Positions 1 through 64,000 of a stretch of DNA of 64,000 nt are shown here, piece after piece. The notes beneath the pieces were generated by a model. The model saw nothing but the letters and a program-made list of their open reading frames with translations. It searched no databases and was not told where the DNA came from. The DNA is from Lachnospiraceae bacterium (GTDB taxonomy: Bacteria; Bacillota; Clostridia; Lachnospirales; Lachnospiraceae): assembly GCA_017455525.1 (NCBI GenBank), contig JAFTAP010000078.1:1-64000 (forward strand). Reading direction: 5' to 3'. A program made the position numbers and the translations under genes. The first letter of the stretch is position 1, and the number at the start of each line of letters is the position of its first letter.

Positions 1-57
1 AGAATCGAGGAATCGTTTCGAATTATGAAATCGGAGTTAGATGCACGTCCTGTATAC

Positions 58-1119
58 CTACAAAAAGAGGAAACGATAACCGGGCACTTTCTGATCTGTT
101 ATCTTGCAGTCCTTCTTACAAGACTGCTCCAGTTTAAGGTACTTGAAAATAAGTACTGTTCTGAAGAGATCTTTGCCTTCATCCGTGACTTTAGAATCGC
201 AAAAATCTCTGATCGAAAATATATGAACCTTGCAAGAAATAGTGTCTTCATAAAGGACTTGACTAAAAAAACAGGTAAAGAATAATTGCATAGACCCAAG
301 CATCGCAACCATAAGAAGAACCGGCATCATCCCGGCGGAAAAATCGTCCCATATGATAAATTTCAGAACTATATAGAACAAAGCTACAAGTATACTGAAA
401 ACAGATAATGCAAACCCCAGTATTGTCGCAATACGAAGCCCCACCTTAGTATATGTAGTAAATGACAGCATCGCAGCATCGTATAATGTAAAGAAATTAT
501 TATGAGTCTTACCGGCCGCCCTCTTTGCTTGCTCATACAGTATATCTTTACGCTTGTATCCAAGCTCTGCCACAATCCCACGTATGAAGGGTTCAGGATC
601 ATCTATAGATTTCAGAACTTCGATAAAGCTTTTGTCATACAGTCCGAAGCCTGTAAAATGCTCTATCTGCTCCACATCTGACATCTTACGTATCATCTTA
701 TAGTAGCAAGTCCGCAGGAACCGCATAATCCTGTTCTCCCTGCTTGAAGCCTTTATTCCGCAGACTATCTTATATCCCTGCTCCCATTCATGCACGAACT
801 GTGGTATGATTTCCACAGGATCCTAGAAATCACAGCACAAAGTTACTGTACAGTCTCCTGTTGTCTGGCACATCGCATGGAAAGGAGAATTGAACTGCCC
901 GAAGTTCTTCGCGTTGAGTATTGCCTTTATTCTTTTATTCTCCGCACATATCTGCCTAAGCAACTCACGTGTGCCGTCGGTCGAGCAGTTATCAATAAAT
1001 AAAAGCTCATAATCATACCTTTTCAGCTCATTGTCCATAAGCCTGACAATGGCTTCACTCATCGGTACAACGTTTTCTCTTTCATTATAGCAGGGTATCA
1101 TAAAGCTTATTGTCTGCAT
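58..1119 (-). pseudogene. GT2 glycosyltransferase (DPM1/GtrB-like) broken by an in-frame amber codon
   Basis: Two consecutive open stretches are one gene in one frame: a 98-residue GT-A N-terminus (IPCYNERENV near residue 10, DNCSTDGT near 44) ends at a TAG at 823-825, and the frame continues without a shift through Asp-Pro and 252 more residues carrying the C-terminal pair of membrane segments. In the intact paralogue at 5885-6835 the same place reads DFQDPPE; here it is DF-stop-DPVE, so a single CAG to TAG change explains it. Family members transfer a sugar to undecaprenyl phosphate or another acceptor at the membrane. The ATG overlaps the 3' end of pseG by 13 bases. TAG ends other genes here, so read-through is unlikely. 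A sequencing error cannot be excluded. Confidence 0.85.
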
Positions 1120-2171
1120 ATCTCCGTCAATATCCTGTCTGCTCCAAGTCCATCCACCGTTTCCTTCATGGCAGAAAAAAGCATCATCCGCCCTTCATAA
1201 TTATCTGCCAATGCTAAAGCTTTATCCAGCACCAGCTTAGCCATCTCATTCATACTGTAGTCCCTAATGTCGCCACAATACTCCATCAGCCCTTTTTTTG
1301 AAAACCCTTTTGCCCCGGGCAACTGATTATCCGCTATGGTATATATTACCGACGGGGTACGAGTCGCACAGAGCTCGAAAAGAGTTGAGCCGGAAGCCGA
1401 TATTGCCACGTCGCATTTTTCCATAATCTCACCCATATTAGTGATATTTTCATAAACAACAATACTGCTGCCTGTCTCTGCTTTTCTCCTGATATCGTGA
1501 CTGTCCGGATTGCAGGCTCCTATTATCAGATGGAAAATGTGTTTTCCGTCTCCGCGACTTATTATTTCATCAGTCAGGCCAAGCAAAACATGATAACTGT
1601 CCGCCCCGCCAGTGGTGATAAGAATATCCTTCCCTGCCTCACGTATTTTCGACCGTTTACATTGGCTGAACTCTTTTCTCAGTGGAGCAAATCGGGGTCC
1701 AAGCAATAGTTTAGGAAGACTTATCCCCGCCTCGGTATACATCCTCCTGTAGGTCTGTTCCAATGAACCCACAAGGATATCGTAGTTCAAGATATAATCA
1801 CAGGAATATGCAAAACAAAGCATATCATCTATATAAACAACTTTAGCGCCAGTCCTATTACAAAAAGATTGTATTACAGTAAAATATTTTTCAGTAACAC
1901 AATATGAATCAATAATAACAACATCCGGAGCTGCTTCAGACAAAACGCTGATAAACCTTTCTATCTCACCATCCATACAGTCATACGCTGTACCTAAAAC
2001 GATATCTCTGAATCCGCGAGCCTCTATAGTTTTCTTGAAATCCGATCCGGAAGTAACAAATAAAACCTCTATGTCAGGATGCTCTGATGCATATTCTGCT
2101 ATAGACAAGCATCTCATTACATGCCCGCTTCCAATTATTGCATTTCCGTCAGCCCTGAAAAGTATTTTCAC
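1107..2171 (-). CDS. pseG: UDP-2,4-diacetamido-2,4,6-trideoxy-beta-L-altropyranose hydrolase
   Basis: PseG removes UDP from the fully acetylated altropyranose intermediate of pseudaminic-acid synthesis in the cytoplasm. The protein opens with FRADGNAIIGSGHVMRC and has the two-lobed MurG-like fold pattern, with a glycine-rich ITTGGAD segment at mid-chain and SASGSTLFELCA near the end. A GTG start at 2171 is chosen over an ATG 16 codons upstream because it places the G-x-G-H-V-M-R histidine at residue 17, where the characterised Campylobacter enzyme has its catalytic base. It overlaps pseH by 23 bases, and pseI comes just before that, so three consecutive pathway steps are coupled. Confidence 0.88.
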   Translation of the reverse strand: MKILFRADGNAIIGSGHVMRCLSIAEYASEHPDIEVLFVTSGSDFKKTIEARGFRDIVLGTAYDCMDGEIERFISVLSEAAPDVVIIDSYCVTEKYFTVIQSFCNRTGAKVVYIDDMLCFAYSCDYILNYDILVGSLEQTYRRMYTEAGISLPKLLLGPRFAPLRKEFSQCKRSKIREAGKDILITTGGADSYHVLLGLTDEIISRGDGKHIFHLIIGACNPDSHDIRRKAETGSSIVVYENITNMGEIMEKCDVAISASGSTLFELCATRTPSVIYTIADNQLPGAKGFSKKGLMEYCGDIRDYSMNEMAKLVLDKALALADNYEGRMMLFSAMKETVDGLGADRILTEICRQ

Positions 2172-2616
2172 GAACAAACACCATCTGCCTGAATTCTTCA
2201 GTATAGCCAAGTCCTTCAAAAACTGCCAATGAAGCCTTGTTTTCCGGCTTTACTCTACCGACAATCCTGTCTACATCCGGTCTCTCTCTGCCAAGCATCT
2301 CTTCTGCCATCTTAAGCATTACCGAACCAAATCCCTTTCCTCTGTAAGCGCTGTCTATGCTGTACCCTATCTCGGCTTCACTTTCATTCACCGTGAGCCT
2401 GATCTGACCTATGGGTACGTCTTTATTCATTAGAATATACTGATAGACATCTTCGTCATTAAGAACCCTCTTAAACCAGTTTAGATGCTCGTCCCATTCT
2501 ATTCTACGCGAGGAAAAGGAATTTCTTCTTACCGTCTCATCATTTGCCCATCGGAATAATAATTCCGCATCCTGAATAGTGGCTTTACGAAGACTGATAT
2601 CAGGTTTGCAGATCAC
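2149..2616 (-). CDS. pseH: GNAT N-acetyltransferase, PseH-like
   Basis: A 155-residue RimJ/RimL-type GNAT enzyme. It opens with ISLRKATIQDAELLFRWAND and contains the acetyl-CoA loop YRGKGFGSVMLKMAEE at about residues 90-105. PseH acetylates the 4-amino group of the UDP-4-amino-altrosamine intermediate using acetyl-CoA. The family alone does not fix the substrate, but its position between pseI (4-base overlap) and pseG (23-base overlap) makes this role very likely. Length is normal for PseH. Confidence 0.8.
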   Translation of the reverse strand: MICKPDISLRKATIQDAELLFRWANDETVRRNSFSSRRIEWDEHLNWFKRVLNDEDVYQYILMNKDVPIGQIRLTVNESEAEIGYSIDSAYRGKGFGSVMLKMAEEMLGRERPDVDRIVGRVKPENKASLAVFEGLGYTEEFRQMVFVRENTFQG

Positions 2617-3641
2617 GACATCTCCTCCCTTACCGGATCTCCCATCCTGTAAGAATTTTTGCTCTTCTCGCCAAGCAGATTATTATAATACTTGGGCTTC
2701 ATTCCATACCCGGGTCTGATAATCCTGATATTCTGCTCAGTAAACGCTTCCCCCTCAGCAATATCCCTTACTGCAAAAATACTGCGTCTGAACACTATGG
2801 AATCCTTCTCTCCGTCAGTCAACTCATAGTCAGGTCCCCTTGATATAGTCTTTGCATTGCGTACATTCCTTACCATCTTCGCAAACTCATCAACGGGCAT
2901 CGAAAAACCGCTGTCCACGCTGTTCACACCATCCAGTTTGATATGCTTCTCCACCACGCATGCGCCAAGTGATACCCCGACTACTGCCCCGAGGCTGCCC
3001 TTGCTATGATCGGAAAGCCCGACCGGAAGCCGGAATCTTCCAATCATATCCGGAATATTGCCCAGATGCATATCAGCCCAGGGGGCGGGATACTCACTGC
3101 AGCATTTCAGCAGTACAATTTGTTCAGTCCCTGTTCTTTTACAAGCATCTACAGCATCCTGAATCTCATCTATACTTCCCATTCCGGTAGATATTATAAT
3201 CGGCTTTCCCTTACCGGCCACATATTCTATTAAAGGTATATCCACCATTTCATAGCTTGCGATCTTATAAGCTTCTATTCCCAGATCATCTAAAAAATCA
3301 ACTCCATCCCTGTCAAAAGGAGTAGAAAGAAAATCTATACCATTCCTTTCACACTCTTTCCTGATGCGCCCCTGCCATTCGTAAGGAGTACCTGCCTCCT
3401 TATAAAGATCATAAAGCTTATATCCATCCCAAAGACCGCCTTTCACTTTGAAATACTCATTATCGCAGTCTATGGTAAGGGAATCCGCTGTATATGTCTG
3501 GATCTTCAGACAGTCCGCCCCGGCCTTTGCTGCCTGCCGCACGATCTCAAGCGCGTTATCCAGCGAGCCGCCATGGTTTGCACTCATCTCGGCTATAATA
3601 TAAACTTCATCATTTTGGATTTTATCATACATATGGAACAT
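2613..3641 (-). CDS. pseI: Pseudaminic acid synthase (NeuB family, C-terminal SAF domain)
   Basis: It condenses 2,4-diacetamido-2,4,6-trideoxy-L-altrose with phosphoenolpyruvate to give pseudaminic acid. A NeuB TIM barrel begins with IIAEMSANHGGSLDNA, followed by GADCLKIQTYT and FLSTPFD; GLSDHS and VVEKHIKLD are metal and substrate loops. The C-terminal 60 residues (RRSIFAVRDIAEGEAFT onward) are the antifreeze-like SAF cap. The combination CDNEYF then LWDGYKLYDLYKEA is typical of PseI and not of NeuB or LegI. Its length of 342 fits. The cytidylyltransferase PseF and dehydratase PseB are not in the window and may lie beyond its left edge. Confidence 0.88.
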   Translation of the reverse strand: MFHMYDKIQNDEVYIIAEMSANHGGSLDNALEIVRQAAKAGADCLKIQTYTADSLTIDCDNEYFKVKGGLWDGYKLYDLYKEAGTPYEWQGRIRKECERNGIDFLSTPFDRDGVDFLDDLGIEAYKIASYEMVDIPLIEYVAGKGKPIIISTGMGSIDEIQDAVDACKRTGTEQIVLLKCCSEYPAPWADMHLGNIPDMIGRFRLPVGLSDHSKGSLGAVVGVSLGACVVEKHIKLDGVNSVDSGFSMPVDEFAKMVRNVRNAKTISRGPDYELTDGEKDSIVFRRSIFAVRDIAEGEAFTEQNIRIIRPGYGMKPKYYNNLLGEKSKNSYRMGDPVREEMS

Positions 3642-3648
3642 AAAAACT

Positions 3649-4890
3649 TTACCCCGCCTTTTGCCTGATTACTCTTTGATATATCACGAAATAATATCCA
3701 AAAAGCATAATTATCACGCAAAGATATCCTATGGAAGCCCCGATAGTCCCCCATATCTTAACTGCATAATTCAATATCACTATCCCTACAGCAACCGCAA
3801 AAAGGTATCCGTATAGGATAAGCTTCTGTCTCCTCATAAGCGTAAGGAGCACAGAAAAATACCCTGACATTGCCAAAAATCCCCCTGCAATCTGAAGAAT
3901 AACAAGTTCACACCGGAATCCGGATAAATCGGTGTGATAAATAACAGATAAGACAGGTACCCCGATAATCCACGCCCCGCAGATACATAGCACGGCTATA
4001 AGAGTAACTGCCATTGTCTGCCTCCTTACATCATACCTGAATTTTTGAATGTCACCGTCATTGTACTCTATGGTCAATCTGACCACTGTAGGCTGATATA
4101 TGAATTGGTTCAGAAGCCCTATGACAAAAACAGGCATAGCCACAAACCCATAGCAGGCCTGTATCTCGTCATCCATATATCTGTCAATGGAAAACTTAGG
4201 TATATTGCTTATGAATATCGAGCAGAAACCGGCAATGAACAGAGGCGTGGTCTGCCTGAATAAATCCAAAAGCCACGAAGGAGCTTTCGATACAGCTTTG
4301 CTCCTGATAAGATCTGCCCCCATATTCCTTTTCCGGAGGAGCCACATCCATATAATGAAAACTACACTCCCGCCTGTTGCGCCGAATAATAAGGACAGTA
4401 CAATATCATTAGTAATGATCATCCCTGTCAAAAACAGGGAAAGGATCACGATCCATCTCGAGGTAAACATCTGAGCTCCGGCATATAATCTGTCCTCAGC
4501 CTGAAGCATCCCCCAGAAGCAATCCTCTAAAGCTTCTATCATATATATATATGCAATAAGGATAATGCAATGCGCCTTCCGGTCATCATAATGGGCTATC
4601 ATAATATACGCCGTCAGGGATACAGCCATCAGTACAAGTGAACACAGCCTCTGTATCATGTACATTCGGAAGGAGAATTGTTTTCTGGCATCCGTGACCT
4701 GATATATCCTGCCTCCATATTTCCCTATGGTCATCAACACGTTACCGGACGCGAACGCAAGCGAGAGGATTCCTGCGTCAGCAAGATGCCCGTATCTTGT
4801 CACGATCATGGACATCACAACCGCTTCGGCTGCATTTATCACGCCTGCGGCCGTGTTCCACAGATAATCTTTTTGACGTGATGTATCCAT
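3649..4890 (-). CDS. Wzx-like polysaccharide flippase
   Basis: A 413-residue MATE/MOP-superfamily membrane protein with about twelve hydrophobic segments. It starts with TSRQKDYLWNTAAGVINAAEAVVMSMIVTRY, the usual first helix and loop of PST-type oligosaccharide flippases. Such proteins move undecaprenyl-diphosphate-linked repeat units across the membrane. It lies between the Pse genes and an epimerase with gaps of 5-7 bases. It is one of two flippases in the window (the other is at 14521-15966) and the shorter of the two. The cargo cannot be told from sequence. Confidence 0.8.
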   Translation of the reverse strand: MDTSRQKDYLWNTAAGVINAAEAVVMSMIVTRYGHLADAGILSLAFASGNVLMTIGKYGGRIYQVTDARKQFSFRMYMIQRLCSLVLMAVSLTAYIMIAHYDDRKAHCIILIAYIYMIEALEDCFWGMLQAEDRLYAGAQMFTSRWIVILSLFLTGMIITNDIVLSLLFGATGGSVVFIIWMWLLRKRNMGADLIRSKAVSKAPSWLLDLFRQTTPLFIAGFCSIFISNIPKFSIDRYMDDEIQACYGFVAMPVFVIGLLNQFIYQPTVVRLTIEYNDGDIQKFRYDVRRQTMAVTLIAVLCICGAWIIGVPVLSVIYHTDLSGFRCELVILQIAGGFLAMSGYFSVLLTLMRRQKLILYGYLFAVAVGIVILNYAVKIWGTIGASIGYLCVIIMLFGYYFVIYQRVIRQKAG

Positions 4891-4895
4891 CCTTT

Positions 4896-5786
4896 TCAGG
4901 TCATCTCGGCTTTCAATTCCTGAATTTTAGTCCTGAAATCTGTCTTGGGAACCCACCCCGTATCCCTTTTCAGCTTTTCAACAGACGGCTGAAGTGATAC
5001 GAATGGTTTCGGATCCTCTCCGTACGGAATTGAAGAATTTTTGCCATATATATCGTTGATAATCTCCACATATTCCTTCAATGGGCGATACCTGCCATCT
5101 GCAATATTGTATATCTCCCCATTTCCGCCCTTTTCAGCTATCGCAAGCAGTGCTTCGCCTGCATCTTTACCATACAGGAAGTCCCAGTTCTGTCGGCAGG
5201 ACGACAGTGAAATATCACTTCCGTTCTGAAAGCTCTCCATAAGCCGAGGGATAAGTCTCTCAGCCGGCTCGTTTTCCCCATATACGCTGAAGATCCTGCC
5301 CCAGACCCACTCCATGCCGTTTTCCTCTGCAATTTGTTTGGACAGATAACAGGCTGCTAACTTGGAAACACCATATGCGCAGAAAGGAGCAGGCCATGTA
5401 TCTTCCGTTATCTCTTCTTCCGTACTCCCGTACTCTGCCTGAGAGCCGATCCCTACAAACCGCCGGCATCCTGTTTCTGAAGCCAGCTTTGCCATCCTTA
5501 GGGTAATCCAAGCATTCCTCATCTGTGTGTCGTAATCATATCTTCCTCCGGACATCCATGCCATATGGAAGAAAAGATCGCATTGTCCGGGGATAAGTGA
5601 TGATAACGTTTCATCTGAATAAACATCTGCCTCTATGCATACGACATTGTTTAGTCCAGCTAAACGCCCATTGTGAGTCGAGCCGGGACGAAGGACAGCA
5701 TAAACTCTATATCCATTCTCTGACAGAGTCTTAGTCAGATGACATCCGGCAAAACCTGCCGCTCCTGTGACAATAGCCGTTTTCAT
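4896..5786 (-). CDS. NAD(P)-dependent nucleotide-sugar epimerase/dehydratase (extended SDR)
   Basis: A 296-residue extended short-chain dehydrogenase. The Rossmann signature VTGAAGFAGCHL is at residues 6-17, a serine-containing GSQAEYG is at about 115, and the active-site YGVSKLAACYL carries the Tyr-x-x-x-Lys pair. The substrate half contains WGRIFSVYGENEPAERLIPRL. It acts on a nucleotide sugar in the cytoplasm; the precise reaction (epimerase, reductase or dehydratase) is not decidable here. It closely resembles the protein at 37576-38589 (shared FAWM, GSQAEYG and WDFLY/WDYLY motifs), so the two polysaccharide sets carry paralogues. Confidence 0.8.
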   Translation of the reverse strand: MKTAIVTGAAGFAGCHLTKTLSENGYRVYAVLRPGSTHNGRLAGLNNVVCIEADVYSDETLSSLIPGQCDLFFHMAWMSGGRYDYDTQMRNAWITLRMAKLASETGCRRFVGIGSQAEYGSTEEEITEDTWPAPFCAYGVSKLAACYLSKQIAEENGMEWVWGRIFSVYGENEPAERLIPRLMESFQNGSDISLSSCRQNWDFLYGKDAGEALLAIAEKGGNGEIYNIADGRYRPLKEYVEIINDIYGKNSSIPYGEDPKPFVSLQPSVEKLKRDTGWVPKTDFRTKIQELKAEMT

Positions 5787-5884
5787 AATGAGATTATTAA
5801 TCTTCGCTCATCTGCAGAAACGCTTTTCTTCAGTATCCGCACATTCTTATTCCAGCCTCTGAAAACTGATTGCAATATACGCAT

Positions 5885-6835
5885 CTATGAATCAAACCCT
5901 ATCTTTTCACTCAGAATCACGTCAGGCTGCCTTGTAACCTTGCGCAGTATTACACCTATATACTCCCCTATAATCCCCAGAAAGAAAAGCTGTATAGACC
6001 CTATAAAGAAAACCCCGATAAGTATCGGAGCAGAGCCAGCGTTAAACGTATTCCAGTAACGCAGCTTAAACACTAAGTAGAACAAGCCAATAATAAAAGT
6101 GATAAATGACAACACTATCCCCAATACGGTCATCAACCGCAGGGGAACGGTAGATGTCGTCACCATTGAATTTATGGAGAATGACAGACTGCGCCAGACA
6201 TTATATGAAGACTTTCCGCTTTTCCTCGCCTGCTGCTTATACTGTATTAGTTTTACAGTATACCCCATATCAGCCAATGCAAATCTGAAATAATAGTCAT
6301 AATCCGTTTTTTGAAATTCATCCAACACTTCGCGGTCCATCAAGGTAATCCCTGATATATGCTCGTATTGAGGAATATCGGAAATGAGCCTGATTATCCT
6401 GTAATAAAGATGCCGCAGAGAGTATTTCAGTCTACCTTCCTCTGATCCGACTTTTTGACCGCATACAACTTTATACCCTGCCTCCCAATGCTTAATGAAC
6501 TCGGGTATAAGTTCCGGCGGATCCTGGAAGTCTGCAGCAAGCGCGATCATTACCTCCCCGGAAACATACTTCATTGTGTTTCTGCCGGATCTGCCGTCAA
6601 CTCCATAGTTTCGACTGTTAAACAGCGCCTTCACATGATCATCGGTTTTAGCTATCTCCCTAAGCAGCTCTCTTGTTCCATCCGTAGAACAGTTATCAGT
6701 GAAAATGATCTCATACCGATAGCCTGTTTCCACCATTACTTTAGTGATGGACTCATACATAGGACGTATGTTACCTATTTCATTATAGCAGGGTAAACAG
6801 ATAGATATTAACTTGCCGCCGTCATTTTCATTCAT
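5885..6835 (-). CDS. GT2 glycosyltransferase, DPM1/GtrB-like, with two C-terminal membrane segments
   Basis: The intact counterpart of the broken first gene. The GT-A domain has ISICLPCYNEIGNI, FTDNCSTDGTREL and ALAADFQDPPELI, the last being the conserved Asp-x-Gln-Asp-Pro-Pro-Glu site; two long hydrophobic segments follow (about residues 230-260 and 265-295). Enzymes of this type load a sugar onto undecaprenyl phosphate for transfer outside the cell. The start is set at the ATG at 6835, nine bases after AAGGA; an upstream in-frame TTG is too close to that site. It overlaps the preceding methyltransferase gene by 8 bases. The donor sugar is unknown. Confidence 0.85.
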   Translation of the reverse strand: MNENDGGKLISICLPCYNEIGNIRPMYESITKVMVETGYRYEIIFTDNCSTDGTRELLREIAKTDDHVKALFNSRNYGVDGRSGRNTMKYVSGEVMIALAADFQDPPELIPEFIKHWEAGYKVVCGQKVGSEEGRLKYSLRHLYYRIIRLISDIPQYEHISGITLMDREVLDEFQKTDYDYYFRFALADMGYTVKLIQYKQQARKSGKSSYNVWRSLSFSINSMVTTSTVPLRLMTVLGIVLSFITFIIGLFYLVFKLRYWNTFNAGSAPILIGVFFIGSIQLFFLGIIGEYIGVILRKVTRQPDVILSEKIGFDS

Positions 6836-7838
6836 ATACAACTGTCCTTTTCCTAAAAAATGAAAACTCTCTCTCTGTATTCTTTTCTGTCAGGCTGCCT
6901 TTTTCGATGATACTCAGGCCTCTATCAATAAAGGATTGGCAGAACTTGTTGTACATCTTATCTCCGCTTATGTTCTGGGACTCAAATAATAATATGCCGC
7001 GATCATTCAGCATGCTGCATATCCTATTTGAATAATCATCAGGCGACATGCCAATCCAAATATGTACAGCAAAAGAAAAAATGCAATCATACTTCTTCCC
7101 TTGAGAATCGTAATCATTAAAATCACCTGAAATATAATTGACGTTCTCAATGTTAAGTAATTTAGCAATATATCTTGAATAAGCCGAAAGATTTTCATCA
7201 TATTCCAATGCCGTTATTTCCTTAACCTTATCAGCTATGGACAAATCCAAAAAACCGACATTACAGCCTATATCCAGCACATCATAGTCCGAATGTAAAT
7301 ACTGTTCCAGCTTGTATTTTTTCAAGCGCATTTCCGTAGATCTTTCGCCGCATATGCCGAACCTTGGAAAACTCTGGTAGAATGTATCCCCTCCGAAAGT
7401 ATGCGTAGCCTCAAAGTATTTCTCAATTATTTCATCTCTTATTTCAATCTCATCTTTGTCAAGCTGCACGTCCGACAATATGACATTACGTTTTTCTGCC
7501 GCGGAGCACGACCCCATACTAAAAAACTTTACCGCCGGAACTATTGTTTCAAATACTCCCCTGACGTCGTCATATACCTCCGGATGGTATACCTCTGTTA
7601 CTGAAACAAGAAGCATCGTTCCCTCTGATTCCATAGCTTTTACTTCATCAATAGAGTATACGGCATCACCGTCAATTCGATCGCACTCTTTTGATGTAAC
7701 AACATAGCCGCGAAACTTATAAGCCCATTCACTTTCACGAACCATATTCCTGAGATGCTTTCCTACTCCGCCGGTTCCAAATATATAGATTTTTTTCCCT
7801 TGCTCAAGAATTACATTCCATTCGCCATTATTTGCCAT
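6828..7838 (-). CDS. Rossmann-fronted SAM-dependent methyltransferase
   Basis: Two parts are visible. Residues 12-110 form a nucleotide-binding-like module starting IYIFGTGGVGKHLRN, of the kind seen before glycosyltransferases and aldolases in capsule loci. Residues 180-310 are a class I methyltransferase: VLDIGCNVGFLDL (motif I), ITALEYDENLS (acidic end of strand 2), ISGDFNDYD, then YDCIFSFAVHIW and LLFESQN. A sugar or lipid-linked glycan acceptor is likely from context. The next protein (7948-8853) begins with the same module (IYIYGAGVIGYNLSR) joined to something else, so this front half is shuffled among local enzymes. Confidence 0.7.
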   Translation of the reverse strand: MANNGEWNVILEQGKKIYIFGTGGVGKHLRNMVRESEWAYKFRGYVVTSKECDRIDGDAVYSIDEVKAMESEGTMLLVSVTEVYHPEVYDDVRGVFETIVPAVKFFSMGSCSAAEKRNVILSDVQLDKDEIEIRDEIIEKYFEATHTFGGDTFYQSFPRFGICGERSTEMRLKKYKLEQYLHSDYDVLDIGCNVGFLDLSIADKVKEITALEYDENLSAYSRYIAKLLNIENVNYISGDFNDYDSQGKKYDCIFSFAVHIWIGMSPDDYSNRICSMLNDRGILLFESQNISGDKMYNKFCQSFIDRGLSIIEKGSLTEKNTEREFSFFRKRTVVYE

Positions 7839-7947
7839 AACCGGTTACTCTCTTACAAATCACAATCAGATTCTTTTGTAATAGCACTAAACAGTTTAGT
7901 GCCAACAAGCCTCACGTATAAACTTTTTGATATCATAACAACACTTA

Positions 7948-8853
7948 TTATATCTTATTATCATTCTTCATCAATTCATATTCTGACTTCTTCAGAATTA
8001 TGGGAACTTCTTCCAGTCCCTGCGTCAATAAGAAGAAGTACCTATGATAACCGTCAATTATATAAACCTTATCATTTTCATAGATACACTGAATTGGCAT
8101 ATCCCAGAAAAAAGAAATGTCCTTCTTCAAAGCATCTGAATATACTCCATACAGATCTATCCTATCCATCAATAACCGCTTCTTCGACTCTTGTGTGGTC
8201 CTCCCGCTAATGAGCATATACTCATTAAGCTTTTCTTCGTCATAGTCTTGATTTTTTAAGCAGTCAAACAATTCCATATAGGGGCGAAACTCAAAGGCAG
8301 ATTTAAAATAATATCTGCTCAAAGCTTGCTCTCTTTCTATTTCGATATAACCCTCCTTCCCTTTCTTCTTACCTGAGTATAGATGACGCGCCGGAAACAG
8401 GAAAGATATATACTCTCTATAATCATTACGAATAATAAAATGATTAGCATTGTCAACATGATATTTTGGTATATCAACATCAAATTGATGGTGGTTTACT
8501 ATCTCAATGTATGAAAACCTATACTGTTGCCTACGCTTTTGAGAAATATTAGCTTTTAACGGAAGAAAAAGGATCCGTTCTACACCCCGAAATAAATTTA
8601 TCTTAGCTGCTATATCATCGTGAGCGAGTCCGTTGTTAAGCGTTATTAAAACAGTATCCTTTTCATCTGCCTTCTGTAAATATTCGTCCAAGGTCATCGT
8701 AGGAAGGTCTGATTGTGAAACACATTGATCTATGTATGAACATACTATATAACCGCACCTACGTAATGCCCGAGAGAGATTGTATCCAATCACCCCGGCG
8801 CCATATATGTATATATTATCATTTTTACACAATCTAAACATCTCTTCCTGCAT
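7948..8853 (-). CDS. Rossmann module joined to a ParB/Srx-like domain; function unknown
   Basis: I do not recognise a named family for the whole 301-residue protein. Residues 12-115 begin IYIYGAGVIGYNLSRALRR and look like the nucleotide-binding-like module of the methyltransferase next door. The C-terminal 80 residues contain KVYIIDGYHRYFFLL followed by GLEEVPIIL, which matches the G-x-H-R box and following strand of ParB/sulfiredoxin-fold domains. Some ParB-fold proteins are nucleotide-dependent enzymes rather than partition proteins. It is 1 base from pseC and about 110 bases from the methyltransferase, so it probably belongs to the sugar pathway. A regulatory role is possible. No membrane segment is seen. 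Confidence 0.5.
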   Translation of the reverse strand: MQEEMFRLCKNDNIYIYGAGVIGYNLSRALRRCGYIVCSYIDQCVSQSDLPTMTLDEYLQKADEKDTVLITLNNGLAHDDIAAKINLFRGVERILFLPLKANISQKRRQQYRFSYIEIVNHHQFDVDIPKYHVDNANHFIIRNDYREYISFLFPARHLYSGKKKGKEGYIEIEREQALSRYYFKSAFEFRPYMELFDCLKNQDYDEEKLNEYMLISGRTTQESKKRLLMDRIDLYGVYSDALKKDISFFWDMPIQCIYENDKVYIIDGYHRYFFLLTQGLEEVPIILKKSEYELMKNDNKI

Positions 8854-10056
8854 TTAAGTGCTCCGATAGTGTTTCAAAACCTTTTTTACCGCTTTTACAG
8901 TATCACTCGCATCATCACCCGTCATTAGTGGATATAACGGTAGGCTTAGAATCCTCTCGTACAGTCTCTCCGCATTAGGGCAAAGCCCCCTTTTGTAGCC
9001 GAGATTCTTGTAATACGGAAAATAATATACCGGTATATAATGCACCTGAGGTCTGACATGTTCCGCGCACATAGCGTCAAAGAATTCACGTCTGGTGCAT
9101 CTTAGTTTCTCCAGATTAAGCTGTACTACATAAAGATGCCTTGTCGTATCGCTGTCCGGTATCTCTTTTTGTAATACTATTTCCGGCAGCTTTGACAGCT
9201 CACTGTCATAATACTCAGATATCTCTTTCCTTCTTGCGGAAAAAGCCTCTATCTTGCTTAACTGGGAACATAGAAGTGCTGCCTGAAAATCTGTCATCAT
9301 ATAGTTGAATCCCAGATCCAGCATTTCGTAATACCAATGGCCTTCACTCTCTTTTTCCATCCACTCTGTATCATGAGTTATTCCATGCGCGTGGTATAGC
9401 ACAAGCTTTTTGTAAAGCATTTCATCGTTGGTCGTTATCGCTCCACCCTCTCCTGATGTAATTGTCTTTACAGGGTGAAAGCTGAAGCATGTCATATCTG
9501 CAAGCGATCCTACCGGTCTCTTTTTATATTTTGTTCCAATCGCATGAGCTGCATCCTCTATGAACCAAAGTCCGTGTTCATTACATATTTTACGGATGGC
9601 ATCATGCTCTACTGCCTGTCCTGTGTAATCGACGGCTATTATGGCTTTGGTTTTTTCTGTAATTTTTTCCCGTATCCTCTCAGGGTCTATATTGTATGTT
9701 CCGGGATCAATGTCGGCGAAGACTACTGTCGCGCCGCAGAACCGTATGCAGTTTGCGGATGCAGCGAATGTCATAGGAGTTGTTATTACCTCATCGCCCG
9801 GTTTCAATCCAATAGCCATACATGCGCAGTGCAATGCCGCCGTTCCGTTTGAAACAACGACGGAATATTTTGCATTTACATATTCAGCCAATCGCTTTTC
9901 GGCCTTTTCGACATTAGGACCGCATGTTATGAAGTTGCCCCTTAGAACATCTTCAACGGCTTTGATATCCTCTTCCGATATCCATTGATGTCCATAGTAG
10001 AGATTTGTTTCCCTAACCGGTTTTCCGCCAAACAATGCAAGCTTTTCTGTATCCAT
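8854..10056 (-). CDS. pseC: PLP-dependent nucleotide-sugar aminotransferase, PseC-like (DegT/DnrJ/EryC1)
   Basis: A 400-residue type I fold aminotransferase. It shows SNGTAALHCACMAIGL (phosphate cup), FIEDAAHAIG (PLP-ring aspartate) and FSFHPVKTITSGEGGAI, whose lysine carries PLP. HAHGITHD and LGFNYMMTDFQAALLCSQL are features that mark PseC, the enzyme that aminates UDP-4-keto-L-altrosamine. It stands 5 kb away from pseG/H/I with other genes between, so the pathway is dispersed. No PseB-type dehydratase is visible to feed it. A related UDP-4-keto-sugar aminotransferase is the alternative. Confidence 0.75.
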   Translation of the reverse strand: MDTEKLALFGGKPVRETNLYYGHQWISEEDIKAVEDVLRGNFITCGPNVEKAEKRLAEYVNAKYSVVVSNGTAALHCACMAIGLKPGDEVITTPMTFAASANCIRFCGATVVFADIDPGTYNIDPERIREKITEKTKAIIAVDYTGQAVEHDAIRKICNEHGLWFIEDAAHAIGTKYKKRPVGSLADMTCFSFHPVKTITSGEGGAITTNDEMLYKKLVLYHAHGITHDTEWMEKESEGHWYYEMLDLGFNYMMTDFQAALLCSQLSKIEAFSARRKEISEYYDSELSKLPEIVLQKEIPDSDTTRHLYVVQLNLEKLRCTRREFFDAMCAEHVRPQVHYIPVYYFPYYKNLGYKRGLCPNAERLYERILSLPLYPLMTGDDASDTVKAVKKVLKHYRST

Positions 10057-10071
10057 ACTTATTTCCCATCT

Positions 10072-11874
10072 TCAATCCTGCCACTCGGGCATGTTTTGCT
10101 TCAGCTCTTCCTCCGTTAAGAAAGGATATAGATTTTCCAACTTCGACGACGAAAAAGTGCCGTCATCGTTTACGATTGTCACAGACTTCGGTATCTCATC
10201 GAAATATATACTTCCCTTAACCTCACATAAGCAGGGCTCGTTATCAGACATTATTTCCCGTATAGTATCATCAAGCATCCCGTTATTGGAGATAAGCCTA
10301 TATTTCAGGTTATACAGGCTTGCCACTCCTCTTAAATCGGGTAAAACCAGGCCGCTGTCCGCATCGCACCCGCAGTATCGTCCCTCGAAGTTGTTCCTCT
10401 GCATCGTATATATAGACGCATACCCGGAATTCTCGTAAACAAACAGTTTTACCGGCAGCTTGTATGTGCCGATCAGTTTAAGCTCCTGTATGTTATGCTG
10501 AAGACTCCCATCGCCTTCTATAAGCAGTGTACGACGCTTCTTGCTTGCTATACAACAGGCTATTGCCGACGGCAGGCACCAGCCCATCGAGCCCAATGAC
10601 AGCGACTCCACAAACTTCTGCCCCTTTTTCAATCGGTACGCCATATGTGATATTCCGCATGTTCTCCCGGAATCAGAGCCCACGAACACATCATCAGCTT
10701 TAGAATAATCAGACAGCGTCTCTGCCAAAAGGAATCCGTCAACCTTGCCCTCGTTGTCGTAGGGCTGTTTTTCAAGCCTTAATGGATATTTTTCTTTAAC
10801 TCTTTTGCAATATGATAACCACTTTTCGCGATTCTTTTGCTTATACAGAGCTTCATTATCTATCATCTTTTCAAGGAATTTTCCGGCATCTGCGTTGATT
10901 TTCATTTCAAAGTTTATGCCAAGCTTATCCATCTCTGCGGATTCAATATCAACTATCACTTTTTTGGCTTCCGGAGCAAAATGGCCCTCATCATATACTG
11001 TAATAGCCGCATTCATCCTGCAACCTATGATCAGCAGAAAATCAGAGTTTTGAAGGACGAAATTTGAATATCTTGTAGTCGGTATCCCGGGAGCTCCCAT
11101 ATAATGCTCTTCGTCATCTCCGTATATCCCTTTCGCTCTCCAGGTAGCCAATACCGGGATCTGAAACTTTTCCGTAAGATATCGGATCTCTTCCTGAGCC
11201 CCGGCTGCCGGAACCCCGTTGCCTATTAATACTACAGGCCTTTCAGATTCGTTGAGCAGTTCATATATTGATTTGACATCCTCTGACTTAATATCCGGTT
11301 CAAATACGTCGCCCTCGGCAACCGGATCATATTCTTTTAATTCACCTTCATCGACTAATGCACCCTGTATATCAAGCGGTATGTCTATCCATACCGGCCC
11401 TTTTCTCCCGTGCGTCGCAAGATAGTACGCTTTTTGCAGATGATACTGTATCTCCGTCTTATCAAGAATCGTAACGGCATATTTGGTGATCGGTTTCACG
11501 CAGGGAACTATAGCGATTTCCTGCAGTCCATAAAATCGCAGTCCCCTAAGCTGCCCCATTTGCTCTGTTTTCACCTGGCCGCTTATAAACATAGATGGTG
11601 TGCCCGCAACCCAGGCTCCCGCGCACCCTGTCAGTGCATTTGTAGCCCCGGGGCCCGTCGTTACCATGCACACACCCAAATTTCCGGTATACTGTCCATA
11701 AGCCTCTGCGCAGATCCCCGACGCCTGCTCATTTAAATTAAATACGGGATTCAGTCCCTCCTGTTTTTGAACCGAATCCAGCAGATGCATCATTCCGCCT
11801 CCCGAGATCATGAAAATGTCTTTCACTCCATGATCGACAATGAATTGCGTCACGTAATCGGATACTTTAATCAT
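10072..11874 (-). CDS. Thiamine-diphosphate enzyme, acetolactate-synthase-like
   Basis: Three ThDP-enzyme domains are present. The N-terminal PYR domain has FMISGGGMMHLLD and FNLNEQASGICAEAYGQ, with the cofactor glutamate in NEQA. The central domain includes VVLIGNGVPAAGA. The C-terminal PP domain has the GDGSLQHN motif about 120 residues before the end. Relatives make acetolactate or transfer two-carbon units; in surface-sugar clusters such enzymes (YerE type) add an acetyl unit to a 4-keto sugar to make a branched sugar, which fits this location better than valine synthesis. The ATG at 11874 is preferred to a TTG 33 bases upstream because it reduces the overlap with the previous gene to 8 bases. 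No acetolactate-synthase small subunit is nearby. Confidence 0.75.
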   Translation of the reverse strand: MIKVSDYVTQFIVDHGVKDIFMISGGGMMHLLDSVQKQEGLNPVFNLNEQASGICAEAYGQYTGNLGVCMVTTGPGATNALTGCAGAWVAGTPSMFISGQVKTEQMGQLRGLRFYGLQEIAIVPCVKPITKYAVTILDKTEIQYHLQKAYYLATHGRKGPVWIDIPLDIQGALVDEGELKEYDPVAEGDVFEPDIKSEDVKSIYELLNESERPVVLIGNGVPAAGAQEEIRYLTEKFQIPVLATWRAKGIYGDDEEHYMGAPGIPTTRYSNFVLQNSDFLLIIGCRMNAAITVYDEGHFAPEAKKVIVDIESAEMDKLGINFEMKINADAGKFLEKMIDNEALYKQKNREKWLSYCKRVKEKYPLRLEKQPYDNEGKVDGFLLAETLSDYSKADDVFVGSDSGRTCGISHMAYRLKKGQKFVESLSLGSMGWCLPSAIACCIASKKRRTLLIEGDGSLQHNIQELKLIGTYKLPVKLFVYENSGYASIYTMQRNNFEGRYCGCDADSGLVLPDLRGVASLYNLKYRLISNNGMLDDTIREIMSDNEPCLCEVKGSIYFDEIPKSVTIVNDDGTFSSSKLENLYPFLTEEELKQNMPEWQD

Positions 11875-14512
11875 GTATTTTACACTTTCTTCTGATAAGT
11901 AGTTCAAATGCTATAATAAAACTCAGGCTTATGATTGATATCACCCATCCGGGCTTTCTTCCGACCGGATAATAATTCAACTCTATATGATGCTCTCCTG
12001 CAGGGAGATTTACGGCCATATACATAATATTGGCCTTTACTAAGGGAGCAGCAACCCCATCAACCTTGCACGACCAGCCTTCTGAATACGGGATTGAAAA
12101 GCACAGCCACTTTTCCTTCTGACTATAGAAATCTCCCGTAACAGTATTAGTATTAAACTCAATATCATCCATAGTATTGTCCTTAAGATGCTGCACATCT
12201 GTAACTACCTCACTTAAATCTCTTGCAAATAGTTTAATTCCGTCAACACTAATACATTTTTCCGATCCGATATTTATGTTTTTCAATCCATCATATCCCT
12301 TGCCAAGGTTAATACATACGAATGATTGATGATTGCCATACACTGATTCTACTTCGTCCGAGCGAAAATCCTGACAATAACCATCGATTGTCAAATGAAA
12401 TACAGTGTTTTTACCGGGACTTTTATCTATACCATCCAGGACAACGTACAGTTCACAATTCTTCGGCACCTCCGTCTGTATTGTAACAATGCCGCTTTCA
12501 CCGAATTTCCAGACATTATCCTTTGTAACGCTTTCACAAGAAATAGTTCTGTACTGAAGTTCCCTGCTTTTCAAACCATCTGTGTATATATCGTTTTCAT
12601 TCGGACTAACTCTGTCGTCATGTAAAACTACTCTCTTCAACAGCATCTCTTGCTGCTGTGCAATATTAAGGCCTGTATATTCCCCAGTCCCGATGCTTTT
12701 TTCATAGCTGTATGCAAACGGAAGACTGTTGCGATTGATGTATACATTATACTTATCAGAACTCTTGTATTCCTCAAATCCATAGGGTATTTTTGTATTA
12801 TCAGTTGATGATAAAAAAAATTTCACACCGGCAAGCAATTCATCCGATATTCTCCCATCCAAATCCATAATACTGTTACATCCCTTTACCCCCGGATTTC
12901 CTGACATATAATAATAATCCATCACATCGGGATACAATAGACTATCGTAGCTCGAAATCCCATTATACCCATACCATCTCGGTAAATTGCAGCTTATATC
13001 CGGTGCATTACTTTCCTTTTCAATTCTATAAAAATCCGTATCATCTTCAATCATCTCGTATGCATAATCAGGACAGGCTTGAAAAACACTTTTTGTCTCT
13101 CCCCATTTCAGGTAATGTGAGCAAAACGAATCCGTCTCAAGCATTAATCCGTTAATGGCAATTACTATTCCCTGCGCAGAAAACAATGCAATATACATTA
13201 GTTTTTTTTTTGATAAGAATGGATGGTATTTTTGACCGGCAACAATAAGGCCCAAAAACACAATCATCCCAAATAACAGCATCATACACTCTGCCAATAT
13301 ATATTTATCTGTGGTAATAACGGCAATAATACAATATGTCAGGAACACGAAAACTGATCCCAATATAATATGCCTTAAATCCTTTATACTTAAACACAGA
13401 AGCTTAGGAACAGATAAAACTGCTATGTATGAAACAACAAACCCTAAGCAAAAACTCCATCTATTTGTAGAATTGCTGATCCCAGCCAATCTTCCAAACA
13501 AGGGAAACTGCATGAGCAAGATCACTAACAAAAGAAATAATCTGTTTTCCCTCCCTTCCTTCTCTTTATTAAAACAATAAAACAGCAGAGGAACCAATAA
13601 CAAAGCCGATATTCCAAAATAGCCAAAACTCGCAATATACTTATATTTAGGCTGCCATATAAAAAAATACTTTATCATATTAATCCAACCATCTTTTCCA
13701 TATGTAAATACAGAAAGAAGGGACACTTCGGTTTGAGTTGCAGCTGCAGGCTCAGTATAGAGTCTTCTCGAACCGAAAGCTGCCATTAAAGTAGGTAAAA
13801 ATTGAAATGCAGCTATCCCAATCCCGATAAGAATATCAAGAAAGATCAGAAACAGTGTCTTTATCACCCTTAAAACTCCGGTATATAAAAAGAAAATATG
13901 CGATATTATGTATATCCCCGTTGCGACTACAAGATACCACCCGCAATACGGAGAATGCAGAAATATACATGCTGTAGCAAGTACAATTAAAATCGTATTT
14001 TTATCCGCCAGTTTATTGTCTACTCCCCAAATCATAATAGGATACCATATTAGCATTGCAATAAATCCCGGTTGTCTTAACTCAGAAATAACGGAAAAGC
14101 CGGATGATATATATAAAATGCTTCCAAACAAAGCCCATTCAGGCTCAATTTTCTTACCCACATAAGTGAATAAGAAAAACGTCAATCCCGCTCCCCACAG
14201 CCGAAATACCTGAAGGAGGAAATATGCTGTTTCAAGATAGTCAGATAGAACAAAGTATAACAGTGCGTTGCTATAACTAAAAAAAGTAATATCAGAGCTC
14301 AGATTATAGTCAAATGCCTGTATTCCACCGTTTTTCAGTGTTCGGATAATTGAAGGGATATTCTCAAAGCCCCTTAATATATCGTCATCTCTTATCAGGG
14401 TTTTACCATTTACGATGAATAAAAAGAACATTGCAAAGAACACAACGCAGAATACAATCGTGTATATGAATACCATCTTCAAATGTCTTATCGGATTCTC
14501 AGTTCTCATCAC
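11867..14512 (-). CDS. YfhO-family polytopic membrane protein (GT-C-like)
   Basis: An 881-residue protein with about a dozen N-terminal membrane segments up to roughly residue 460, then a large extracytoplasmic region, then one final helix (PGWVISIISLSFIIAFELLI). The segment YSEGWSCKVDGVAAPL followed by LPAGEHHIELNYYP is the diagnostic end of YfhO proteins, which are GT-C-fold enzymes implicated in glycosylating lipid-linked or cell-wall polymers outside the membrane. It lies between the second flippase and the thiamine enzyme, 8 bases from the former. It is markedly AT-rich, like its upstream neighbours. The sugar and acceptor are unknown. Confidence 0.8.
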   Translation of the reverse strand: MMRTENPIRHLKMVFIYTIVFCVVFFAMFFLFIVNGKTLIRDDDILRGFENIPSIIRTLKNGGIQAFDYNLSSDITFFSYSNALLYFVLSDYLETAYFLLQVFRLWGAGLTFFLFTYVGKKIEPEWALFGSILYISSGFSVISELRQPGFIAMLIWYPIMIWGVDNKLADKNTILIVLATACIFLHSPYCGWYLVVATGIYIISHIFFLYTGVLRVIKTLFLIFLDILIGIGIAAFQFLPTLMAAFGSRRLYTEPAAATQTEVSLLSVFTYGKDGWINMIKYFFIWQPKYKYIASFGYFGISALLLVPLLFYCFNKEKEGRENRLFLLLVILLMQFPLFGRLAGISNSTNRWSFCLGFVVSYIAVLSVPKLLCLSIKDLRHIILGSVFVFLTYCIIAVITTDKYILAECMMLLFGMIVFLGLIVAGQKYHPFLSKKKLMYIALFSAQGIVIAINGLMLETDSFCSHYLKWGETKSVFQACPDYAYEMIEDDTDFYRIEKESNAPDISCNLPRWYGYNGISSYDSLLYPDVMDYYYMSGNPGVKGCNSIMDLDGRISDELLAGVKFFLSSTDNTKIPYGFEEYKSSDKYNVYINRNSLPFAYSYEKSIGTGEYTGLNIAQQQEMLLKRVVLHDDRVSPNENDIYTDGLKSRELQYRTISCESVTKDNVWKFGESGIVTIQTEVPKNCELYVVLDGIDKSPGKNTVFHLTIDGYCQDFRSDEVESVYGNHQSFVCINLGKGYDGLKNINIGSEKCISVDGIKLFARDLSEVVTDVQHLKDNTMDDIEFNTNTVTGDFYSQKEKWLCFSIPYSEGWSCKVDGVAAPLVKANIMYMAVNLPAGEHHIELNYYPVGRKPGWVISIISLSFIIAFELLIRRKCKIHD

Positions 14513-14520
14513 GATTCTTC

Positions 14521-15966
14521 TTATTTCCTTTGCTTACGTATCAACGCATTCAGTAAAGAAGGCTTCTTTTTTCTTAAATATATATATGATAACCCACCGT
14601 ATACTATCACTACCGCAAACATCTCAATAATAATTCTCAATAATAGTCCCAGTTCAGCATTATCATTTAATCTTGCCAGCAATCTTATAAAGGCAAAAGT
14701 TACCGCACTGATGGCTAAAGGAAACAAGGCATATTTCAAATAGTCTTTTATATGAAAATATTGGAACAAAGGAATTATCTGCATAAATAATATTACCAAA
14801 TACGAAATAATCGTAGCTATTGATGCTCCAAAGGCTCCAAATTTCGTAATTAAAAATGTGTTTGTTATGATATTGCAAACAGCACCGCATATTACAGCCC
14901 TTGAATACACTAAATCCATTTCCCTTGGTATCAGAATTTGTGTTCTTATGTAATTATTCCAGCCTACCATCGGGATAGATATTGATAAAATTATAATTAT
15001 TAAAATACACTTTTGATAATCGGAACCAAGGAACAAGGTAATAAACTCCGGTGAAATTGCCGCCAGTCCAACTGCCATTCCAAAAGAAAAATACAGCACT
15101 AAACATGCAGACGCATCCAAAAGGCCTTCTATCTCATCATCCTTATTTGTCAAATATGAGTTTGACATTTTTGATATCATAACAGTTCCGATTGCTGCTA
15201 TCACGCTTAACGGAACATGTATTATCCTGTCAGCATATTCATAGTAGCCCAAATCCTCTATTTTCCCGAAAGCCCCAAGCATGACTTTATCTACCATCCT
15301 GTTCAGATTAGCTGCAATTACCGCTATAAACATTATTATCACGGGCTTAAAATGTCTTGTCAGAGATCTGAAATCTACCTTTGTATACCTAACATAACCC
15401 CTTAAAGATATAAAAATGAGGAATCGAGTAATCAATATTGATCCGGCAAGAATAATAACATAATTGATCAAGTCATCCTCATTCCTGACAAATATAAAAA
15501 TAGCAATAACTGATACTATTTTTACAACTGTGCTTCTGATCGTTGTTACTCTAAATTTTCCAATCCCCCAAAAAAACCAATTAACATCAAATATTACACT
15601 GAATACTTGTAACCCCTGTATCAAAAAATAAATTCGATATTCACTGTTAAGCAGTAAACAATAGAAAACATACCCCAAAACAGCAATAATCGAAGTAATA
15701 AAGTGTACTACACTGAGTTCTGTGAAAACTATGCGTAATTTATCATAATCATCTCTCACCTGAGCAATACATCTGTTTCCATACTGCTCGATACCCAGCA
15801 TTCCAAAGATCACAAAATAGTAAGCTACAGTGTTTGTGTATGAATAGATTCCTGATTTCTCAGCGCCCAGAACCCTCGCAACGTAAGGAGTGGTGATCAA
15901 CGGCAGTGATATTACTAATAATTGATATAATAATTGATATGCGAAATTTTTCTTTAACGAATCCAT
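14521..15966 (-). CDS. Wzx-like polysaccharide flippase
   Basis: A 481-residue membrane protein of the polysaccharide-transport group. It starts KKNFAYQLLYQLLVISLPLITTPYVARVLGAEKSGIYSYTNT, the typical opening of Gram-positive O-antigen/teichoic flippases, and shows about fourteen hydrophobic segments. It would flip the lipid-linked repeat unit made by the genes around it. It sits 1 base from the kinase-like gene and 8 bases from the YfhO-like gene, so it is in one transcript. AT-rich codon use sets this block apart from the housekeeping half of the window. Confidence 0.88.
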   Translation of the reverse strand: MDSLKKNFAYQLLYQLLVISLPLITTPYVARVLGAEKSGIYSYTNTVAYYFVIFGMLGIEQYGNRCIAQVRDDYDKLRIVFTELSVVHFITSIIAVLGYVFYCLLLNSEYRIYFLIQGLQVFSVIFDVNWFFWGIGKFRVTTIRSTVVKIVSVIAIFIFVRNEDDLINYVIILAGSILITRFLIFISLRGYVRYTKVDFRSLTRHFKPVIIMFIAVIAANLNRMVDKVMLGAFGKIEDLGYYEYADRIIHVPLSVIAAIGTVMISKMSNSYLTNKDDEIEGLLDASACLVLYFSFGMAVGLAAISPEFITLFLGSDYQKCILIIIILSISIPMVGWNNYIRTQILIPREMDLVYSRAVICGAVCNIITNTFLITKFGAFGASIATIISYLVILFMQIIPLFQYFHIKDYLKYALFPLAISAVTFAFIRLLARLNDNAELGLLLRIIIEMFAVVIVYGGLSYIYLRKKKPSLLNALIRKQRK

Positions 15967-15967
15967 T

Positions 15968-16807
15968 TTAGCTAATACGTATTTTTCTTAGTCCGATATC
16001 CTCATTTATACTTCTCCAAATATCATAGTTATACAACATCAATTGAGGACATATATACTTCATTGTCAGATAAAAGGAATAAGCATCATCCAGAAAACCG
16101 TTACCCAGGGCAAACGATGAACCAAGCTTTTTTAATACTGATGAATTAAATTCATTCTTCCCTATCATAGAATAAACGTCTGTATTATCTACTAATGCAT
16201 AACCAAAATCGATAAGAATAAGATTATTATCATCTTGAATGATAAAATTATCAGGACGGATATCCAAATGAAGAATATTATGCTTTTTCAACTCATTATA
16301 AATTTCAAATAATTGTGATACACAGTAGTTCTGCAGTTCCTTGTTTTTCTCGTTGAAAGTCTTCAGAGAATTGCCTTGTACTCTTTTTTCAACAATATAC
16401 TTGGATGTTTTAAAAATATAAGGGGTATGTTTTTCTAAGAAAGGACTTTTTTCCCGAATATACTCAAGTGCCCCTCTTTCTCTCTCTGTGGTATCAATCC
16501 TTCCACCGGTTTTAATAAATACATCTTCTCCATTTATTTTTGCATTAAAATAACATGAACCTAATTTCCACCTTAAAGGTTTATATGGTTTTATATTTGT
16601 TGCTCTGCACTCTATAAACAAGTCATGATACATACGCTTTCTCATAACCAGTAACCATTTAAGATAAAATATAAGAGCTTTCGCTGCAGTAAATCCTTTA
16701 TGTCCAATCCCATAAATCCTTTTCATTTTCTTCCATAAAAAAGCAACCGGAGGAAAACATGCAAGAATTCTCATTCTTTTCTTAACTCGATTTATTTTAC
16801 CGCTCAT
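15968..16807 (-). CDS. Protein-kinase-fold enzyme, lipopolysaccharide-kinase-like
   Basis: A 279-residue kinase-like protein. ILHLDIRPDNFII (about residues 195-207) is a catalytic loop of the H-x-D-x-x-x-x-N type, and LILIDFGYALVD just after it supplies the DFG aspartate. The N-terminal lobe includes DVFIKTGGRIDTTERERGALEYI with a candidate ATP lysine and glutamate. The pattern matches Kdo/heptose kinases (WaaP/InaA) more than Ser/Thr kinases, so phosphorylation of a glycan is likely. A neighbour inside the flippase/polymerase block may be its partner: an unrecognised protein with a nucleotidyltransferase-like motif lies 150 bases upstream. Confidence 0.65.
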   Translation of the reverse strand: MSGKINRVKKRMRILACFPPVAFLWKKMKRIYGIGHKGFTAAKALIFYLKWLLVMRKRMYHDLFIECRATNIKPYKPLRWKLGSCYFNAKINGEDVFIKTGGRIDTTERERGALEYIREKSPFLEKHTPYIFKTSKYIVEKRVQGNSLKTFNEKNKELQNYCVSQLFEIYNELKKHNILHLDIRPDNFIIQDDNNLILIDFGYALVDNTDVYSMIGKNEFNSSVLKKLGSSFALGNGFLDDAYSFYLTMKYICPQLMLYNYDIWRSINEDIGLRKIRIS

Positions 16808-16961
16808 TACTCAGCCTTTCCAAAAAGAACACGTTGACTTATCTGCAATTCTCAATTCAACGGACAAACCTGCGGAGAATAGACAGCCATAGTCCTGTTA
16901 TCATTCAACATGCGAGAATCAACGTTAATAGGTCTATGATATTGATATAGTAATATAGCTT

Positions 16962-18056
16962 TTATTTAGATGATGAAAAAAGACAATGAACCGCTTTATT
17001 ACAAAACTTCACTAACGACATTGATTTTCCAGTTATTTGGGGATTAAAGTAGACTGAATAGTCAACGGGCTCGTTCATTGAATAGTGGTTTTGCTTTAAG
17101 TATTCCAACAATGTATCCCTTAATGCATCTTCATCCAATTCAGAAAAAAATGATTTGAATTTGTTCTTATAATCTTCTGCGATAAAGGTTTTTTGCACTA
17201 ACGCGTGATATAATAGTGAAAAGTAATAATTTGTTTCGGATGGTCTGTAAAAACCGCTCTGATCATACACTTTCGAATTCAAAATATCCTCTTCCCATTT
17301 TTTACAATAATAATCATCTCCAACATATCTGATGTCAAAATAACAAACCTCTTTTTCAGTATTTACTCTGTGCCGGACCCGCCGCTCTGATCTGAATACC
17401 GGCTTTCCGTTTATCATCAATCTTGCAAGATCTCTGTTGTCTGTCAGAATATCTATATCCGCATGTAAACTGTGATTGTCAGGTGAAAACAAATCATCAA
17501 AGTTCCTTAAAACAACATAAGGTATTGTCTCGTTAAGGACATAAAACAATTGTTTTACTTCTTTCCATTTGTCTTCACCGGGCATTTCAAAAAAAGATTG
17601 CTCTAGGATAGCCCCATTTTCGGTTGCCATCTTCAAATAATCATCAACACTATACCCTGTCAGCAATACTAAATCATGCCTGGTCTCTTTTTCATCATTT
17701 GTCCCATGAATCATATGTCCTCCTCCGGTCCACAGTCTATACATCTCTTTGGAGTCAAACATATTAACATTAACAGATTTTGAGCCCTTTGAAGTGAGCC
17801 TGGGTCTATATAACGGATTTTCATCTATCACCGTAACCAAAACAAAAGTATCATTTCCACATAGTTTCACTTTGTTTGAATACGGTGGAAGGTTTTCCCC
17901 ATAGAATCTGGTAATGTTTCCGGAAAACCGGGATTTATCCCAGGTAATTGAGTGTATTCCAACAATACGAAATCTTGAAGAAATATCCTTTATGATTTCC
18001 GACTGCTTGTATCGTGCATTAGCCCAAATGATAAACAGATGCAACTCAGAATTCAT
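16962..18056 (-). CDS. Unrecognised protein with a nucleotidyltransferase-like Asp-x-Asp motif
   Basis: I do not recognise the family of this 364-residue soluble protein. Residues 185-215 read IPYVVLRNFDDLF then HADIDILTDN: a leucine/arginine strand followed by D-I-D-I-L is like the metal site of uncharacterised nucleotidyltransferase-fold proteins. The N-terminal third starts LHLFIIWANARYKQSEIIKDIS and contains WTGGGHMIHGTNDEKETRHDL, which could be a second domain of the same fold. It overlaps the polymerase gene by 4 bases (ATGA) and is followed by the kinase-like gene, so a role in modifying the repeat unit with a phosphate-linked group is possible. This is inference from position. Confidence 0.45.
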   Translation of the reverse strand: MNSELHLFIIWANARYKQSEIIKDISSRFRIVGIHSITWDKSRFSGNITRFYGENLPPYSNKVKLCGNDTFVLVTVIDENPLYRPRLTSKGSKSVNVNMFDSKEMYRLWTGGGHMIHGTNDEKETRHDLVLLTGYSVDDYLKMATENGAILEQSFFEMPGEDKWKEVKQLFYVLNETIPYVVLRNFDDLFSPDNHSLHADIDILTDNRDLARLMINGKPVFRSERRVRHRVNTEKEVCYFDIRYVGDDYYCKKWEEDILNSKVYDQSGFYRPSETNYYFSLLYHALVQKTFIAEDYKNKFKSFFSELDEDALRDTLLEYLKQNHYSMNEPVDYSVYFNPQITGKSMSLVKFCNKAVHCLFSSSK

Positions 18057-19276
18057 TTTACAACAATCCTATACGGTAAAAATAAAACTATAATAAGTAT
18101 ACATGCTAACAGATTTGTAGTATACCTATACAGCGATGAAAAAAAGGCTACTATTATACTTGTATATAATACAATGGAGACACCCACAAAACTATATTGC
18201 TTTCTACTAATTTTGTAATCAACTATCGCACATATCAGACCTGTAAAAAGCATTAGTAAATAGGTCCCCAGGAATGAATAATCCCTGAGCAAATGCTTAA
18301 ATACCGTAAATACATTTGTACTTAAATCATCATAAACCATAACAAACTCACCATGTTCCTGAGCCTTAATTCCTAACACTCGAAACAGACATGAAAACGT
18401 ATTAGCTCCTAATTCTATTGAATAATCGTATAAGGATTCGAGCCAAATGTTAAGCGCACTAAATGGTCCGATAAGGTAAGATATCATTATTCTCTTAAAC
18501 TCAACTGCAACGTCCATCGTTCCTTTATGACGAAAGAAATTTACCCCCGTAAAGAAAACCAGCAGGCCAGCTAATAAAACGATGCCATAAAACAATTTCT
18601 TATGATTAATCTTTTCTTTTAAATACCTTAACCCTGTTAAATAACCGGCAATCCAAAAAGCCATTCCAAAAACTAATGTAGCCTTTGTATTTGTCAAAAC
18701 TGTTTGAAACATAACAAGTAAAAGATTGATAAAATGAGCTTTCCTTTTATTTATCACATAAAAAAAACCATTATATCCGCAAGTCGCGTATACTATTGCA
18801 TTAACTATTCTGTTGAAAACAGGCAGTATCTCTTCATTTCCGGAATATCTTGCTTTCGATACGGCATTCATACTATTCATAAGGTTTTCTACACTGCGAA
18901 ATGACGATGCTGAAAACCCCAGACTGTTAAATAAAACTACAACTCCAATAACATTTAAGCAAATAACTGCCGTATTCCAATATGGAATCTCTTTTTCGCA
19001 TTTCTTTTCCGCCTGTGAAAGCCCACAATTCACACTGATACACGGCAATCTGTAATCCTGAAGTGACGATACAAGTATATACATAATTGTAAATATGCTG
19101 GAACAAAGAAGAATGAAGCTAAATGCATCAATACTTTTGGGGAGATGTAATACGCATGCGGCAAAAGACAGGAAAAACCAAATAGCGTTGAATACTACTG
19201 CAGAGTTCAACTGCATATCTGTTAAGTAAGATACTATACATAAAAACAATAATATAATACATACGATAAAATACAC
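18053..19276 (-). CDS. Wzy-like O-antigen/capsule polymerase
   Basis: A 407-residue polytopic protein with about eleven hydrophobic segments and one larger loop around residues 235-320 containing RHKGTMDVAVEFKRIM, IGPFSALNIWLES and YDDLSTNVFTVFKH. This is the layout of O-antigen polymerases, which join flipped repeat units outside the membrane. Like most Wzy proteins it has little sequence signature, so the call relies on topology and on lying between a GT2 gene and the flippase of the same block. It is very AT-rich, as usual for wzy genes. Confidence 0.7.
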   Translation of the reverse strand: MYFIVCIILLFLCIVSYLTDMQLNSAVVFNAIWFFLSFAACVLHLPKSIDAFSFILLCSSIFTIMYILVSSLQDYRLPCISVNCGLSQAEKKCEKEIPYWNTAVICLNVIGVVVLFNSLGFSASSFRSVENLMNSMNAVSKARYSGNEEILPVFNRIVNAIVYATCGYNGFFYVINKRKAHFINLLLVMFQTVLTNTKATLVFGMAFWIAGYLTGLRYLKEKINHKKLFYGIVLLAGLLVFFTGVNFFRHKGTMDVAVEFKRIMISYLIGPFSALNIWLESLYDYSIELGANTFSCLFRVLGIKAQEHGEFVMVYDDLSTNVFTVFKHLLRDYSFLGTYLLMLFTGLICAIVDYKISRKQYSFVGVSIVLYTSIIVAFFSSLYRYTTNLLACILIIVLFLPYRIVVK

Positions 19277-19307
19277 TTTATGGTTTTCCTCAATTTCTCA
19301 GTGATTC

Positions 19308-20126
19308 TCAGTATTTCGCTCTTTTATTTTCGTAATAATAAATAACCGAATCCCTTTGTATGCTGTTCTCATCTATGTTCGATATTTTAATAGAGCCATC
19401 TTCCTTATGCTCTACCTTTATTGAATCTACCATTATAGTATTTACATGATCTTTCTCGAACCTATGAGCTAAATAAGCCTCTTCAGAAAACAGGAACATT
19501 TTTTCATCATATAATTTTTCGTAATTATAAATCAACGCTCTGCTGAACAGAATAAAACTCCCGTGTCCAGCGTATACTTTCATTTCATTCCTTCCGGTTA
19601 ATCTCATAAAAAACAAGCCCGTCTCTCTCAGAATTTTGTTTACGGCATAACCAAAATAACAAAGCAATACTATCTTTTTTTTCATGCCAAAATATATCAT
19701 CCATTCTGCCGGCGGATTTTTTACGATCCAATATGGATTCTGGTTCTTGTGACGTATAGTTGTGATCCTGGGAGAAACAGCAATCGGAACATTGGTATCG
19801 AAACTCAAATCAACAAACTCTTTAATGATGACATCCGGATTTGAAATAATGACGTAATCAAAGCAATACTTCTGTCTAATGTAATCAATACCGGCATTAT
19901 TACCATATCCATAGCCTTTATTCTCCACAGAGATAAAATCTGCATCATTAACTTGAGCTATATCGGAAAACTTTTTCTCTGTAATTTGATCATAGAAACT
20001 ATTTACCATTACTACTTTATATTCACTTACGTTTTTTCTTATACTGGAAATACATTCTTCTATATCTTCTGTATTTTTGTATACAAGGATGCAAAACACA
20101 TATTTATAAAACTGTTTACTTTCCAT
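19308..20126 (-). CDS. GT2 glycosyltransferase (rhamnosyltransferase-like)
   Basis: A 272-residue GT-A enzyme. It opens FCILVYKNTEDIEECISSIRK, has ENKGYGYGNNAGIDYI and then DYVIISNPDVI, the Asn-Pro-Asp version of the metal-binding DxD usual in rhamnosyl- and related transferases. AGHGSFILFSRALIY and MFLFSEEAYLAHRF complete the acceptor side. It probably adds one sugar of the repeat unit on the cytoplasmic face. It is the first intact gene of the block that ends at the left edge of the window; the next gene upstream is about 350 bases away. Confidence 0.8.
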   Translation of the reverse strand: MESKQFYKYVFCILVYKNTEDIEECISSIRKNVSEYKVVMVNSFYDQITEKKFSDIAQVNDADFISVENKGYGYGNNAGIDYIRQKYCFDYVIISNPDVIIKEFVDLSFDTNVPIAVSPRITTIRHKNQNPYWIVKNPPAEWMIYFGMKKKIVLLCYFGYAVNKILRETGLFFMRLTGRNEMKVYAGHGSFILFSRALIYNYEKLYDEKMFLFSEEAYLAHRFEKDHVNTIMVDSIKVEHKEDGSIKISNIDENSIQRDSVIYYYENKRAKY

Positions 20127-20157
20127 GCTTAACTGATCCTAAGTCCTTCACAATGGT

Positions 20158-20382
20158 TTATGCCCCGCTATCATCGTATCCCTGCTGATGATCCCTCGTC
20201 CCATTTAAATATTGATCCCCATAGATGTCACCGAAATGCTACGCCAACAACGAATCGAAATCCATGTCCGATATTCCTGCAAGGAACTGATATTCCCTCT
20301 CTCTGGCCCTCTCATGATCCCTGCTCTTCTTTACGGTATACTCAAATTCTCAAAGCACCAATGACTTACTCCCCCCTATCAT
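20158..20382 (-). pseudogene. Possible decayed short reading frame in an otherwise empty stretch
   Basis: The 351-base gap between the GT2 gene and the UDP-sugar dehydrogenase has no intact gene. One minus-strand frame reads like protein but carries two stops: MIGGSKSLVL-stop, then EFEYTVKKSRDHERARERE, then YQFLAGISDMDFDSLLA-stop, then HFGDIYGDQYLNGTRDH and a final stop. The charged, non-repetitive composition suggests a remnant and not chance, but I recognise no family. It could be leftover of a gene lost when the two glycan blocks were joined. Confidence 0.3.
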
Positions 20383-20416
20383 ACATACCTGCTATATTTC
20401 ATTTTGCCATGAGTTG

Positions 20417-20481
20417 ATAGCTCTAACTATCATAATTCGACTTGTACAACTTCTACAAGTCGAGCAAATAATAAGAGCTAT
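20417..20481. terminator. Nested hairpin after the UDP-sugar dehydrogenase gene
   Basis: cgacttgta at 20438-20446 pairs with tacaagtcg at 20454-20462, and an outer stem atagctct (20417-20424) pairs with agagctat (20474-20481), which overlaps the TAG of the dehydrogenase. There is no strong T-run, so it could be a weak terminator or an RNA-stabilising stem. Confidence 0.45.
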
Positions 20482-21803
20482 AATCTCCACCATTGCAAAC
20501 CAGACGCTTTCAAATCTTCAACCTTATATAGACCTTTAACATCTATGAGAACCTTCTCATCATCTGGCACATCAAACCTATACATTTTTTTTATGTCATC
20601 CAAGCTCATAACCTTAAACACCTCATGAGCAACGGCAACTATCACACAATCGACATCGTGAACTTCTTCAAGTTTAGTAATTGTAACCCCGTACTCAAGC
20701 ATGGCTTCCCGCTCATTAGCCCAAGGATCTACAACAACCGGATTAATAGTAAAGCGATTTAACTGCTTGATGATATCATCAACTTTACTATTTCTTGTGT
20801 CCGGGCAGTTCTCCTTAAAGGTAAGGCCCAGAATAACCACCTTGCTCTTCTTGGGAGCCTGACCTGCTTTAATCATTTTGCGAATAGCTGCATCAGCAAC
20901 GTAAGCTCCCATGTGGTCATTCACAATACGACCATTGAGGATAATCTGACTATGGTATCCAAGTCTTTCTGCCTCATAAGTAAAGTAATATGGGTCAACA
21001 CCTATGCAATGGCCACCTACCAGTCCTGGTCTAAAGCCAAGTGCATTCCATTTGGTATTCATACCATCCACAACTTCATTAGTATCAATATTCATGCGGT
21101 CGAATACCATGGCAAGTTCATTCATGAATGCTATGTTAATATCGCGTTGACTATTCTCCACAACCTTGACTGCTTCAGCGGTACGAAGATTTGACACCGG
21201 ATGGGTACCTACCTCTATAACAATGTCATAAACAGCCTTGATTTCTTCTAAAGACTCCTTATCAATACCAGATACAATCTTATGGATATTCTCAAGTCTA
21301 TGAACCTTATCACCTGGGTTTATTCGTTCTGGAGAATATCCCACCTTAAAGTCGGTTCCACACTTAAGCCCCGATTGTTTTTCAAGAATAGGTATACACA
21401 CATCTTCTGTACAACCTGGATATACAGTTGATTCGTACACAACGATAGAACCTTTGGCAAGATTCCGTCCAACTATTTCAGATGCACCGATGACAGGAGT
21501 AAGATCTGGTGTGTGATCAACATTTACCGGGGTAGGAACTGCAATTATAATGAATTTTGCTTTTTTTAATTCTGTCTCATCTGTCGTAAACAGTATCTTT
21601 GTATTCCTGATCTCTTCATTTCCCACTTCGTTAGTTGGATCAATCCCAGATTTATAAAGCTCAATCTTCTCCTTGTTAAGATCAAAACCTATTACATCTA
21701 ACCCCTTTTTAGCAAACGCATGCGCTATGGGCATACCGACATACCCAAGGCCTACAAGAGCCAAATATCCTTTTTTGTTTACAAGATTTTCAAATAGTGA
21801 CAA
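20478..21803 (-). CDS. UDP-N-acetyl-hexosamine 6-dehydrogenase (TviB/WbpO type)
   Basis: It oxidises the C6 hydroxyl of a UDP-N-acetylhexosamine to the uronic acid with NAD. LALVGLGYVGMPIAHAFAKKG is the NAD-binding start, GLVGGHCIGVDPYYFTY carries the catalytic cysteine, and GLTFKENCPDTRNSKV opens the C-terminal UDP-binding domain. The motif set is that of UDP-GlcNAc/GalNAc dehydrogenases and not UDP-glucose dehydrogenase. I choose a TTG start at 21803 because AAGGAG lies six bases before it and relatives begin at this point (MSLFENL); upstream ATGs at 21824 and 21857 lack a binding site and deepen the overlap with the GT2 gene. With TTG the overlap is 14 bases. Confidence 0.88.
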   Translation of the reverse strand: MSLFENLVNKKGYLALVGLGYVGMPIAHAFAKKGLDVIGFDLNKEKIELYKSGIDPTNEVGNEEIRNTKILFTTDETELKKAKFIIIAVPTPVNVDHTPDLTPVIGASEIVGRNLAKGSIVVYESTVYPGCTEDVCIPILEKQSGLKCGTDFKVGYSPERINPGDKVHRLENIHKIVSGIDKESLEEIKAVYDIVIEVGTHPVSNLRTAEAVKVVENSQRDINIAFMNELAMVFDRMNIDTNEVVDGMNTKWNALGFRPGLVGGHCIGVDPYYFTYEAERLGYHSQIILNGRIVNDHMGAYVADAAIRKMIKAGQAPKKSKVVILGLTFKENCPDTRNSKVDDIIKQLNRFTINPVVVDPWANEREAMLEYGVTITKLEEVHDVDCVIVAVAHEVFKVMSLDDIKKMYRFDVPDDEKVLIDVKGLYKVEDLKASGLQWWRL

Positions 21804-22581
21804 GTTGTTCTCCTTCACGCACATATTCTCTATAATGATATTTTTTCCAAATTCCATGAATAAGATTATTTAATGTAAGAACGGTTGACATTAGTGGATT
21901 CATTCCCTGTCCAATTCTAAACAACGCATAATGCCATTTTATTAAATTAAACTTACTCCCACTGGAAATAGACCCATCATGCTTAATATAAAAGGATAGA
22001 CATTCAGGTAACCGATAGGCATCACTCTTCTCTATTACCCTGAGCCACATTGCATAATCATTATTCTTTTTCAAATCTGGAATTTGAATCAAACCCACCT
22101 TTTCTCGTTGATACATCACAGTAATCGTTGAGAAATAGCAGTAGTTAAACATAACTCTTTTGTTTACTTTATCCGGACCCGTGTTAATATATGGAAGCCA
22201 TTTTCCATTCTCACATATTCTATAATCTGTGTAAGTAAAAGAGTATTGGTTATCATTCATGAACTCTAGTTGCTTCTCTAGTTTTTCATGACTCCAAACA
22301 TCATCGCTGTCTAAAAAAGCTATCCACCTTCCTTTTGCCTCTCTTAATGCGTAGTTCCTAGAAACTGCAGCCCCAGAGTTCTTTTCATTCTGAAACAACT
22401 TTATCCGCGGCTCTTTAAACTCTTTGATAATAAAAATAGAATCATCAGTAGAACAATCATCTACTATTAAGAGTTCCCAGTTATCATATGTCTGATTTAT
22501 TACCGACCTTATTGAATCACCAATATATTGTGCCGTGTTGAAACACGGCATTACTATTGAAACAAGTCCATAATCCTTCAT
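21790..22581 (-). CDS. GT2 glycosyltransferase
   Basis: A 263-residue GT-A enzyme of the WcaA/SpsA type. LVSIVMPCFNTAQYIGDSIRSVINQTYDNWELLIVDD is the nucleotide-binding start, FLDSDDVW is the metal-binding DxD, and LRVIEKSDAYRLPECLSFYI is the usual acceptor region. It probably adds one sugar of the repeat unit. It is coupled to the dehydrogenase gene, which starts inside its last codons; its ribosome binding site for that gene is within its own coding sequence. Upstream 184 bases to the acyltransferase show no gene. Confidence 0.87.
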   Translation of the reverse strand: MKDYGLVSIVMPCFNTAQYIGDSIRSVINQTYDNWELLIVDDCSTDDSIFIIKEFKEPRIKLFQNEKNSGAAVSRNYALREAKGRWIAFLDSDDVWSHEKLEKQLEFMNDNQYSFTYTDYRICENGKWLPYINTGPDKVNKRVMFNYCYFSTITVMYQREKVGLIQIPDLKKNNDYAMWLRVIEKSDAYRLPECLSFYIKHDGSISSGSKFNLIKWHYALFRIGQGMNPLMSTVLTLNNLIHGIWKKYHYREYVREGEQLVTI

Positions 22582-22765
22582 AAACAGTTTCCATTAGTCT
22601 CTTATTGTGTTAATAGAGTAACTAGAACGTTTTCATTCTCTGCCTCTCGATAATGCTTAAAACGTCACTTTATCAACGAAAATTACACATGGTTTGAAAT
22701 CGAACAACTAATCTTTCAATATTTTGCAGTATTGTATGATGGTATTATTACAGAGAGCAATTCAT

Positions 22766-23284
22766 TCATTGCTGATCTCTTGTGATTTTTGTAATCCGGC
22801 ATGGTACTCCCACTGCTGTTGCCCCATCTGGTATATCTCTATTTACCAATGAACAAGCGCCAATTATTGCTCTGTTGCCTATCCGAACTCCGTTTCCCAT
22901 CCCGTCAATATTCTTACTAATCACATTGGCTTTCATCCCAATATATGCGTCGTCTTCTATAAGAATGGGATAATGCTTTTGATTCCTTCCATGACAGGCA
23001 AAATAGACGCCATAGGAGATGGTCACATTATTGCCTATGGTCAATAAGTCATAGCACATATCATCCAGATAGCATCTCATACCAATAAATACATTCTTGC
23101 CAATCTTAAAACCACAGAGGCGATATAGCAGAATTCTTATATTATTAAAAACGCAATTCGGTGCTATAACCTGACATACCCATTTCCGGAGAGGTTTGCC
23201 TATTATTGTGAGAATCGAATAATCGTAATAATAAGGTGCCGGCTTTCCATTAACTTTTTCGTATGCATATTTGAGCAACTTCAT
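22766..23284 (-). CDS. Left-handed beta-helix O-acetyltransferase (WcaF/maltose-acetyltransferase-like)
   Basis: A 172-residue hexapeptide-repeat enzyme. Repeats run from FKIGKNVFIGMRCYL through LLTIGNNVTISYGVYFACHG and DDAYIGMKANVI to VRIGNRAIIGACSLVNRDIPDGATAVGVPCRI; the histidine in ACHGRNQ is the likely base. Such enzymes O-acetylate sugars of surface polysaccharides with acetyl-CoA. It lies between the GT2/dehydrogenase pair and the truncated phosphoglycosyl transferase, and would form one transcript with it if that gene were intact. Confidence 0.82.
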   Translation of the reverse strand: MKLLKYAYEKVNGKPAPYYYDYSILTIIGKPLRKWVCQVIAPNCVFNNIRILLYRLCGFKIGKNVFIGMRCYLDDMCYDLLTIGNNVTISYGVYFACHGRNQKHYPILIEDDAYIGMKANVISKNIDGMGNGVRIGNRAIIGACSLVNRDIPDGATAVGVPCRITKITRDQQ

Positions 23285-23383
23285 CCTTAATATGCCTCCA
23301 GAAGACTCACAGCCTTATTTTGCAAACGTCATAAACATTATTTTGACATCGGATCTAAAACTAAAACAAACATTCCCGGACGT

Positions 23384-23839
23384 CTATAAAACCCCCTCCA
23401 ACTCTTCAGGCGGCTGGGGAATACCCGGGAGTTTTTTCCAACTCCTGCTATCTCCGCTCAACACCGCTTCAACGGTCATTCCTATAAGCCGGAAGTACAT
23501 CACAATACTCTTGTGTTTAACGTACCACGCCTCAAGCTGTCCCTTATACGGATGGATAGTCTCAAAGTAGAACTCATCTTTCTCTTCGTGAGTAGCGAAG
23601 TTTTGTAATATCTCTTCTTCATTTCGGAATACAATACTACCGATCCCACTCAATCCCGGTCTTGATTCTCTTAAAACCGTCCTGACTTCTTCCGGATACT
23701 CTTTATACTCCTTGAGCACCAACGGCCTGTACCCGATCACACTCATGTCGCCTTTTAATATATTCAGCAGCTGCGGCAACTCATTGATCTTGGTCTTCCG
23801 AAGAAATCTGGTTCTTCTCTTTATTGTGGGTTCTTCTCT
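23384..23839 (-). pseudogene. C-terminal fragment of a phosphoglycosyl transferase, cut near an insertion sequence
   Basis: The 131 residues from NELPQLLNILKGDMSVIGYRP to the end match the second half of the intact enzyme at 28070-28756 (shared LRKTKINELPQL, YPEE, GLSGIGSIVFRNEEEILQ, and YKHKSI/YIDHKSI-like stretches). The frame stays open upstream for about 20 codons and then meets TAA inside a duplicated 19-base sequence. The N-terminal membrane helix and the catalytic Asp-Glu region are missing and are not found on the far side of the insertion sequence. It therefore cannot initiate a repeat unit. Confidence 0.85.
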
Positions 23840-23847
23840 TTATTGTG
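23810..23847. repeat. Exact 19-bp tandem duplication at the insertion-sequence border
   Basis: ggttcttctctttattgtg occurs twice head to tail (23810-23828 and 23829-23847). The first copy is contiguous with the truncated phosphoglycosyl transferase frame, the second with insertion-sequence DNA. It may be a duplicated IS end or a slippage product. Confidence 0.9.
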
Positions 23848-24222
23848 GTGATATCTCCATTTATGTTGGTGAATCACCAACATATCTAAGAGAACTCCTC
23901 AGTTTGATAGTGTTTCACAAATATCTTCTAAATTTCCCGGTGTTTTTTGTGTATCCCCATTTTTTCTTGTAGTTCTTCTCATTTTGTTGGGGATTGTAGG
24001 AATTTCACCGGTCCCGTTCATAACCGCAGAGTCCATTCTGATGTATCATTTCATTTGCAAACAACAAAAAGCACACGCAAGCATGACTCCGCGGTCATGA
24101 ATGAAGTCGGCTCTTTTTCTCTTTATTCAGTTCTCTCTTTTCACTTTTCTTAAAATCTCCAAGCTCATTCCACCTGCCAGCCATTCCTGCGTGTGCTACT
24201 AAACACAAGGAGGATTTTTATT

Positions 24223-25560
24223 ATGTTTATCGTTCCTAAGAATGTTCAGAACCGTCTCGCAAAGCTCCCTGCTGAGCTCCGCATCACACGCTACGAGTCC
24301 CATCAGAACTGCGATGAGATATTCGTGGAGATCCCCAAGCCCACGGTCCAGCCCTGCCCTCACTGCGGCTCTGAGCACACCGTCATAAAGGATCAGGGAC
24401 GCATGCGCACAGTCAGACACCTCTCCTACGGTGGACAAGGTCTCCTCATAACCTTTCATCACAGGCGATACGTGTGCAGGGACTGCAGGCGTTCATTCCA
24501 GGAGCCTGTCTACTGGATACTCGACAGAACCCGTATCACCGTCTCCCTCTATCTCGACATATGCCGCGAACTCCAGACTACTTCCTCCATCAAGGACATA
24601 GCTCTGCGCAATGCCGTCACGCCCGCAATCGTGAACCATGTCCTTGAGGAGATCCCTTTCGGTCCGCCTTCCTTCCTGCCATCCACCCTTTGCATCGATG
24701 AGTTCTCCGGCTCAGCGGGCTACTGGGACAAGGTTAATTACAGATGGGTTGTCACCGACTACCACTGCAATCTTGCAGATGGTGACAACGGATGCGTCAT
24801 TGACGTGCTGCCCTCTCCCAACAAGGACTTCCTGTTGGAATACTTTTACGCCTTTAATCCCATGGAACGTAAGAATGTGCGATTCTTCTGCTGCGACATG
24901 CGCTCCGGCTTCCTCACGCTCGCTAAGACCGTGTTCCCCGGTGTGACCATCTGTATAGACCCCTTCCATGTCGTCAAGCTCCTTTCGGATAATGTCACCT
25001 CGATACGCCGCGCACTGCAGCGCGAATACCGTATCAGCGGTGACGATACCACTTATAAGCTCTTAAGAGGCTCCGCCAGGCTCCTGACTACTTCTGAATA
25101 CAATCAGGGCGTTTACTGGAGCGGAAAACGCATAGAGGAAAATAAGGAGCGCCTCGACTCCGTTCTCGCCTTATCCGATGAGCTTTCCGACGCTTACCAG
25201 GCTTACCAGCAGATGATACACATCGTCCATATGTCATCGTATCAGCAGCAGCGCCTCTTCCTTGGTGACTGGCTTGGCACCTTCTCCGGATCTCCTTATG
25301 AGTCCGTTAAGCACTGCGCTAACACCGTGCGGCATAACAAAAGCTATATCCTCAATGCCTTCCATTACGGAAAGAGCAATGCCGTCTGCGAGGGCCTCAA
25401 CAATAAGATAAAGATCCTCAAGAAATGCGGCTATGGCGCCCACAAGTTCGAGAACTTCAGGAAGCGTATACTCCTCGCCTGCGATCCTTATAAGCAGGTC
25501 GTCGAGAACTACACCGTATTTGCTGAAAAAGCTACAACAGAAAAGGAGGCTATGTCATGA
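24223..25560 (+). CDS. ISL3-family transposase
   Basis: A 445-residue DDE transposase. The N-terminal zinc finger (PCPHCGSEHTVIKDQG, then CRDCRRSF) is followed by a helix-turn-helix (SIKDIALRNAVTPAIVNHVLEE) and an ISL3 RNase-H-like catalytic domain with LCIDEFSG, VIDVLPSPN, FFCCDMRSGF and ICIDPFHVVKLL, ending with AVCEGLNNKIKILKKCGYGAHKFENFRKR. AAGGAGG eight bases before the ATG at 24223 fixes the start; an in-frame upstream ATG has no site. It appears complete. Its GC content is higher than in the flanking glycan genes. Confidence 0.93.
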   Translation: MFIVPKNVQNRLAKLPAELRITRYESHQNCDEIFVEIPKPTVQPCPHCGSEHTVIKDQGRMRTVRHLSYGGQGLLITFHHRRYVCRDCRRSFQEPVYWILDRTRITVSLYLDICRELQTTSSIKDIALRNAVTPAIVNHVLEEIPFGPPSFLPSTLCIDEFSGSAGYWDKVNYRWVVTDYHCNLADGDNGCVIDVLPSPNKDFLLEYFYAFNPMERKNVRFFCCDMRSGFLTLAKTVFPGVTICIDPFHVVKLLSDNVTSIRRALQREYRISGDDTTYKLLRGSARLLTTSEYNQGVYWSGKRIEENKERLDSVLALSDELSDAYQAYQQMIHIVHMSSYQQQRLFLGDWLGTFSGSPYESVKHCANTVRHNKSYILNAFHYGKSNAVCEGLNNKIKILKKCGYGAHKFENFRKRILLACDPYKQVVENYTVFAEKATTEKEAMS

Positions 25561-25811
25561 AACACTTGTCTGTCACCAAAATGAACCACGTGCTGCTGGA
25601 TTCCCTCTCGGATGCTCCTTTCGATGATCTTGCAGCCACCGACTTTTCCGGGAACATTGAGCTGTACTCTTTTGACAGCTTCCGCAGGCTTTACAATGAT
25701 GCCGTGGAGTCCATGCTCTCTTACCGGCGTCTGGCTGAATCTCTTGAGGAGAAGGCCATTCATTATGAAGCGCTGTATGAGGATGCCATGCATCAACTCC
25801 ATGACATGTGA
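25557..25811 (+). CDS. Small accessory protein of the insertion sequence, unknown
   Basis: An 84-residue acidic protein overlapping the transposase stop by ATGA, hence translationally coupled. It contains MNHVLLDSLSDAPFDDLAATDF and a helical C-terminus (YNDAVESMLSYRRLAESLEEKAIHYEALYEDAMHQLHDM) that could form a coiled coil. I recognise no family. The coupling suggests a transposition partner or a dimerising cofactor, but this is inference; ISL3 elements usually carry only a transposase plus varied passengers. Confidence 0.6.
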   Translation: MKHLSVTKMNHVLLDSLSDAPFDDLAATDFSGNIELYSFDSFRRLYNDAVESMLSYRRLAESLEEKAIHYEALYEDAMHQLHDM

Positions 25812-26052
25812 ATTTTGTGCAGCTTGTACAACATGAAAGGATGTGATGCTTCCTTTAAGTCATTAAAATAAGACCCTCTTATTGGGTCTCCAGACTGCTC
25901 TCACTTTTCATAAGCCTTTCCTTTTTCCTGTCTTTTTAATAACCTTATATGGACAGGCTTATTCAGTTACGCCTTTTTAACGTTTATCCTATACTTAATT
26001 CCTCCTAAACCCTCGTATTATCTATATCTTTAGCCTATTGTCACCAACATTT

Positions 26053-26322
26053 TTAGAAGAGCCGGTAATCATCATCAAAGATGTGCACCATAATCCGGTC
26101 AATATAGGCCTCAGCTCCGCCACGCTCCTTAATTCTTACATCAGCCTCGTAAGCTCTCAGTCCGTTTCTAATAGGGTTCACAGATACAATCAAACTGGGC
26201 TGTCCTTCTACCACAGTCCACGATGAAGTAGTCTTAAAGAAAAATTGCGAAAGTGTCTCAGCAGAAGCTGAAGAAGTAAAAAGAAGTACTACAAGCAACA
26301 TTGCTGCAAATCTTTTAAACAC
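26053..26322 (-). CDS. Small secreted protein, unknown
   Basis: An 89-residue protein with a clear signal peptide: MFKRFAAMLLVVLLFTSSASA, with cleavage likely after ASA near residue 21. The mature part has alternating strands (SWTVVEGQPSLIVSVNP, YEADVRIKERG) and ends IDRIMVHIFDDDYRLF. It starts at GTG with GGAG ten bases before. No family is recognised. It is the first gene after the insertion sequence and stands apart from the aminotransferase operon, from which a repeat-rich 200-base gap divides it. Confidence 0.5.
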   Translation of the reverse strand: MFKRFAAMLLVVLLFTSSASAETLSQFFFKTTSSWTVVEGQPSLIVSVNPIRNGLRAYEADVRIKERGGAEAYIDRIMVHIFDDDYRLF

Positions 26323-26393
26323 TCACAATCGTCTCCATTCGATTTTTGTTCAATGCGAGCCCTTTACTCAGCTAACGGCAGATACGATGTGAC

Positions 26394-26530
26394 CCCTCAT
26401 GCATATCCAGCAGATGCACATATACGCCCTCATGCATATCCAGCAGATGCGTATCTACAGTCCTAATGCATGTCCAGCCGATACGGTATCTCCCAATCTA
26501 CGCTCCTCATGCACATGCAACCGATTTATA
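26394..26530. repeat. Four degenerate tandem repeats of about 34-42 bp
   Basis: Units start at 26394, 26428, 26462 and 26504. The first two share cctcatgcatatccagcag plus atgc; later units drift (cctaatgcatgtccagcc, cctcatgcacatgcaacc). The tract fills the gap between the secreted-protein gene and the aminotransferase stop, and its last unit runs into the aminotransferase 3' end. Confidence 0.75.
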
Positions 26531-27836
26531 GGAAGCACCTATGAATGATCTCAATAATCCGGTCCTGCTGCTCTTCTGTCATCTTGTTATCGCTGGGAAG
26601 GCACAACCCTCTCCGGAATATATCCGCCCCAACGTCGATGCCAGAGCCCTTTATATAAGCATTTGTGCGCCCTCTGCCATTACCCTCAACCGTAACGAAC
26701 GGATTGATCCTATATATCGGCTGCATATGCATTGGCTTCCATATAGGACGTCCTTCACCGCCAAATGCTTTAATAGCATCAAGTATCTCAGTAGGGCTTG
26801 ACTTGCCAGGTTCGTGATTCCACAGGACTTCCTGCTCACCTCTGACCTGCGGTGCAAGAGCTTCACTGTCTATAAGCAGGCACGAGAGCCAGAAGTTAGG
26901 CTCGGAGTTCTCCCTATCGAATGGATTCATCATTACAGGCAGGTCTGCCAGACCTTTCTTGTATCGCTCGTATATCGCCTTTTTTTGCTCAATATGCTCC
27001 CTTAGATAAGGTATCTGCCCCCGGATGACTCCAGCTATCACATTAGACATCCTATAGTTGTACCCTATCTCCTCATGCTGATACCAAGGTGCGGCCTCAC
27101 GGCTCTGAGTACTCCATTTCCTGACCTTATCCGCATCCTCCTTAGAGTCAGTAATGAACATGCCACCGCCACTGCCTGTAATTATCTTATTGCCATTGAA
27201 GGAAATACAATTGTAGTCGCCCAGTGCGCCTGTCTCCCTCCACTCATCTTCAGGTCTATACTTAGCCCCAAGCGATTCTGCCGCATCCTCTATTATCAGT
27301 GCTCCATGCGCATCACATATCTCGCGGATCTCCCTCATCCTGCACGGAGTACCGTAAAGGTGAGCAACTACTACCAGCCTTACATCGGGATATATCTCAA
27401 AAGCCCTCTCCAATGCTACGGGATCCATATTCCATGTGTCATATTCAGTATCAATGAAGACCGCCTCGCCATCCTCATACGCCACAGGGTTTATGGTTGC
27501 GTCAAAGGTCAAGTCAGAACAAAAGACTCTCCGTCCGGATAATGTGCCTTCATTCGGTCGCGCCTGTCCGTACAGCCTCTCTCCTGCGAGCTTCGTTGCC
27601 ATATGGAGTGCCGCTGTGCCGGTTGACAAGCCCACCGCATACTTCATTCCTATATATTCTGCAATCTGTCGTTCCACCTCGTTGATATTGCTTCCGGCTG
27701 TCGTAACCCAGTTAGTCTGCAGAGCTTCATCAACCCATCTCTGCTCATCTCCGTGCATTGACGGAGAACTCAGCCATACTTTTCCGTCGAAAGGCTCTAT
27801 GCCCTTAAACCTCGGATCTTCTCTTAAATCAGTCAT
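26526..27836 (-). CDS. UDP-4-keto-6-deoxy-GlcNAc aminotransferase, PglE/LegC-like
   Basis: A 436-residue DegT/DnrJ/EryC1-type PLP enzyme. GLSTGTAALHMATKLAGE is the phosphate site, LIIEDAAESLGAKY carries the PLP aspartate, and ISFNGNKIITGSGGGM has the Schiff-base lysine; the NGNKIITxSGGGM form is characteristic of PglE and LegC. It would add the 4-amino group in a bacillosamine- or legionaminic-type pathway, using the product of the dehydratase at 28753-29958. It overlaps the 63-residue gene by 4 bases. It has a GGER/QARPNEGTLSGRR insertion after the phosphate site that makes it longer than typical 380-residue relatives. No PglD-like acetyltransferase is adjacent. Confidence 0.82.
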   Translation of the reverse strand: MTDLREDPRFKGIEPFDGKVWLSSPSMHGDEQRWVDEALQTNWVTTAGSNINEVERQIAEYIGMKYAVGLSTGTAALHMATKLAGERLYGQARPNEGTLSGRRVFCSDLTFDATINPVAYEDGEAVFIDTEYDTWNMDPVALERAFEIYPDVRLVVVAHLYGTPCRMREIREICDAHGALIIEDAAESLGAKYRPEDEWRETGALGDYNCISFNGNKIITGSGGGMFITDSKEDADKVRKWSTQSREAAPWYQHEEIGYNYRMSNVIAGVIRGQIPYLREHIEQKKAIYERYKKGLADLPVMMNPFDRENSEPNFWLSCLLIDSEALAPQVRGEQEVLWNHEPGKSSPTEILDAIKAFGGEGRPIWKPMHMQPIYRINPFVTVEGNGRGRTNAYIKGSGIDVGADIFRRGLCLPSDNKMTEEQQDRIIEIIHRCFL

Positions 27837-28024
27837 ACCCTGAACTCCTCTACGGATACTTCCACCGTATCTCCCATAGCCCTGTACGAAGTGATATTGT
27901 ATTGCTTATCAAAGACGGCTTCCTCTGCCTTCCTGCCGTTGGCAAACTCCCATCTGTTCTTTCCGTCTGTCACCACTACAGGCGATATGATCTTTTCTAT
28001 CTCCGGGTTTAATTTATATGTCAT
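27833..28024 (-). CDS. 63-residue protein of the phosphoglycosyl transferase/aminotransferase operon, unknown
   Basis: A small soluble protein: MTYKLNPEIEKIISPVVVT, then FANGRKAEEAVFDKQY and YRAMGDTVEVSVEEFRV. I recognise no named domain. It begins 45 bases after the phosphoglycosyl transferase stop and overlaps the aminotransferase by ATGA, so it is a real, coupled member of the operon and too conserved in layout to be chance. It could be an assembly factor or regulator of either enzyme; that is inference only. Confidence 0.6.
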   Translation of the reverse strand: MTYKLNPEIEKIISPVVVTDGKNRWEFANGRKAEEAVFDKQYNITSYRAMGDTVEVSVEEFRV

Positions 28025-28069
28025 ACATCAATTTCCTTTTCCTTATTTTTTCAAGGCGTTACACCTTAC

Positions 28070-28756
28070 CTATAGATACTTCCTAAGCTCCTTCGGAGGC
28101 ATAGGTAAGCCTTTTCCTTTAAGTTCCTTCCACCAGCGGCGGCTCTTCGGATTCTGTACTGCGTCCACAGTCAGGGCTATAAGCCTGAAATACATGAATA
28201 TCGACTTGTGATCTATGTACCAGCATTCAAGTGCTGCTTTATAAGGAGATATTATCTCACGATAAAATCTTTCTTTACCCTCCTCATCATCCGATGCTTC
28301 CTGCAAGATCTCCTCTTCATTACGGAAGACTATAGATCCAATACCTGAAAGTCCAGGAAGAGACGTGGCAAGCTTCTTCCTCGACTCTTCCGGATAATCC
28401 TCATACTGATTCTTCACCGTCGGCCTGTAACCTATGATGCTCATATCACCCCTGAGTATATTTATAAGCTGAGGGAGCTCATTGATCTTGGTCTTACGAA
28501 GAAACTTCCCCATCGGAAGTATCCTGGGGTCATCTCGCATAGTAAACATGCCTCCGGGAAGATTAGGCGAGTCCTTAAGCATCGTAGCGAACTTAAGCAA
28601 CTGAAACTCTTTTCCGCCCTTACCGATACGTGTCTGCTCATAGAATACATAGTGCTCTCCCGTAAGCTTAAGAGCGATCATTATCGGTATCATAAATGGG
28701 AGTAATACCACTATTGCGCATGTCGAAAAGAGTACGTCAAAGAATCTGGTCATCAC
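28070..28756 (-). CDS. Small monotopic phosphoglycosyl transferase, PglC-like
   Basis: It starts repeat-unit synthesis by moving a sugar phosphate from a UDP-sugar to undecaprenyl phosphate at the inner face of the membrane. The 228 residues have one N-terminal hydrophobic reentrant helix (FFDVLFSTCAIVVLLPFMIPIMIAL), EQTRIGKGGKEFQLLKF, then LRKTKINELPQLINILRGDMSIIGYRP and an amphipathic C-terminus. It overlaps the dehydratase gene by 4 bases (ATGA), so the diamino or amino-keto sugar made by this operon is the likely substrate. The truncated copy at 23384-23839 is its close paralogue. Confidence 0.88.
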   Translation of the reverse strand: MMTRFFDVLFSTCAIVVLLPFMIPIMIALKLTGEHYVFYEQTRIGKGGKEFQLLKFATMLKDSPNLPGGMFTMRDDPRILPMGKFLRKTKINELPQLINILRGDMSIIGYRPTVKNQYEDYPEESRKKLATSLPGLSGIGSIVFRNEEEILQEASDDEEGKERFYREIISPYKAALECWYIDHKSIFMYFRLIALTVDAVQNPKSRRWWKELKGKGLPMPPKELRKYL

Positions 28757-29958
28757 ATCCTCCCGTCCAGGAACTTCCCCGTCTCCTTATGGTTGAAATT
28801 AGGTATCATCTCGTTGAAGAGAGCTATAAGCTCGTCTCTTTCCCAGTAGCCTCTGTCCTTCAGAGCTTTTATTTGCTTCGTAAATTCGTCAAGCTTCGAG
28901 CCTTCATAATTCAAGTTATTCTTTATGATCCCTATGGAATCAAACCTCCCCATATCAAGTGTCTCATCACTTGTATAGAATTCCTCGAAATCCTTCTCTC
29001 CCGTCGTATCGCTCTCAAAGAAATACACAGGATACTTACGCGCCACCTTTAGTTCAGATACTCTGTCCCTCGCCTCCTGCTCGGTTGCGCACTTCACGGG
29101 CTCGTATCCGAGATTCTCCAGATACTTCTCCGCTATGCTGCTGAAGGTAACAAGGTTCAGCTCCTCGTCGAGCTTCGGGAAATAAATATCCCTGTTCTTC
29201 CCTGTAAGGCATGACAGAAGGCACAGCTCGCCTGCTTCCTTCGGCGTCACGAAGTATCTTCTCACATCACAAGGTGCCGATATTGGCTGACCCTTCTCTA
29301 TCCTCTTATTGAATCCATACAGCAGGCTCCCGTCCGAGAAGGCTACATTAGCGAATCTCGCAGTAGACACCGGCATGGTCTCGCTTCTGCGGTTAAGATA
29401 CATTTCCATGATGCGCTTCGATGCTCCCATCATATTTACGGGATTAGCCGCCTTATCGGTAGATACGCAGAAGTATTTCCTCGCCCCCATGTCGGATGCC
29501 ATGCGCATTGTCTCATCCGTGTTGAAGATATTAGTGTCTATCATACGCATAAGCGTATAGGGATCCTTCTCCGAGCGCACATGCTTCAGGGCAGATGTGT
29601 TAAAGATATAGTCATATCCGCCTATACGTTTCTTCTGTCCTTCTATGAAGGCTTCAAAGATAGGGCTGCCACAGTCAATAGCGAATGTGGCAAACTCACC
29701 GTCACCATATCCCTTAGACGATCTGATATCCCTTACCAGCTCCACCATATTGTTCTCGCTGATATCGACGACATGCAGTACTTTGGGATTCCTGTCAAAA
29801 AGCTCCCTGCATATTGCAGAACCTATGGTTCCGGCTCCCCCTATAACGAGAAAACGGGAACTGCTGACAGTATCAGACAGTTCCCTCTCATTATTTTCTA
29901 TATCCTTTTCAAATAGCGGATTCCCTCTGCCAACCAGGGCTAAGATATCATCCTTCAC
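28753..29958 (-). CDS. UDP-GlcNAc 4,6-dehydratase, soluble PglF/CapD-like
   Basis: A 401-residue extended SDR. FLVIGGAGTIGSAICRELF is the NAD site, VVDISENNMVEL follows, and CVSTDKAANPVNMMGASKRIMEMYL is the CapD/PglF active site in which methionine replaces the usual SDR tyrosine. It lacks the N-terminal membrane segments of PglF and instead has a C-terminal extension of about 100 residues. It would make UDP-4-keto-6-deoxy-GlcNAc for the aminotransferase. The start is GTG with GGAGG four bases before it. Divergent from the GT87-like gene, so the operon starts in the 240-base gap. It is not a PseB-type (YGATK) enzyme. Confidence 0.85.
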   Translation of the reverse strand: MKDDILALVGRGNPLFEKDIENNERELSDTVSSSRFLVIGGAGTIGSAICRELFDRNPKVLHVVDISENNMVELVRDIRSSKGYGDGEFATFAIDCGSPIFEAFIEGQKKRIGGYDYIFNTSALKHVRSEKDPYTLMRMIDTNIFNTDETMRMASDMGARKYFCVSTDKAANPVNMMGASKRIMEMYLNRRSETMPVSTARFANVAFSDGSLLYGFNKRIEKGQPISAPCDVRRYFVTPKEAGELCLLSCLTGKNRDIYFPKLDEELNLVTFSSIAEKYLENLGYEPVKCATEQEARDRVSELKVARKYPVYFFESDTTGEKDFEEFYTSDETLDMGRFDSIGIIKNNLNYEGSKLDEFTKQIKALKDRGYWERDELIALFNEMIPNFNHKETGKFLDGRM

Positions 29959-30012
29959 TATGCCTCCTTAAAGCGTATATTCGTGGATTTTGCGTAGGCT
30001 TCGCCACCGGGA

Positions 30013-30026
30013 TGTCATTTATGACA
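30013..30026. promoter_or_regulatory. 14-bp palindrome in the divergent intergenic region
   Basis: tgtcat-tt-atgaca is a perfect 6-bp inverted repeat with a 2-base centre between the divergent dehydratase operon and the GT87-like gene. The size fits an operator for a dimeric regulator. No regulator gene adjoins, and I see no convincing paired promoter boxes, so the role is inferred. Confidence 0.35.
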
Positions 30027-30198
30027 CCTCCGACATTCAACATACGCTATATCCGCCTGTCATCTGCAGGGCGCCCGCGGCGTCCGCTGCGAATCATGGT
30101 TTCCTGATGCGTAGTATTCTACCACAAAATCCGGTAGGTGTAAAAAACAGACCGGACAGATCGATCATCTCACATATTAATTTTAAGGAGGAAACGAA

Positions 30199-31518
30199 AT
30201 GGAAAAACAAAGATTCAACAAAGACTTCGCTCTGCTTTATGCAGTGCTCACCTTTGCGGGGCTTTTTACCCTTCTGACAGTAGCTGCTGTACGGAAGGGC
30301 GACTATTGGCCTTATTTCTTCTGGAAGGACAGCATGGATTCTTCCATGGACTTCTATAACAGTCTCGAGGAAAGCAAAGGCGATGATATCTATGAGAATT
30401 ATAAGCTCATATATCCTTTCCCGGCATCCGTCATGCTTAAGGCTACGCTCCTGATGGTAGACGATGAAGCTCTAGAAGGGCTTCCCACAGATCACTCCGC
30501 TGTAGTCGGCAGACGCAGGACTCCGCATGATCCCAGGACCTTCCAGTCGATGGTAATAGCGCATGGCATATGGTTCATATCCTACCTGCTGCTAATGCCC
30601 TGTTTAGTCGCATATAAATTCAGGCATCTGGGAGTCGCGGCTTACTTAACCGGCATGGCGTCTGTCCTAAGCTACGGCAGCCTGTGCGCGCTTGAGCGGG
30701 GAAATATAGTCTGCATCTCCGCCATGCTCTCCGCCGTATTCCTCTTCAGCTATGATTCTAAGAGATCGTGGGTCCGCGCAGTCTCCGTGGCCTGTCTCGT
30801 ATTGTCCTTTGGGATCAAGCTTTATCCCTGCATTTATGGTCTGATACTTTTAGACAGAAAGCAGTATAAAGAAGCCATAGCCGCCGTATTATCGGGAATG
30901 ACTCTATTCCTAGGCTCGATGATGCTCTTCGGCGGATTTAGAATCCTGCCTCTGTATCTTAAGAATCTGTCAGGCTTCAATGCCGGAGAAGGCGACGCCA
31001 TCTTCTACCGTTACGGGATAAGAGGTGTAGCGGAGCATCTGTTCAGATATTTCTTAAGGATGTCGCTGCCATGCGGGGACATTGCCACACTTGTATTACC
31101 CGCAGTATGCTTTATGGTACTTATCGCAGCCTTCTGTATCCACCGCAGGAGATGGCAGAAGCTCTTTTGTCTGACCCTGCTGATGGTGCTCATGCAGGGC
31201 GAAAGCACTGACTACACGCTGTGCTTCTTCACGCCAGTGCTTCTGATCATGATATATGACGAGGGATGCCTTCCCGGCAGGCTTCATATCATTTATTTCT
31301 ACCTTACTGTCCTGCTCGTATTCATCCTGCCTTATCCCACTCCGCCAATCAATGACGACCGCAACATGGTGCTTCACAGAGTGGACGGGGTACATTTATT
31401 TATATGCCTGTCATTGATTTTCGAAGCTGCTGTGTCCGCAAGGGCAGTGACCGGATACCTCATTCGAACCCTTCGGTGCTCTCTCTTAAGAACAGGATCT
31501 TCACAGTCTCAAAGATGA
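30199..31518 (+). CDS. GT87/DUF2029-like polyprenyl-dependent glycosyltransferase
   Basis: A 439-residue polytopic protein with about ten membrane segments. An early extracytoplasmic acidic loop (DYWPYFFWKDSMDSSMDFYNSLEE) resembles the catalytic Asp region of GT-C enzymes. LERGNIVCISAMLSAVFLF followed by FGIKLYPCIYGLILLDRKQYKEA is the DUF2029/GT87 signature. Such enzymes add mannose or similar residues from polyprenyl-phosphate sugars outside the cell. AAGGAGG seven bases before ATG fixes the start. It is one of few plus-strand genes; its last 59 bases overlap the end of the opposing phosphoglycosyl transferase gene. Confidence 0.78.
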   Translation: MEKQRFNKDFALLYAVLTFAGLFTLLTVAAVRKGDYWPYFFWKDSMDSSMDFYNSLEESKGDDIYENYKLIYPFPASVMLKATLLMVDDEALEGLPTDHSAVVGRRRTPHDPRTFQSMVIAHGIWFISYLLLMPCLVAYKFRHLGVAAYLTGMASVLSYGSLCALERGNIVCISAMLSAVFLFSYDSKRSWVRAVSVACLVLSFGIKLYPCIYGLILLDRKQYKEAIAAVLSGMTLFLGSMMLFGGFRILPLYLKNLSGFNAGEGDAIFYRYGIRGVAEHLFRYFLRMSLPCGDIATLVLPAVCFMVLIAAFCIHRRRWQKLFCLTLLMVLMQGESTDYTLCFFTPVLLIMIYDEGCLPGRLHIIYFYLTVLLVFILPYPTPPINDDRNMVLHRVDGVHLFICLSLIFEAAVSARAVTGYLIRTLRCSLLRTGSSQSQR

Positions 31519-32833
31519 TCTGTATATCGGTAAGCAGGCTGTAATTAGTTATGTAGGTGAGGTCGAGCTTGAGCTTGTCCAGTGCGCTGGTATTATACTT
31601 ACCATAGACCTGGGCATAGCCGGTGAGACCTCCCTTCATCTTTAGGCGGAAGGAGAACTCCGGTATCTCCCTCGTGTACTTCTCCACATGCTCGACTCTC
31701 TCGGGTCTCGGTCCCACTATGCTCATGTCGCCCTTTATAATATTCAGAAGCTGAGGGAGCTCGTCTATGCGGCAGCTCCTTATGATCCTTCCGACCTTCG
31801 TGATGCGGTCATCCTTCTCGCCGGCAGGGTGAGGCCTCCCGTCAGCCTCTGCATTCACTATCATGGAGCGGAACTTAAGGATCATGAACCTCCTGCCGCC
31901 CTCCGTGACTCTCTCCTGTCTGTAAAAAACAGGTCCCCTGTCCTCAATCTTGATCGCTATGGCCGTTATGATCATGACGGGACTGAGTATTATCGTAGCT
32001 AACGTGCAGGCAAGCAGATCCAGCACCCTCTTGATCACACGCTGCCACAGGCTTATCTCCCGGTTCCTGCACAGGTACAGAGGCGTGTCTATAAGATTCA
32101 GCTCCTCCGAGTACTTCATAAGGACGTCTGATATCTTGGGCACCACGTAAACCCTCTTATCCATATCGAAACAGGCCTTAAGGATCTTATTCCTCTTCTT
32201 GGCCGAGAGGTCATTTATCAGGACGGCCTCGTGCCCTTCTATCTTCTTAAGCAACTCCTCTATCTTGTGCTCGCCTGCATCCACCGACTCGCTGATATGG
32301 TACTTGAAGGTAAGAAGGTTCATCTTATAGCACAGTCCGTTCTCCCTGCCGTATATCTCTATGATATCTATAGGGGGAAACATGGTGCGATACGCATATA
32401 TCATTATGACGGAAACTACCGGCAACACAATACTCTGGGCAACCCATAAAATGGCATAGTCGGTAAGGAAGCTCTTCCATAGTCTCCAATACCCCGTCAC
32501 CGCCATAGTAACGAAGGTCTCGCAAAGATCTGTCACAAAGACCGTCATAACCTGAGAGGCGACTATATTCGTCGTCCTCTCCACGCCTATCCTGAATGCA
32601 TGAATCCCAAAGCCTACTATCAGATACATGGTGATATATATGATAAGTGACATGCCAAGGTTCCCTAGTCCCCGCAGAATTCGCCGATCCTTATGGGAAA
32701 GCACGAACTCATGCACGAGTCCGTACCACACATAGAACCACATCCCGCCGGCTATGGCCGCAAGTATGACCGTACACATGCTTCTGTAGGCATACTTCCA
32801 TTCGAATTTTAGAGAGTTTTGCCTTCTATACAC
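31460..32833 (-). CDS. Polyprenyl glycosylphosphotransferase, WbaP/CpsE type (full length)
   Basis: A 457-residue initiating enzyme in three parts. Four N-terminal membrane segments come first (to about residue 165), then a Rossmann-like CoA_binding_3 region including KIEGHEAVLINDLSAKKRN and DKRVYVVPKI. A C-terminal catalytic domain follows with VIKRVLDLLACTLATIILSPVM, FYRQERVTEGGRRFMILKFRSM, CRIDELPQLLNIIKGDMSIVGPRPE and GGLTGYAQVYGKYNT. It adds a sugar phosphate to undecaprenyl phosphate. The start is GTG with AGAGGAAA upstream. It follows loaP by 47 bases, so it is a candidate target of that antiterminator. Confidence 0.88.
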   Translation of the reverse strand: MYRRQNSLKFEWKYAYRSMCTVILAAIAGGMWFYVWYGLVHEFVLSHKDRRILRGLGNLGMSLIIYITMYLIVGFGIHAFRIGVERTTNIVASQVMTVFVTDLCETFVTMAVTGYWRLWKSFLTDYAILWVAQSIVLPVVSVIMIYAYRTMFPPIDIIEIYGRENGLCYKMNLLTFKYHISESVDAGEHKIEELLKKIEGHEAVLINDLSAKKRNKILKACFDMDKRVYVVPKISDVLMKYSEELNLIDTPLYLCRNREISLWQRVIKRVLDLLACTLATIILSPVMIITAIAIKIEDRGPVFYRQERVTEGGRRFMILKFRSMIVNAEADGRPHPAGEKDDRITKVGRIIRSCRIDELPQLLNIIKGDMSIVGPRPERVEHVEKYTREIPEFSFRLKMKGGLTGYAQVYGKYNTSALDKLKLDLTYITNYSLLTDIQIIFETVKILFLRESTEGFE

Positions 32834-32880
32834 TATATATTTCCTCTCTGTGCCTCAAACCCCCATATATTGTATCGCAA

Positions 32881-33381
32881 TCATAAGAGGATTTCCACTC
32901 CCAATGTAATCTCCATCTTCCGTCCGAACATCTCTGTGGCTACGACCGCCTTCCTCTTATGAGGATCCACCTTACTTATTATCCCCTCCTTGCCTACGAG
33001 CGGGCCTGCGTCTATTACGACCCTGTCCCCCTCCTTATGTCCCCTTGATATTCCTACCACATCGTCCTCACCAAAAAAAGCCCTGATAAAAGTTTCTTCC
33101 TGCTTGCTTACACTCAGTATATCCTCGTCAATACGGAGAAGGGAGGTGCGTTTCGGAATCTTCTTAAGCGCAAAAAAAAGTGCATCCGGATCATCCGTCT
33201 CAAAGAATACGTACCCCGGAACGAACGGCATGAATCTGTCCTTCCATTCACCTAATGCCCTCTTCTTACGCACGACCTTAGGGATAAAGGGTCTGCCGAG
33301 CTTATCGATATCCATGATGGATCTCATGAATACGATCGCTTCTTCCTCCTTGCCCGTATTCACTCTTATCACGCACCACAT
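32881..33381 (-). CDS. loaP: LoaP-type NusG paralogue (transcription antiterminator)
   Basis: A 166-residue specialised NusG. The NGN domain starts MWCVIRVNTGKEEEAIVF and includes FMPFVPGYVFFETDDPD; a KOW domain follows with EGDRVVIDAGPLVGKEGIISKVDPHKRKAVV. LoaP proteins bind RNA polymerase and an RNA hairpin in the leader of long polysaccharide or polyketide operons and suppress termination. Its ATG lies one base after the TAG of the catalytic phosphoglycosyl transferase, an unusual place, since loaP is normally the first gene. Its targets may be the flanking set or the dehydratase operon downstream. Confidence 0.88.
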   Translation of the reverse strand: MWCVIRVNTGKEEEAIVFMRSIMDIDKLGRPFIPKVVRKKRALGEWKDRFMPFVPGYVFFETDDPDALFFALKKIPKRTSLLRIDEDILSVSKQEETFIRAFFGEDDVVGISRGHKEGDRVVIDAGPLVGKEGIISKVDPHKRKAVVATEMFGRKMEITLGVEILL

Positions 33382-33382
33382 A

Positions 33383-34105
33383 CTATTTCGCTCCGCGTCC
33401 GGTCAGGACTATGAGGACGGTGCGGAGCAGTATCCTTATATCTCCCGCTATAGTCCAGGTCTTAATGTACTTCATATCCATTTCCATGATCTTATCGAAG
33501 TCTCTTATATCACTCCTTCCGTATGCCTGCCACAGTCCGGTGACTCCCGGCTTCATGGAAAGCCTCGCTCTGTACTTGCTCTCATACCTCTCCCACTCAT
33601 CTAGAGTAGGAGGCCTCGTGCCGACTAGAGCCATATCCCCGATAAGGACATTAAAAAACTGGGGGAACTCATCTATGGAGGTCTTGCGTATGAACCACCC
33701 TATGCCATGCCTCTTCCCGTCAGGACCTGACCCTATGATGCGGGGATCGTCCTCAATCTTGAACATGGGTCCGTGCATCTCATTCCTTTTCATAAGCTCC
33801 GCCTTATGTAGCTCCGCATCCTTATACATGCTTCGGAATTTATATATGCGGAAAATCCTCCCGTCCTTACCCACTCTTTCCTGTGAGAAAAATACTGGTC
33901 CCGGATCAGATATGAATATGATAGGACCGAATATCAGTGTAAGCACTGCTGTAATGGCTAGTCCTAGTATAGCTCCGGACACGTCCATCAGACGTTTAAG
34001 AGCCATCTTGTATCTTCCCGCCCTATGCTCCATGACATTGAGTTCCCTTCTGTCTCCGGCTACAGTTCCGGAAGCGACCTGTCTTTCCTCGTAGGTATAT
34101 CCCAT
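33383..34105 (-). CDS. Phosphoglycosyl transferase, catalytic half only
   Basis: The protein holds a WbaP/EpsL-type catalytic domain: one reentrant hydrophobic segment (ALKRLMDVSGAILGLAITAVLTLIFGPIIF), FFSQERVGKDGRIFRIYKFRSM, KTSIDEFPQFFNVLIGDMALVGTRPPT and PGVTGLWQAYGRSD. It lacks the four-helix and Rossmann half of the long enzymes, which appears as a separate gene at 36715-37473 in the same operon. The start is uncertain: 34105 overlaps the polymerase-like gene by 46 bases, and an internal ATG at 34033 would avoid this. MKRNEMHGPMFKIEDDPR is the galactose/glucose-type insert seen in undecaprenyl-phosphate galactose transferases. Confidence 0.85.
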   Translation of the reverse strand: MGYTYEERQVASGTVAGDRRELNVMEHRAGRYKMALKRLMDVSGAILGLAITAVLTLIFGPIIFISDPGPVFFSQERVGKDGRIFRIYKFRSMYKDAELHKAELMKRNEMHGPMFKIEDDPRIIGSGPDGKRHGIGWFIRKTSIDEFPQFFNVLIGDMALVGTRPPTLDEWERYESKYRARLSMKPGVTGLWQAYGRSDIRDFDKIMEMDMKYIKTWTIAGDIRILLRTVLIVLTGRGAK

Positions 34106-35220
34106 TCCGCAAATGGAAGGGCGATCAGAAAATTAAGTCCCACATCCCAGGCAACCGGATCTGATATGCTGAATAACGCCATCACCATGAAGACTATATA
34201 TATGACGCCCTCTTCCCTATGTCTCGCCTTTACCATGAAATAAGTGGTGACGATCATCAGAACCGTGAATACTGCTAACCCGTCATACAGCAGCGTCCTG
34301 GAAAATAAGGGATCAAAGAGAAGCGACGTGGCGTTTCCTCCGGCGTACTCATGTATGTAATTACCAAACAGGGTGAGTGGAAAAGCCCTCCATATCTCTG
34401 CAGTATCATCAAGCCTTACCATAAAGGACCTCAGCCAGGGAAGCGTCGGCTGCAAAAGCCTTATATGATCCCTTAAAAATACGCAGATCATGAAAACGGC
34501 ATACGCCAATATAAAACAGTAATCGAAGAAATACTTTTGCAGACATTTAATAAGATGTCCCGCTCCTTCGCCCCTTCCATACCTTAAATACACCTGTCTG
34601 ATGATGAGCATAGTGACAAGGAGCGTCATGCATATATTCGCGTTTCTTTTCATGTATACGTATGAGTTAAAGAAAATGATGATGTACATGGCCAAATATT
34701 CATAATAAGCAAAAATACCACCTCTTAAAACAGCCGCTCCCATCATCAGGAAGAGCAGCACGAAGCTGATCTGTCCCTGAGTCGCCATACCGAAGAAATT
34801 GCCTTCCCATGTTCCATGCCTGCCCATGCCTATAATCCCCATACAGGAGCTGGCTATCGTAATGGCAAACATCGTGATCACCGTACCTACTCCTACAGAA
34901 AGCCACGTCTTCATCGACCTTCCCGCAAGAGATACCCATAAAACAAGAAGCATAACGGACGTGAACCATCCCAGCACTATAAAGAAAGAGTATAAGATCT
35001 TCCGACCGATGTCCTCCTCCTTCACTACATTATAAATAGCGAAGAAAAGAATTATGATACGGCAGACCCTTTCTATTGACAAGGGCAAGCCATATATCCC
35101 GTTCCAGTTAAAAGTAAAATTCGTCCTTTCCAGGAATTCATACGCAATGATCCAGATCACGGCGGGATATATTATTATATCATCTTTTATCTTCGGATAT
35201 GATCCTGCGATCTGCATCAT
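34060..35220 (-). CDS. Polytopic membrane protein, probable polysaccharide polymerase
   Basis: A 386-residue protein with about eleven hydrophobic segments and a loop near residues 265-300 (RLLQPTLPWLRSFMVRLDDTAEIWRAFPLTLFGNYIHEY), close to the arrangement of Wzy/O-antigen ligase proteins. AGGAGG four bases before the ATG at 35220 fixes the start; the gene overlaps the YD-repeat gene by 41 bases. It would be the second polymerase of the window, serving the set at 30-38 kb. The call rests on topology and context, since such proteins share little sequence. Confidence 0.6.
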   Translation of the reverse strand: MMQIAGSYPKIKDDIIIYPAVIWIIAYEFLERTNFTFNWNGIYGLPLSIERVCRIIILFFAIYNVVKEEDIGRKILYSFFIVLGWFTSVMLLVLWVSLAGRSMKTWLSVGVGTVITMFAITIASSCMGIIGMGRHGTWEGNFFGMATQGQISFVLLFLMMGAAVLRGGIFAYYEYLAMYIIIFFNSYVYMKRNANICMTLLVTMLIIRQVYLRYGRGEGAGHLIKCLQKYFFDYCFILAYAVFMICVFLRDHIRLLQPTLPWLRSFMVRLDDTAEIWRAFPLTLFGNYIHEYAGGNATSLLFDPLFSRTLLYDGLAVFTVLMIVTTYFMVKARHREEGVIYIVFMVMALFSISDPVAWDVGLNFLIALPFAEWDIPTRKDRSLPEL

Positions 35221-36718
35221 ATTTCCTCCTGATAGTATTCACGCCATCCTTTATAGGCATGCCTTCCGCATCAAGATAAGTCTCACCTATGACATTCCTT
35301 ACGTCATCGTACTCATATCTTACTGTTGCGTAACCCTTTTTCTTATTGATAACAGGGCTTCCCTTAAGACCTATATATGTAAGCTGTGTCAGATTCCAGT
35401 CCTCGTCGTACGTCCTCTCAAGCCCATGGCATCCTGAAGAGGCGGTGACCGGATTTCCTCTGCCATCGTCATACTCTTCCTTGATACATCTGCGCCTGAG
35501 GTAGGACATGCCGATACCGGCATACCCCGCTTTTATCATCACAGGCTTGCCGCTTTCATCCAGATAACTTGTATGTATCTTATTTCTCAGATCATCATAC
35601 TCATAGCTTATGATCGCATAACCCCTCTTAGTCATGACGACCCGATCATCGGCATCCACGTATGTTTCCTTCGATACCAGATCTATCGCTGTATGCTCAT
35701 ACAGTCTTGAGACATAGCCCTGATCATCCATCAGTGTTCCGTCGAGATCCTGCAGCTCATCCCTGATCAGTAACGAGTCATCGTCGTAAGTATTGAGCAC
35801 TCCTGAGATATGCGCCTTATTCTCTGACGGACTGCCCTCTACATCAAGGTAGGCTTCACTTGTCTTAAGACCTTCCTCATCATATGTATATCGGACTGAA
35901 GCAATTCCCTTCACATTCGTGACAGCCTTTCCCGCTGTGTCAAAATATGACTCCTTTTCCACTCTCCCCTCGTCGTCATAGTCCTTCCTTATCTCCGCAT
36001 ATCCATAAGAAGGCACTATGACAAGGCTGCCGTTTAGATCGTAATACTTCGTGGAAACAACATTCCCCTCAGCGTCGCATGTGTTGGAATATGAAGCATA
36101 GCGCGACTTGCAGGTCATTATATTCCCCTTTGTATCTACGAATCTTGCTGCGGCAAGCTTCCCGTTTTCATCATACTCATACTTTATCCCATATACGCCG
36201 ATCGCAGACGTGACAGGCTTGCCATACTTATCATAATATGTCTCGCTTATCTTCCGGTTTCCCTCATCATATTCGTACCGGACCTCTGCGTACCCGTTAA
36301 GGAGCGCCGCCGGCTCGCCTTCTTCATCATAGTATTTAATCACGGCCCTATTGCCATTCCTATCATATTCGTACGAAACTGAAGCATATCCTCCCTTTGC
36401 CGATGCAGGATTTCCATCCGGCCCATAGTAGGACTCCCGGCTTACATATTGCATACCGTCATATTCATATCTGACCTCAGCGATGCTATCAGACTTATCC
36501 GCAACACGATTTCCCTCATCATCTACAGTCCATTCTGACAGAACCAGCCCGCCATCACTATACTCCCGCTCAACTCTATAAACCGGGACGGATTTCGTCT
36601 GATTCCTTAATATAACTCCGTTATCAGGCATACACGCGGTAATAAGTGAAATGATCACCACCACTGCGGCGCATACCGCATACCTTATCCATTCCTTGTT
36701 TTTACCTGATCGGATCAT
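35180..36718 (-). CDS. YD-repeat-like lipoprotein in the polysaccharide operon
   Basis: A 512-residue exported protein. The N-terminal helix VCAAVVVIISLITAC ends in a lipobox-like ITAC, suggesting lipid anchoring. The rest is about thirteen degenerate repeats of about 32 residues with the core T/S-Y-x-D-x-x-G-K-P-V-(x)5-G-Y-A-x-x-x-Y-E-Y-D, for example SYLDESGKPVMIKAGYAGI and KYYDEEGEPAALLNGYAEV. These are RHS/YD-like beta repeats, known to bind carbohydrate or form shells. It lies between the polymerase-like gene and the membrane half of the split phosphoglycosyl transferase, overlapping both. I know no described role in capsule assembly. Confidence 0.7.
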   Translation of the reverse strand: MIRSGKNKEWIRYAVCAAVVVIISLITACMPDNGVILRNQTKSVPVYRVEREYSDGGLVLSEWTVDDEGNRVADKSDSIAEVRYEYDGMQYVSRESYYGPDGNPASAKGGYASVSYEYDRNGNRAVIKYYDEEGEPAALLNGYAEVRYEYDEGNRKISETYYDKYGKPVTSAIGVYGIKYEYDENGKLAAARFVDTKGNIMTCKSRYASYSNTCDAEGNVVSTKYYDLNGSLVIVPSYGYAEIRKDYDDEGRVEKESYFDTAGKAVTNVKGIASVRYTYDEEGLKTSEAYLDVEGSPSENKAHISGVLNTYDDDSLLIRDELQDLDGTLMDDQGYVSRLYEHTAIDLVSKETYVDADDRVVMTKRGYAIISYEYDDLRNKIHTSYLDESGKPVMIKAGYAGIGMSYLRRRCIKEEYDDGRGNPVTASSGCHGLERTYDEDWNLTQLTYIGLKGSPVINKKKGYATVRYEYDDVRNVIGETYLDAEGMPIKDGVNTIRRKYDADRRIISEDKR

Positions 36719-37473
36719 GTAAGATAAGCCCTCATCCTGTCAATAAAGCCACTGGAGCCGTCATTTATCCCAAGCACAAGGACATAGTTCTCTCCATCAC
36801 TGTCAGGTCTCCTGACGCCGTAAACCAAGGGGTTGGTCGCTGAAACATATACGGGAATACGCTTTTCGATGCAATGCCTTATTATAAGCGGAAACGCCTC
36901 GTCCCTTCCGGATACTGCTACAGCATCATGGCTGTCTATCCTGTCAAACAGGTGTGATATGCCCGTCATATCATGTGACCCACGCTCAACATCTGAGACC
37001 TTATAACCGTCTATTACCTGTCCCTCTTCTATGCCGTCTCCTACCGCTATCATACTGCCCTTAGCCCTAAGCCGTTTTTCTATAGCATCCGAGATGATCG
37101 CATATACTACTATCAGGACGGCCTGGATCACTGTCGCGTCAAACATCGGTCTCTTGGCCACCAGATGCTTCGCCGTAAGGCTGAGCTGCATGTAGGTGAT
37201 CACGTTCACCGCCAAAATCGTAAACCACTGCCTGACAATGATGCTCACCGGCTTGAACTTACCGTAACTGAATCCTCCGCTGAAAAACATGACCACGACC
37301 AGCATGAAAGCATAGATAGCCATAAGGACGAACTTACCGAATCCGAGATACTCAGGGTAACCGGGTATCCCATGCGTATATCCTATCCTCCATAAAAGAT
37401 AATAAATCCCCGTCAATATGACAGTCTCTATTATCCCAAGTATGCAAGTAATATATCGTCTGCCCTTACTCAA
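36715..37473 (-). CDS. Detached membrane and CoA_binding_3-like half of a phosphoglycosyl transferase
   Basis: A 252-residue protein with four N-terminal membrane segments (first at GIIETVILTGIYYLLWRIGY, last at IQAVLIVVYAIISDAIE) and then a Rossmann-like half (GSMIAVGDGIEEGQVIDGYKV, DSHDAVAVSGRDEAFPLIIRHCIEKRIPVYVS). This is the layout of the regulatory N-terminus of long WbaP/CpsE enzymes, but it stops before the catalytic domain. The catalytic half is encoded three genes downstream. The start is TTG, preceded by AAGGAG. It is the first gene of the operon and overlaps the YD-repeat gene by 4 bases. Confidence 0.7.
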   Translation of the reverse strand: MSKGRRYITCILGIIETVILTGIYYLLWRIGYTHGIPGYPEYLGFGKFVLMAIYAFMLVVVMFFSGGFSYGKFKPVSIIVRQWFTILAVNVITYMQLSLTAKHLVAKRPMFDATVIQAVLIVVYAIISDAIEKRLRAKGSMIAVGDGIEEGQVIDGYKVSDVERGSHDMTGISHLFDRIDSHDAVAVSGRDEAFPLIIRHCIEKRIPVYVSATNPLVYGVRRPDSDGENYVLVLGINDGSSGFIDRMRAYLT

Positions 37474-37544
37474 ATCGTTACTCCTTGCTAAGTACCTTGT
37501 ATAATAATTATCCGGCGCCTTCGCATGTCTGATTGTGTACTAGT

Positions 37545-37553
37545 ATTATAACA
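37545..37553 (-). promoter_or_regulatory. Extended -10 promoter for the 37.5-31.5 kb operon
   Basis: On the minus strand TGTTATAAT is a perfect extended -10 box, about 70 bases before the TTG of the split phosphoglycosyl transferase gene. The -35 region is poor, as is usual with an extended -10. The leader is the natural place to look for a LoaP-responsive hairpin. Confidence 0.6.
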
Positions 37554-37575
37554 TCTGTGTCAATTGAAGCCTGTA

Positions 37576-38589
37576 TCAGGTGGCCTGTTGCGTTTCGCCC
37601 CCTATGATCCAGTTTATCGTCTTCCTGATCCCGCTCTTGAAATCTGTCTCAGGGACATAGCCTGTGTCAGCCGTAAGCTGTGTGATGTCTGCCTCAAGGT
37701 GCATTACCTGCTTTGCTGAGTAGGGCCTTGCACCGTATACAGGCTTTACGCGCCTTCTCGCGCTGTCGGATTGCTGTCTCTCTGGCACGCCTGTTTTTAC
37801 CACGCTATCCGCTGTTACCTTGCTTTCGGTTTCTGCGCAGGCATCGCATATTTCCTCTATGTAATCCTTAAGATGTCTTGCGTCTCCATTTCCCAGTACG
37901 TATGTCCGTCCGGGCTTTCCCTTGCTTCCGAGCAGGAAGAACGCCTCTCCCGCATCATCACTATATAGGTAATCCCATATCTGCTCTGCTTTTGTGCATT
38001 CGGGATTCCTTCCCTCTAATGCGTCCCTTATTACGGACATGATAAGCGTTCCCTCTCCATCATAGGGTCCATACACGGACAGTACCCTTACCCATATATG
38101 ACCCATGTGAAGCTTCTCACACTCAAGCCTCGTCATCTGTCCCGCCGCAAGCTTCGCCATGCCGTAGCCATTCTCCGGAAAGCACGGCGTGTCGGGTGCG
38201 AGCTTTCCGCCGTATCTGCCGTACTCCGCCTGTGATCCTGCTCCTATGAAAAGACGACAGCCAAGTTTATTCGCAAGACGAACGGCATTAACCGAGTATG
38301 ATATATTCTTTATCTGGGTGTCAAGGTCGTCGCGCGCCTTCTCTCCGAAGGCCTTCATCCATGCAAAATGATAAAACACATCTATCTCAGGCAAGTCTTG
38401 CGGATCAAAGTCTCCCAGCTCGTCAAGCTCGCAGTATACTATATGCATGAGCGGATGCTTCGGTATGTGGTCATTCCTTTTAGATCCTTTATGTGTGAAT
38501 ACATATGTCTCTACGCCTCGCTTTATGCAATGCTTTATAAGCGCTATGCCTATCGCTCCCGTAGCTCCGGTTATGGCGACCCGATTCAT
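37576..38589 (-). CDS. NAD(P)-dependent nucleotide-sugar epimerase/reductase (extended SDR)
   Basis: The protein begins MNRVAITGATGAIGIALIKHC, has LFIGAGSQAEYGRYGG and the active-site NGYGMAKLAAGQM (Tyr-x-x-x-Lys), then VRVLSVYGPYDGEGTL and IWDYLYSDDAGEAFFLLG. It is the longer paralogue of the enzyme at 4896-5786, with an extra loop near residue 245. I place the start at the ATG at 38589, which has AGAGG eight bases upstream and puts the Rossmann motif at the N-terminus; an upstream in-frame ATG would add 28 polar residues without a site. It is 87 bases after the small alarmone synthetase gene and 100 bases before the polysaccharide promoter. Confidence 0.8.
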   Translation of the reverse strand: MNRVAITGATGAIGIALIKHCIKRGVETYVFTHKGSKRNDHIPKHPLMHIVYCELDELGDFDPQDLPEIDVFYHFAWMKAFGEKARDDLDTQIKNISYSVNAVRLANKLGCRLFIGAGSQAEYGRYGGKLAPDTPCFPENGYGMAKLAAGQMTRLECEKLHMGHIWVRVLSVYGPYDGEGTLIMSVIRDALEGRNPECTKAEQIWDYLYSDDAGEAFFLLGSKGKPGRTYVLGNGDARHLKDYIEEICDACAETESKVTADSVVKTGVPERQQSDSARRRVKPVYGARPYSAKQVMHLEADITQLTADTGYVPETDFKSGIRKTINWIIGGETQQAT

Positions 38590-38676
38590 GACAGATGCCT
38601 CTGAATTGCTTCCTTGCTCACTTTCCATACTATTCTGCCGAATGGGACCCGCTCCGCTATTTCTCATACTCATACA

Positions 38677-39333
38677 TTAGCCGGCCTGAGCAAAGGTCTC
38701 AGACTCCTTGCCATGCTCTTTAATTTCTTCATTCAAGCTCATCATCTTGGCGTCAAGGTCTGATACCATCTCCGCACACTCTCCGAGCTCACGCTTTATA
38801 TGCTCCGGCACAGTTCCGTCGTACTTATAATTTATCTTATGCTCCAGAGACGCCCAGAAGTCCATGGCGACGGTCCTTATCTGTATCTCGACCTTCGTCT
38901 CCATGGTCTCATGCGACAGGAATATCGGCACCGACACTATCATGTGGAAGCTCTTGTAGCCTGAATCCTTCGGATTCTTGATATAGTCCTTTATGGATAT
39001 GACCCTTATGTCGTTCTGTCTTGCGAGCATATCCGCTATCCTGTATATGTCGGACGTGAAAGAGCATATGATACGCACGCCCGCTATGTCGTTCACATAC
39101 TTCACCATATTGGAAACCGATACCTCGTATCCGCGTCTTTTAAGCTTCTTCACTATACTTTCCGGCGTCTTTATCCTGGATTTTATATGCTCTATCGGGT
39201 TGTACTGATGCACATGCTGGAACTCGTCATTAAGTATCTCAAGCTTCGTGCCTATCTCCTTAAGCGCAGAGTTATACAGTAATATGATCGTATTCCAGGA
39301 ATCCACGTCCTCGTAATTCATGATGTTATCCAT
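38677..39333 (-). CDS. Small alarmone synthetase (RelQ/YjbM-like)
   Basis: A 218-residue single-domain (p)ppGpp synthetase. It has IKSRIKTPESIVKKLKRRG (ATP site), DIAGVRIICSF, GYKSFHMIVSVPI and VEIQIRTVAMDFWASLEHKI, the order of RelA/SpoT synthetase motifs, and a coiled C-terminus that fits tetramer formation. No HD hydrolase domain precedes it. It sits 9 bases after purL, which makes part of the purine nucleotides it consumes, and 87 bases before a polysaccharide epimerase, so it connects purine supply with stress signalling. Confidence 0.9.
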   Translation of the reverse strand: MDNIMNYEDVDSWNTIILLYNSALKEIGTKLEILNDEFQHVHQYNPIEHIKSRIKTPESIVKKLKRRGYEVSVSNMVKYVNDIAGVRIICSFTSDIYRIADMLARQNDIRVISIKDYIKNPKDSGYKSFHMIVSVPIFLSHETMETKVEIQIRTVAMDFWASLEHKINYKYDGTVPEHIKRELGECAEMVSDLDAKMMSLNEEIKEHGKESETFAQAG

Positions 39334-39342
39334 TGCACTCTC

Positions 39343-42300
39343 CTATTTAAAGTATATAACTCCGGACTCGAATACTCCCATATCCTGCTCTCCGATGATA
39401 TTCTTTGCTACATCGTTGCCTCTACGCTCGATATGGCACATCTTACCAAATACTCTCCCGTCAGGCGAAAGTATGCCCTCTATCGCTTCATAAGAACCGT
39501 TCACGTTCCAGTATTCATCCATGGCTATATTACCATCGGCATCGCAATATCTTGTCGCTATCTGCCCGCCATTTGCAAGTCTGTCAAGCCATTCCTTAGG
39601 CGCCACGAATCTTCCCTCACCGTGTGATGCAGGATTCACGTATACCCCACCAAGCTCCGCCTCCATAAGCCACGGGGACTTATTACTTACGATCTTCGTG
39701 TATACCATCTTTGACACATGGCGGTTTATGGTATTGAAGGTAAGAGTAGGAGAGTCCGGCTTCTGCGCATCTGTTATCTCACCGTAGGGCACTAATCCCA
39801 GCTTGATTATGGCCTGGAATCCGTTGCAGATACCCAGCACGAGCCCGTCTCTCTTATCTATAAGCTCCTGCACGGCTTCCCTTATCTTCTCATTCCTAAA
39901 AGCCGTAGCGAAGAACTTCGCAGATCCGTCCGGCTCGTCTCCTGCCGAGAATCCCCCGGGGAACATGATTATCTGCGAATCCCGTATCTTCTTCACATAG
40001 GACTCAACCGAATCCCTTATCATGCCTGATGTGAGATTGCCGAAGACTCCTACCTCTGTCTCTGCTCCCGCTGCCTCAAAAGCCCTCGCCGTGTCATACT
40101 CACAGTTAGTACCCGGCATCACGGGTATGAATACCTTAGGCTTTGCAACCTTATGCCTGCATACATGCACCGACGGAGCGTCAGCAAGGAAATCAGGAAG
40201 CTTCTCCTTATCATCAGTGCTCTTAGTCGGAAATACCTTCTCTAAGGTCTTATCATAGCTATCCAATATACCGGACAGTTTTATCTTCGTATCTTTATAC
40301 GTTATCACAGGGCTTTTAACCGTACGTCCTATCACACGGTAAGGCACCTTGATCTCTTTAAGCTTATCACTTACGACCTCGGCTATTATATTTCCCGTCT
40401 CCGATAAGAAAAGCTCCTCCGCAAGCAGTGACTTATCAAGCGTCACTCCTATCATGTTGCCAAAAGCCATCTTGGATACAGCGGGAGCTATGCCGTGCTC
40501 GTCAAGGGCATAGGCAGATACTATCGCTCCCTTGCCGATAGCCTTGGTTATTCCCTCATAAAGCTTCACCGCCTCAGAGTATACAGGCAGGTCGTATTCA
40601 TCTATCGGAAGCGTGAACTTGACTATCGTATTACCCGCAGCCTTTAGCTCGGGAGATATTATCTTTCTCGCATCAGCGACATCCAAAGCAAAGGATACGA
40701 GCGTCGGAGGAACGTCTATATTCTCAAAAGTGCCCGACATGGAATCCTTACCGCCTATGGACGGAAGCCCGTACTTCATCTGTGCGTCAAAGGCTCCGAG
40801 CAACGCCGTAAACGGTGCGCTCCATCTTGTCTCGTCTTCTGTCATACGCTTGAAATATTCCTGGAATGTAAAGCGGATCTTCTTCATATCACCGCCCGAT
40901 GCGACGATCTTCGCTATCGAGTCAGTGACTGCATAGACGGCTCCGTGATACGGACTCCAGCTTGATATATAAGGATCGAAGCCGTAGCTCATCATCGTAG
41001 CTGTATCGGATTCATCGCCATCCGACATCGGAAGCTTCGCCGCCATAGTCTGTATCGGAGTTGTCTGATACTTACCGCCGTAAGGCATTAGTACGGTAGC
41101 CGCACCTATTGAGGAATCAAACATCTCGACAAGCCCCTTCTGTGAGCACTCATTAAGATCAGCCATAGTATCAAGCCACTGCTTCTTCACGTCCTTCACG
41201 GATATCATCTCACGGAAGTATGGCTTCTTTTCATCAGGCATTACGACCTTCACATTAGTTTCCTGATGCGCGCCGTTCGTATCGAGGAAAGAACGTTTCA
41301 GGTCTACTATCTTCTTGCCCCTCCACTTCATCTGAAGCCTTGGCTCCTTAGTAACTACCGCAACCTCTGTAGCTTCGAGGTTCTCCTCAGCCGCATAGCC
41401 CATGAACTCTGCAACATCTTTAGCCTCAACTACTACAGCCATCCTCTCCTGCGACTCTGATATTGCAAGCTCCGTGCCGTCAAGCCCTGCGTATTTCTTC
41501 GGAACCTTATCAAGATCTATATCAAGCCCCGGCGCAAGCTCACCTATCGCGACCGATACTCCGCCCGCTCCGAAGTCATTACATACCTTTATAAGCTTCG
41601 ATACCTCCGCTCTCCTAAAAAGCCTCTGAAGCTTCCTCTCTGTAGGAGCGTTGCCCTTCTGTACCTCAGCCCCGCAGGTCGTGGTCGACGCCTCCGTGTG
41701 AACCTTAGACGAGCCTGTAGCGCCGCCTATTCCGTCCCTGCCTGTGCGTCCTCCGAGCAATATGACCACATCTCCGGGCGCCGCGTCCTCTCTTATCACA
41801 TTCTTCCTCGGCGCCGCTGCGACCACTGCGCCTATCTCCATGCGCTTCGCCACATAGTCCGGATGATAGATCTCATGCACGTAGCCCGTCGCAAGCCCTA
41901 TCTGATTGCCATATGAAGAATATCCCTTCGCCGCTCCCCGCACGAGCTTCTTCTGCGGAAGCTTGCCCTTCAAGGTTTTATTCACTGGAACCGTAGGATC
42001 TGCGGCTCCGGTTATCCTCATCGCCTGATACACATAGGACCTGCCCGAGAGCGGATCTCTTATCGCTCCGCCAAGGCAGGTAGCCGCACCGCCGAAGGGC
42101 TCTATCTCCGTAGGGTGGTTGTGCGTCTCATTCTTAAACATCACAAGCCACTCCTCGGTCCTTGCCTTTCCATTGCTGTCCTTAAGCTTTACAGGCACCA
42201 CTATGGAGCAGGCGTTTATCTCATGGCTCTCCTCCTGATCCTTAAGCTTTCCCTGCTTCTTTAACTCCTTCGCCGCAAGCGTGCCAAGGTCCATGAGATC

Positions 42301-43128
42301 GATATACTTATCTCCGCCCTTTTCTGCCTGACGCTTGCCATAGAAGCTGTTCCTTACCTTAAGATATTCCTTGAAGGCATCCTCTATGGGCTTCCTGTAG
42401 TAGCCGTCCTCGAAGGTAATATTCTTTAACTCCGTAGAGAATGTCGTATGCCTGCAATGATCCGACCAATAGGTATCTAAAACCCTTATCTCCGTTACGG
42501 AAGGATCACGCTTCTCGTCCTTCTTAAAATAATTCTGTATATGCAGGAAATCCTTGAAAGTCATAGCAAGATTAAGAGAATCATAGAGCGAGCGCAGCTC
42601 CTTCTCCTTCATCTCAGTAAAGCTTATAAAGCTCGCCACATACTCCGGCTCGTCATACTTCTCTATTAAAGTCTTTGGCTTATCCATGCCCGAAAGCCTT
42701 GAGTCCACAGGGTTTACAACATATGACTCAATCTTGCCCGCATCAGCCTTGCTTATCTTGCCGCTTACCACATAGACCTCTGCCGTATGGATCACGCATT
42801 TTGACTCATCATTAAGGAATCTTACGCACTGCTCCGCAGAATCAGCCCTCTGGTCATACTGTCCAGGGAGCGCCTCGACCGCAAGAACCACATCGTCTTT
42901 ATTCCTCGGGAAATCCTCCTCGTAGAGGATATCAACCGGTGGCTCCGAGAATACCGAGGTACAGGCCTTCTTATATATAGCATCCTTAATGTCCTCTATA
43001 TCGTACCTTATGAGATAGCGAAGCCCTGTCATGCCCTTCACTCCCACGAAACTCGCTATCTCCTCATATAACTCCTTCGCCTTTACTGCGTACTCCGGCT
43101 TCTTCTCTACATATATGCGTCTTACCAT
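39343..43128 (-). CDS. purL: Phosphoribosylformylglycinamidine synthase, single-chain
   Basis: It converts FGAR, glutamine and ATP to FGAM in purine synthesis. All parts are on one chain of 1261 residues: a PurS-like N-terminus, FGAM synthase core (DTYWSDHCRHTTF near residue 220, NETHNHPTEIEPFGGAATCLGGAIRD, GIGGATGSSKVH), a second half (PSIGGKDSMSGTF) and a C-terminal glutamine amidotransferase (MPGTNCEYDTARAFEAAG, PGGFSAGDEPDG, GICNGFQA with the nucleophile cysteine, and a later HGEGRF histidine). The length is normal for the clostridial long form. The ribosome binding site GGAGAGG lies before the ATG. No other pur gene is adjacent. Confidence 0.95.
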   Translation of the reverse strand: MVRRIYVEKKPEYAVKAKELYEEIASFVGVKGMTGLRYLIRYDIEDIKDAIYKKACTSVFSEPPVDILYEEDFPRNKDDVVLAVEALPGQYDQRADSAEQCVRFLNDESKCVIHTAEVYVVSGKISKADAGKIESYVVNPVDSRLSGMDKPKTLIEKYDEPEYVASFISFTEMKEKELRSLYDSLNLAMTFKDFLHIQNYFKKDEKRDPSVTEIRVLDTYWSDHCRHTTFSTELKNITFEDGYYRKPIEDAFKEYLKVRNSFYGKRQAEKGGDKYIDLMDLGTLAAKELKKQGKLKDQEESHEINACSIVVPVKLKDSNGKARTEEWLVMFKNETHNHPTEIEPFGGAATCLGGAIRDPLSGRSYVYQAMRITGAADPTVPVNKTLKGKLPQKKLVRGAAKGYSSYGNQIGLATGYVHEIYHPDYVAKRMEIGAVVAAAPRKNVIREDAAPGDVVILLGGRTGRDGIGGATGSSKVHTEASTTTCGAEVQKGNAPTERKLQRLFRRAEVSKLIKVCNDFGAGGVSVAIGELAPGLDIDLDKVPKKYAGLDGTELAISESQERMAVVVEAKDVAEFMGYAAEENLEATEVAVVTKEPRLQMKWRGKKIVDLKRSFLDTNGAHQETNVKVVMPDEKKPYFREMISVKDVKKQWLDTMADLNECSQKGLVEMFDSSIGAATVLMPYGGKYQTTPIQTMAAKLPMSDGDESDTATMMSYGFDPYISSWSPYHGAVYAVTDSIAKIVASGGDMKKIRFTFQEYFKRMTEDETRWSAPFTALLGAFDAQMKYGLPSIGGKDSMSGTFENIDVPPTLVSFALDVADARKIISPELKAAGNTIVKFTLPIDEYDLPVYSEAVKLYEGITKAIGKGAIVSAYALDEHGIAPAVSKMAFGNMIGVTLDKSLLAEELFLSETGNIIAEVVSDKLKEIKVPYRVIGRTVKSPVITYKDTKIKLSGILDSYDKTLEKVFPTKSTDDKEKLPDFLADAPSVHVCRHKVAKPKVFIPVMPGTNCEYDTARAFEAAGAETEVGVFGNLTSGMIRDSVESYVKKIRDSQIIMFPGGFSAGDEPDGSAKFFATAFRNEKIREAVQELIDKRDGLVLGICNGFQAIIKLGLVPYGEITDAQKPDSPTLTFNTINRHVSKMVYTKIVSNKSPWLMEAELGGVYVNPASHGEGRFVAPKEWLDRLANGGQIATRYCDADGNIAMDEYWNVNGSYEAIEGILSPDGRVFGKMCHIERRGNDVAKNIIGEQDMGVFESGVIYFK

Positions 43129-43142
43129 CTTGATGCCTCTCC

Positions 43143-43631
43143 TTATACGTCCTGTCCTATCCTATTGTTATCTCTCGTAACGAAATCAAATAATTCAACG
43201 AATTTAACGAGCACATCATAGAATATCCCTCGCTCCGTAGCTTCTATCCATCTCACTCCCTTGAATCTGCCCTCCAGCACGTACCTTGAAAGGATAGCCC
43301 GAAGCAAGTCTATATCTCTTATCTTCGCATCCTTTATGGCTTCCTTCTCTGCCTTCTCCGTGGATATGCGGTACTGCCTGTATTTATACATATAGTTCTG
43401 ATCCATAAGCGAAGATGCGCCAGCCTCTTTAGTAAAGCTGAGCAGCGTTGAATCATATACCGGGAATTTAAGCTTGCTCTCGCCCTGCTCCCCGTCATAC
43501 TTCGTCGCCACGTCGTCACCCTTTTTATTCTCAAAATAATGGATATATCTTGAAAGGTTCTTGATATCCGCCGCATACTTTATAGTCAGCAGCTCCGTAT
43601 AATTCTCGCCCTCATACATCAGATCATTCAT
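43143..43631 (-). CDS. Unrecognised 162-residue protein
   Basis: I do not recognise the family. The protein is soluble and mostly helical: TIKYAADIKNLSRYIHYFENKKG, TLLSFTKEAGASSLMDQNYMYKYRQYRI, KAEKEAIKDAKIRDIDLLRAILSRYVLEG, and ends TERGIFYDVLVKFVELFDFVTRD. It lies 14 bases before purL and 84 bases after the cyclic-nucleotide-domain gene, so all three are likely cotranscribed. It may act with the large upstream protein, since the two are adjacent and neither has an obvious enzyme motif. Confidence 0.55.
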   Translation of the reverse strand: MNDLMYEGENYTELLTIKYAADIKNLSRYIHYFENKKGDDVATKYDGEQGESKLKFPVYDSTLLSFTKEAGASSLMDQNYMYKYRQYRISTEKAEKEAIKDAKIRDIDLLRAILSRYVLEGRFKGVRWIEATERGIFYDVLVKFVELFDFVTRDNNRIGQDV

Positions 43632-43715
43632 GTCCGCACCTCAACTAAATCAAATCTTGCAGCACTCCCGCTCTGCATACTGCCGGATCACATCCTTATC
43701 CTGTCGCGTGTCTTG

Positions 43716-45791
43716 CTACTTATCAAGAAACTCCCTCTGCATCTGTATCTCCTTAGGAACCTCCGCCCCTGCCTTCTCGATCTTGGAATAAACTATCTCC
43801 ATGAGACGCAGCTTCTGCGCCCGCTTGATATCGAATCTCTCTATGAGCTTCTGGTAAGCAGGGCTTGAGGTCTGAAGCCTCGCCCTTATCTCGCTCGTGA
43901 ACGGGCAGAACCTGAAGAGTATGTCCCTCGATACCTTATTAAGCCTTAGCGAACCTGCGCTCTCATACATGACATAGTTCATATAGTCCGCTACGAATAC
44001 TGCCTTTGCCGAGTTTCTCGCCGACTGAAGCTGCGCCTTTATCTTCTCCCTGAGATCCGGCGACAGCTCGTGATTCTTCCTGTAAAACTGTAAATAATCG
44101 GAGAATAAGGACGTAAGCGAGGGCGTCGTCACATCGTTCCAATGCACTCCCTGCTCCCTTCTGCACATCTCCCAGCGGAACTCCCCCGCAAGGCGTAATA
44201 CATGCGAGCTTGCTTCCTTATCAAGGAATGCCGGCATCATCATGCGTCCCGGAGTATTGCGGTATGCCCCCGATATCTCCTGCCAGAGTCCCGATCTGGT
44301 ACCTCCCACGGGCATCAGGATAATATACGGCAGTATCTCCGTATCTATAAATTCCCTCGTAACCCCTATGTCTGTATTTGAATAGACTATCTGCCTCGTA
44401 AAGCAGCTGTAGTCTATATTCCTGATCATATCGAGAGCTTCATGTACCGCCTTATGGGTAGTAACGCTTGTCTCCGGCGGTCTTAACGTGCTCTCCTCCG
44501 TGAATACGGGTACGAAGGTAGTGATTCTGCCGTATGTTATGCGGGAGCCGAGCTTCATGAAATTATGTATTTCAAATGAAGTCTTCGCCTTCCTGTCATT
44601 TGTGAGGCGCTTCATCTCCTCCTGCTTTATCTCGCCGTCGTCATACCTCTGCTTCAAGTACTTCGGCCATTCCATGTCAAATTCATTCTTGGAAGGCTCG
44701 ACCTTGCCGTCAAATATGAGCTTCATCCACTCATACGCCGTGACCACGTTTCCCTCGGGATCGGGCTCGTATGCCGCTGCAAGCTTCTTCAATTCCTGAG
44801 TATTTCCCTTGCCCGCGAGCTTCTCATCCATGAAGCCGAAATAAAAGAACATCTTCAATACCAGCGGTACGTCCCTGTCCACAAGGCTGTGGAAGAAAGC
44901 CCCTTCGTATATATCATAGAATATGTCGGATATCTGCCTTCTCATGTGCCTCACGGCGTCATCCGTTGAAGTCTTATCAGACAGCGCCGCATATTTCTCC
45001 ATCAGATTCCTGAAGGTTTCAGCCTTCTCATCGTCTATCTCGGAATATTCGAGTATCTTATCAAGCGAACCTTCCATGCTTTCATTCGCTGCCTTAGCGG
45101 AAGCCGCGCCTGTCTGATCGTCATTAGCCTCTTCATCTGCTTCGCCGTCCTCCGGGATATCTCCTGCCTGTGCATCCTCTGCGGACCCATCTGCAAGGTC
45201 TCCCGCCTCATTATCCTCCATAAGGGTAAGCTGCATCTCGTACTCACTCTTCTTGTCTATAAGCTCCGCAAGTATCGGAGCCAGCTCCTGCATATATTCA
45301 TAAGTATAGAGTATTGTCCCCGTACAGAAGCCTATGTCCTTCGACGGAAGCAGCTTCATTATCGACCTGAAGTAATCATTGCGCCATGCGTGAAGGTCGT
45401 ACTTCTTCTTATCATCCGTCCCTATCATGTCCGCAAGCTCCCGGCAAGCCTCTATATGCTGGGCGGTCTTCTCAAAAAGGCTCTGTATCGAGGATATGAC
45501 GGCGTTAGTGATGAGCGGCGTGATCTGCGGATTAGACCGTATCAGTACTCTTACGTTATCCTCACTGTGGTATGAATAAGAGACGACCATAGAATCTTCC
45601 TTAGCCTCATAGTCGAAGCGGTACTTCTCTCCGGGTGTCTCAAAAAGCCCGATTATAGAGCCGTAAGGAAGCTCTATTGCCACGCTCCCTGACGTGGCAA
45701 TAAAAGAGCCCTTTATGACTATCTCGAGCTCTTTCACCCTCTCATTAGAGGCATGCAGTATATCGCCTGATTCTATAGTTTGCTTCGCCAT
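43716..45791 (-). CDS. Large cyclic-nucleotide-binding-domain protein, effector part unknown
   Basis: A 691-residue soluble protein. Residues 1-110 look like a CRP-type cNMP beta roll (GDILHASNERVKELEIVIKGSF, ELPYGSIIGLFETPG, SYSYHSEDNVRVLI). A strongly acidic low-complexity stretch near 185-230 (EDNEAGDLADGSAEDAQAG) separates it from a long helical part with no helix-turn-helix. YSNTDIGVTREFIDTEILPYIILMPVGGTRSGLWQEI and REQGVHWNDVTTPSLTSLFSDYLQFY are distinctive but unknown to me. No Shine-Dalgarno precedes the ATG, and an extended -10 ends only 7 bases upstream, so its mRNA may be leaderless. Confidence 0.65.
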   Translation of the reverse strand: MAKQTIESGDILHASNERVKELEIVIKGSFIATSGSVAIELPYGSIIGLFETPGEKYRFDYEAKEDSMVVSYSYHSEDNVRVLIRSNPQITPLITNAVISSIQSLFEKTAQHIEACRELADMIGTDDKKKYDLHAWRNDYFRSIMKLLPSKDIGFCTGTILYTYEYMQELAPILAELIDKKSEYEMQLTLMEDNEAGDLADGSAEDAQAGDIPEDGEADEEANDDQTGAASAKAANESMEGSLDKILEYSEIDDEKAETFRNLMEKYAALSDKTSTDDAVRHMRRQISDIFYDIYEGAFFHSLVDRDVPLVLKMFFYFGFMDEKLAGKGNTQELKKLAAAYEPDPEGNVVTAYEWMKLIFDGKVEPSKNEFDMEWPKYLKQRYDDGEIKQEEMKRLTNDRKAKTSFEIHNFMKLGSRITYGRITTFVPVFTEESTLRPPETSVTTHKAVHEALDMIRNIDYSCFTRQIVYSNTDIGVTREFIDTEILPYIILMPVGGTRSGLWQEISGAYRNTPGRMMMPAFLDKEASSHVLRLAGEFRWEMCRREQGVHWNDVTTPSLTSLFSDYLQFYRKNHELSPDLREKIKAQLQSARNSAKAVFVADYMNYVMYESAGSLRLNKVSRDILFRFCPFTSEIRARLQTSSPAYQKLIERFDIKRAQKLRLMEIVYSKIEKAGAEVPKEIQMQREFLDK

Positions 45792-45798
45792 GTAATAA

Positions 45799-45807
45799 AT
45801 AATACCA
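45799..45807 (-). promoter_or_regulatory. Extended -10 placing a start point at the cNMP-domain ATG
   Basis: TGGTATTAT on the minus strand is an extended -10 whose end is 7-8 bases from the ATG at 45791. Transcription would begin at or one base before that ATG. Confidence 0.5.
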
Positions 45808-45822
45808 TATTTGAGGATATTT

Positions 45823-45831
45823 TGATATAAT
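45823..45831 (+). promoter_or_regulatory. Extended -10 promoter of upp
   Basis: TGATATAAT is a perfect extended -10 box facing upp, giving a leader of about 80 bases. It lies 16 bases from the opposing promoter of the cNMP-domain gene, so the two polymerase sites overlap. Confidence 0.6.
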
Positions 45832-45917
45832 AAAGTAGCTTGCGAGCCACTATACCCTATCCGGGTCAGTCATATCACAGTCTGGGACAGGAGAAGGCCC
45901 GCAGAATGGAGGCCATT

Positions 45918-46565
45918 ATGACAGACTTTTCAATGAATAAAAACATCCAGATATTCGATCATCCCCTTATACAACATAAGATAACAAGACTCAGGGATAA
46001 ATCCACGGGCACGGCGGAATTTCGGAAACTCATAAATGAAATTGCTATGCTGATGGGCTATGAAGCTTTAAGGGACCTTGAGCTTGAGGACATAGAGGTT
46101 GAGACTCCCATAGAGAAATGCAAGTCACCTAAAATAAAGGGTAAAAAACAGGCAATAGTGCCGATCTTAAGGGCAGGTCTTGGCATGACAGATGGTTTGC
46201 TGAATCTGCTTCCGACCGCCAAGGTAGGTCACATAGGGCTATACAGGGACGAGAATACCCACAAACCTCACTCCTACTACTGCAAGCTTCCTAATCCGAT
46301 AGATAAGAGGATAATCATAGTCACCGATCCGATGCTTGCAACAGGCGGCTCGGCGATAGATGCTATAAAATTCATTAAAGAGCGTGGCGGAAAGAAGATC
46401 AAGTTCATGTGCATCATAGCCGCCCCTGAGGGATTGAAGGCCTTAAGCGAGGCTCACCCCGACGTGCAGATATACGTGGGACACCTCGACAGGGAGCTGA
46501 ATGAAGACGCATATATATGCCCGGGACTTGGTGATGCGGGCGACAGAATCTTTGGAACTAAATAA
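45918..46565 (+). CDS. upp: Uracil phosphoribosyltransferase
   Basis: It joins uracil and PRPP to UMP in pyrimidine salvage. The protein begins [25 protein letters not shown], a standard start for Upp, with [36 protein letters not shown], the PRPP loop [18 protein letters not shown] and the uracil-binding end [22 protein letters not shown] five bases before the ATG at 45918 decides the start over an ATG four codons upstream. Length (215) is normal. It stands alone with its own promoter and terminator. Confidence 0.95.
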
Positions 46566-46583
46566 TAAGCCGTAATTATTTAT

Positions 46584-46618
46584 GGGCAGCCGTTGATTTG
46601 CGGCTGCCCCTTTTATTT
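46584..46618. terminator. Strong bidirectional terminator between upp and the mutarotase gene
   Basis: gggcagccg (46584-46592) pairs with cggctgccc (46601-46609) around an 8-base loop, followed on the plus strand by cttttattt. On the minus strand the stem is followed by ATAAATAATTA, so it may also end the transporter operon. Confidence 0.88.
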
Positions 46619-47054
46619 AATCTACTACCACGCCTTTTTTAAGGATTATATTCGCATATAGCGCTGACTCGCCGGTCTGAATCACGACTGAGGAGTGCTC
46701 CTTCGTCTTGTCGTAAAACTCCCACTTGTCGATTTCTTCAAAGCAGGCGTCGCCGCGGTCGTCGTATTTCCTCACTATCTCCTTATAGGTATCCCAGATA
46801 GGGGTTTCTACGGTATCGCCCTTGACTACCGCCATGAGCGTTACAGGATGATCCACATAGGTATCAAGCGGGAAGACCTGCAGTATCGCATCGAGTATCT
46901 CCGGCACTCCGTGTCCGTCCATGCGGATGACCTTCTTGCCATAAGTGGTTCCGGGGAAATTGCCGTCGCCGATAGTGAGCTCGTCAGTGTGCCCCATCTC
47001 GCATAAGATTTTAAGAAGCTCCGGCGGTAAGATCTTAGGTATTCCTTTTAACAT
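46617..47054 (-). CDS. RbsD/FucU-family sugar mutarotase
   Basis: A 145-residue protein that speeds anomer exchange of a pyranose. KGIPKILPPELLKILCEMGHTDELTIGDGNFPG carries the conserved His and Asp of the family, and GHGVPEILDAILQVFPLDTYVDHP follows. The length and LPPELLKILCEMGHTDE form fit FucU/fucose mutarotase more than RbsD (about 130). AAAGGAG precedes the ATG. It ends the ABC-transporter operon, so it conditions the imported sugar. No fucose isomerase or aldolase is nearby; ribose or another sugar remains possible. Confidence 0.82.
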   Translation of the reverse strand: MLKGIPKILPPELLKILCEMGHTDELTIGDGNFPGTTYGKKVIRMDGHGVPEILDAILQVFPLDTYVDHPVTLMAVVKGDTVETPIWDTYKEIVRKYDDRGDACFEEIDKWEFYDKTKEHSSVVIQTGESALYANIILKKGVVVD

Positions 47055-47087
47055 AGTCCTTCTCCTTTATTTGTTTTTATATTAAGA

Positions 47088-47113
47088 GTGGCTCTCTCCG
47101 AAGAGAGAGCCAC
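47088..47113. repeat. 11-bp perfect hairpin before the mutarotase gene
   Basis: gtggctctctc (47088-47098) pairs perfectly with gagagagccac (47103-47113) around cgaa, a stable tetraloop. No T-run follows on the minus strand and the mutarotase ribosome site comes 20 bases later, so it looks like an mRNA processing or stabilising stem that sets the mutarotase level relative to the binding protein. Confidence 0.75.
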
Positions 47114-47232
47114 GAGATAACTTTACGTTGCTATATGACTACGCATAGCTCCGCTGCTTCGCAGCTCTCGCTCTGCTACAAGCATTCACAATCCGGGCTG
47201 TCGCCCTTCTTGCTCATGCTTGTTCGGGTCAT

Positions 47233-47277
47233 AAAGTCATAATGCTTATCATGCGAGCATGAACGCATTCTGACTTT
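47233..47277. repeat. Inverted repeat immediately after the binding-protein stop codon
   Basis: aaagtcataatgc (47233-47245) pairs with gcattctgacttt (47265-47277) at 12 of 13 positions, with an inner atgc/gcat. The rest of the 170-base gap contains smaller stems such as gctgc-ttc-gcagc. There is no T-run, so protection of the abundant binding-protein mRNA end is likely. Confidence 0.7.
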
Positions 47278-47285
47278 CTTCCCCT

Positions 47286-48569
47286 TTAGTCATATAAGTT
47301 CGGAGCAATCGTATCATCGTTCATGTTCGATGCATCATACCAGTAACCGGCTGTAGGGAAGTCCTCAACCTTGTCGCCGTTTGCTGCCATCGTCAGAGCA
47401 TAGATCGCATAGTAACCCATCATAAGAGGAGACTGAGTAACTGCACCATACATCGTGCCATCCTCGATAGCGCCCTTGATGATAGAACCGGCATCGAAAC
47501 CAACACCGATCACGTCTCCGCCTGCTGCATCAGTACCAAGGATAGAAAGGTTAGCATCTGCCGCAAGCACACCCTCTGCTGCGGTCTGGTTTGATCCGAA
47601 GATACCGATCGTGTCAGACTTAGACATGATTGCCTGTGCTGCTGTAGAGCAAAGCTCAACCGTCGTCTGTGCAGGAACAGAAACCTCGATGACTACATCT
47701 GTGTCGCCGCTGTCAGCGCCCTCTGCTGCGTTTACATAGAACTCATTACCCTCGACTGAAACTGTCTTGCCGTCAGCCTGAATAAGAGAGATCATCTTAT
47801 TAACGAAGCCAAGTCCACGCTGCTGGATGTTAAGAGCCGTAGCGTCCTGGTTAACCTCACCGATACGAACCTGTGAGTCAGCAGAAGCGATAACGTCCTT
47901 AATAGCTGTGTACATATTCTCAGCAGCAACCTCGCCTGCCTGAGTATTGTCTGTAGCGACAGTCGCAACTACAGATCCCTCGGGAGCGTCAGCAACACCT
48001 GTATCGAAGCAGACTACAGGGATACCCTTGTCCGCGCAGTCCTTAAGAGAATCAAGAACTGATGTGGTATCGCAAGCTGCAAGTGCGATTCCGGGAGGGT
48101 TGCTGTTGATATCGCTGTTCAGCATGTTAACCTGGTCAGCTATATCTGACTCAGAGTTAGGGCCGTGTGCGTCATAATCAACGCCAAGCTCTTCCTTAGC
48201 CATGTCCATACCCTTAAGTGCTGCCTGCCAGTAGGTTGACTGGAAAGACTTAACGTCTACAGGGAACTTGTAAGCTTCCTTAGCTGTTACGCCGTCAAAC
48301 TGTGTGCCGCCGGTGAACTCGCCTGATCCGCCTGTTGCTGCAGGAGCTTCCTCCTCTGCGGGAGCTGCTTCCTCTTCTGCAGGAGCCTCTTCCTCTGCAG
48401 GAGCTGCTTCCTCTTCCGCGGGAGCCGCCTCTTCCTCTGCAGGAGCTGCTTCCTCTTCTGCCTCTGCTGCAGGCTCTGCTGCGGGCTCAGCTGCTGTGCC
48501 GCCGCAGCCTGCGAGCAATGACATTACCATTGCTGCGCTAAGTAACGTTGCCAGTAATTTCTTTTTCAT
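47286..48569 (-). CDS. Sugar ABC transporter substrate-binding lipoprotein (RbsB-like)
   Basis: A 427-residue exported protein. The signal peptide KKLLATLLSAAMVMSLLAGC ends in the lipobox LAGC. Residues 25-82 are an Ala/Glu/Pro repeat linker (units AEEEAAP). The periplasmic-binding-protein type 1 domain starts FPVDVKSFQSTYWQAALKGMDMAKEELG, with ALAACDTTSVLDSLKDCADKGIPVVCFDTG and DTIGIFGSNQTAAEGVLAA. Relatives bind ribose, xylose, allose or other monosaccharides; the ligand is not clear. It has its own promoter besides the operon one. The extended linker is unusual in length. Confidence 0.9.
   Translation of the reverse strand: MKKKLLATLLSAAMVMSLLAGCGGTAAEPAAEPAAEAEEEAAPAEEEAAPAEEEAAPAEEEAPAEEEAAPAEEEAPAATGGSGEFTGGTQFDGVTAKEAYKFPVDVKSFQSTYWQAALKGMDMAKEELGVDYDAHGPNSESDIADQVNMLNSDINSNPPGIALAACDTTSVLDSLKDCADKGIPVVCFDTGVADAPEGSVVATVATDNTQAGEVAAENMYTAIKDVIASADSQVRIGEVNQDATALNIQQRGLGFVNKMISLIQADGKTVSVEGNEFYVNAAEGADSGDTDVVIEVSVPAQTTVELCSTAAQAIMSKSDTIGIFGSNQTAAEGVLAADANLSILGTDAAGGDVIGVGFDAGSIIKGAIEDGTMYGAVTQSPLMMGYYAIYALTMAANGDKVEDFPTAGYWYDASNMNDDTIAPNLYD
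48343..48485. repeat. Coding tandem repeat (Ala/Glu/Pro linker)
   Basis: Units of 15-24 bases encoding AEEEAAP/AEEEAP recur about seven times in the binding-protein gene, e.g. gaggaagcagctcctgcag on the coding strand. The count could vary between strains by slippage. Confidence 0.8.
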
Positions 48570-48619
48570 AACTTCTCTCCTTCTTAAAAAAATTTTTGCT
48601 TATATATGAAGCACGGTTA

Positions 48620-48649
48620 ATTGTGCTACATACCATATTGATTTGTCAA
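48620..48649 (-). promoter_or_regulatory. Internal promoter for the binding-protein gene
   Basis: On the minus strand TTGACA (48649-48644) is followed after 18 bases by CACAAT (48625-48620). A leader of about 45 bases leads to AAGGAGAG and the ATG. This allows extra binding protein beyond the permease/ATPase transcript. The 196-base gap upstream of it holds short stems (aaacgct/agcgttt) and no gene. Confidence 0.6.
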
Positions 48650-48765
48650 ATCGGGCGATGCGCCTTTTAAAACGCTCAAGGAAAGCGTTTCAAAACCCCT
48701 TACGGGGTACGCCCCTGCGGGCCTAGGCAAATACGGATCCGAACCTGCTGATGCAGTTTCGTCTC

Positions 48766-49746
48766 CTATTGTTCCTTCGCCATCCTTCTTCTCTTCGCCA
48801 CGTCTATCATAACGGCTCCGATAAGGACTATGCCTGTGATTATCTGCTGCCAGTTAGCCTGTAAGCCGACATAGGGAAGCCCGGTCTTAAGGAGCACTAT
48901 GACGAAGACTCCTGCGAGAGTTCCTATCACGGAACCATATCCGCCGGTAGCCGACACGCCTCCTACGAAGACGCCGCCGATAGCGTCAAGCTCAAGTCCT
49001 GCGCCTGTTCCCGGCTGTACTGTAGGTACGACCGCCGCATAAGCTATGGCTGCAAGTCCTGCGAAAAGCCCGCAGATAACGTAAGCCATCACATGATAGA
49101 ACTTAACATTAACGCCTGAGAGCGTCAGAGCCTCTTTATTGCTTCCTATACCTATCGTATAACGTCCGAACTTCGTATGATTAAGCACGAACTCCATGAC
49201 AAGGACGAGTATCACGCATACAAGGAAGCCTATCGGGATCTTCAATGCATTCCTGCCCGTGCCGAAGGTCAGCTTGAATATTGAATGGAACCAGCCTCCG
49301 GGCTGTTTATTCGTAGGCCAGGGCGTAGCCATGACCATCGAGCTTATTCCTCTCGTTATCATGCAGGTACAGAGTGTAGCAAGGAATGGCGGAAGTCCCA
49401 TGACTCCGATGAGAGTACCGTTCACTGCACCTACGACTACTCCGAAGAGCACGCATATAAGCATAGCGAGCGCAACCGGACAGTTATAATCCCTTACAAG
49501 CCTTCCCGCAACCAATGCGTAGCACACAAGTCCCGTGCCTATCGACAGGTCAACTCCTGCCGTGATAAGCGGAAAAGTAACCCCAATCGCCATTAAGATA
49601 TCGTAATAAGAGAAATCTAGCATCGACAGTATCGATGAGTATTTCCTGAACTCCGGACTGAATATCATATAAATGACTACCAGAGCTATGATGACGAGGA
49701 GCACTATGAACCTCTGATCTGATAAAAGTGATTTTTTCTTAGTCAT
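48766..49746 (-). CDS. Sugar ABC transporter permease (RbsC/AraH type), second of two
   Basis: A 326-residue BPD_transp_2 membrane protein with about nine hydrophobic segments. FPLITAGVDLSIGTGLVCYALVAG and LPPFLATLCTCMITRGISSM are conserved RbsC stretches, and IGIGSNKEALTLSGVNV is the cytoplasmic EAA-like loop that contacts the ATPase. It ends in TAG. It pairs with the permease at 51267-52241 to form a heterodimer, a less common arrangement than the RbsC homodimer. Confidence 0.92.
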   Translation of the reverse strand: MTKKKSLLSDQRFIVLLVIIALVVIYMIFSPEFRKYSSILSMLDFSYYDILMAIGVTFPLITAGVDLSIGTGLVCYALVAGRLVRDYNCPVALAMLICVLFGVVVGAVNGTLIGVMGLPPFLATLCTCMITRGISSMVMATPWPTNKQPGGWFHSIFKLTFGTGRNALKIPIGFLVCVILVLVMEFVLNHTKFGRYTIGIGSNKEALTLSGVNVKFYHVMAYVICGLFAGLAAIAYAAVVPTVQPGTGAGLELDAIGGVFVGGVSATGGYGSVIGTLAGVFVIVLLKTGLPYVGLQANWQQIITGIVLIGAVMIDVAKRRRMAKEQ

Positions 49747-49757
49747 TGTCTCCTCCT

Positions 49758-51254
49758 TTAAGCGATGTCCCGCGTTGCCCTGTCCATGATCTTTTCCTGC
49801 GTAGCCTCTGATATGTCAAGCTCGCCGGTCTTCTTACCCTCGCACATGATGACTATCCTGTCACTCATACGAAGTATCTCCGTCATCTCGGAAGAGATCA
49901 TTATTATCGATTTGCCCTCTTCCGCAAGCCTGTTCATAAGCTTGTATATCTCATTCTTCGCTCCGACGTCGATACCTCTGGTCGGCTCGTCGAATATAAG
50001 TATGTCGCAGTTCCTTACAAGCCATTTCGCTATGACGACCTTCTGCTGGTTACCGCCTGAAAGGTTGACTACAAGCTGGTCTGCGCTCGGCGTCTTGGTT
50101 GCAAGCTCCTGGATATACTTCTCGGTTATCTTCTTCTCTTCACCCTTATTTATGAAGATGCCGTTCATGTATTTCTCAAGGGTTGCCATCGTGGAGTTCT
50201 CCGTTATGGTCTTCTGCACGACGATACCGTATCTCTTCCTGTCCTCGGAGAGATAACCTATGCCATGCTTAACGGCATCCTGAGGAGAATTTATCGTGAC
50301 CTTCTCGCCGTTCACATAGATGTCGCCGCTCGTCTTCGGGTCTGCTCCGAATAAAGCCCTCGCCGTCTCCGTGCGTCCTGCTCCCATAAGTCCCGAGAAA
50401 CCGAGTATCTCGCCCTTGCGAAGCTCAAAGCTTACATCCTGAACCATCCTGCCGGCATTTAAATGCTCAACCTTTAACACTACCGGTGCGTCCTTCGCAA
50501 CCTTGCTCTCCGTCTTAGGAGTCTCATAGATTACACGACCGACCATCATGTTGATGATGTCTTCCTTCGTGCAGTCCTTCGTGATAAGAGTGCCTACATA
50601 TCCGCCGTCTCTCATGACCGTGACGCGGTCTGTTATGACCTTGATCTCGTCCATGCGATGCGAGATATAAACTATCGCAAGACCTTTCTCCCTAAGATCC
50701 CTTATTATAGTGAAGAGATCTTCTATTTCTTTCTCCGTAAGCGCTGCCGAAGGCTCGTCGAAAATGATGACCTTCGCCTGATGGGATATAGCCTTCGCTA
50801 TCTCGCACATCTGCTGCTTACCGACCGTGAGGTCGCTCATCTTATCCCTTGGATTGATGTCGATATGAAGCTCATCGAAAAGCTTCTTCGATTCCTCGAT
50901 CATCTTCTTATCATCGATCTTGAAGCCCTTCATGAACTCGCGTCCGATGAATATATTCTGCGCAACCGTAAGGTCGCCTATCATGTTAAGCTCCTGATGC
51001 ACTATGACTATTCCTGCGTCCTGAGCCTCTCTTGTATTCGCGAACTCGACTTCCTTTCCCTCGAAGGTGATCGTGCCGGAGTCCTTAGTATATATGCCGG
51101 TCAGCACTTTCATAAGAGTTGATTTGCCGGCTCCGTTCTCTCCCATGAGCGCATGAACCTCGCCGCACCTCACATCGAAGTGAACATGGTCTAGCGCATG
51201 AACGCCGGGGAAAGACTTATCTATTTCTTCCATTGTAAGAATCGCGTCAGCCAT
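49758..51254 (-). CDS. Sugar ABC transporter ATP-binding protein (RbsA/MglA type, tandem domains)
   Basis: A 498-residue double ATPase. The first domain has the Walker A GENGAGKST near residue 38, signature SDLTVGKQQMCEIAKA and Walker B VIIFDEPSAAL. The second domain has GLMGAGRTETARALFG in place of a strict Walker A, and LSGGNQQKVVIAKWL then ILIFDEPTRGIDVGAK. This degenerate second site is normal for carbohydrate-uptake CUT2 transporters. It lies between two permease genes with gaps of about 12 bases. Confidence 0.94.
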   Translation of the reverse strand: MADAILTMEEIDKSFPGVHALDHVHFDVRCGEVHALMGENGAGKSTLMKVLTGIYTKDSGTITFEGKEVEFANTREAQDAGIVIVHQELNMIGDLTVAQNIFIGREFMKGFKIDDKKMIEESKKLFDELHIDINPRDKMSDLTVGKQQMCEIAKAISHQAKVIIFDEPSAALTEKEIEDLFTIIRDLREKGLAIVYISHRMDEIKVITDRVTVMRDGGYVGTLITKDCTKEDIINMMVGRVIYETPKTESKVAKDAPVVLKVEHLNAGRMVQDVSFELRKGEILGFSGLMGAGRTETARALFGADPKTSGDIYVNGEKVTINSPQDAVKHGIGYLSEDRKRYGIVVQKTITENSTMATLEKYMNGIFINKGEEKKITEKYIQELATKTPSADQLVVNLSGGNQQKVVIAKWLVRNCDILIFDEPTRGIDVGAKNEIYKLMNRLAEEGKSIIMISSEMTEILRMSDRIVIMCEGKKTGELDISEATQEKIMDRATRDIA

Positions 51255-51266
51255 TTTATTCCCCCC

Positions 51267-52241
51267 TTAGTTCTTCCTGCGGCGCGCCATGACGTCCGCA
51301 TAAACGACTACGATAACTATGATTCCTGTAACAATAAGCTGTATATCCTTAGCAAATCCAAGAGCAAGTATGCCCTCCTGCAGCAGCGATATGATAAGAA
51401 CGCCTATGACCGTGCCGCCTATGGAAGCAAGTCCGCCTGCCATCGATGTACCGCCCATGACGCAGCCAGCGATCGCTTCGTTATTATACTGATCGCCGTA
51501 TCCGGGCTGCACCGTCGTATACGCTCCTACGAAGAAGATAGCCGCTATGCCGACCAATGTACCGCAGATAACGTAAGCGAGCATCTCCCATTTCTTCGTG
51601 TCAACACCGGAAAGCCTTACCGCTTCACGGTTGCTTCCTAAGCATAGGATGTATCGCCCCGGCTTCGTATTATTAAGGACGACCATACAGATAAACGCCG
51701 CTATAAGGAAGATCACAAGTCCTACAGGAAATCCGTTGTAGCTGACTAAATTCCTGAACCATCCGTTCACGGGATCGGTTGACAAGGGCCAGCTTATCGA
51801 TTGTGTCTTCGTGTAAACCGCAGCTATGCCCTTTGCGATATTCATCGACGCCATAGACACGATGAAGGGCGGTATCGTCCAATATGAAACCAGATATCCG
51901 TTGAATACGCCAAACAGGAATCCTATCAGTATACTCATGATCAGAGACACGATTACGGGCGCTCCCTTGAACACCATCGTATAGCCCGAGATCAGTCCGC
52001 AGCAGAACATGACCGGCCCTATCGAGAAATCAATACCTCCCGTCGCTATGACGAATGTAACTCCAAGTGACAGGAACCCTAGGAAATACACGTAATTCAT
52101 AACGCTCATGATACGCGCTTTTCCGAAAAACCCCGGCACCATCAAGCAGAAAGCCACATACATCAGGATCAGCACACAGAATAATATCACTCTGTTAAAT
52201 CCTACCTTTCTCACAAAAGGATTCTGTTTGATCTTATCCAC
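51267..52241 (-). CDS. Sugar ABC transporter permease (RbsC type), first of two
   Basis: A 324-residue BPD_transp_2 protein. LGVTFVIATGGIDFSIGPVMFCCGLISG and IPPFIVSMASMNIAKGIAAVY are the RbsC hallmarks; CLGSNREAVRLSGVDTKKWEM is the coupling loop, and EAIAGCVMGGTSMAGGLASIGGTVIGVLI completes the C-terminus. It is the first gene of the transporter operon, headed by a promoter with a LacI-type operator at its start point. The two permeases are clearly related but differ along their length, so each may contribute to substrate choice. Confidence 0.92.
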   Translation of the reverse strand: MDKIKQNPFVRKVGFNRVILFCVLILMYVAFCLMVPGFFGKARIMSVMNYVYFLGFLSLGVTFVIATGGIDFSIGPVMFCCGLISGYTMVFKGAPVIVSLIMSILIGFLFGVFNGYLVSYWTIPPFIVSMASMNIAKGIAAVYTKTQSISWPLSTDPVNGWFRNLVSYNGFPVGLVIFLIAAFICMVVLNNTKPGRYILCLGSNREAVRLSGVDTKKWEMLAYVICGTLVGIAAIFFVGAYTTVQPGYGDQYNNEAIAGCVMGGTSMAGGLASIGGTVIGVLIISLLQEGILALGFAKDIQLIVTGIIVIVVVYADVMARRRKN

Positions 52242-52292
52242 ATTTCCCTCCGTTCTTTGAAACTATTGATTTTCGTTCATTTTTTATATAAA

Positions 52293-52339
52293 CGAAACGT
52301 TTCGCCCTATACTCTACTATAAAAATTGCCCAATGTCAA
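52293..52339 (-). promoter_or_regulatory. Transporter operon promoter with LacI-type operator
   Basis: Minus strand: TTGACA at 52339-52334, 17-base spacer, TAGAGT at 52316-52311, and the palindrome cgaaacgtttcg at 52304-52293, which covers the expected start point. The identical 12-mer lies in the kinase promoter at 59559-59570. The LacI gene ends just upstream. Confidence 0.82.
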
Positions 52340-52358
52340 GACATTAGCGTGAGCTTAC

Positions 52359-53357
52359 TTAAATTTTTCGTACCGATTCGCCTTCCTTTAATGCTGCATA
52401 CAGGCTCATCCTCTGGCGCGGAAAATCATTGCCCTCTTCTATTCTTTTCAGCAGTATCCTCGCTCCTTCCGTGGCTATGTCCTCCATAGGCTGCGCTACC
52501 AATGTCAGCTTCGGTCTCATTACCATAGGAAGAATAAGTTCATCGAAGCCGATAAGCGATATGTCCTCCGGACACCTGATGCCCTCTTCGTTCATCGCCA
52601 TTATGACGCCAAGGCTTACCTCATAATTCGTCGTAACGACTGCGGTGGGACGCTCCCTAAGCTTAAGCAGAGCCTTCATGCTGTTATAACCCAGCTCTGT
52701 GGAGTGAACGTGAGCCGAATAAATATACTGCTTCGGTACCTTCACGCCTGCCTTTTCCATTGAAGAAAGAAAGCCCTTGAAACGTTCGTTCCCCGTATAT
52801 TCTTCTGAATGGATCACGGCTATGCTGTTATGACCATTGTCTATCAAATAATCCGTCGCACGCTCTGCTGCATTTTTATTATCTATCGTGACGCAGTCAA
52901 AGGCATCGCTTTCTATCTCGCGGTCAAGCAATACTACCGGTATCTCCGCTCTCACGGTCGGAGCAAGGACAGCCGGATTATCCGATACCGGCATAAGAAG
53001 TATGCCGTCAACCTGCTTATCAAGGCAGAAGCGTATGTTTTCCGCCTCCTGCTTCGCATCGAGATTGGAATCACAGATCATCATGCCGTACCCTCTCTCA
53101 TGAAGATAGGCGGACGCATGCTGGAGAAGCACGCCTGAAAAGTTTATCGCAATATTATGCACTATGAAGCCCACGGTCTTCGTGCGCTTCGTCACAAGAG
53201 AACGCGCAGTCTCGTTCGGATGATAGTCAAGCTTCTTTATTGCCTCTTCAATCTTCTGCCTGTTCTCATCACGGACATTTCCGCCGTTTAGATACTTCGA
53301 TATGGTAGCGAGCCCCAAGCCGGTCTCCGCCTTTATGTCCTTTATCGTAGCTGCCAT
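52359..53357 (-). CDS. LacI-family transcriptional regulator of the sugar regulon
   Basis: A 332-residue repressor. The N-terminal helix-turn-helix ATIKDIKAETGLGLATISKYLNGG is followed by the hinge helix (DYHPNETARSLVTKRT) and a periplasmic-binding-protein-like sensor domain (VGFIVHNIAINFSGVLLQHASAYL, DGILLMPVSDNPAVL, SLIGFDELILPMVMRPKLT). It probably binds the two cgaaacgtttcg operators and releases them with a sugar or sugar phosphate. It is cotranscribed with the 191-residue gene (4-base gap) from a promoter that has no such operator, so its own level may be constant. Confidence 0.92.
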   Translation of the reverse strand: MAATIKDIKAETGLGLATISKYLNGGNVRDENRQKIEEAIKKLDYHPNETARSLVTKRTKTVGFIVHNIAINFSGVLLQHASAYLHERGYGMMICDSNLDAKQEAENIRFCLDKQVDGILLMPVSDNPAVLAPTVRAEIPVVLLDREIESDAFDCVTIDNKNAAERATDYLIDNGHNSIAVIHSEEYTGNERFKGFLSSMEKAGVKVPKQYIYSAHVHSTELGYNSMKALLKLRERPTAVVTTNYEVSLGVIMAMNEEGIRCPEDISLIGFDELILPMVMRPKLTLVAQPMEDIATEGARILLKRIEEGNDFPRQRMSLYAALKEGESVRKI

Positions 53358-53361
53358 TATA

Positions 53362-53937
53362 TTATTCTATATCCGCCGCATCCTCAGGAAATTTATACCT
53401 GAGCGCTTCCTTCGCCGCATTGATGAAAGGCGCAAACTCCTCCGTAATGCCAAGGTTCTCAGGTATCGTCTCCGTTATTTCCTTTACTTCCTTCGCTATC
53501 TTCACGGACCTGCGCTCGTCTGAAATATGCCCCAAGCCCAGCAGCACGGAATTATACGTCTTATCCTTCTCGCAAAGGTCGAAATAAAAAAGCGAGATAT
53601 TGAAAAGCTCATCATATAGCGCCTTCTCCCCGACCTCGCCGTACTCTGCGCACAGCGGAAACTGCCAGTCGCTTTTTATTCCGCCTATTTCCTTCTGAAG
53701 TCTTTTCTTCTCGCCGGGAAGATATATCCGACGCTTCGTGGACTGCAGATTGACCCAGCCGCGGATGCCGTAATCGATATTCATGCCCTTTTTCTTATCA
53801 TATCTGGCTTTCCATATCTTCTCCCTTATCTCGAATTCGGGAGTGCCTCCGTGAGCCTCCCGCTCCCTGTCAAGGATGGCCTTCCTGCGAGCCCTGTCGG
53901 TTTCTTTCTTGTATTCTGCAATCCATGCTGCGTCCAT
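53362..53937 (-). CDS. Unrecognised 191-residue protein ahead of the LacI regulator
   Basis: I see no domain I can name with certainty. The protein is soluble and charged: WIAEYKKETDRARRKAILDRE, then EIREKIWKARYDKKKGMNIDYGIRGWVNLQS, LYDELFNISLFYFDLCEKDKTYNSVLLGLGHI and a helical C-terminus. The layout resembles uncharacterised proteins common in Lachnospiraceae. Its location between promoter and lacI suggests a constant partner of the locus, but it need not act on sugar use. Confidence 0.5.
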   Translation of the reverse strand: MDAAWIAEYKKETDRARRKAILDREREAHGGTPEFEIREKIWKARYDKKKGMNIDYGIRGWVNLQSTKRRIYLPGEKKRLQKEIGGIKSDWQFPLCAEYGEVGEKALYDELFNISLFYFDLCEKDKTYNSVLLGLGHISDERRSVKIAKEVKEITETIPENLGITEEFAPFINAAKEALRYKFPEDAADIE

Positions 53938-53998
53938 TTTTTATTACCTCACTATGACTTACTGCAATGCCAAGGTTCTTACATATTCACCAAACCCT

Positions 53999-54027
53999 AG
54001 TGTAGCATAGTGCCAACACCCTTACAA
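53999..54027 (-). promoter_or_regulatory. Promoter for the 191-residue gene and lacI
   Basis: Minus strand: TTGTAA (54027-54022), 17 bases, then TACACT (54004-53999) preceded by TGC, an extended -10. It is placed in the gap after the KbaZ-like gene. No cgaaacgtttcg lies here. Confidence 0.6.
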
Positions 54028-54044
54028 AAACCACAAATCTATCG

Positions 54045-55349
54045 TTACTTGATGTACCCGACTGCATAGTTATAGTCGTCAGCCGCATCCATGACGAAAT
54101 CCATGAGCAGGGCTTTCGCATCCTTTTTCAGCTTGCCGTCACGTACCTTCTTGTACTGTATCGGCATGTACTGATAGAGAAGCCCCGTCGGAATCTCCTG
54201 CTTATCTATGTTTCTGATAAGCTTCTCAATCCCATCCCTTATCTCAGGCATAGCGAAATAATAACGGCATCTGTCGGACAGGCTGTAGCGGCGCTTGATC
54301 GCTATCTCCTTATCCGTGCCATGATAATACTTCGCCCACTTTGAAGTGTCGTCAAGCATGAGCTTCTCTAAAAGCTCAGGGAACTTCACCTGATCGCTCT
54401 CCGGCACAAGCACCTTCTCGATCTCGCTCATTGCGAAAAGCCCATCCCTTAAAGCAAAGGTAAGAGCAGGACCTACCTTAAGTATAGCGACTCCGTCCTC
54501 TACCATCTGCTTCAAGCACTCAGGCGGCTGATAATCAGTCGAATGCCCCTCCATATATATGCCGTCAAAGGTCTTTATTTTACTGCAAAGCTCCTTCGCA
54601 TTATCACGGTTATAAGGGAACACTTCATCATCACCGAACTCCACGCCCGGCTGCACGACTATCGCTATCACGTTGTCAAAAGCCTTAGGATCAGATATAC
54701 CCGCAAACTGCTTCTTATATTCCTCAAGAGTCGCAAGCACCGCCTCCGGCTTCGTGACGCTGATGCTGTCCTCCTGCTCCTGCGCCCCGCCGGGAATAGG
54801 AACCTCGCTTCCTATGATAAATACGGGACGCTTCTCGTCAGGATTCGACTTCAGCATCTCCTGATAGCTGTCCTCGCAAGCCTGATAAAGCCTCGCTCCG
54901 CGCCTTGCCACGGTCTCATCGGTAAGCGGTTTATCCGTAGGATCGTCCGCAACCCTCATGCTCGTGTCGAGATGGATCTTCTTATAGCCTGCCTCGACAA
55001 AAAGCTTCACGAGAGTCTCCGCCTTATCCATAGCGCTCTCCTCAGGCTCATTCACCCAGGTAAGCGGTCCCAGATGATCTCCGCCGAGCACTATCCTGTC
55101 ATGCGGATAATCAGCTCTGTCCGCTATCTCATACACGAAATCCCTGAAATCCGCCGGCTTCATACCTGTATACCCGCCGAACTGATTGACCTGATTAGCC
55201 GTAGCCTCTATCAGAATATCAACATCCAGCTCCTTAGCCTGTCTTATCAGTGCTTCTATCACTATGTCATTCGCCGTGCAGTAAGAAGGCACCCCTGCGA
55301 TCTTCCCCGCCTTCCTCTCCCGCACCATATTCTGCATTAAGTTACTCAT
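54045..55349 (-). CDS. KbaZ/GatZ-like protein (tagatose-bisphosphate aldolase, so-called non-catalytic subunit)
   Basis: A 434-residue TIM-barrel protein. CTANDIVIEALIRQAKELDVDILIEATANQVNQFGGYTGM is the family opening, followed by RIVLGGDHLGPLTW, KIHLDTSMRVADDP, PVFIIGSEVPIPGGAQE and VVQPGVEFGDDEV. In enterobacteria KbaZ/GatZ works with the class II aldolase KbaY/GatY; no aldolase gene is here. Orphan members have been linked to phosphorylation or conversion of tagatose-type ketose phosphates, which would fit with the dehydrogenase and kinase upstream. A structured 303-bp element separates it from the reductase. Confidence 0.85.
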   Translation of the reverse strand: MSNLMQNMVRERKAGKIAGVPSYCTANDIVIEALIRQAKELDVDILIEATANQVNQFGGYTGMKPADFRDFVYEIADRADYPHDRIVLGGDHLGPLTWVNEPEESAMDKAETLVKLFVEAGYKKIHLDTSMRVADDPTDKPLTDETVARRGARLYQACEDSYQEMLKSNPDEKRPVFIIGSEVPIPGGAQEQEDSISVTKPEAVLATLEEYKKQFAGISDPKAFDNVIAIVVQPGVEFGDDEVFPYNRDNAKELCSKIKTFDGIYMEGHSTDYQPPECLKQMVEDGVAILKVGPALTFALRDGLFAMSEIEKVLVPESDQVKFPELLEKLMLDDTSKWAKYYHGTDKEIAIKRRYSLSDRCRYYFAMPEIRDGIEKLIRNIDKQEIPTGLLYQYMPIQYKKVRDGKLKKDAKALLMDFVMDAADDYNYAVGYIK

Positions 55350-55398
55350 TTATGTTGTTCTCTTTTCTATTAATATTAATTTTGTTCTCAATCGTCAG

Positions 55399-55701
55399 GG
55401 CTCGTGGGTGAATATATATTTGCTGAGGGCAAAATATGCCCTTTGGCATATTTTGAGTGCCGTTTAGACACGCCATGCGTGTCTGGCACCGGGGCGCCCC
55501 GGGGTGCTGATGCGCATAGCGCATCAAAACGCACCCGCAAAACGTCCACTGGACGTTCCGCCACTTCCCGTAAGCACTTAGTTTGAGCGTTAAGATATGC
55601 GAGATTTATCGAGCATATTAGCTCAAACTTAGTGCGTCGAGGAAGTTAGTTCGGACAAGCGTTGGCTCTGACCGAAGCAAATATATATTCACCCACGAGC
55701 C
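55399..55701. repeat. 303-bp element with 26-bp perfect terminal inverted repeats and nested hairpins
   Basis: 55399-55424 is exactly complementary to 55676-55701. Inside, perfect or near-perfect stems follow each other: 55430-55440 with 55445-55455 (11 bp), gtgcc 55457-55461 with 55485-55489 enclosing agacacgc/gcgtgtct, palindrome 55489-55502 (ccggggcgccccgg), gggtgc 55502-55507 with 55531-55536 enclosing tgatgcgc/gcgcatca, 55541-55547 with 55551-55557, and 55574-55588 with 55621-55635 (14 of 15). Almost every base is paired. No target duplication is visible at the flanks and no gene inside is supported. It lies in the transcript between the reductase and the KbaZ-like gene. Confidence 0.92.
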
Positions 55702-55723
55702 AAAAACCACATCCTAAAAATTA

Positions 55724-56740
55724 TTATTTCGCATCAGGGCAATCTACGATCACTCCGTCTTCATCCCACAGATCATGCCAATCCGTAGCTCCGGGCCATA
55801 AGAACACCTGCCCCTTCACAAGCCTGTTATTCTTCTCTAAGGTAGCTATCGTAGCCATCTCCTCATCGGTAAGCGGCTCCGTCTGCGTTGATTCAAGATT
55901 GCTCACATATTCCATCTCATGGATAGAGAAAGGAATCGGGATCTGTCCCCTCTGTACCGCCCACTTAAGAGCGATTATAGCAGGGTGAACGCCATGCTTC
56001 TCCGCAATCGCCTTGAACTCAGGCACCTGCATATCCGCAATATCAGTCGCCACTATATCCCTCTCGGGACGCTGAGGTGAACCAAGAGGCATGAAGCCTA
56101 TAGGCTGTATGTCGTGAGCCTTTAAGTAATCAAAAAGCTCCTGCTGCTGGAAGCAAGGGTGAAGCTCAAGCTCGCAAGCGACCGGCTTGATGCGGAACTT
56201 ATCGACTACCTGCTCAAGCTTCGGTATCGTCATATTCGAGATACCGATGTGACGTACTAAGCCCTTATCCACGAGATCCTCGATCTGACGATAAGTATCC
56301 ATGAACTCCTCTACCGAGAAAGGCTTTGAATCAGGATTCCTTGAATCAACGTCGCATCCCGGAGCATGATAGTTCGGGAAAGGCCAGTGTATGAAATAAA
56401 GGTCTATGTAGTCGCACTGAAGGTCTGCGATACTCTTCTTAGCTGACTTCTCGACTTCCCTGTGCATGTCGTTCCAGACCTTGGTCATGATATAGAGATC
56501 CTTTCTCTCTACCACTCCCTCGTCAAAAGCTGCCTTGAATACCTCTCCGATCTGGTCCTCATTGCCATAGCATGCTGCGCAGTCAAACATACGATAGCCT
56601 GCCCTGATCGCTCCTGCCACGGCGTTGCTGACCTGCTCAGGCGTGAACCTGTCGGAACCGAAGGTGCCCATGCCCATGCACGGAACCTTATCTCCCGTAT
56701 TCAATGTAATCTGCGGTACTTTGCTTGGATCTACTCCCAT
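55724..56740 (-). CDS. Aldo/keto reductase
   Basis: A 338-residue NAD(P)H-dependent reductase of the AKR barrel. PCMGMGTFGSDRFTPEQVSNAV opens the barrel; YRMFDCAACYGNEDQIGEVF carries the catalytic Asp and Tyr, IMTKVWND the Lys, and YIDLYFIHWPFP the His. The cofactor end contains ALKWAVQRGQIPIPFSIHEMEYVSNL, in which IPFS replaces the common IPGS/IPKS. It would reduce an aldose or ketose of the pathway, or oxidise its polyol. AAAGGAG lies before the ATG. It stands between the zinc dehydrogenase and the structured element. Confidence 0.9.
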   Translation of the reverse strand: MGVDPSKVPQITLNTGDKVPCMGMGTFGSDRFTPEQVSNAVAGAIRAGYRMFDCAACYGNEDQIGEVFKAAFDEGVVERKDLYIMTKVWNDMHREVEKSAKKSIADLQCDYIDLYFIHWPFPNYHAPGCDVDSRNPDSKPFSVEEFMDTYRQIEDLVDKGLVRHIGISNMTIPKLEQVVDKFRIKPVACELELHPCFQQQELFDYLKAHDIQPIGFMPLGSPQRPERDIVATDIADMQVPEFKAIAEKHGVHPAIIALKWAVQRGQIPIPFSIHEMEYVSNLESTQTEPLTDEEMATIATLEKNNRLVKGQVFLWPGATDWHDLWDEDGVIVDCPDAK

Positions 56741-56792
56741 GATGTTCTCCTTTCATATTTTATAAAAAAATTAATTTAAAAACTATATCGTA

Positions 56793-56826
56793 GGCTTCCG
56801 AGTTAAACATATATTACTCGAAAGCC
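56793..56826. repeat. Hairpin between the dehydrogenase and reductase genes
   Basis: ggctt-c-cgagt (56793-56803) pairs with actcg-a-aagcc (56816-56826). On the minus strand a T-rich run follows about 15 bases later, so partial termination or processing is possible. Confidence 0.5.
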
Positions 56827-56837
56827 GGACCATAGCA

Positions 56838-57887
56838 CTATTTCTCGCTGTCAATAAGCACCTTGCCCTTTACCGTGCCCGGCGTCTTGAACCATTCAAA
56901 GGCTTCCGCTATGCCGCTTAAGGGCTGTATCTTATATACGAATGAATCATCGAATTTCAGCTCGCCCGTACCGAAGTAGTGCGCCGTAAGCTCCCATTCA
57001 TGTCCGGGGAAGGGAGCAGAATATGACATCCATGAACCCGTAAGCCTGAACTCCTTACGGTTCATATTCTCCCACTCATCAACCGTAAAGGTAAGCTCCC
57101 TTGTAGGAGTACCGATGAAGCAGACATCGGCTTTATTCGCCGCAAGCTCAAACGCCATCTTCATGGTTATAGTATTGCCGGCTGTCTCATACACATAATC
57201 AAAGCCTCTGCCATCCGTAAGCTCCTTCGCCTTTTCCATGAAGCCCTCTTCCTTTGTGTTTATTCCGGCGTCGGCGCCAAGACGTGCGGCAAGCTCAAGC
57301 CTTTCATCCACGATATCGAATACTACCGTCTTTTTTGCGCCGAATATCTTCGCCCACTGCATAGTCATCATACCGATAGTGCCGCCGCCAAGTATCGCAA
57401 CGGTCTTTCCGCCTTTGTAATCCGCTCTCTCCAGGCCATGCAGCGCAACGGTCGCCGGCTCGAAGAATGCTCCCTGTATGAAGCTTACTTCATCCGGAAC
57501 CTTCACGACATTTTTCTCAGGCACTGCGACGTACTCCGCAAAGCTTCCGAATTCCCTCGACCCTATGAAGCTGTAATGCTTGCAGAGAGAATAATCTCCC
57601 CTCTGGCAGTCGGGGCACTTCATACAGGGCACAAGGGGCATACCTGCTACTTTGTCGCCAACCTTTACTGATGTGACCCCTTCGCCTATCTCGTCAATCA
57701 CTCCGGAGAATTCGTGTCCGAGCACGTTCGGATAATAGTGGCATGCGTCGCCGTTTACTCTTGGGATATCGGAACCGCATATTCCGGTATATTTTACTTT
57801 TACGACTACTTTTCCCGGCTCCGCCTTAGGCTTTTCGATATCCTCGTAGCGGATGTCCTCTCTTGCGTGTACAACTCCTGCTTTCAT
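56838..57887 (-). CDS. Zinc-dependent sugar-alcohol dehydrogenase (galactitol-1-phosphate 5-dehydrogenase-like)
   Basis: A 349-residue medium-chain dehydrogenase. GICGSDIPRVNGDACHYYPNVLGHEFSG gives the catalytic zinc ligands (Cys, His, Glu); CMKCPDCQRGDYSLC holds the structural-zinc cysteines; VAILGGGTIGMMTMQWAKIFG is the NAD site. The combination CGSDIPRVNGDACHYYP is common in galactitol-1-phosphate and related dehydrogenases. The ATG at 57887 has AAGGAGG five bases before it and is preferred to one 16 codons upstream. With the reductase and kinase it forms an oxidation and phosphorylation route for a polyol or ketose. Confidence 0.87.
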   Translation of the reverse strand: MKAGVVHAREDIRYEDIEKPKAEPGKVVVKVKYTGICGSDIPRVNGDACHYYPNVLGHEFSGVIDEIGEGVTSVKVGDKVAGMPLVPCMKCPDCQRGDYSLCKHYSFIGSREFGSFAEYVAVPEKNVVKVPDEVSFIQGAFFEPATVALHGLERADYKGGKTVAILGGGTIGMMTMQWAKIFGAKKTVVFDIVDERLELAARLGADAGINTKEEGFMEKAKELTDGRGFDYVYETAGNTITMKMAFELAANKADVCFIGTPTRELTFTVDEWENMNRKEFRLTGSWMSYSAPFPGHEWELTAHYFGTGELKFDDSFVYKIQPLSGIAEAFEWFKTPGTVKGKVLIDSEK

Positions 57888-57964
57888 AATGTCCTCCTTG
57901 AAGTATTGATTTAAGGTCCGAGGTCGAGTGTGCACACACTCGCCCTCTACATCTTAGCAATTTC

Positions 57965-59467
57965 TTACTTTTTCATTGTATCCTTAAGCTGTTCGTATAT
58001 TTCTAAATAAATGCTGTACCTTTTATCGTACACCTCTTTATTCGCTAAGTCAGGCTCGTGGGTGCGGATGGTGTGTACGGTTTGGGATGCGGCTTCTTCG
58101 CATGAGCCGTAGATGCCTACTCCTACTCCGGCGAGGATCGCTGCTCCGAGTGTGGTCGCCGTGTCGCTTGCGGGTACGGTTATTTTCTTGCCTGTCACGT
58201 CAGCTTTTATCTGTGTCCAGAGCAGGGAATTGGCAGAGCCGCCCATTGCTTTTAATTCATTGACGCTAGCTCCTGCCGCTGCTGCGACTTCCAGATTGTG
58301 TCTTAGCGCAAAGGCCACGCCTTCCATGCAGGCTCTCACAAAGTGTCCTTTGGTCTTTGAGAAATCCAGTCCGTAGAATACTCCTTTTGCATCGGGATCC
58401 CATATTGGAGTGCGCTCCCCTGACATATAGGGAAGAAATACCAAACCTTCACTTCCTGCGGGAACCTTCTCCGCTATCTCATTTAATTGGACGAGCGATG
58501 ATTTACCGCTGCCGTTATTCCTCTCATAGTCTGCGAAATTCTGCTCGAACCAGCGCATGACTCCGCCGCCGCCTGTCGTGCCGCCCTGCAAAAGCCATAC
58601 ATCGGGCACTACATGGAAGCTTAGTATAAGTCTCGGATCTGCGGCATACTCATCTATGCATATGCTCATACCGCCTGCCTGTCCGCCCTGCTCCTGTGTC
58701 TCGCCCGCCTTTGCTACTCCTGCGCCAAGCGTTCCGCAGGCCGCATCCAAACCTCCTGCGACTACAGGCGTACCTGCCTTAAGTCCCGTGATCTTTGCTG
58801 CTTCCTCCGTAACTTTACCGACCACATCCGTGCACTTATATATCGGTGGAAGAAAATCAGCAGGTATGCCGAGAGACTTCGCCATATCAAGATCCCACTC
58901 TGCTTTCCTCATATCAAAGCAATGCAGGCCATAGCCCATGCTTACGTCCTGCGATATCTCGTTTGTCAGCCTGTATACGAGGAAGCTGTTGCTCTGTAGT
59001 ATCTTATCTATTTTACCGTAAATCTCCGGGTGATTCTCTTTATACCAGATTATCTTAGGAGTAGTATAAGAGGGCTTCATCGGATTGCCGGAAAGATCAA
59101 AAATGGCCTCCTCGCCGATTTCTTTATTCAGTCTGTCGCATATATCCTGCGCCCGCATATCCATCCAGATAGGAGTGTTAATTAGAACCTTGCCGTCCTT
59201 GTCGATAGCAACCGCTGACCAGCTCTGTCCGTCAACGCCTATGCCTTTTATCTCCTCAGGCTTCACATCAGTCTCTGCGAATACCCTGCGGATACAATCG
59301 TAGACGCCGCTTACCCAATCCTCAGGATCCTGCTCTGCCCAGCTCTGATGCGGACGGAAGACCTCATACTCCGCGTTCTTCGCCGTGACTACAGTTCCGT
59401 CAGCAGCAAACACAGCTACCTTGCATGAGCTAGTACCGATGTCTATACCAAGAAGCAGATCCCTCAT
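57965..59467 (-). CDS. xylB: FGGY-family sugar kinase, xylulokinase-like
   Basis: A 500-residue kinase that phosphorylates a ketose with ATP. LLGIDIGTSSCKVAVF is the phosphate-1 loop; GVDGQSWSAVAID and PIWMDMRAQD form the sugar site (Met-Asp-x-Arg is typical of xylulokinase); GGLDAACGTLGAGV and LKAMGGSANSLLWTQIKADVTG end the ATP domain. GGAGG before the ATG at 59467 decides the start. It is the first gene of the catabolic operon, under a promoter with a LacI operator between its -35 and -10. Xylulose is the best guess; other ketoses are handled by close relatives. Confidence 0.86.
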   Translation of the reverse strand: MRDLLLGIDIGTSSCKVAVFAADGTVVTAKNAEYEVFRPHQSWAEQDPEDWVSGVYDCIRRVFAETDVKPEEIKGIGVDGQSWSAVAIDKDGKVLINTPIWMDMRAQDICDRLNKEIGEEAIFDLSGNPMKPSYTTPKIIWYKENHPEIYGKIDKILQSNSFLVYRLTNEISQDVSMGYGLHCFDMRKAEWDLDMAKSLGIPADFLPPIYKCTDVVGKVTEEAAKITGLKAGTPVVAGGLDAACGTLGAGVAKAGETQEQGGQAGGMSICIDEYAADPRLILSFHVVPDVWLLQGGTTGGGGVMRWFEQNFADYERNNGSGKSSLVQLNEIAEKVPAGSEGLVFLPYMSGERTPIWDPDAKGVFYGLDFSKTKGHFVRACMEGVAFALRHNLEVAAAAGASVNELKAMGGSANSLLWTQIKADVTGKKITVPASDTATTLGAAILAGVGVGIYGSCEEAASQTVHTIRTHEPDLANKEVYDKRYSIYLEIYEQLKDTMKK

Positions 59468-59544
59468 TACGCCCTCCATGATGATTCACTCAAACTCAAC
59501 CGCCACAATCAGGATGTATCCTCTTTTCTCCTGCGACAATAAAG

Positions 59545-59574
59545 AGTGTAGCACGGAGCGAAACGTTTCGTCAA
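59545..59574 (-). promoter_or_regulatory. Kinase operon promoter with LacI operator in the spacer
   Basis: Minus strand: TTGACG (59574-59569), 18-base spacer, TACACT (59550-59545). The palindrome cgaaacgtttcg (59559-59570) overlaps the -35 and spacer, so repressor binding would exclude polymerase. A second, partial copy cgaaacgttt is upstream at 59628-59637 and could allow looping. Confidence 0.85.
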
Positions 59575-59627
59575 GTAGTTTATTTAAGATAAAGTAAACC
59601 CTGTATTTCAAGGGTTTTATTCATGCG

Positions 59628-59637
59628 AAACGTTTAT
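59628..59637. promoter_or_regulatory. Partial second operator upstream of the kinase promoter
   Basis: cgaaacgttt matches ten of the twelve bases of the operator palindrome, 69 bases from the main copy (about six and a half helical turns), just after the queT stop. Confidence 0.55.
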
Positions 59638-59640
59638 ATT

Positions 59641-60129
59641 TTATATATCTATTCTTTCAATTATAGGATATATTAGCATTCCGAGTATGCCACAGGAAAT
59701 AAACTCTCCGGCAAAGACCGTTAGCATCATGTATATAAGCGCTCCGTCTATGTGGTATGCGTACTTTAAGATCAGCGGCACGACTATAGTATTCGCAAGG
59801 ATCGGCGGGACGGGCAAAAGAAACCGGCTCTTATTTCTTAGCGCCCTGGTAGCAAATGCCGCTATCAGCGTAGCTATGCTTCCGAAGATAATATCCGGCA
59901 GGATCGCTCCGGTAAAGGTATTGCTTAGTATGCATCCTACGAATAGTCCGGGGATAGCGGCAGGAGCGAAAGCCGGAAGTATAGTAAGAGCTTCTGATAT
60001 CCTTACCTGCACGGCTCCGTTTGCTAGTCCGAAAGCATTGGAAATAAGTGTGAGCACTACGTAGAGTGCGGCAATGACGCCGCCCTCGGCCGCATACAAT
60101 GCGACAGATCTGTTGTTTGATTGATTCAT
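59641..60129 (-). CDS. queT: QueT-family queuosine-precursor transporter (ECF S component)
   Basis: A 162-residue membrane protein with five to six hydrophobic segments. ALYAAEGGVIAALYVVLTLISNAFGLANGAVQVRISEALTILP is the QueT signature, followed by PGLFVGCILSNTF and PPILANTIVVPLILKYAYHI. It is the substrate-binding component of an energy-coupling-factor importer for preQ1 or preQ0; the shared ATPase and T component are not nearby, as is usual for group II ECF. The upstream leader has a preQ1-I-like fold ending in its ribosome site, which matches the function. Confidence 0.9.
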   Translation of the reverse strand: MNQSNNRSVALYAAEGGVIAALYVVLTLISNAFGLANGAVQVRISEALTILPAFAPAAIPGLFVGCILSNTFTGAILPDIIFGSIATLIAAFATRALRNKSRFLLPVPPILANTIVVPLILKYAYHIDGALIYMMLTVFAGEFISCGILGMLIYPIIERIDI

Positions 60130-60138
60130 TTCTATAAT

Positions 60139-60184
60139 CTCCTAGTGTTTTTTTAACGTGTGGATGGATTTTCGAACACACGGC
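60139..60184 (-). promoter_or_regulatory. Probable preQ1 class I riboswitch before queT
   Basis: Read on the minus strand, CGTGTG (60182-60177) pairs with CACACG (60162-60157) around the loop TTCGAAAATCCATC, followed by the A-rich tail TTAAAAAAACAC and then TAGGAG, the queT ribosome site. A short stem plus A-rich tail running into the Shine-Dalgarno is the layout of translational preQ1-I aptamers; loop TCC can pair with GGA of the ribosome site to form the expected pseudoknot. Not verified by a covariance model. Confidence 0.68.
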
Positions 60185-60202
60185 CCCCAGGGCTTTATTT
60201 TA

Positions 60203-61387
60203 TTAAACTTCTCCCATCTTATACCTATTCACAAGCGACTGTATGCGGTTATTCGGGTCAAGCAGGTCGCTTATGGATGAATCATGGTTAAGCGTATCTA
60301 TGATATATGCAAGATACTTGCTCATATCACAGGATATATACCAAGGTCTCTGCATAAGCTCGTCGGGCTGATATACAAGATTCGTAGTGAGCACGCCGGT
60401 AATGACGCCTTCTTCTACTGCCTTATCAAAGGGCTCGAAGCCGTTCGAGAAAAGGCCGAATGTCGCAGCCACGTATATCCTTCCTGCGTTTCTCTTCTTA
60501 AGCTCGCCTGCCACTTCTATGACGCTCTCTCCGGAAGCGATCATATCGTCAAGCACCACGATGTCCTTCCCGCTGACATCAGAGCCTAAGAACTCGTGTG
60601 CGACTATAGGATTCCTCCCGTCCACGATCCTCGTATAGTCCCGTCTCTTATAGAACATACCCATGTCAAGACCCAAGACATTCGCCATATAGATGGCTCT
60701 CGACATGCCACCCTCATCGGGTGATACTATCATCATGTGCTCCGGCTCTATCGTAAGATCCTTAACATTTGTAAGCAGTCCCTTAATGAACTGATAGGAC
60801 GCCTGTATAGTCTCAAAGCCCTTTAGGGGTATAGAGTTCATGACTCTCGGATCATGGGCGTCAAATGTGATGATATTATCCACGCCCATCTTTGCTAGCT
60901 CCTGCAACGCTATCGCGCAGTCAAGCGATTCTCTCGCAGATCTCTTGTGCTGCCGGCTCTCATACAGGAAGGGCATGATCACGGTTATGCGCCTTGCCTT
61001 GCCTCCGACTGCGGCTATTATTCTCTTTAAGTTCTGGTAATGATCGTCCGGGGACATATGATTCTCCTCCCCGAACATGCTGTAGGTGACGCTGTAGTTG
61101 CATACATCCACGAGAAGGTACAGATCCATTCCTCTCACGGACTCATTTATCATGCCTTTCGCCTCTCCCGAACCGAAGCGAGGCAACGATACGTCGAGTA
61201 AGTAAGAGTTTCGCATATAGCCTGAGAAAACAAGGGAATTCTTATGTTCATTCTCCCTGTCCTCACGCCAGCCTATAAGATAATCGTCAACCCTCTCCGC
61301 AAGCTCCCTGCATCCATCGAGCGCTATGACTCCGAGCGAGCCTACGGGAATCGTCTCAAGACTTCGTTTATCATGTGTGTGTGGCAC
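60203..61387 (-). CDS. prs: Ribose-phosphate pyrophosphokinase, long variant
   Basis: It makes PRPP from ribose 5-phosphate and ATP. The 394 residues include the ATP and ribose loops FLYESRQHKRSARESLDCAI and TFDAHDPRVMNSIP, YKRRDYTRIVDG, and the PRPP loop IVVLDDMIASGESV. It is about 75 residues longer than housekeeping Prs, with an N-terminal extension (LETIPVGSLGVIALDGC) and an insert carrying YSMFGEENHMSPDDHYQNL; the PRPP loop differs from the usual DDMIDTxGT. It starts with GTG overlapping the last base of the loader's TAG (TAGTG), so translation is coupled. It may be a second, divergent enzyme. Confidence 0.82.
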   Translation of the reverse strand: MPHTHDKRSLETIPVGSLGVIALDGCRELAERVDDYLIGWREDRENEHKNSLVFSGYMRNSYLLDVSLPRFGSGEAKGMINESVRGMDLYLLVDVCNYSVTYSMFGEENHMSPDDHYQNLKRIIAAVGGKARRITVIMPFLYESRQHKRSARESLDCAIALQELAKMGVDNIITFDAHDPRVMNSIPLKGFETIQASYQFIKGLLTNVKDLTIEPEHMMIVSPDEGGMSRAIYMANVLGLDMGMFYKRRDYTRIVDGRNPIVAHEFLGSDVSGKDIVVLDDMIASGESVIEVAGELKKRNAGRIYVAATFGLFSNGFEPFDKAVEEGVITGVLTTNLVYQPDELMQRPWYISCDMSKYLAYIIDTLNHDSSISDLLDPNNRIQSLVNRYKMGEV

Positions 61388-62337
61388 TACCCGTTCCTCC
61401 GTCTTTTAATGCGAAGATCATCACCGGTGAATTTTATTACTTTATATTTACCGAATATCCTTGAAACCGATCTTTCAGAGTACAAATCCGTAAGCTTATC
61501 CAATTCGAGGTTTGTCGATATTATAGTAGCTCTGGAATTCAGGTCTCTCTCATTAAGTACGTTAAAAAGCTCCGAATTCACGACTGAGCTGTCTATCTCA
61601 GTCCCAAGGTCATCAATAATGAGCAGCGGGCTCGTAAATAAAGCATTGTACTCCTCATCCTCTATATCATACGTCGAAAACCTGCGAGCCGATAAGGTGT
61701 CGAATAGCTTTATCGCACTGATATACAAAACAGCAAAGCCCCTGTCTATAAGCTCCTTTGCTATGCAGTTCGACATAAACGTCTTGCCGCATCCAACGCC
61801 ACCATAGAATAGCATATTTTTATATGATTCGGCAAATGTTTCAACGAATTCCTTTGCATCTGAATACGCTTTTTTTATATTTTCTAAATCTTCCCCCGTA
61901 AAATACTCAAAAGAGAACGTATCGAAGTTCTCTTCCTTCAGCTTTTCATACATACCCGTCTTCGCATAATAATACTCCACCAGCTTCTGTACAAGACAAT
62001 GGCATTTCCTGCCTCCGACATATCCTGTGTCTTTGCAATCAGGACATTTATAGCGCAAAGAAATATAGTCATCGGCATACCCTGCGTCTCTCAGTATTCT
62101 CTTCTTTTCACCGGATATATAAGAAAGCTCCTTTAGTATAAGGGCTGCCTCTGCTTTCTGTCCTGACGCCGCCTTTATAGCGGCCTCTGCGGATAAATCC
62201 ACTGTCTTATCATCTAATGCCTTATAATCAGGCAATTTTATATATATATCTTGTATCCGCTCCCTCTGCTCTCTTTTATCAAGCGCGAGCTGCCGCTCAT
62301 ATTCGGACATTATATCTCTGTACGCTCTGTTATTCAT
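61387..62337 (-). CDS. DnaC/DnaI-like helicase loader ATPase
   Basis: A 316-residue AAA+ protein. A zinc-binding CPDCKDTGYVGGRKCHC is at residues 98-114, Walker A GGVGCGKT at 179-186, Walker B LLIIDDLG at 238-245 and the sensor/arginine region SERSVSRIFGKYKVI near 290. It loads the replicative helicase at the origin or restart sites. It lies one base after the DnaD-like gene, the usual primosomal pair of Firmicutes, and runs into prs by TAGTG. Length and motif spacing are normal for DnaI. Confidence 0.9.
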   Translation of the reverse strand: MNNRAYRDIMSEYERQLALDKREQRERIQDIYIKLPDYKALDDKTVDLSAEAAIKAASGQKAEAALILKELSYISGEKKRILRDAGYADDYISLRYKCPDCKDTGYVGGRKCHCLVQKLVEYYYAKTGMYEKLKEENFDTFSFEYFTGEDLENIKKAYSDAKEFVETFAESYKNMLFYGGVGCGKTFMSNCIAKELIDRGFAVLYISAIKLFDTLSARRFSTYDIEDEEYNALFTSPLLIIDDLGTEIDSSVVNSELFNVLNERDLNSRATIISTNLELDKLTDLYSERSVSRIFGKYKVIKFTGDDLRIKRRRNG

Positions 62338-63396
62338 CTATTTCCTCAATAACTGCTTTTCTAATTCAGCAAAATCATACTTCCGTTCCGGAAAATTATG
62401 AAACTTATTCTTCTTTTCCTTTTTCCCTGTCTGAGCCATAAACTGTCCTGAGCTCTTATTCACAAGCGATGATGCGGTCATGAGCTTGAAGCCGGCATCC
62501 TTCTTCTCTACGTCCTCCAAAGACTGTGCTCCGCTCTCATACCATCCCTTAAGTATCTTGTCCGTATACGGGAAGGATGGATTGGCAATAGCCTTCATTG
62601 TCCTTGATACCGCCTCAAGTATTATCTTCATCGGAAAGCAGTAATCCTTCTGCCACTTGTCTATATACTCAATCTCAAAGTCCACGGGATTCCTGTTAGA
62701 TATCCCGTATGCGCGGAGCACCGTGAAATAATCGCTGCCGCTGTAGCCCCTGACCTCGGCCTTGGCTCCCGCGACATCCTTAACCCCTGCTTCGGCCCAG
62801 TTCATAGCCGTCTGCTCTATGTACCTCATGCTTGTCTTATTCTTATCAACGCAATATTCTATAAGGTATTCTATAAGATCTGCGCCAAAGCCCAATTCAT
62901 CATATATGAAAAGCAGTGTCTTCATATCTGCGGGGTTAAGCGTCCTGCCAAGATACTGCTCTGCAACGAATACGAGCTGCTTCACCTCAGCCTTGTCCCC
63001 GAATGCTGAAAGCTCGGATGCCGTATAAGGCCTGTGCTGCTTCTTATCAGATGACTGCGAGGACGTCTTCTTAGGAAGCGAGACCTCTGTTTCCTCTGCC
63101 TCCGACGGATCGTTAAGCACTATGCCGGAGACGTTCCTCTCCTCATCGAACTCTATGGATATGATACCCTTCCTCGCCCAATAGAGCAGAGAGCGGATTA
63201 TATCTGTCTCGGTATAATTAAACCTGTCCGCAAGCAGCGGCACGGTAACAGGCTCATCCGCTTCTATACAGCGCATGAGATACAGGTATATCTTAAGCTG
63301 GGCGCCGTTAGCGTCCGCCATATACTCGTCAATAAAACAATTCGAGACAATCGTATTGCCCGAATAGCGGCTTCCCTTCAGAACTATGCTATCCAT
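62338..63396 (-). CDS. DnaD/DnaB-like primosome protein
   Basis: A 352-residue replication protein with a winged-helix N-terminal DnaD-type part (DANGAQLKIYLYLMRCIEADEPVTVPLLADRFNYTETDI, LLYWARKGIISI), a DnaB/DnaD C-terminal domain (MKTLLFIYDELGFGADLIEYLIEYCVD, YIEQTAMNWAEAGV) and a second such repeat near 250. Such proteins bring the helicase loader to DNA. It precedes the DnaC/DnaI-like gene directly. The long charged middle (SLPKKTSSQSSDKKQHRP) is a linker. It starts after a terminator and is probably the first gene of its operon. Confidence 0.82.
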   Translation of the reverse strand: MDSIVLKGSRYSGNTIVSNCFIDEYMADANGAQLKIYLYLMRCIEADEPVTVPLLADRFNYTETDIIRSLLYWARKGIISIEFDEERNVSGIVLNDPSEAEETEVSLPKKTSSQSSDKKQHRPYTASELSAFGDKAEVKQLVFVAEQYLGRTLNPADMKTLLFIYDELGFGADLIEYLIEYCVDKNKTSMRYIEQTAMNWAEAGVKDVAGAKAEVRGYSGSDYFTVLRAYGISNRNPVDFEIEYIDKWQKDYCFPMKIILEAVSRTMKAIANPSFPYTDKILKGWYESGAQSLEDVEKKDAGFKLMTASSLVNKSSGQFMAQTGKKEKKNKFHNFPERKYDFAELEKQLLRK

Positions 63397-63479
63397 TTTC
63401 CCTTACTTCCAGTTTTTAATGCAATCTTCGTGTGGCTTTCGCCTAATTCTCTTCAAGCGTAGCGGAGTATAGCACAATG

Positions 63480-63517
63480 GTTTTTAAAATTAAATAGCTC
63501 CCGGAAGACCGGGAGCT
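63480..63517 (-). terminator. Rho-independent terminator after murC
   Basis: AGCTCCCGG (63517-63509) pairs with CCGGGAGCT (63504-63496) around TCTT, followed on the minus strand by ATTTAATTTTAAAAA. It ends the murC transcript and separates it from the dnaD-like operon. Confidence 0.88.
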
Positions 63518-63621
63518 GAAAGCATGATAAAGTTGAAAAAGTCGGTAAAGTGGATAGCAACGCATTTATCGTAAAAATAACCCTTGTATCCTGTTAATAA
63601 AAAGTTGTGGAAAATGTGAAT

Positions 63622-64000
63622 TAGCTTCCTGATAGCAGTTCATCCCCGATCTTTACTACATCTCCGGCCCCCATCGTTATCAACAGATCATTGTCGGTAA
63701 GAGTTTCTTTGATAAAATTTTCTATCTCAGCAAAAGTCGGGAAATAATAACAGTCAGTACCCTTCTCCCGCACCTTTTCGGCTATCACTTCCCCGCTCAT
63801 TCCGAGTGTGTCGGTCTCCCTCGCAGGGTATATCTCTGCCGATATAACATGGTCGGCAAGCGACAGCGCATCAGCGAATTCATCAAGCAGAGCCTTCGTC
63901 CTCGTATATGTATGCGACTGGAATACTACCCACAGCTCGTTATGAGGATATTTTAATGCCGTGCTGAGCGTCGCCTTTATTTCCGTAGGGTGGTGAGCAT
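63622..64000 (-). CDS. murC: UDP-N-acetylmuramate--L-alanine ligase, C-terminal part (runs off the window)
   Basis: Reading the minus strand from the right edge gives HHPTEIKATLSTALKYPHNELW, VVFQSHTYTRTKALLDEFADAL, AEIYPARETDTLGMSGEVIAE and LLITMGAGDVVKIGDELL before TAA. These are the Mur-ligase C-terminal domain motifs of MurC: HHPTE, the QPHxYSRT-type QSHTYTRT, the IYxARE segment and the MGAGD end. It joins L-alanine to UDP-MurNAc in peptidoglycan synthesis. About 126 of some 460 residues are in the window. Confidence 0.93.

What the first reader, a model, noticed from the sequence alone, without database searches (positions are those of the whole stretch)
55399..55701. A 303-bp non-coding element made almost wholly of nested hairpins and closed by 26-bp perfect terminal inverted repeats
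55399-55424 and 55676-55701 are exact complements, and at least six further stems of 6-15 bp fill the inside. It is neither a simple terminator nor a typical insertion sequence, and no gene inside is supported. It sits in a catabolic transcript between the reductase and the KbaZ-like gene. It could be a MITE-like transposable element, a highly branched regulatory RNA that sets the KbaZ level, or a recombination site. Compensated stems (14 of 15 with one mismatch) suggest that the fold is kept, but I have no alignment.
Basis: seen in the sequence. Interest (0 to 1): 0.75.

Follow-up and report, generated by a model that had tools for sequence, protein, structure and literature searches.

The report
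Patchwork of jumping hairpin repeats
The 303-base block between two sugar-breakdown genes is a patchwork of hairpin repeats, other copies of which lie across this genome and its close relatives; it likely got there as mobile DNA, and the pieces keep their paired shape while their letters change.

Summary
In detail: 55399-55424 and 55676-55701 are exact complements, and the inside is nearly all stems (fold z about -15 on both strands). The locus is not unique. The block joins (a) the 3' part of a structured repeat, "F" here (8 places in this genome), and (b) an inverted pair of a 60-nt double hairpin, the "unit" (27-29 model matches in this genome; 32 of 37 genomes of the genus; none in 195 other genomes of the order). 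Both show strong compensatory change (F: 37 of 61 pairs; unit: 21 of 24), with alike loops and bulge, better on one strand. Units are precisely bounded: two F copies of one relative differ by an exact 63-bp unit insertion. Units also lie inside two published RNA families, TwoAYGGAY and Clostridiales-1. In six close relatives the same spacer lacks this block and holds other hairpins. The 26-bp arms are not classical transposon ends: they differ between copies and show no consistent target duplication. Best reading: a mosaic of mobile structured repeats, like BIME/REPIN or BOX elements but of a family not found described. The mobilising enzyme was not found. A specific role for KbaZ is not supported; a general effect on the transcript is untested.

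The parts
55399..55424 (+). left arm of the closing stem (exact complement of 55676-55701)
55676..55701 (+). right arm of the closing stem; 22 nt after the stop codon of the aldo/keto reductase gene when read in the sense direction
55430..55489 (+). double-hairpin unit 'AB': 11-bp hairpin (loop CTTT) + 5-bp stem, 4-nt bulge GTTT, 8-bp stem, 3-nt loop; flanked by G and CG
55490..55502 (.). GC palindrome CGGGGCGCCCCGG between the two units
55503..55561 (-). double-hairpin unit 'ED', same architecture with a 3-nt first loop, inverted with respect to AB
55429..55565 (+). AB-palindrome-ED block, shared at 93-94% with two other elements of this genome (contigs C48, C7) whose 3' part differs from F
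55561..55692 (+). 3' part of repeat 'F', shared at 94-95% with the C22 and C105 copies (the latter to 55686); its 5' strand is replaced by the AB-ED block
55601..55612 (+). conserved F apex GAGATTTATCGA on covarying stems (tandem G.A pairs by inspection)
55724..56740 (-). upstream gene: aldo/keto reductase family (PF00248)
54045..55349 (-). downstream gene: GatZ/KbaZ-like (PF08013)

Best explanation
The 303-bp block is a mosaic of interspersed hairpin repeats - the 3' part of a structured repeat (F) joined to an inverted pair of 60-nt double-hairpin units - that likely entered this operon spacer as mobile DNA after the species split, by an enzyme that would read it as a folded single strand. 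Shown: many copies, the mosaic joint, covarying stems with alike loops and bulge, a strand preference, exact unit insertions in F repeats, and absence of this block from the same spacer in six relatives. Inferred: that the covarying fold is kept because the mobilising machinery recognises shape rather than stem sequence. The AB and F parts face one strand and the ED part the other, so no single transcript would show all of them in their preferred sense. Once present just behind a stop codon, the block is predicted to be co-transcribed and would act as a passive barrier to 3'-5' decay of the reductase message; this is untested.
For: Copies: 26 blastn matches to the block in its own genome, itself and its two arms against each other included; unit model in 32 of 37 genus genomes, up to 57 matches in one, 0 of 195 other genomes of the order under stricter filters; F-core model in 11 of 37 genus genomes, 0 of 195. 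Mosaic: 55429-55565 matches two loci and 55561-55692 two others, at 93-95%, meeting at 55561-55565. Structure: F, 94.7% of cells paired, 37 of 61 pairs with double changes, covariation 0.434 against 0.154 shuffled; unit, 99.1%, 21 of 24 pairs, 0.658 against 0.168. Strand: among 136 distinct units non-Watson-Crick cells are GT 35 / AC 10 and GA 46 / CT 5 on the unit strand; F consensus fold -75.4 (+) against -55.5 (-). Mobility: L081 and L082, same genome, F copies 92% identical over 199 aligned bases, differ by one 63-base gap that is G-unit-CG; L030 against L084 shows a second site. Unit edges: G before in 96-97%, C(C)G after in 90-97%, no other of the 20 flank positions on either side above 61% (79 AB-like and 76 ED-like of 159 rows). 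Spacer: 7 genomes with the same two genes; only this one has the block. Both orientations occur relative to genes.
Against: No mobilising enzyme: no PF01797 (Y1 transposase) match in this genome and none in 19 of the 32 unit-bearing draft genomes; 6 RAYT-like loci examined carry no unit. No consistent target duplication at F-type arms: a 7-bp direct repeat within 30 nt of both arms in 3 of 24 copies (1.2 expected), an 8-bp one also in 3 (0.5 expected), all at different offsets. Units are not generally placed inside target hairpins (13 of 88 against 6% expected, p = 0.046). In co-directional spacers single units are sense 33 to antisense 17 and often sit at stop codons, which an mRNA role would also predict. 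On the 56 pairs common to both F folds GT against AC is only 16 to 11 (GA against CT 18 to 4). Unit and F copies are related, so counts are not independent. No within-species presence/absence data.
Confidence: 0.66

Rival explanations
1. A folded element of the operon mRNA: the hairpins behind the reductase stop codon stabilise the upstream message and uncouple or lower KbaZ expression, and this keeps the fold.
For: Units often abut stop codons; in 9 of 58 co-directional loci the first hairpin arm starts one base before the stop codon and so contains it. All 7 spacers compared have some predicted hairpin. Sense bias 33:17.
Against: The F motif strand is antisense to the operon in 13 of 18 co-directional loci, this one included (counted; by hand a two-sided p of about 0.1); AB is antisense and ED sense in the same block; the structures in the orthologous spacers are of different kinds.
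Confidence: 0.18
2. A free-standing structured RNA gene family transcribed from the + strand, many copies per genome.
For: Strong one-strand covariation with conserved unpaired letters, RNA-like; -10-like letters before the closing stem in several copies (by eye).
Against: At this copy only weak promoter matches (2 found, 0.9 expected) and no terminator; the window copy has lost the 5' strand of F; copies differ in the closing stem.
Confidence: 0.1
3. A classical MITE with 26-bp terminal inverted repeats moved by an insertion-sequence transposase.
For: Terminal inverted repeats, no gene, many copies. Clostridiales-1 in two genomes of the genus does look like this: 10 of 16 copies with both full ends have perfect 7-bp duplications.
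Against: Arms differ between copies (L003/L005: cores 94% identical, arms at chance level); no consistent target duplication.
Confidence: 0.05
4. Assembly artefact.
For: Long inverted repeats can be mis-assembled.
Against: The same architecture is found in another species' assembly (L027, 87-89%) and its parts in many assemblies.
Confidence: 0.01

Closest known systems
BOX elements of Streptococcus (PMC3049150, passages read)
   Same: modular, highly folded, interspersed, insert into one another, one forms a composite with two T-box riboswitches
   Different: BOX has terminal repeats and target duplications; no BOX sequence was compared here; here closing stems are copy-specific and the units have G...CG edges
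REP / REPIN / BIME with RAYT transposases (PMC3116915, PMC3733652, PMC8266576, passages read)
   Same: short hairpins, high copy, behind genes, sometimes supplying the stop codon, in E. coli one folded strand recognised and a bulge in the stem; here an inverted pair in the window
   Different: no conserved GTAG or CGTC tag, two-hairpin unit of about 63 bp, no unit beside 6 RAYT-like genes, stems vary freely with compensation
Rfam Clostridiales-1 (RF01699) and TwoAYGGAY (RF01731)
   Different: no Rfam match to the block and none to F copies in the F loci scanned; different consensus
Neisseria elements bounded by 26-bp inverted repeats (name from recall; the passage of PMC3049150 seen only mentions repeats delimited by 26-bp inverted repeats)
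   Same: 26-bp inverted ends, folded
   Different: the equal arm length is probably coincidence: other F copies have arms of 21-34 nt of other sequence, as cut from the alignment

Membership tests
MITE | terminal inverted repeats shared by copies | tested here: not met
   arms 88% complementary within a copy on average (lowest 44%), but left arms only 52% identical between copies (16 copies); L003/L005 at chance
MITE | target-site duplication | tested here: not met
   7-bp direct repeat within 30 nt of both arms in 3 of 24 F-type copies, 1.2 expected; 8-bp 3 of 24, 0.5 expected; offsets all different; 0 of 6 TwoAYGGAY copies. A stricter test at the exact ends of Clostridiales-1 gave 10 of 16
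REP/REPIN/BIME | high-copy short palindromes outside genes | tested here: met
   112 of 137 clusters not inside a mechanically called ORF, 34 of these without two near neighbours
REP/REPIN/BIME | copies mostly as inverted pairs | tested here: inconclusive
   an inverted pair in the window, but only 6 of 58 co-directional clusters have two opposite units and 50 have one
REP/REPIN/BIME | GTAG or CGTC tag at one end | tested here: not met
   edges are G before and C(C)G after; no conserved tetranucleotide
REP/REPIN/BIME | associated RAYT gene flanked by the repeats | tested here: not met
   6 RAYT-like loci without units; no PF01797 match in this 93%-complete genome
BOX | modular composite of distinct folded modules | tested here: met
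BOX | sequence homology to boxA/B/C | not tested
   no BOX sequence was compared
Clostridiales-1 / TwoAYGGAY | match to the Rfam model at the gathering score | tested here: not met
   no match in 55399-55701; the only match in the window is 47134-47294
Intrinsic terminator | GC-rich stem followed by a T run | tested here: not met
   0 found in 55200-55900
IS200/IS605-type single-strand mobile element | Y1 transposase acting on the hairpins | not testable with these tools
   needs biochemistry; 16 of 37 genomes have a PF01797 match, 19 of 32 unit-bearing drafts do not

The most novel reading that the evidence does not exclude
A mobile DNA system read by shape: a 63-bp double hairpin that moves as a folded single strand, keeps only its loops, bulge and edges while its stems drift by compensation, is moved by a still unknown enzyme, and colonises other structured repeats, including two families filed in Rfam as RNAs.
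Probability: 0.3. Interest if true: 0.82.

Novelty: new variant of a known kind. Interest (0 to 1): 0.63.

Why it matters
It gives a large natural experiment (136 distinct units in one scan) in which dispersed DNA repeats covary like RNA, so that shape-guided mobility and RNA function can be separated. It also shows that two Rfam families are high-copy repeats in this genus; one of them has the target duplications of a transposon in two genomes, so its 'small RNA' label needs review there. Genus-specific copies with exact edges would allow tests of how small structured repeats spread and what they do to operons.

Tried and rejected
Tried: (1) Y1 transposase partner: the long, weak PF01797 proteins in the genus looked like RAYTs, but 6 loci examined had no unit (only perfect hairpins of 8 bp or more were sought there). 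One IS200-like gene (G004, L120), of 4 such loci in that script, lies about 250 bp from an ED unit; G004 has 57 unit matches, so chance is possible; not followed. (2) Insertion of units into hairpin loops in general: weak (88 non-redundant of 150 flank pairs, 18 with a neighbouring unit left out). (3) Target duplication at F arms: no consistent one. (4) Closing stem as a copied target sequence: suggested by the Clostridiales-1 copy at 47134-47294, whose arm overlaps the end of a gene; I had no test of it on F and dropped it. (5) Rfam for the block and for F loci: no match to the block or to F. (6) Viral contigs: 0 stretches with the unit pattern. (7) Literature: in the listings of searches (8, 1, 12, 12, 1 and 10 titles shown) I saw no paper on such repeats in Lachnospiraceae; the library holds only open-licence papers and most listings were cut. 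(8) Part of the entry in the notebook says '25 of 37 same-genus'; the table gives 31 of 37, which I use.

Rows dropped: for the strand count only units with a bulge G..T and at most 5 mismatches were kept (136 distinct); one search used 135 of 153 scan hits. A1 uses 16 of the F copies then held; A4 uses 68 of the 95 units with a 3-nt loop; a first unit alignment (A2) was set aside because 3-nt and 4-nt loops were out of register. The scan counted G.T as paired, so the strand-symmetric one search is the one cited.

Full report
What is there. The block at 55399-55701 is real and as described. It lies 22 nt behind the stop codon of an aldo/keto reductase family gene and 49 nt before a GatZ/KbaZ-like gene, both on the minus strand. 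No ORF of 80 aa or more lies inside it, and no terminator-like site was found.

It is not a single-copy feature. A blastn search of its own draft genome (2.72 Mb, 110 contigs) gave 26 matches, one of them itself and two the arms matching each other. The matches are modular. Bases 55429-55565 match contigs C48 and C7 at 93-94%, and 55561-55692 match C22 and C105 at 94-95%. The two sets meet at 55561-55565. The block is therefore a joint of two elements that also exist apart. A copy with the same joint occurs in another species (G021, locus L027; 89% over 252 bases, 87% over 283 aligned). Its neighbours were not identified; that genome gave no KbaZ-like match, so it is a different place.

The left part: an inverted pair of units. 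The unit is an 11-bp hairpin followed after one base by a second hairpin: 5-bp stem, 4-nt bulge on the 5' side (mostly GTTT or GCTT), 8-bp stem, 3-nt loop. AB (55430-55489, plus) and ED (55503-55561, minus) are two copies facing each other around a GC palindrome. In an alignment of 68 units with a 3-nt first loop, 99.1% of cells are paired and 21 of 24 pairs have changes on both sides; the covariation score is 0.658, against 0.168 shuffled and at most 0.117 when slid. The first-hairpin loop (mostly AGT, CTTT or GGT) and the bulge stay alike. In a strand-symmetric scan of all loci then held, 136 distinct units had GT 35 against AC 10 and GA 46 against CT 5. The copies are related, so these are not independent counts, but the direction is clear: the folded unit strand is the tolerated one.

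Unit spread. The model from that alignment matched 32 of 37 genomes of the genus, 29 times in this genome and up to 57 times in one, and none of 195 other genomes of the order under stricter filters (where this genome gave 27). A 25-base pattern hit 99 stretches in named species genomes; of the 80 titles shown all are Lachnospiraceae but one Enterobacter bin, not followed up. No viral contig matched.

Unit edges and insertion. Units are preceded by G in 96-97% and followed by C(C)G in 90-97%; other flank positions are at most 61% alike. In genome G023 two F copies (L081, L082) are 92% identical over 199 aligned bases and differ by one gap of 63 bases that is G-unit-CG. L030 and L084, also of that genome, show a unit at another place in F. 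In 7 of 40 loci scanned with Rfam a match spans a unit: TwoAYGGAY in L007 and L053, L088, L091, L108; Clostridiales-1 in L017 and, below the gathering score, L036. Some units lie inside other units (L009, L038, L048, L175, L213; by eye).

The right part: F. Sixteen F copies without the AB-ED block align over 216 columns. The consensus has 61 pairs, 37 with double changes; 94.7% of cells are paired, covariation 0.434 against 0.154 shuffled and at most 0.102 when slid. Invariant letters lie largely in loops and joints, for example GAGATTTATCGA, but also in one inner stem that hardly varies. The + strand folds better as an alignment (-75.4 against -55.5), partly through conserved G.U pairs; on the 56 pairs common to both folds the GT:AC count is only 16:11 (GA:CT 18:4). 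The F-core model matched 11 of 37 genus genomes and none of 195 others in the order; in this genome it lists 8 places. In the window copy the 5' strand of F has been replaced by the AB-ED block, so part of the 3' strand (about 55647-55672) has lost its partner.

The closing stem. Of 24 pairs in the F closing helix, 21 have double changes; 88.6% of its cells are paired. Arms are 88% complementary within copies (lowest 44%) and 62% when arms of different copies are paired. Copies with similar cores mostly share arms, but L003 and L005, both in this genome, have cores 94% alike and arms at chance level. A 7-bp direct repeat near both arms was found in 3 of 24 copies (1.2 expected) and an 8-bp one in 3 (0.5 expected), at offsets that do not agree. 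The 26-bp ends are therefore not fixed transposon ends with a regular duplication.

Position and orientation. Of 137 unit clusters, 58 lay between co-directional genes, 10 convergent, 10 divergent, 25 inside a predicted ORF and 34 could not be placed; ORFs were called mechanically. Of the 58, single units were sense in 33 and antisense in 17, and 8 clusters held two units. In 9 of the 58 the first hairpin arm contains the stop codon of the upstream gene at its second to fourth base. The F motif strand was antisense to its operon in 13 of 18 co-directional loci (counted).

The same spacer in relatives. Of 37 genomes, 17 have a KbaZ-like match; in the 7 with 86% identity or more (this one included) the same reductase end lies upstream. 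Only this genome has the block. G018 has one ED unit there by the model and a second, shortened one by eye; G023 has a TwoAYGGAY match; G012 an A-like hairpin by eye; the other three have other predicted hairpins.

What it most likely is. A mosaic of mobile structured repeats. The mobility of the unit rests on exact edges and filled/empty pairs; that of F rests on dispersed copies and on absence from orthologous spacers, which is weaker. The mechanism (recognition of a folded single strand) is inferred from covariation, strand preference and the opposite facing of parts within one block. The enzyme is unknown: PF01797 had no match here and none in 19 of 32 unit-bearing drafts, and 6 RAYT-like loci have no unit.

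Against what is known. Passages read: REPINs are inverted REP pairs tied to RAYTs (PMC3116915); REPs carry GTAG or CGTC tags, and GTAG REPs often give the stop codon (PMC3733652); TnpA-REP of E. coli reads a folded strand and a bulge (PMC8266576); BOX elements are modular and folded, and BOX, RUP and SPRITE repeats insert into one another (PMC3049150). TwoAYGGAY was proposed as a CsrA-binding RNA whose external stem is not well conserved (PMC4333381, passage); both Rfam families are listed in PMC2864571 (table passage). The block works like these repeats but meets neither the tag nor the RAYT criterion of REPs nor the duplication criterion of MITEs.

Noticed in passing
loci L318-L332, L346-L349 (genomes G014, G009): Rfam Clostridiales-1 (RF01699) behaves as a transposon-like repeat: near-identical copies with ends GATGTCAGGGTCAAAAG / CTTTTGACCCTTACATC; of 25 loci looked at, 16 have both full ends and 10 of these a perfect 7-bp target duplication (L327 and L346 have the same flanks and may be one site in two genomes). 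This genome has 53 Clostridiales-1 matches, with only 56 candidates scored.
   Followed up: partly
window 47134-47294 (-): A Clostridiales-1 match whose 5' arm overlaps the last codons and stop of the sugar-binding protein gene (47286-48569). In genome G035 the gene end reads TACGACTA and a downstream TAGTCGTA complements it; here it is TATGACTA with TAGTCATA.
   Followed up: partly
L153, L188, L215, L310: Units joined to partial tRNA-Pro-like copies next to an intact tRNA-Pro gene, with the unit in the D-loop region or before the T arm of the partial copy.
   Followed up: partly
G004:C107, L120: An IS200-like transposase gene about 250 bp from an ED unit; chance not excluded.
   Followed up: no
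L097, L164: Units next to a tRNA 3'-half-like sequence with no tRNA gene called.
   Followed up: no
L045, L046, L098-L100, L103, L107: Several ED units follow a recurring sequence like AAGATTCTTCGCTTCGCTCAGAATG, itself a repeat.
   Followed up: no
L022 (G000:C6): An A-type hairpin between two direct repeats of about 54 nt (by eye).
   Followed up: no
L149 (JALCNW010000085.1): One unit-pattern match in an Enterobacter metagenome bin, the only non-Lachnospiraceae title of 80 shown; chance or contamination.
   Followed up: no
L111 (G024:C21): Two F repeats in tandem, 249 bp apart, nearly identical.
   Followed up: no
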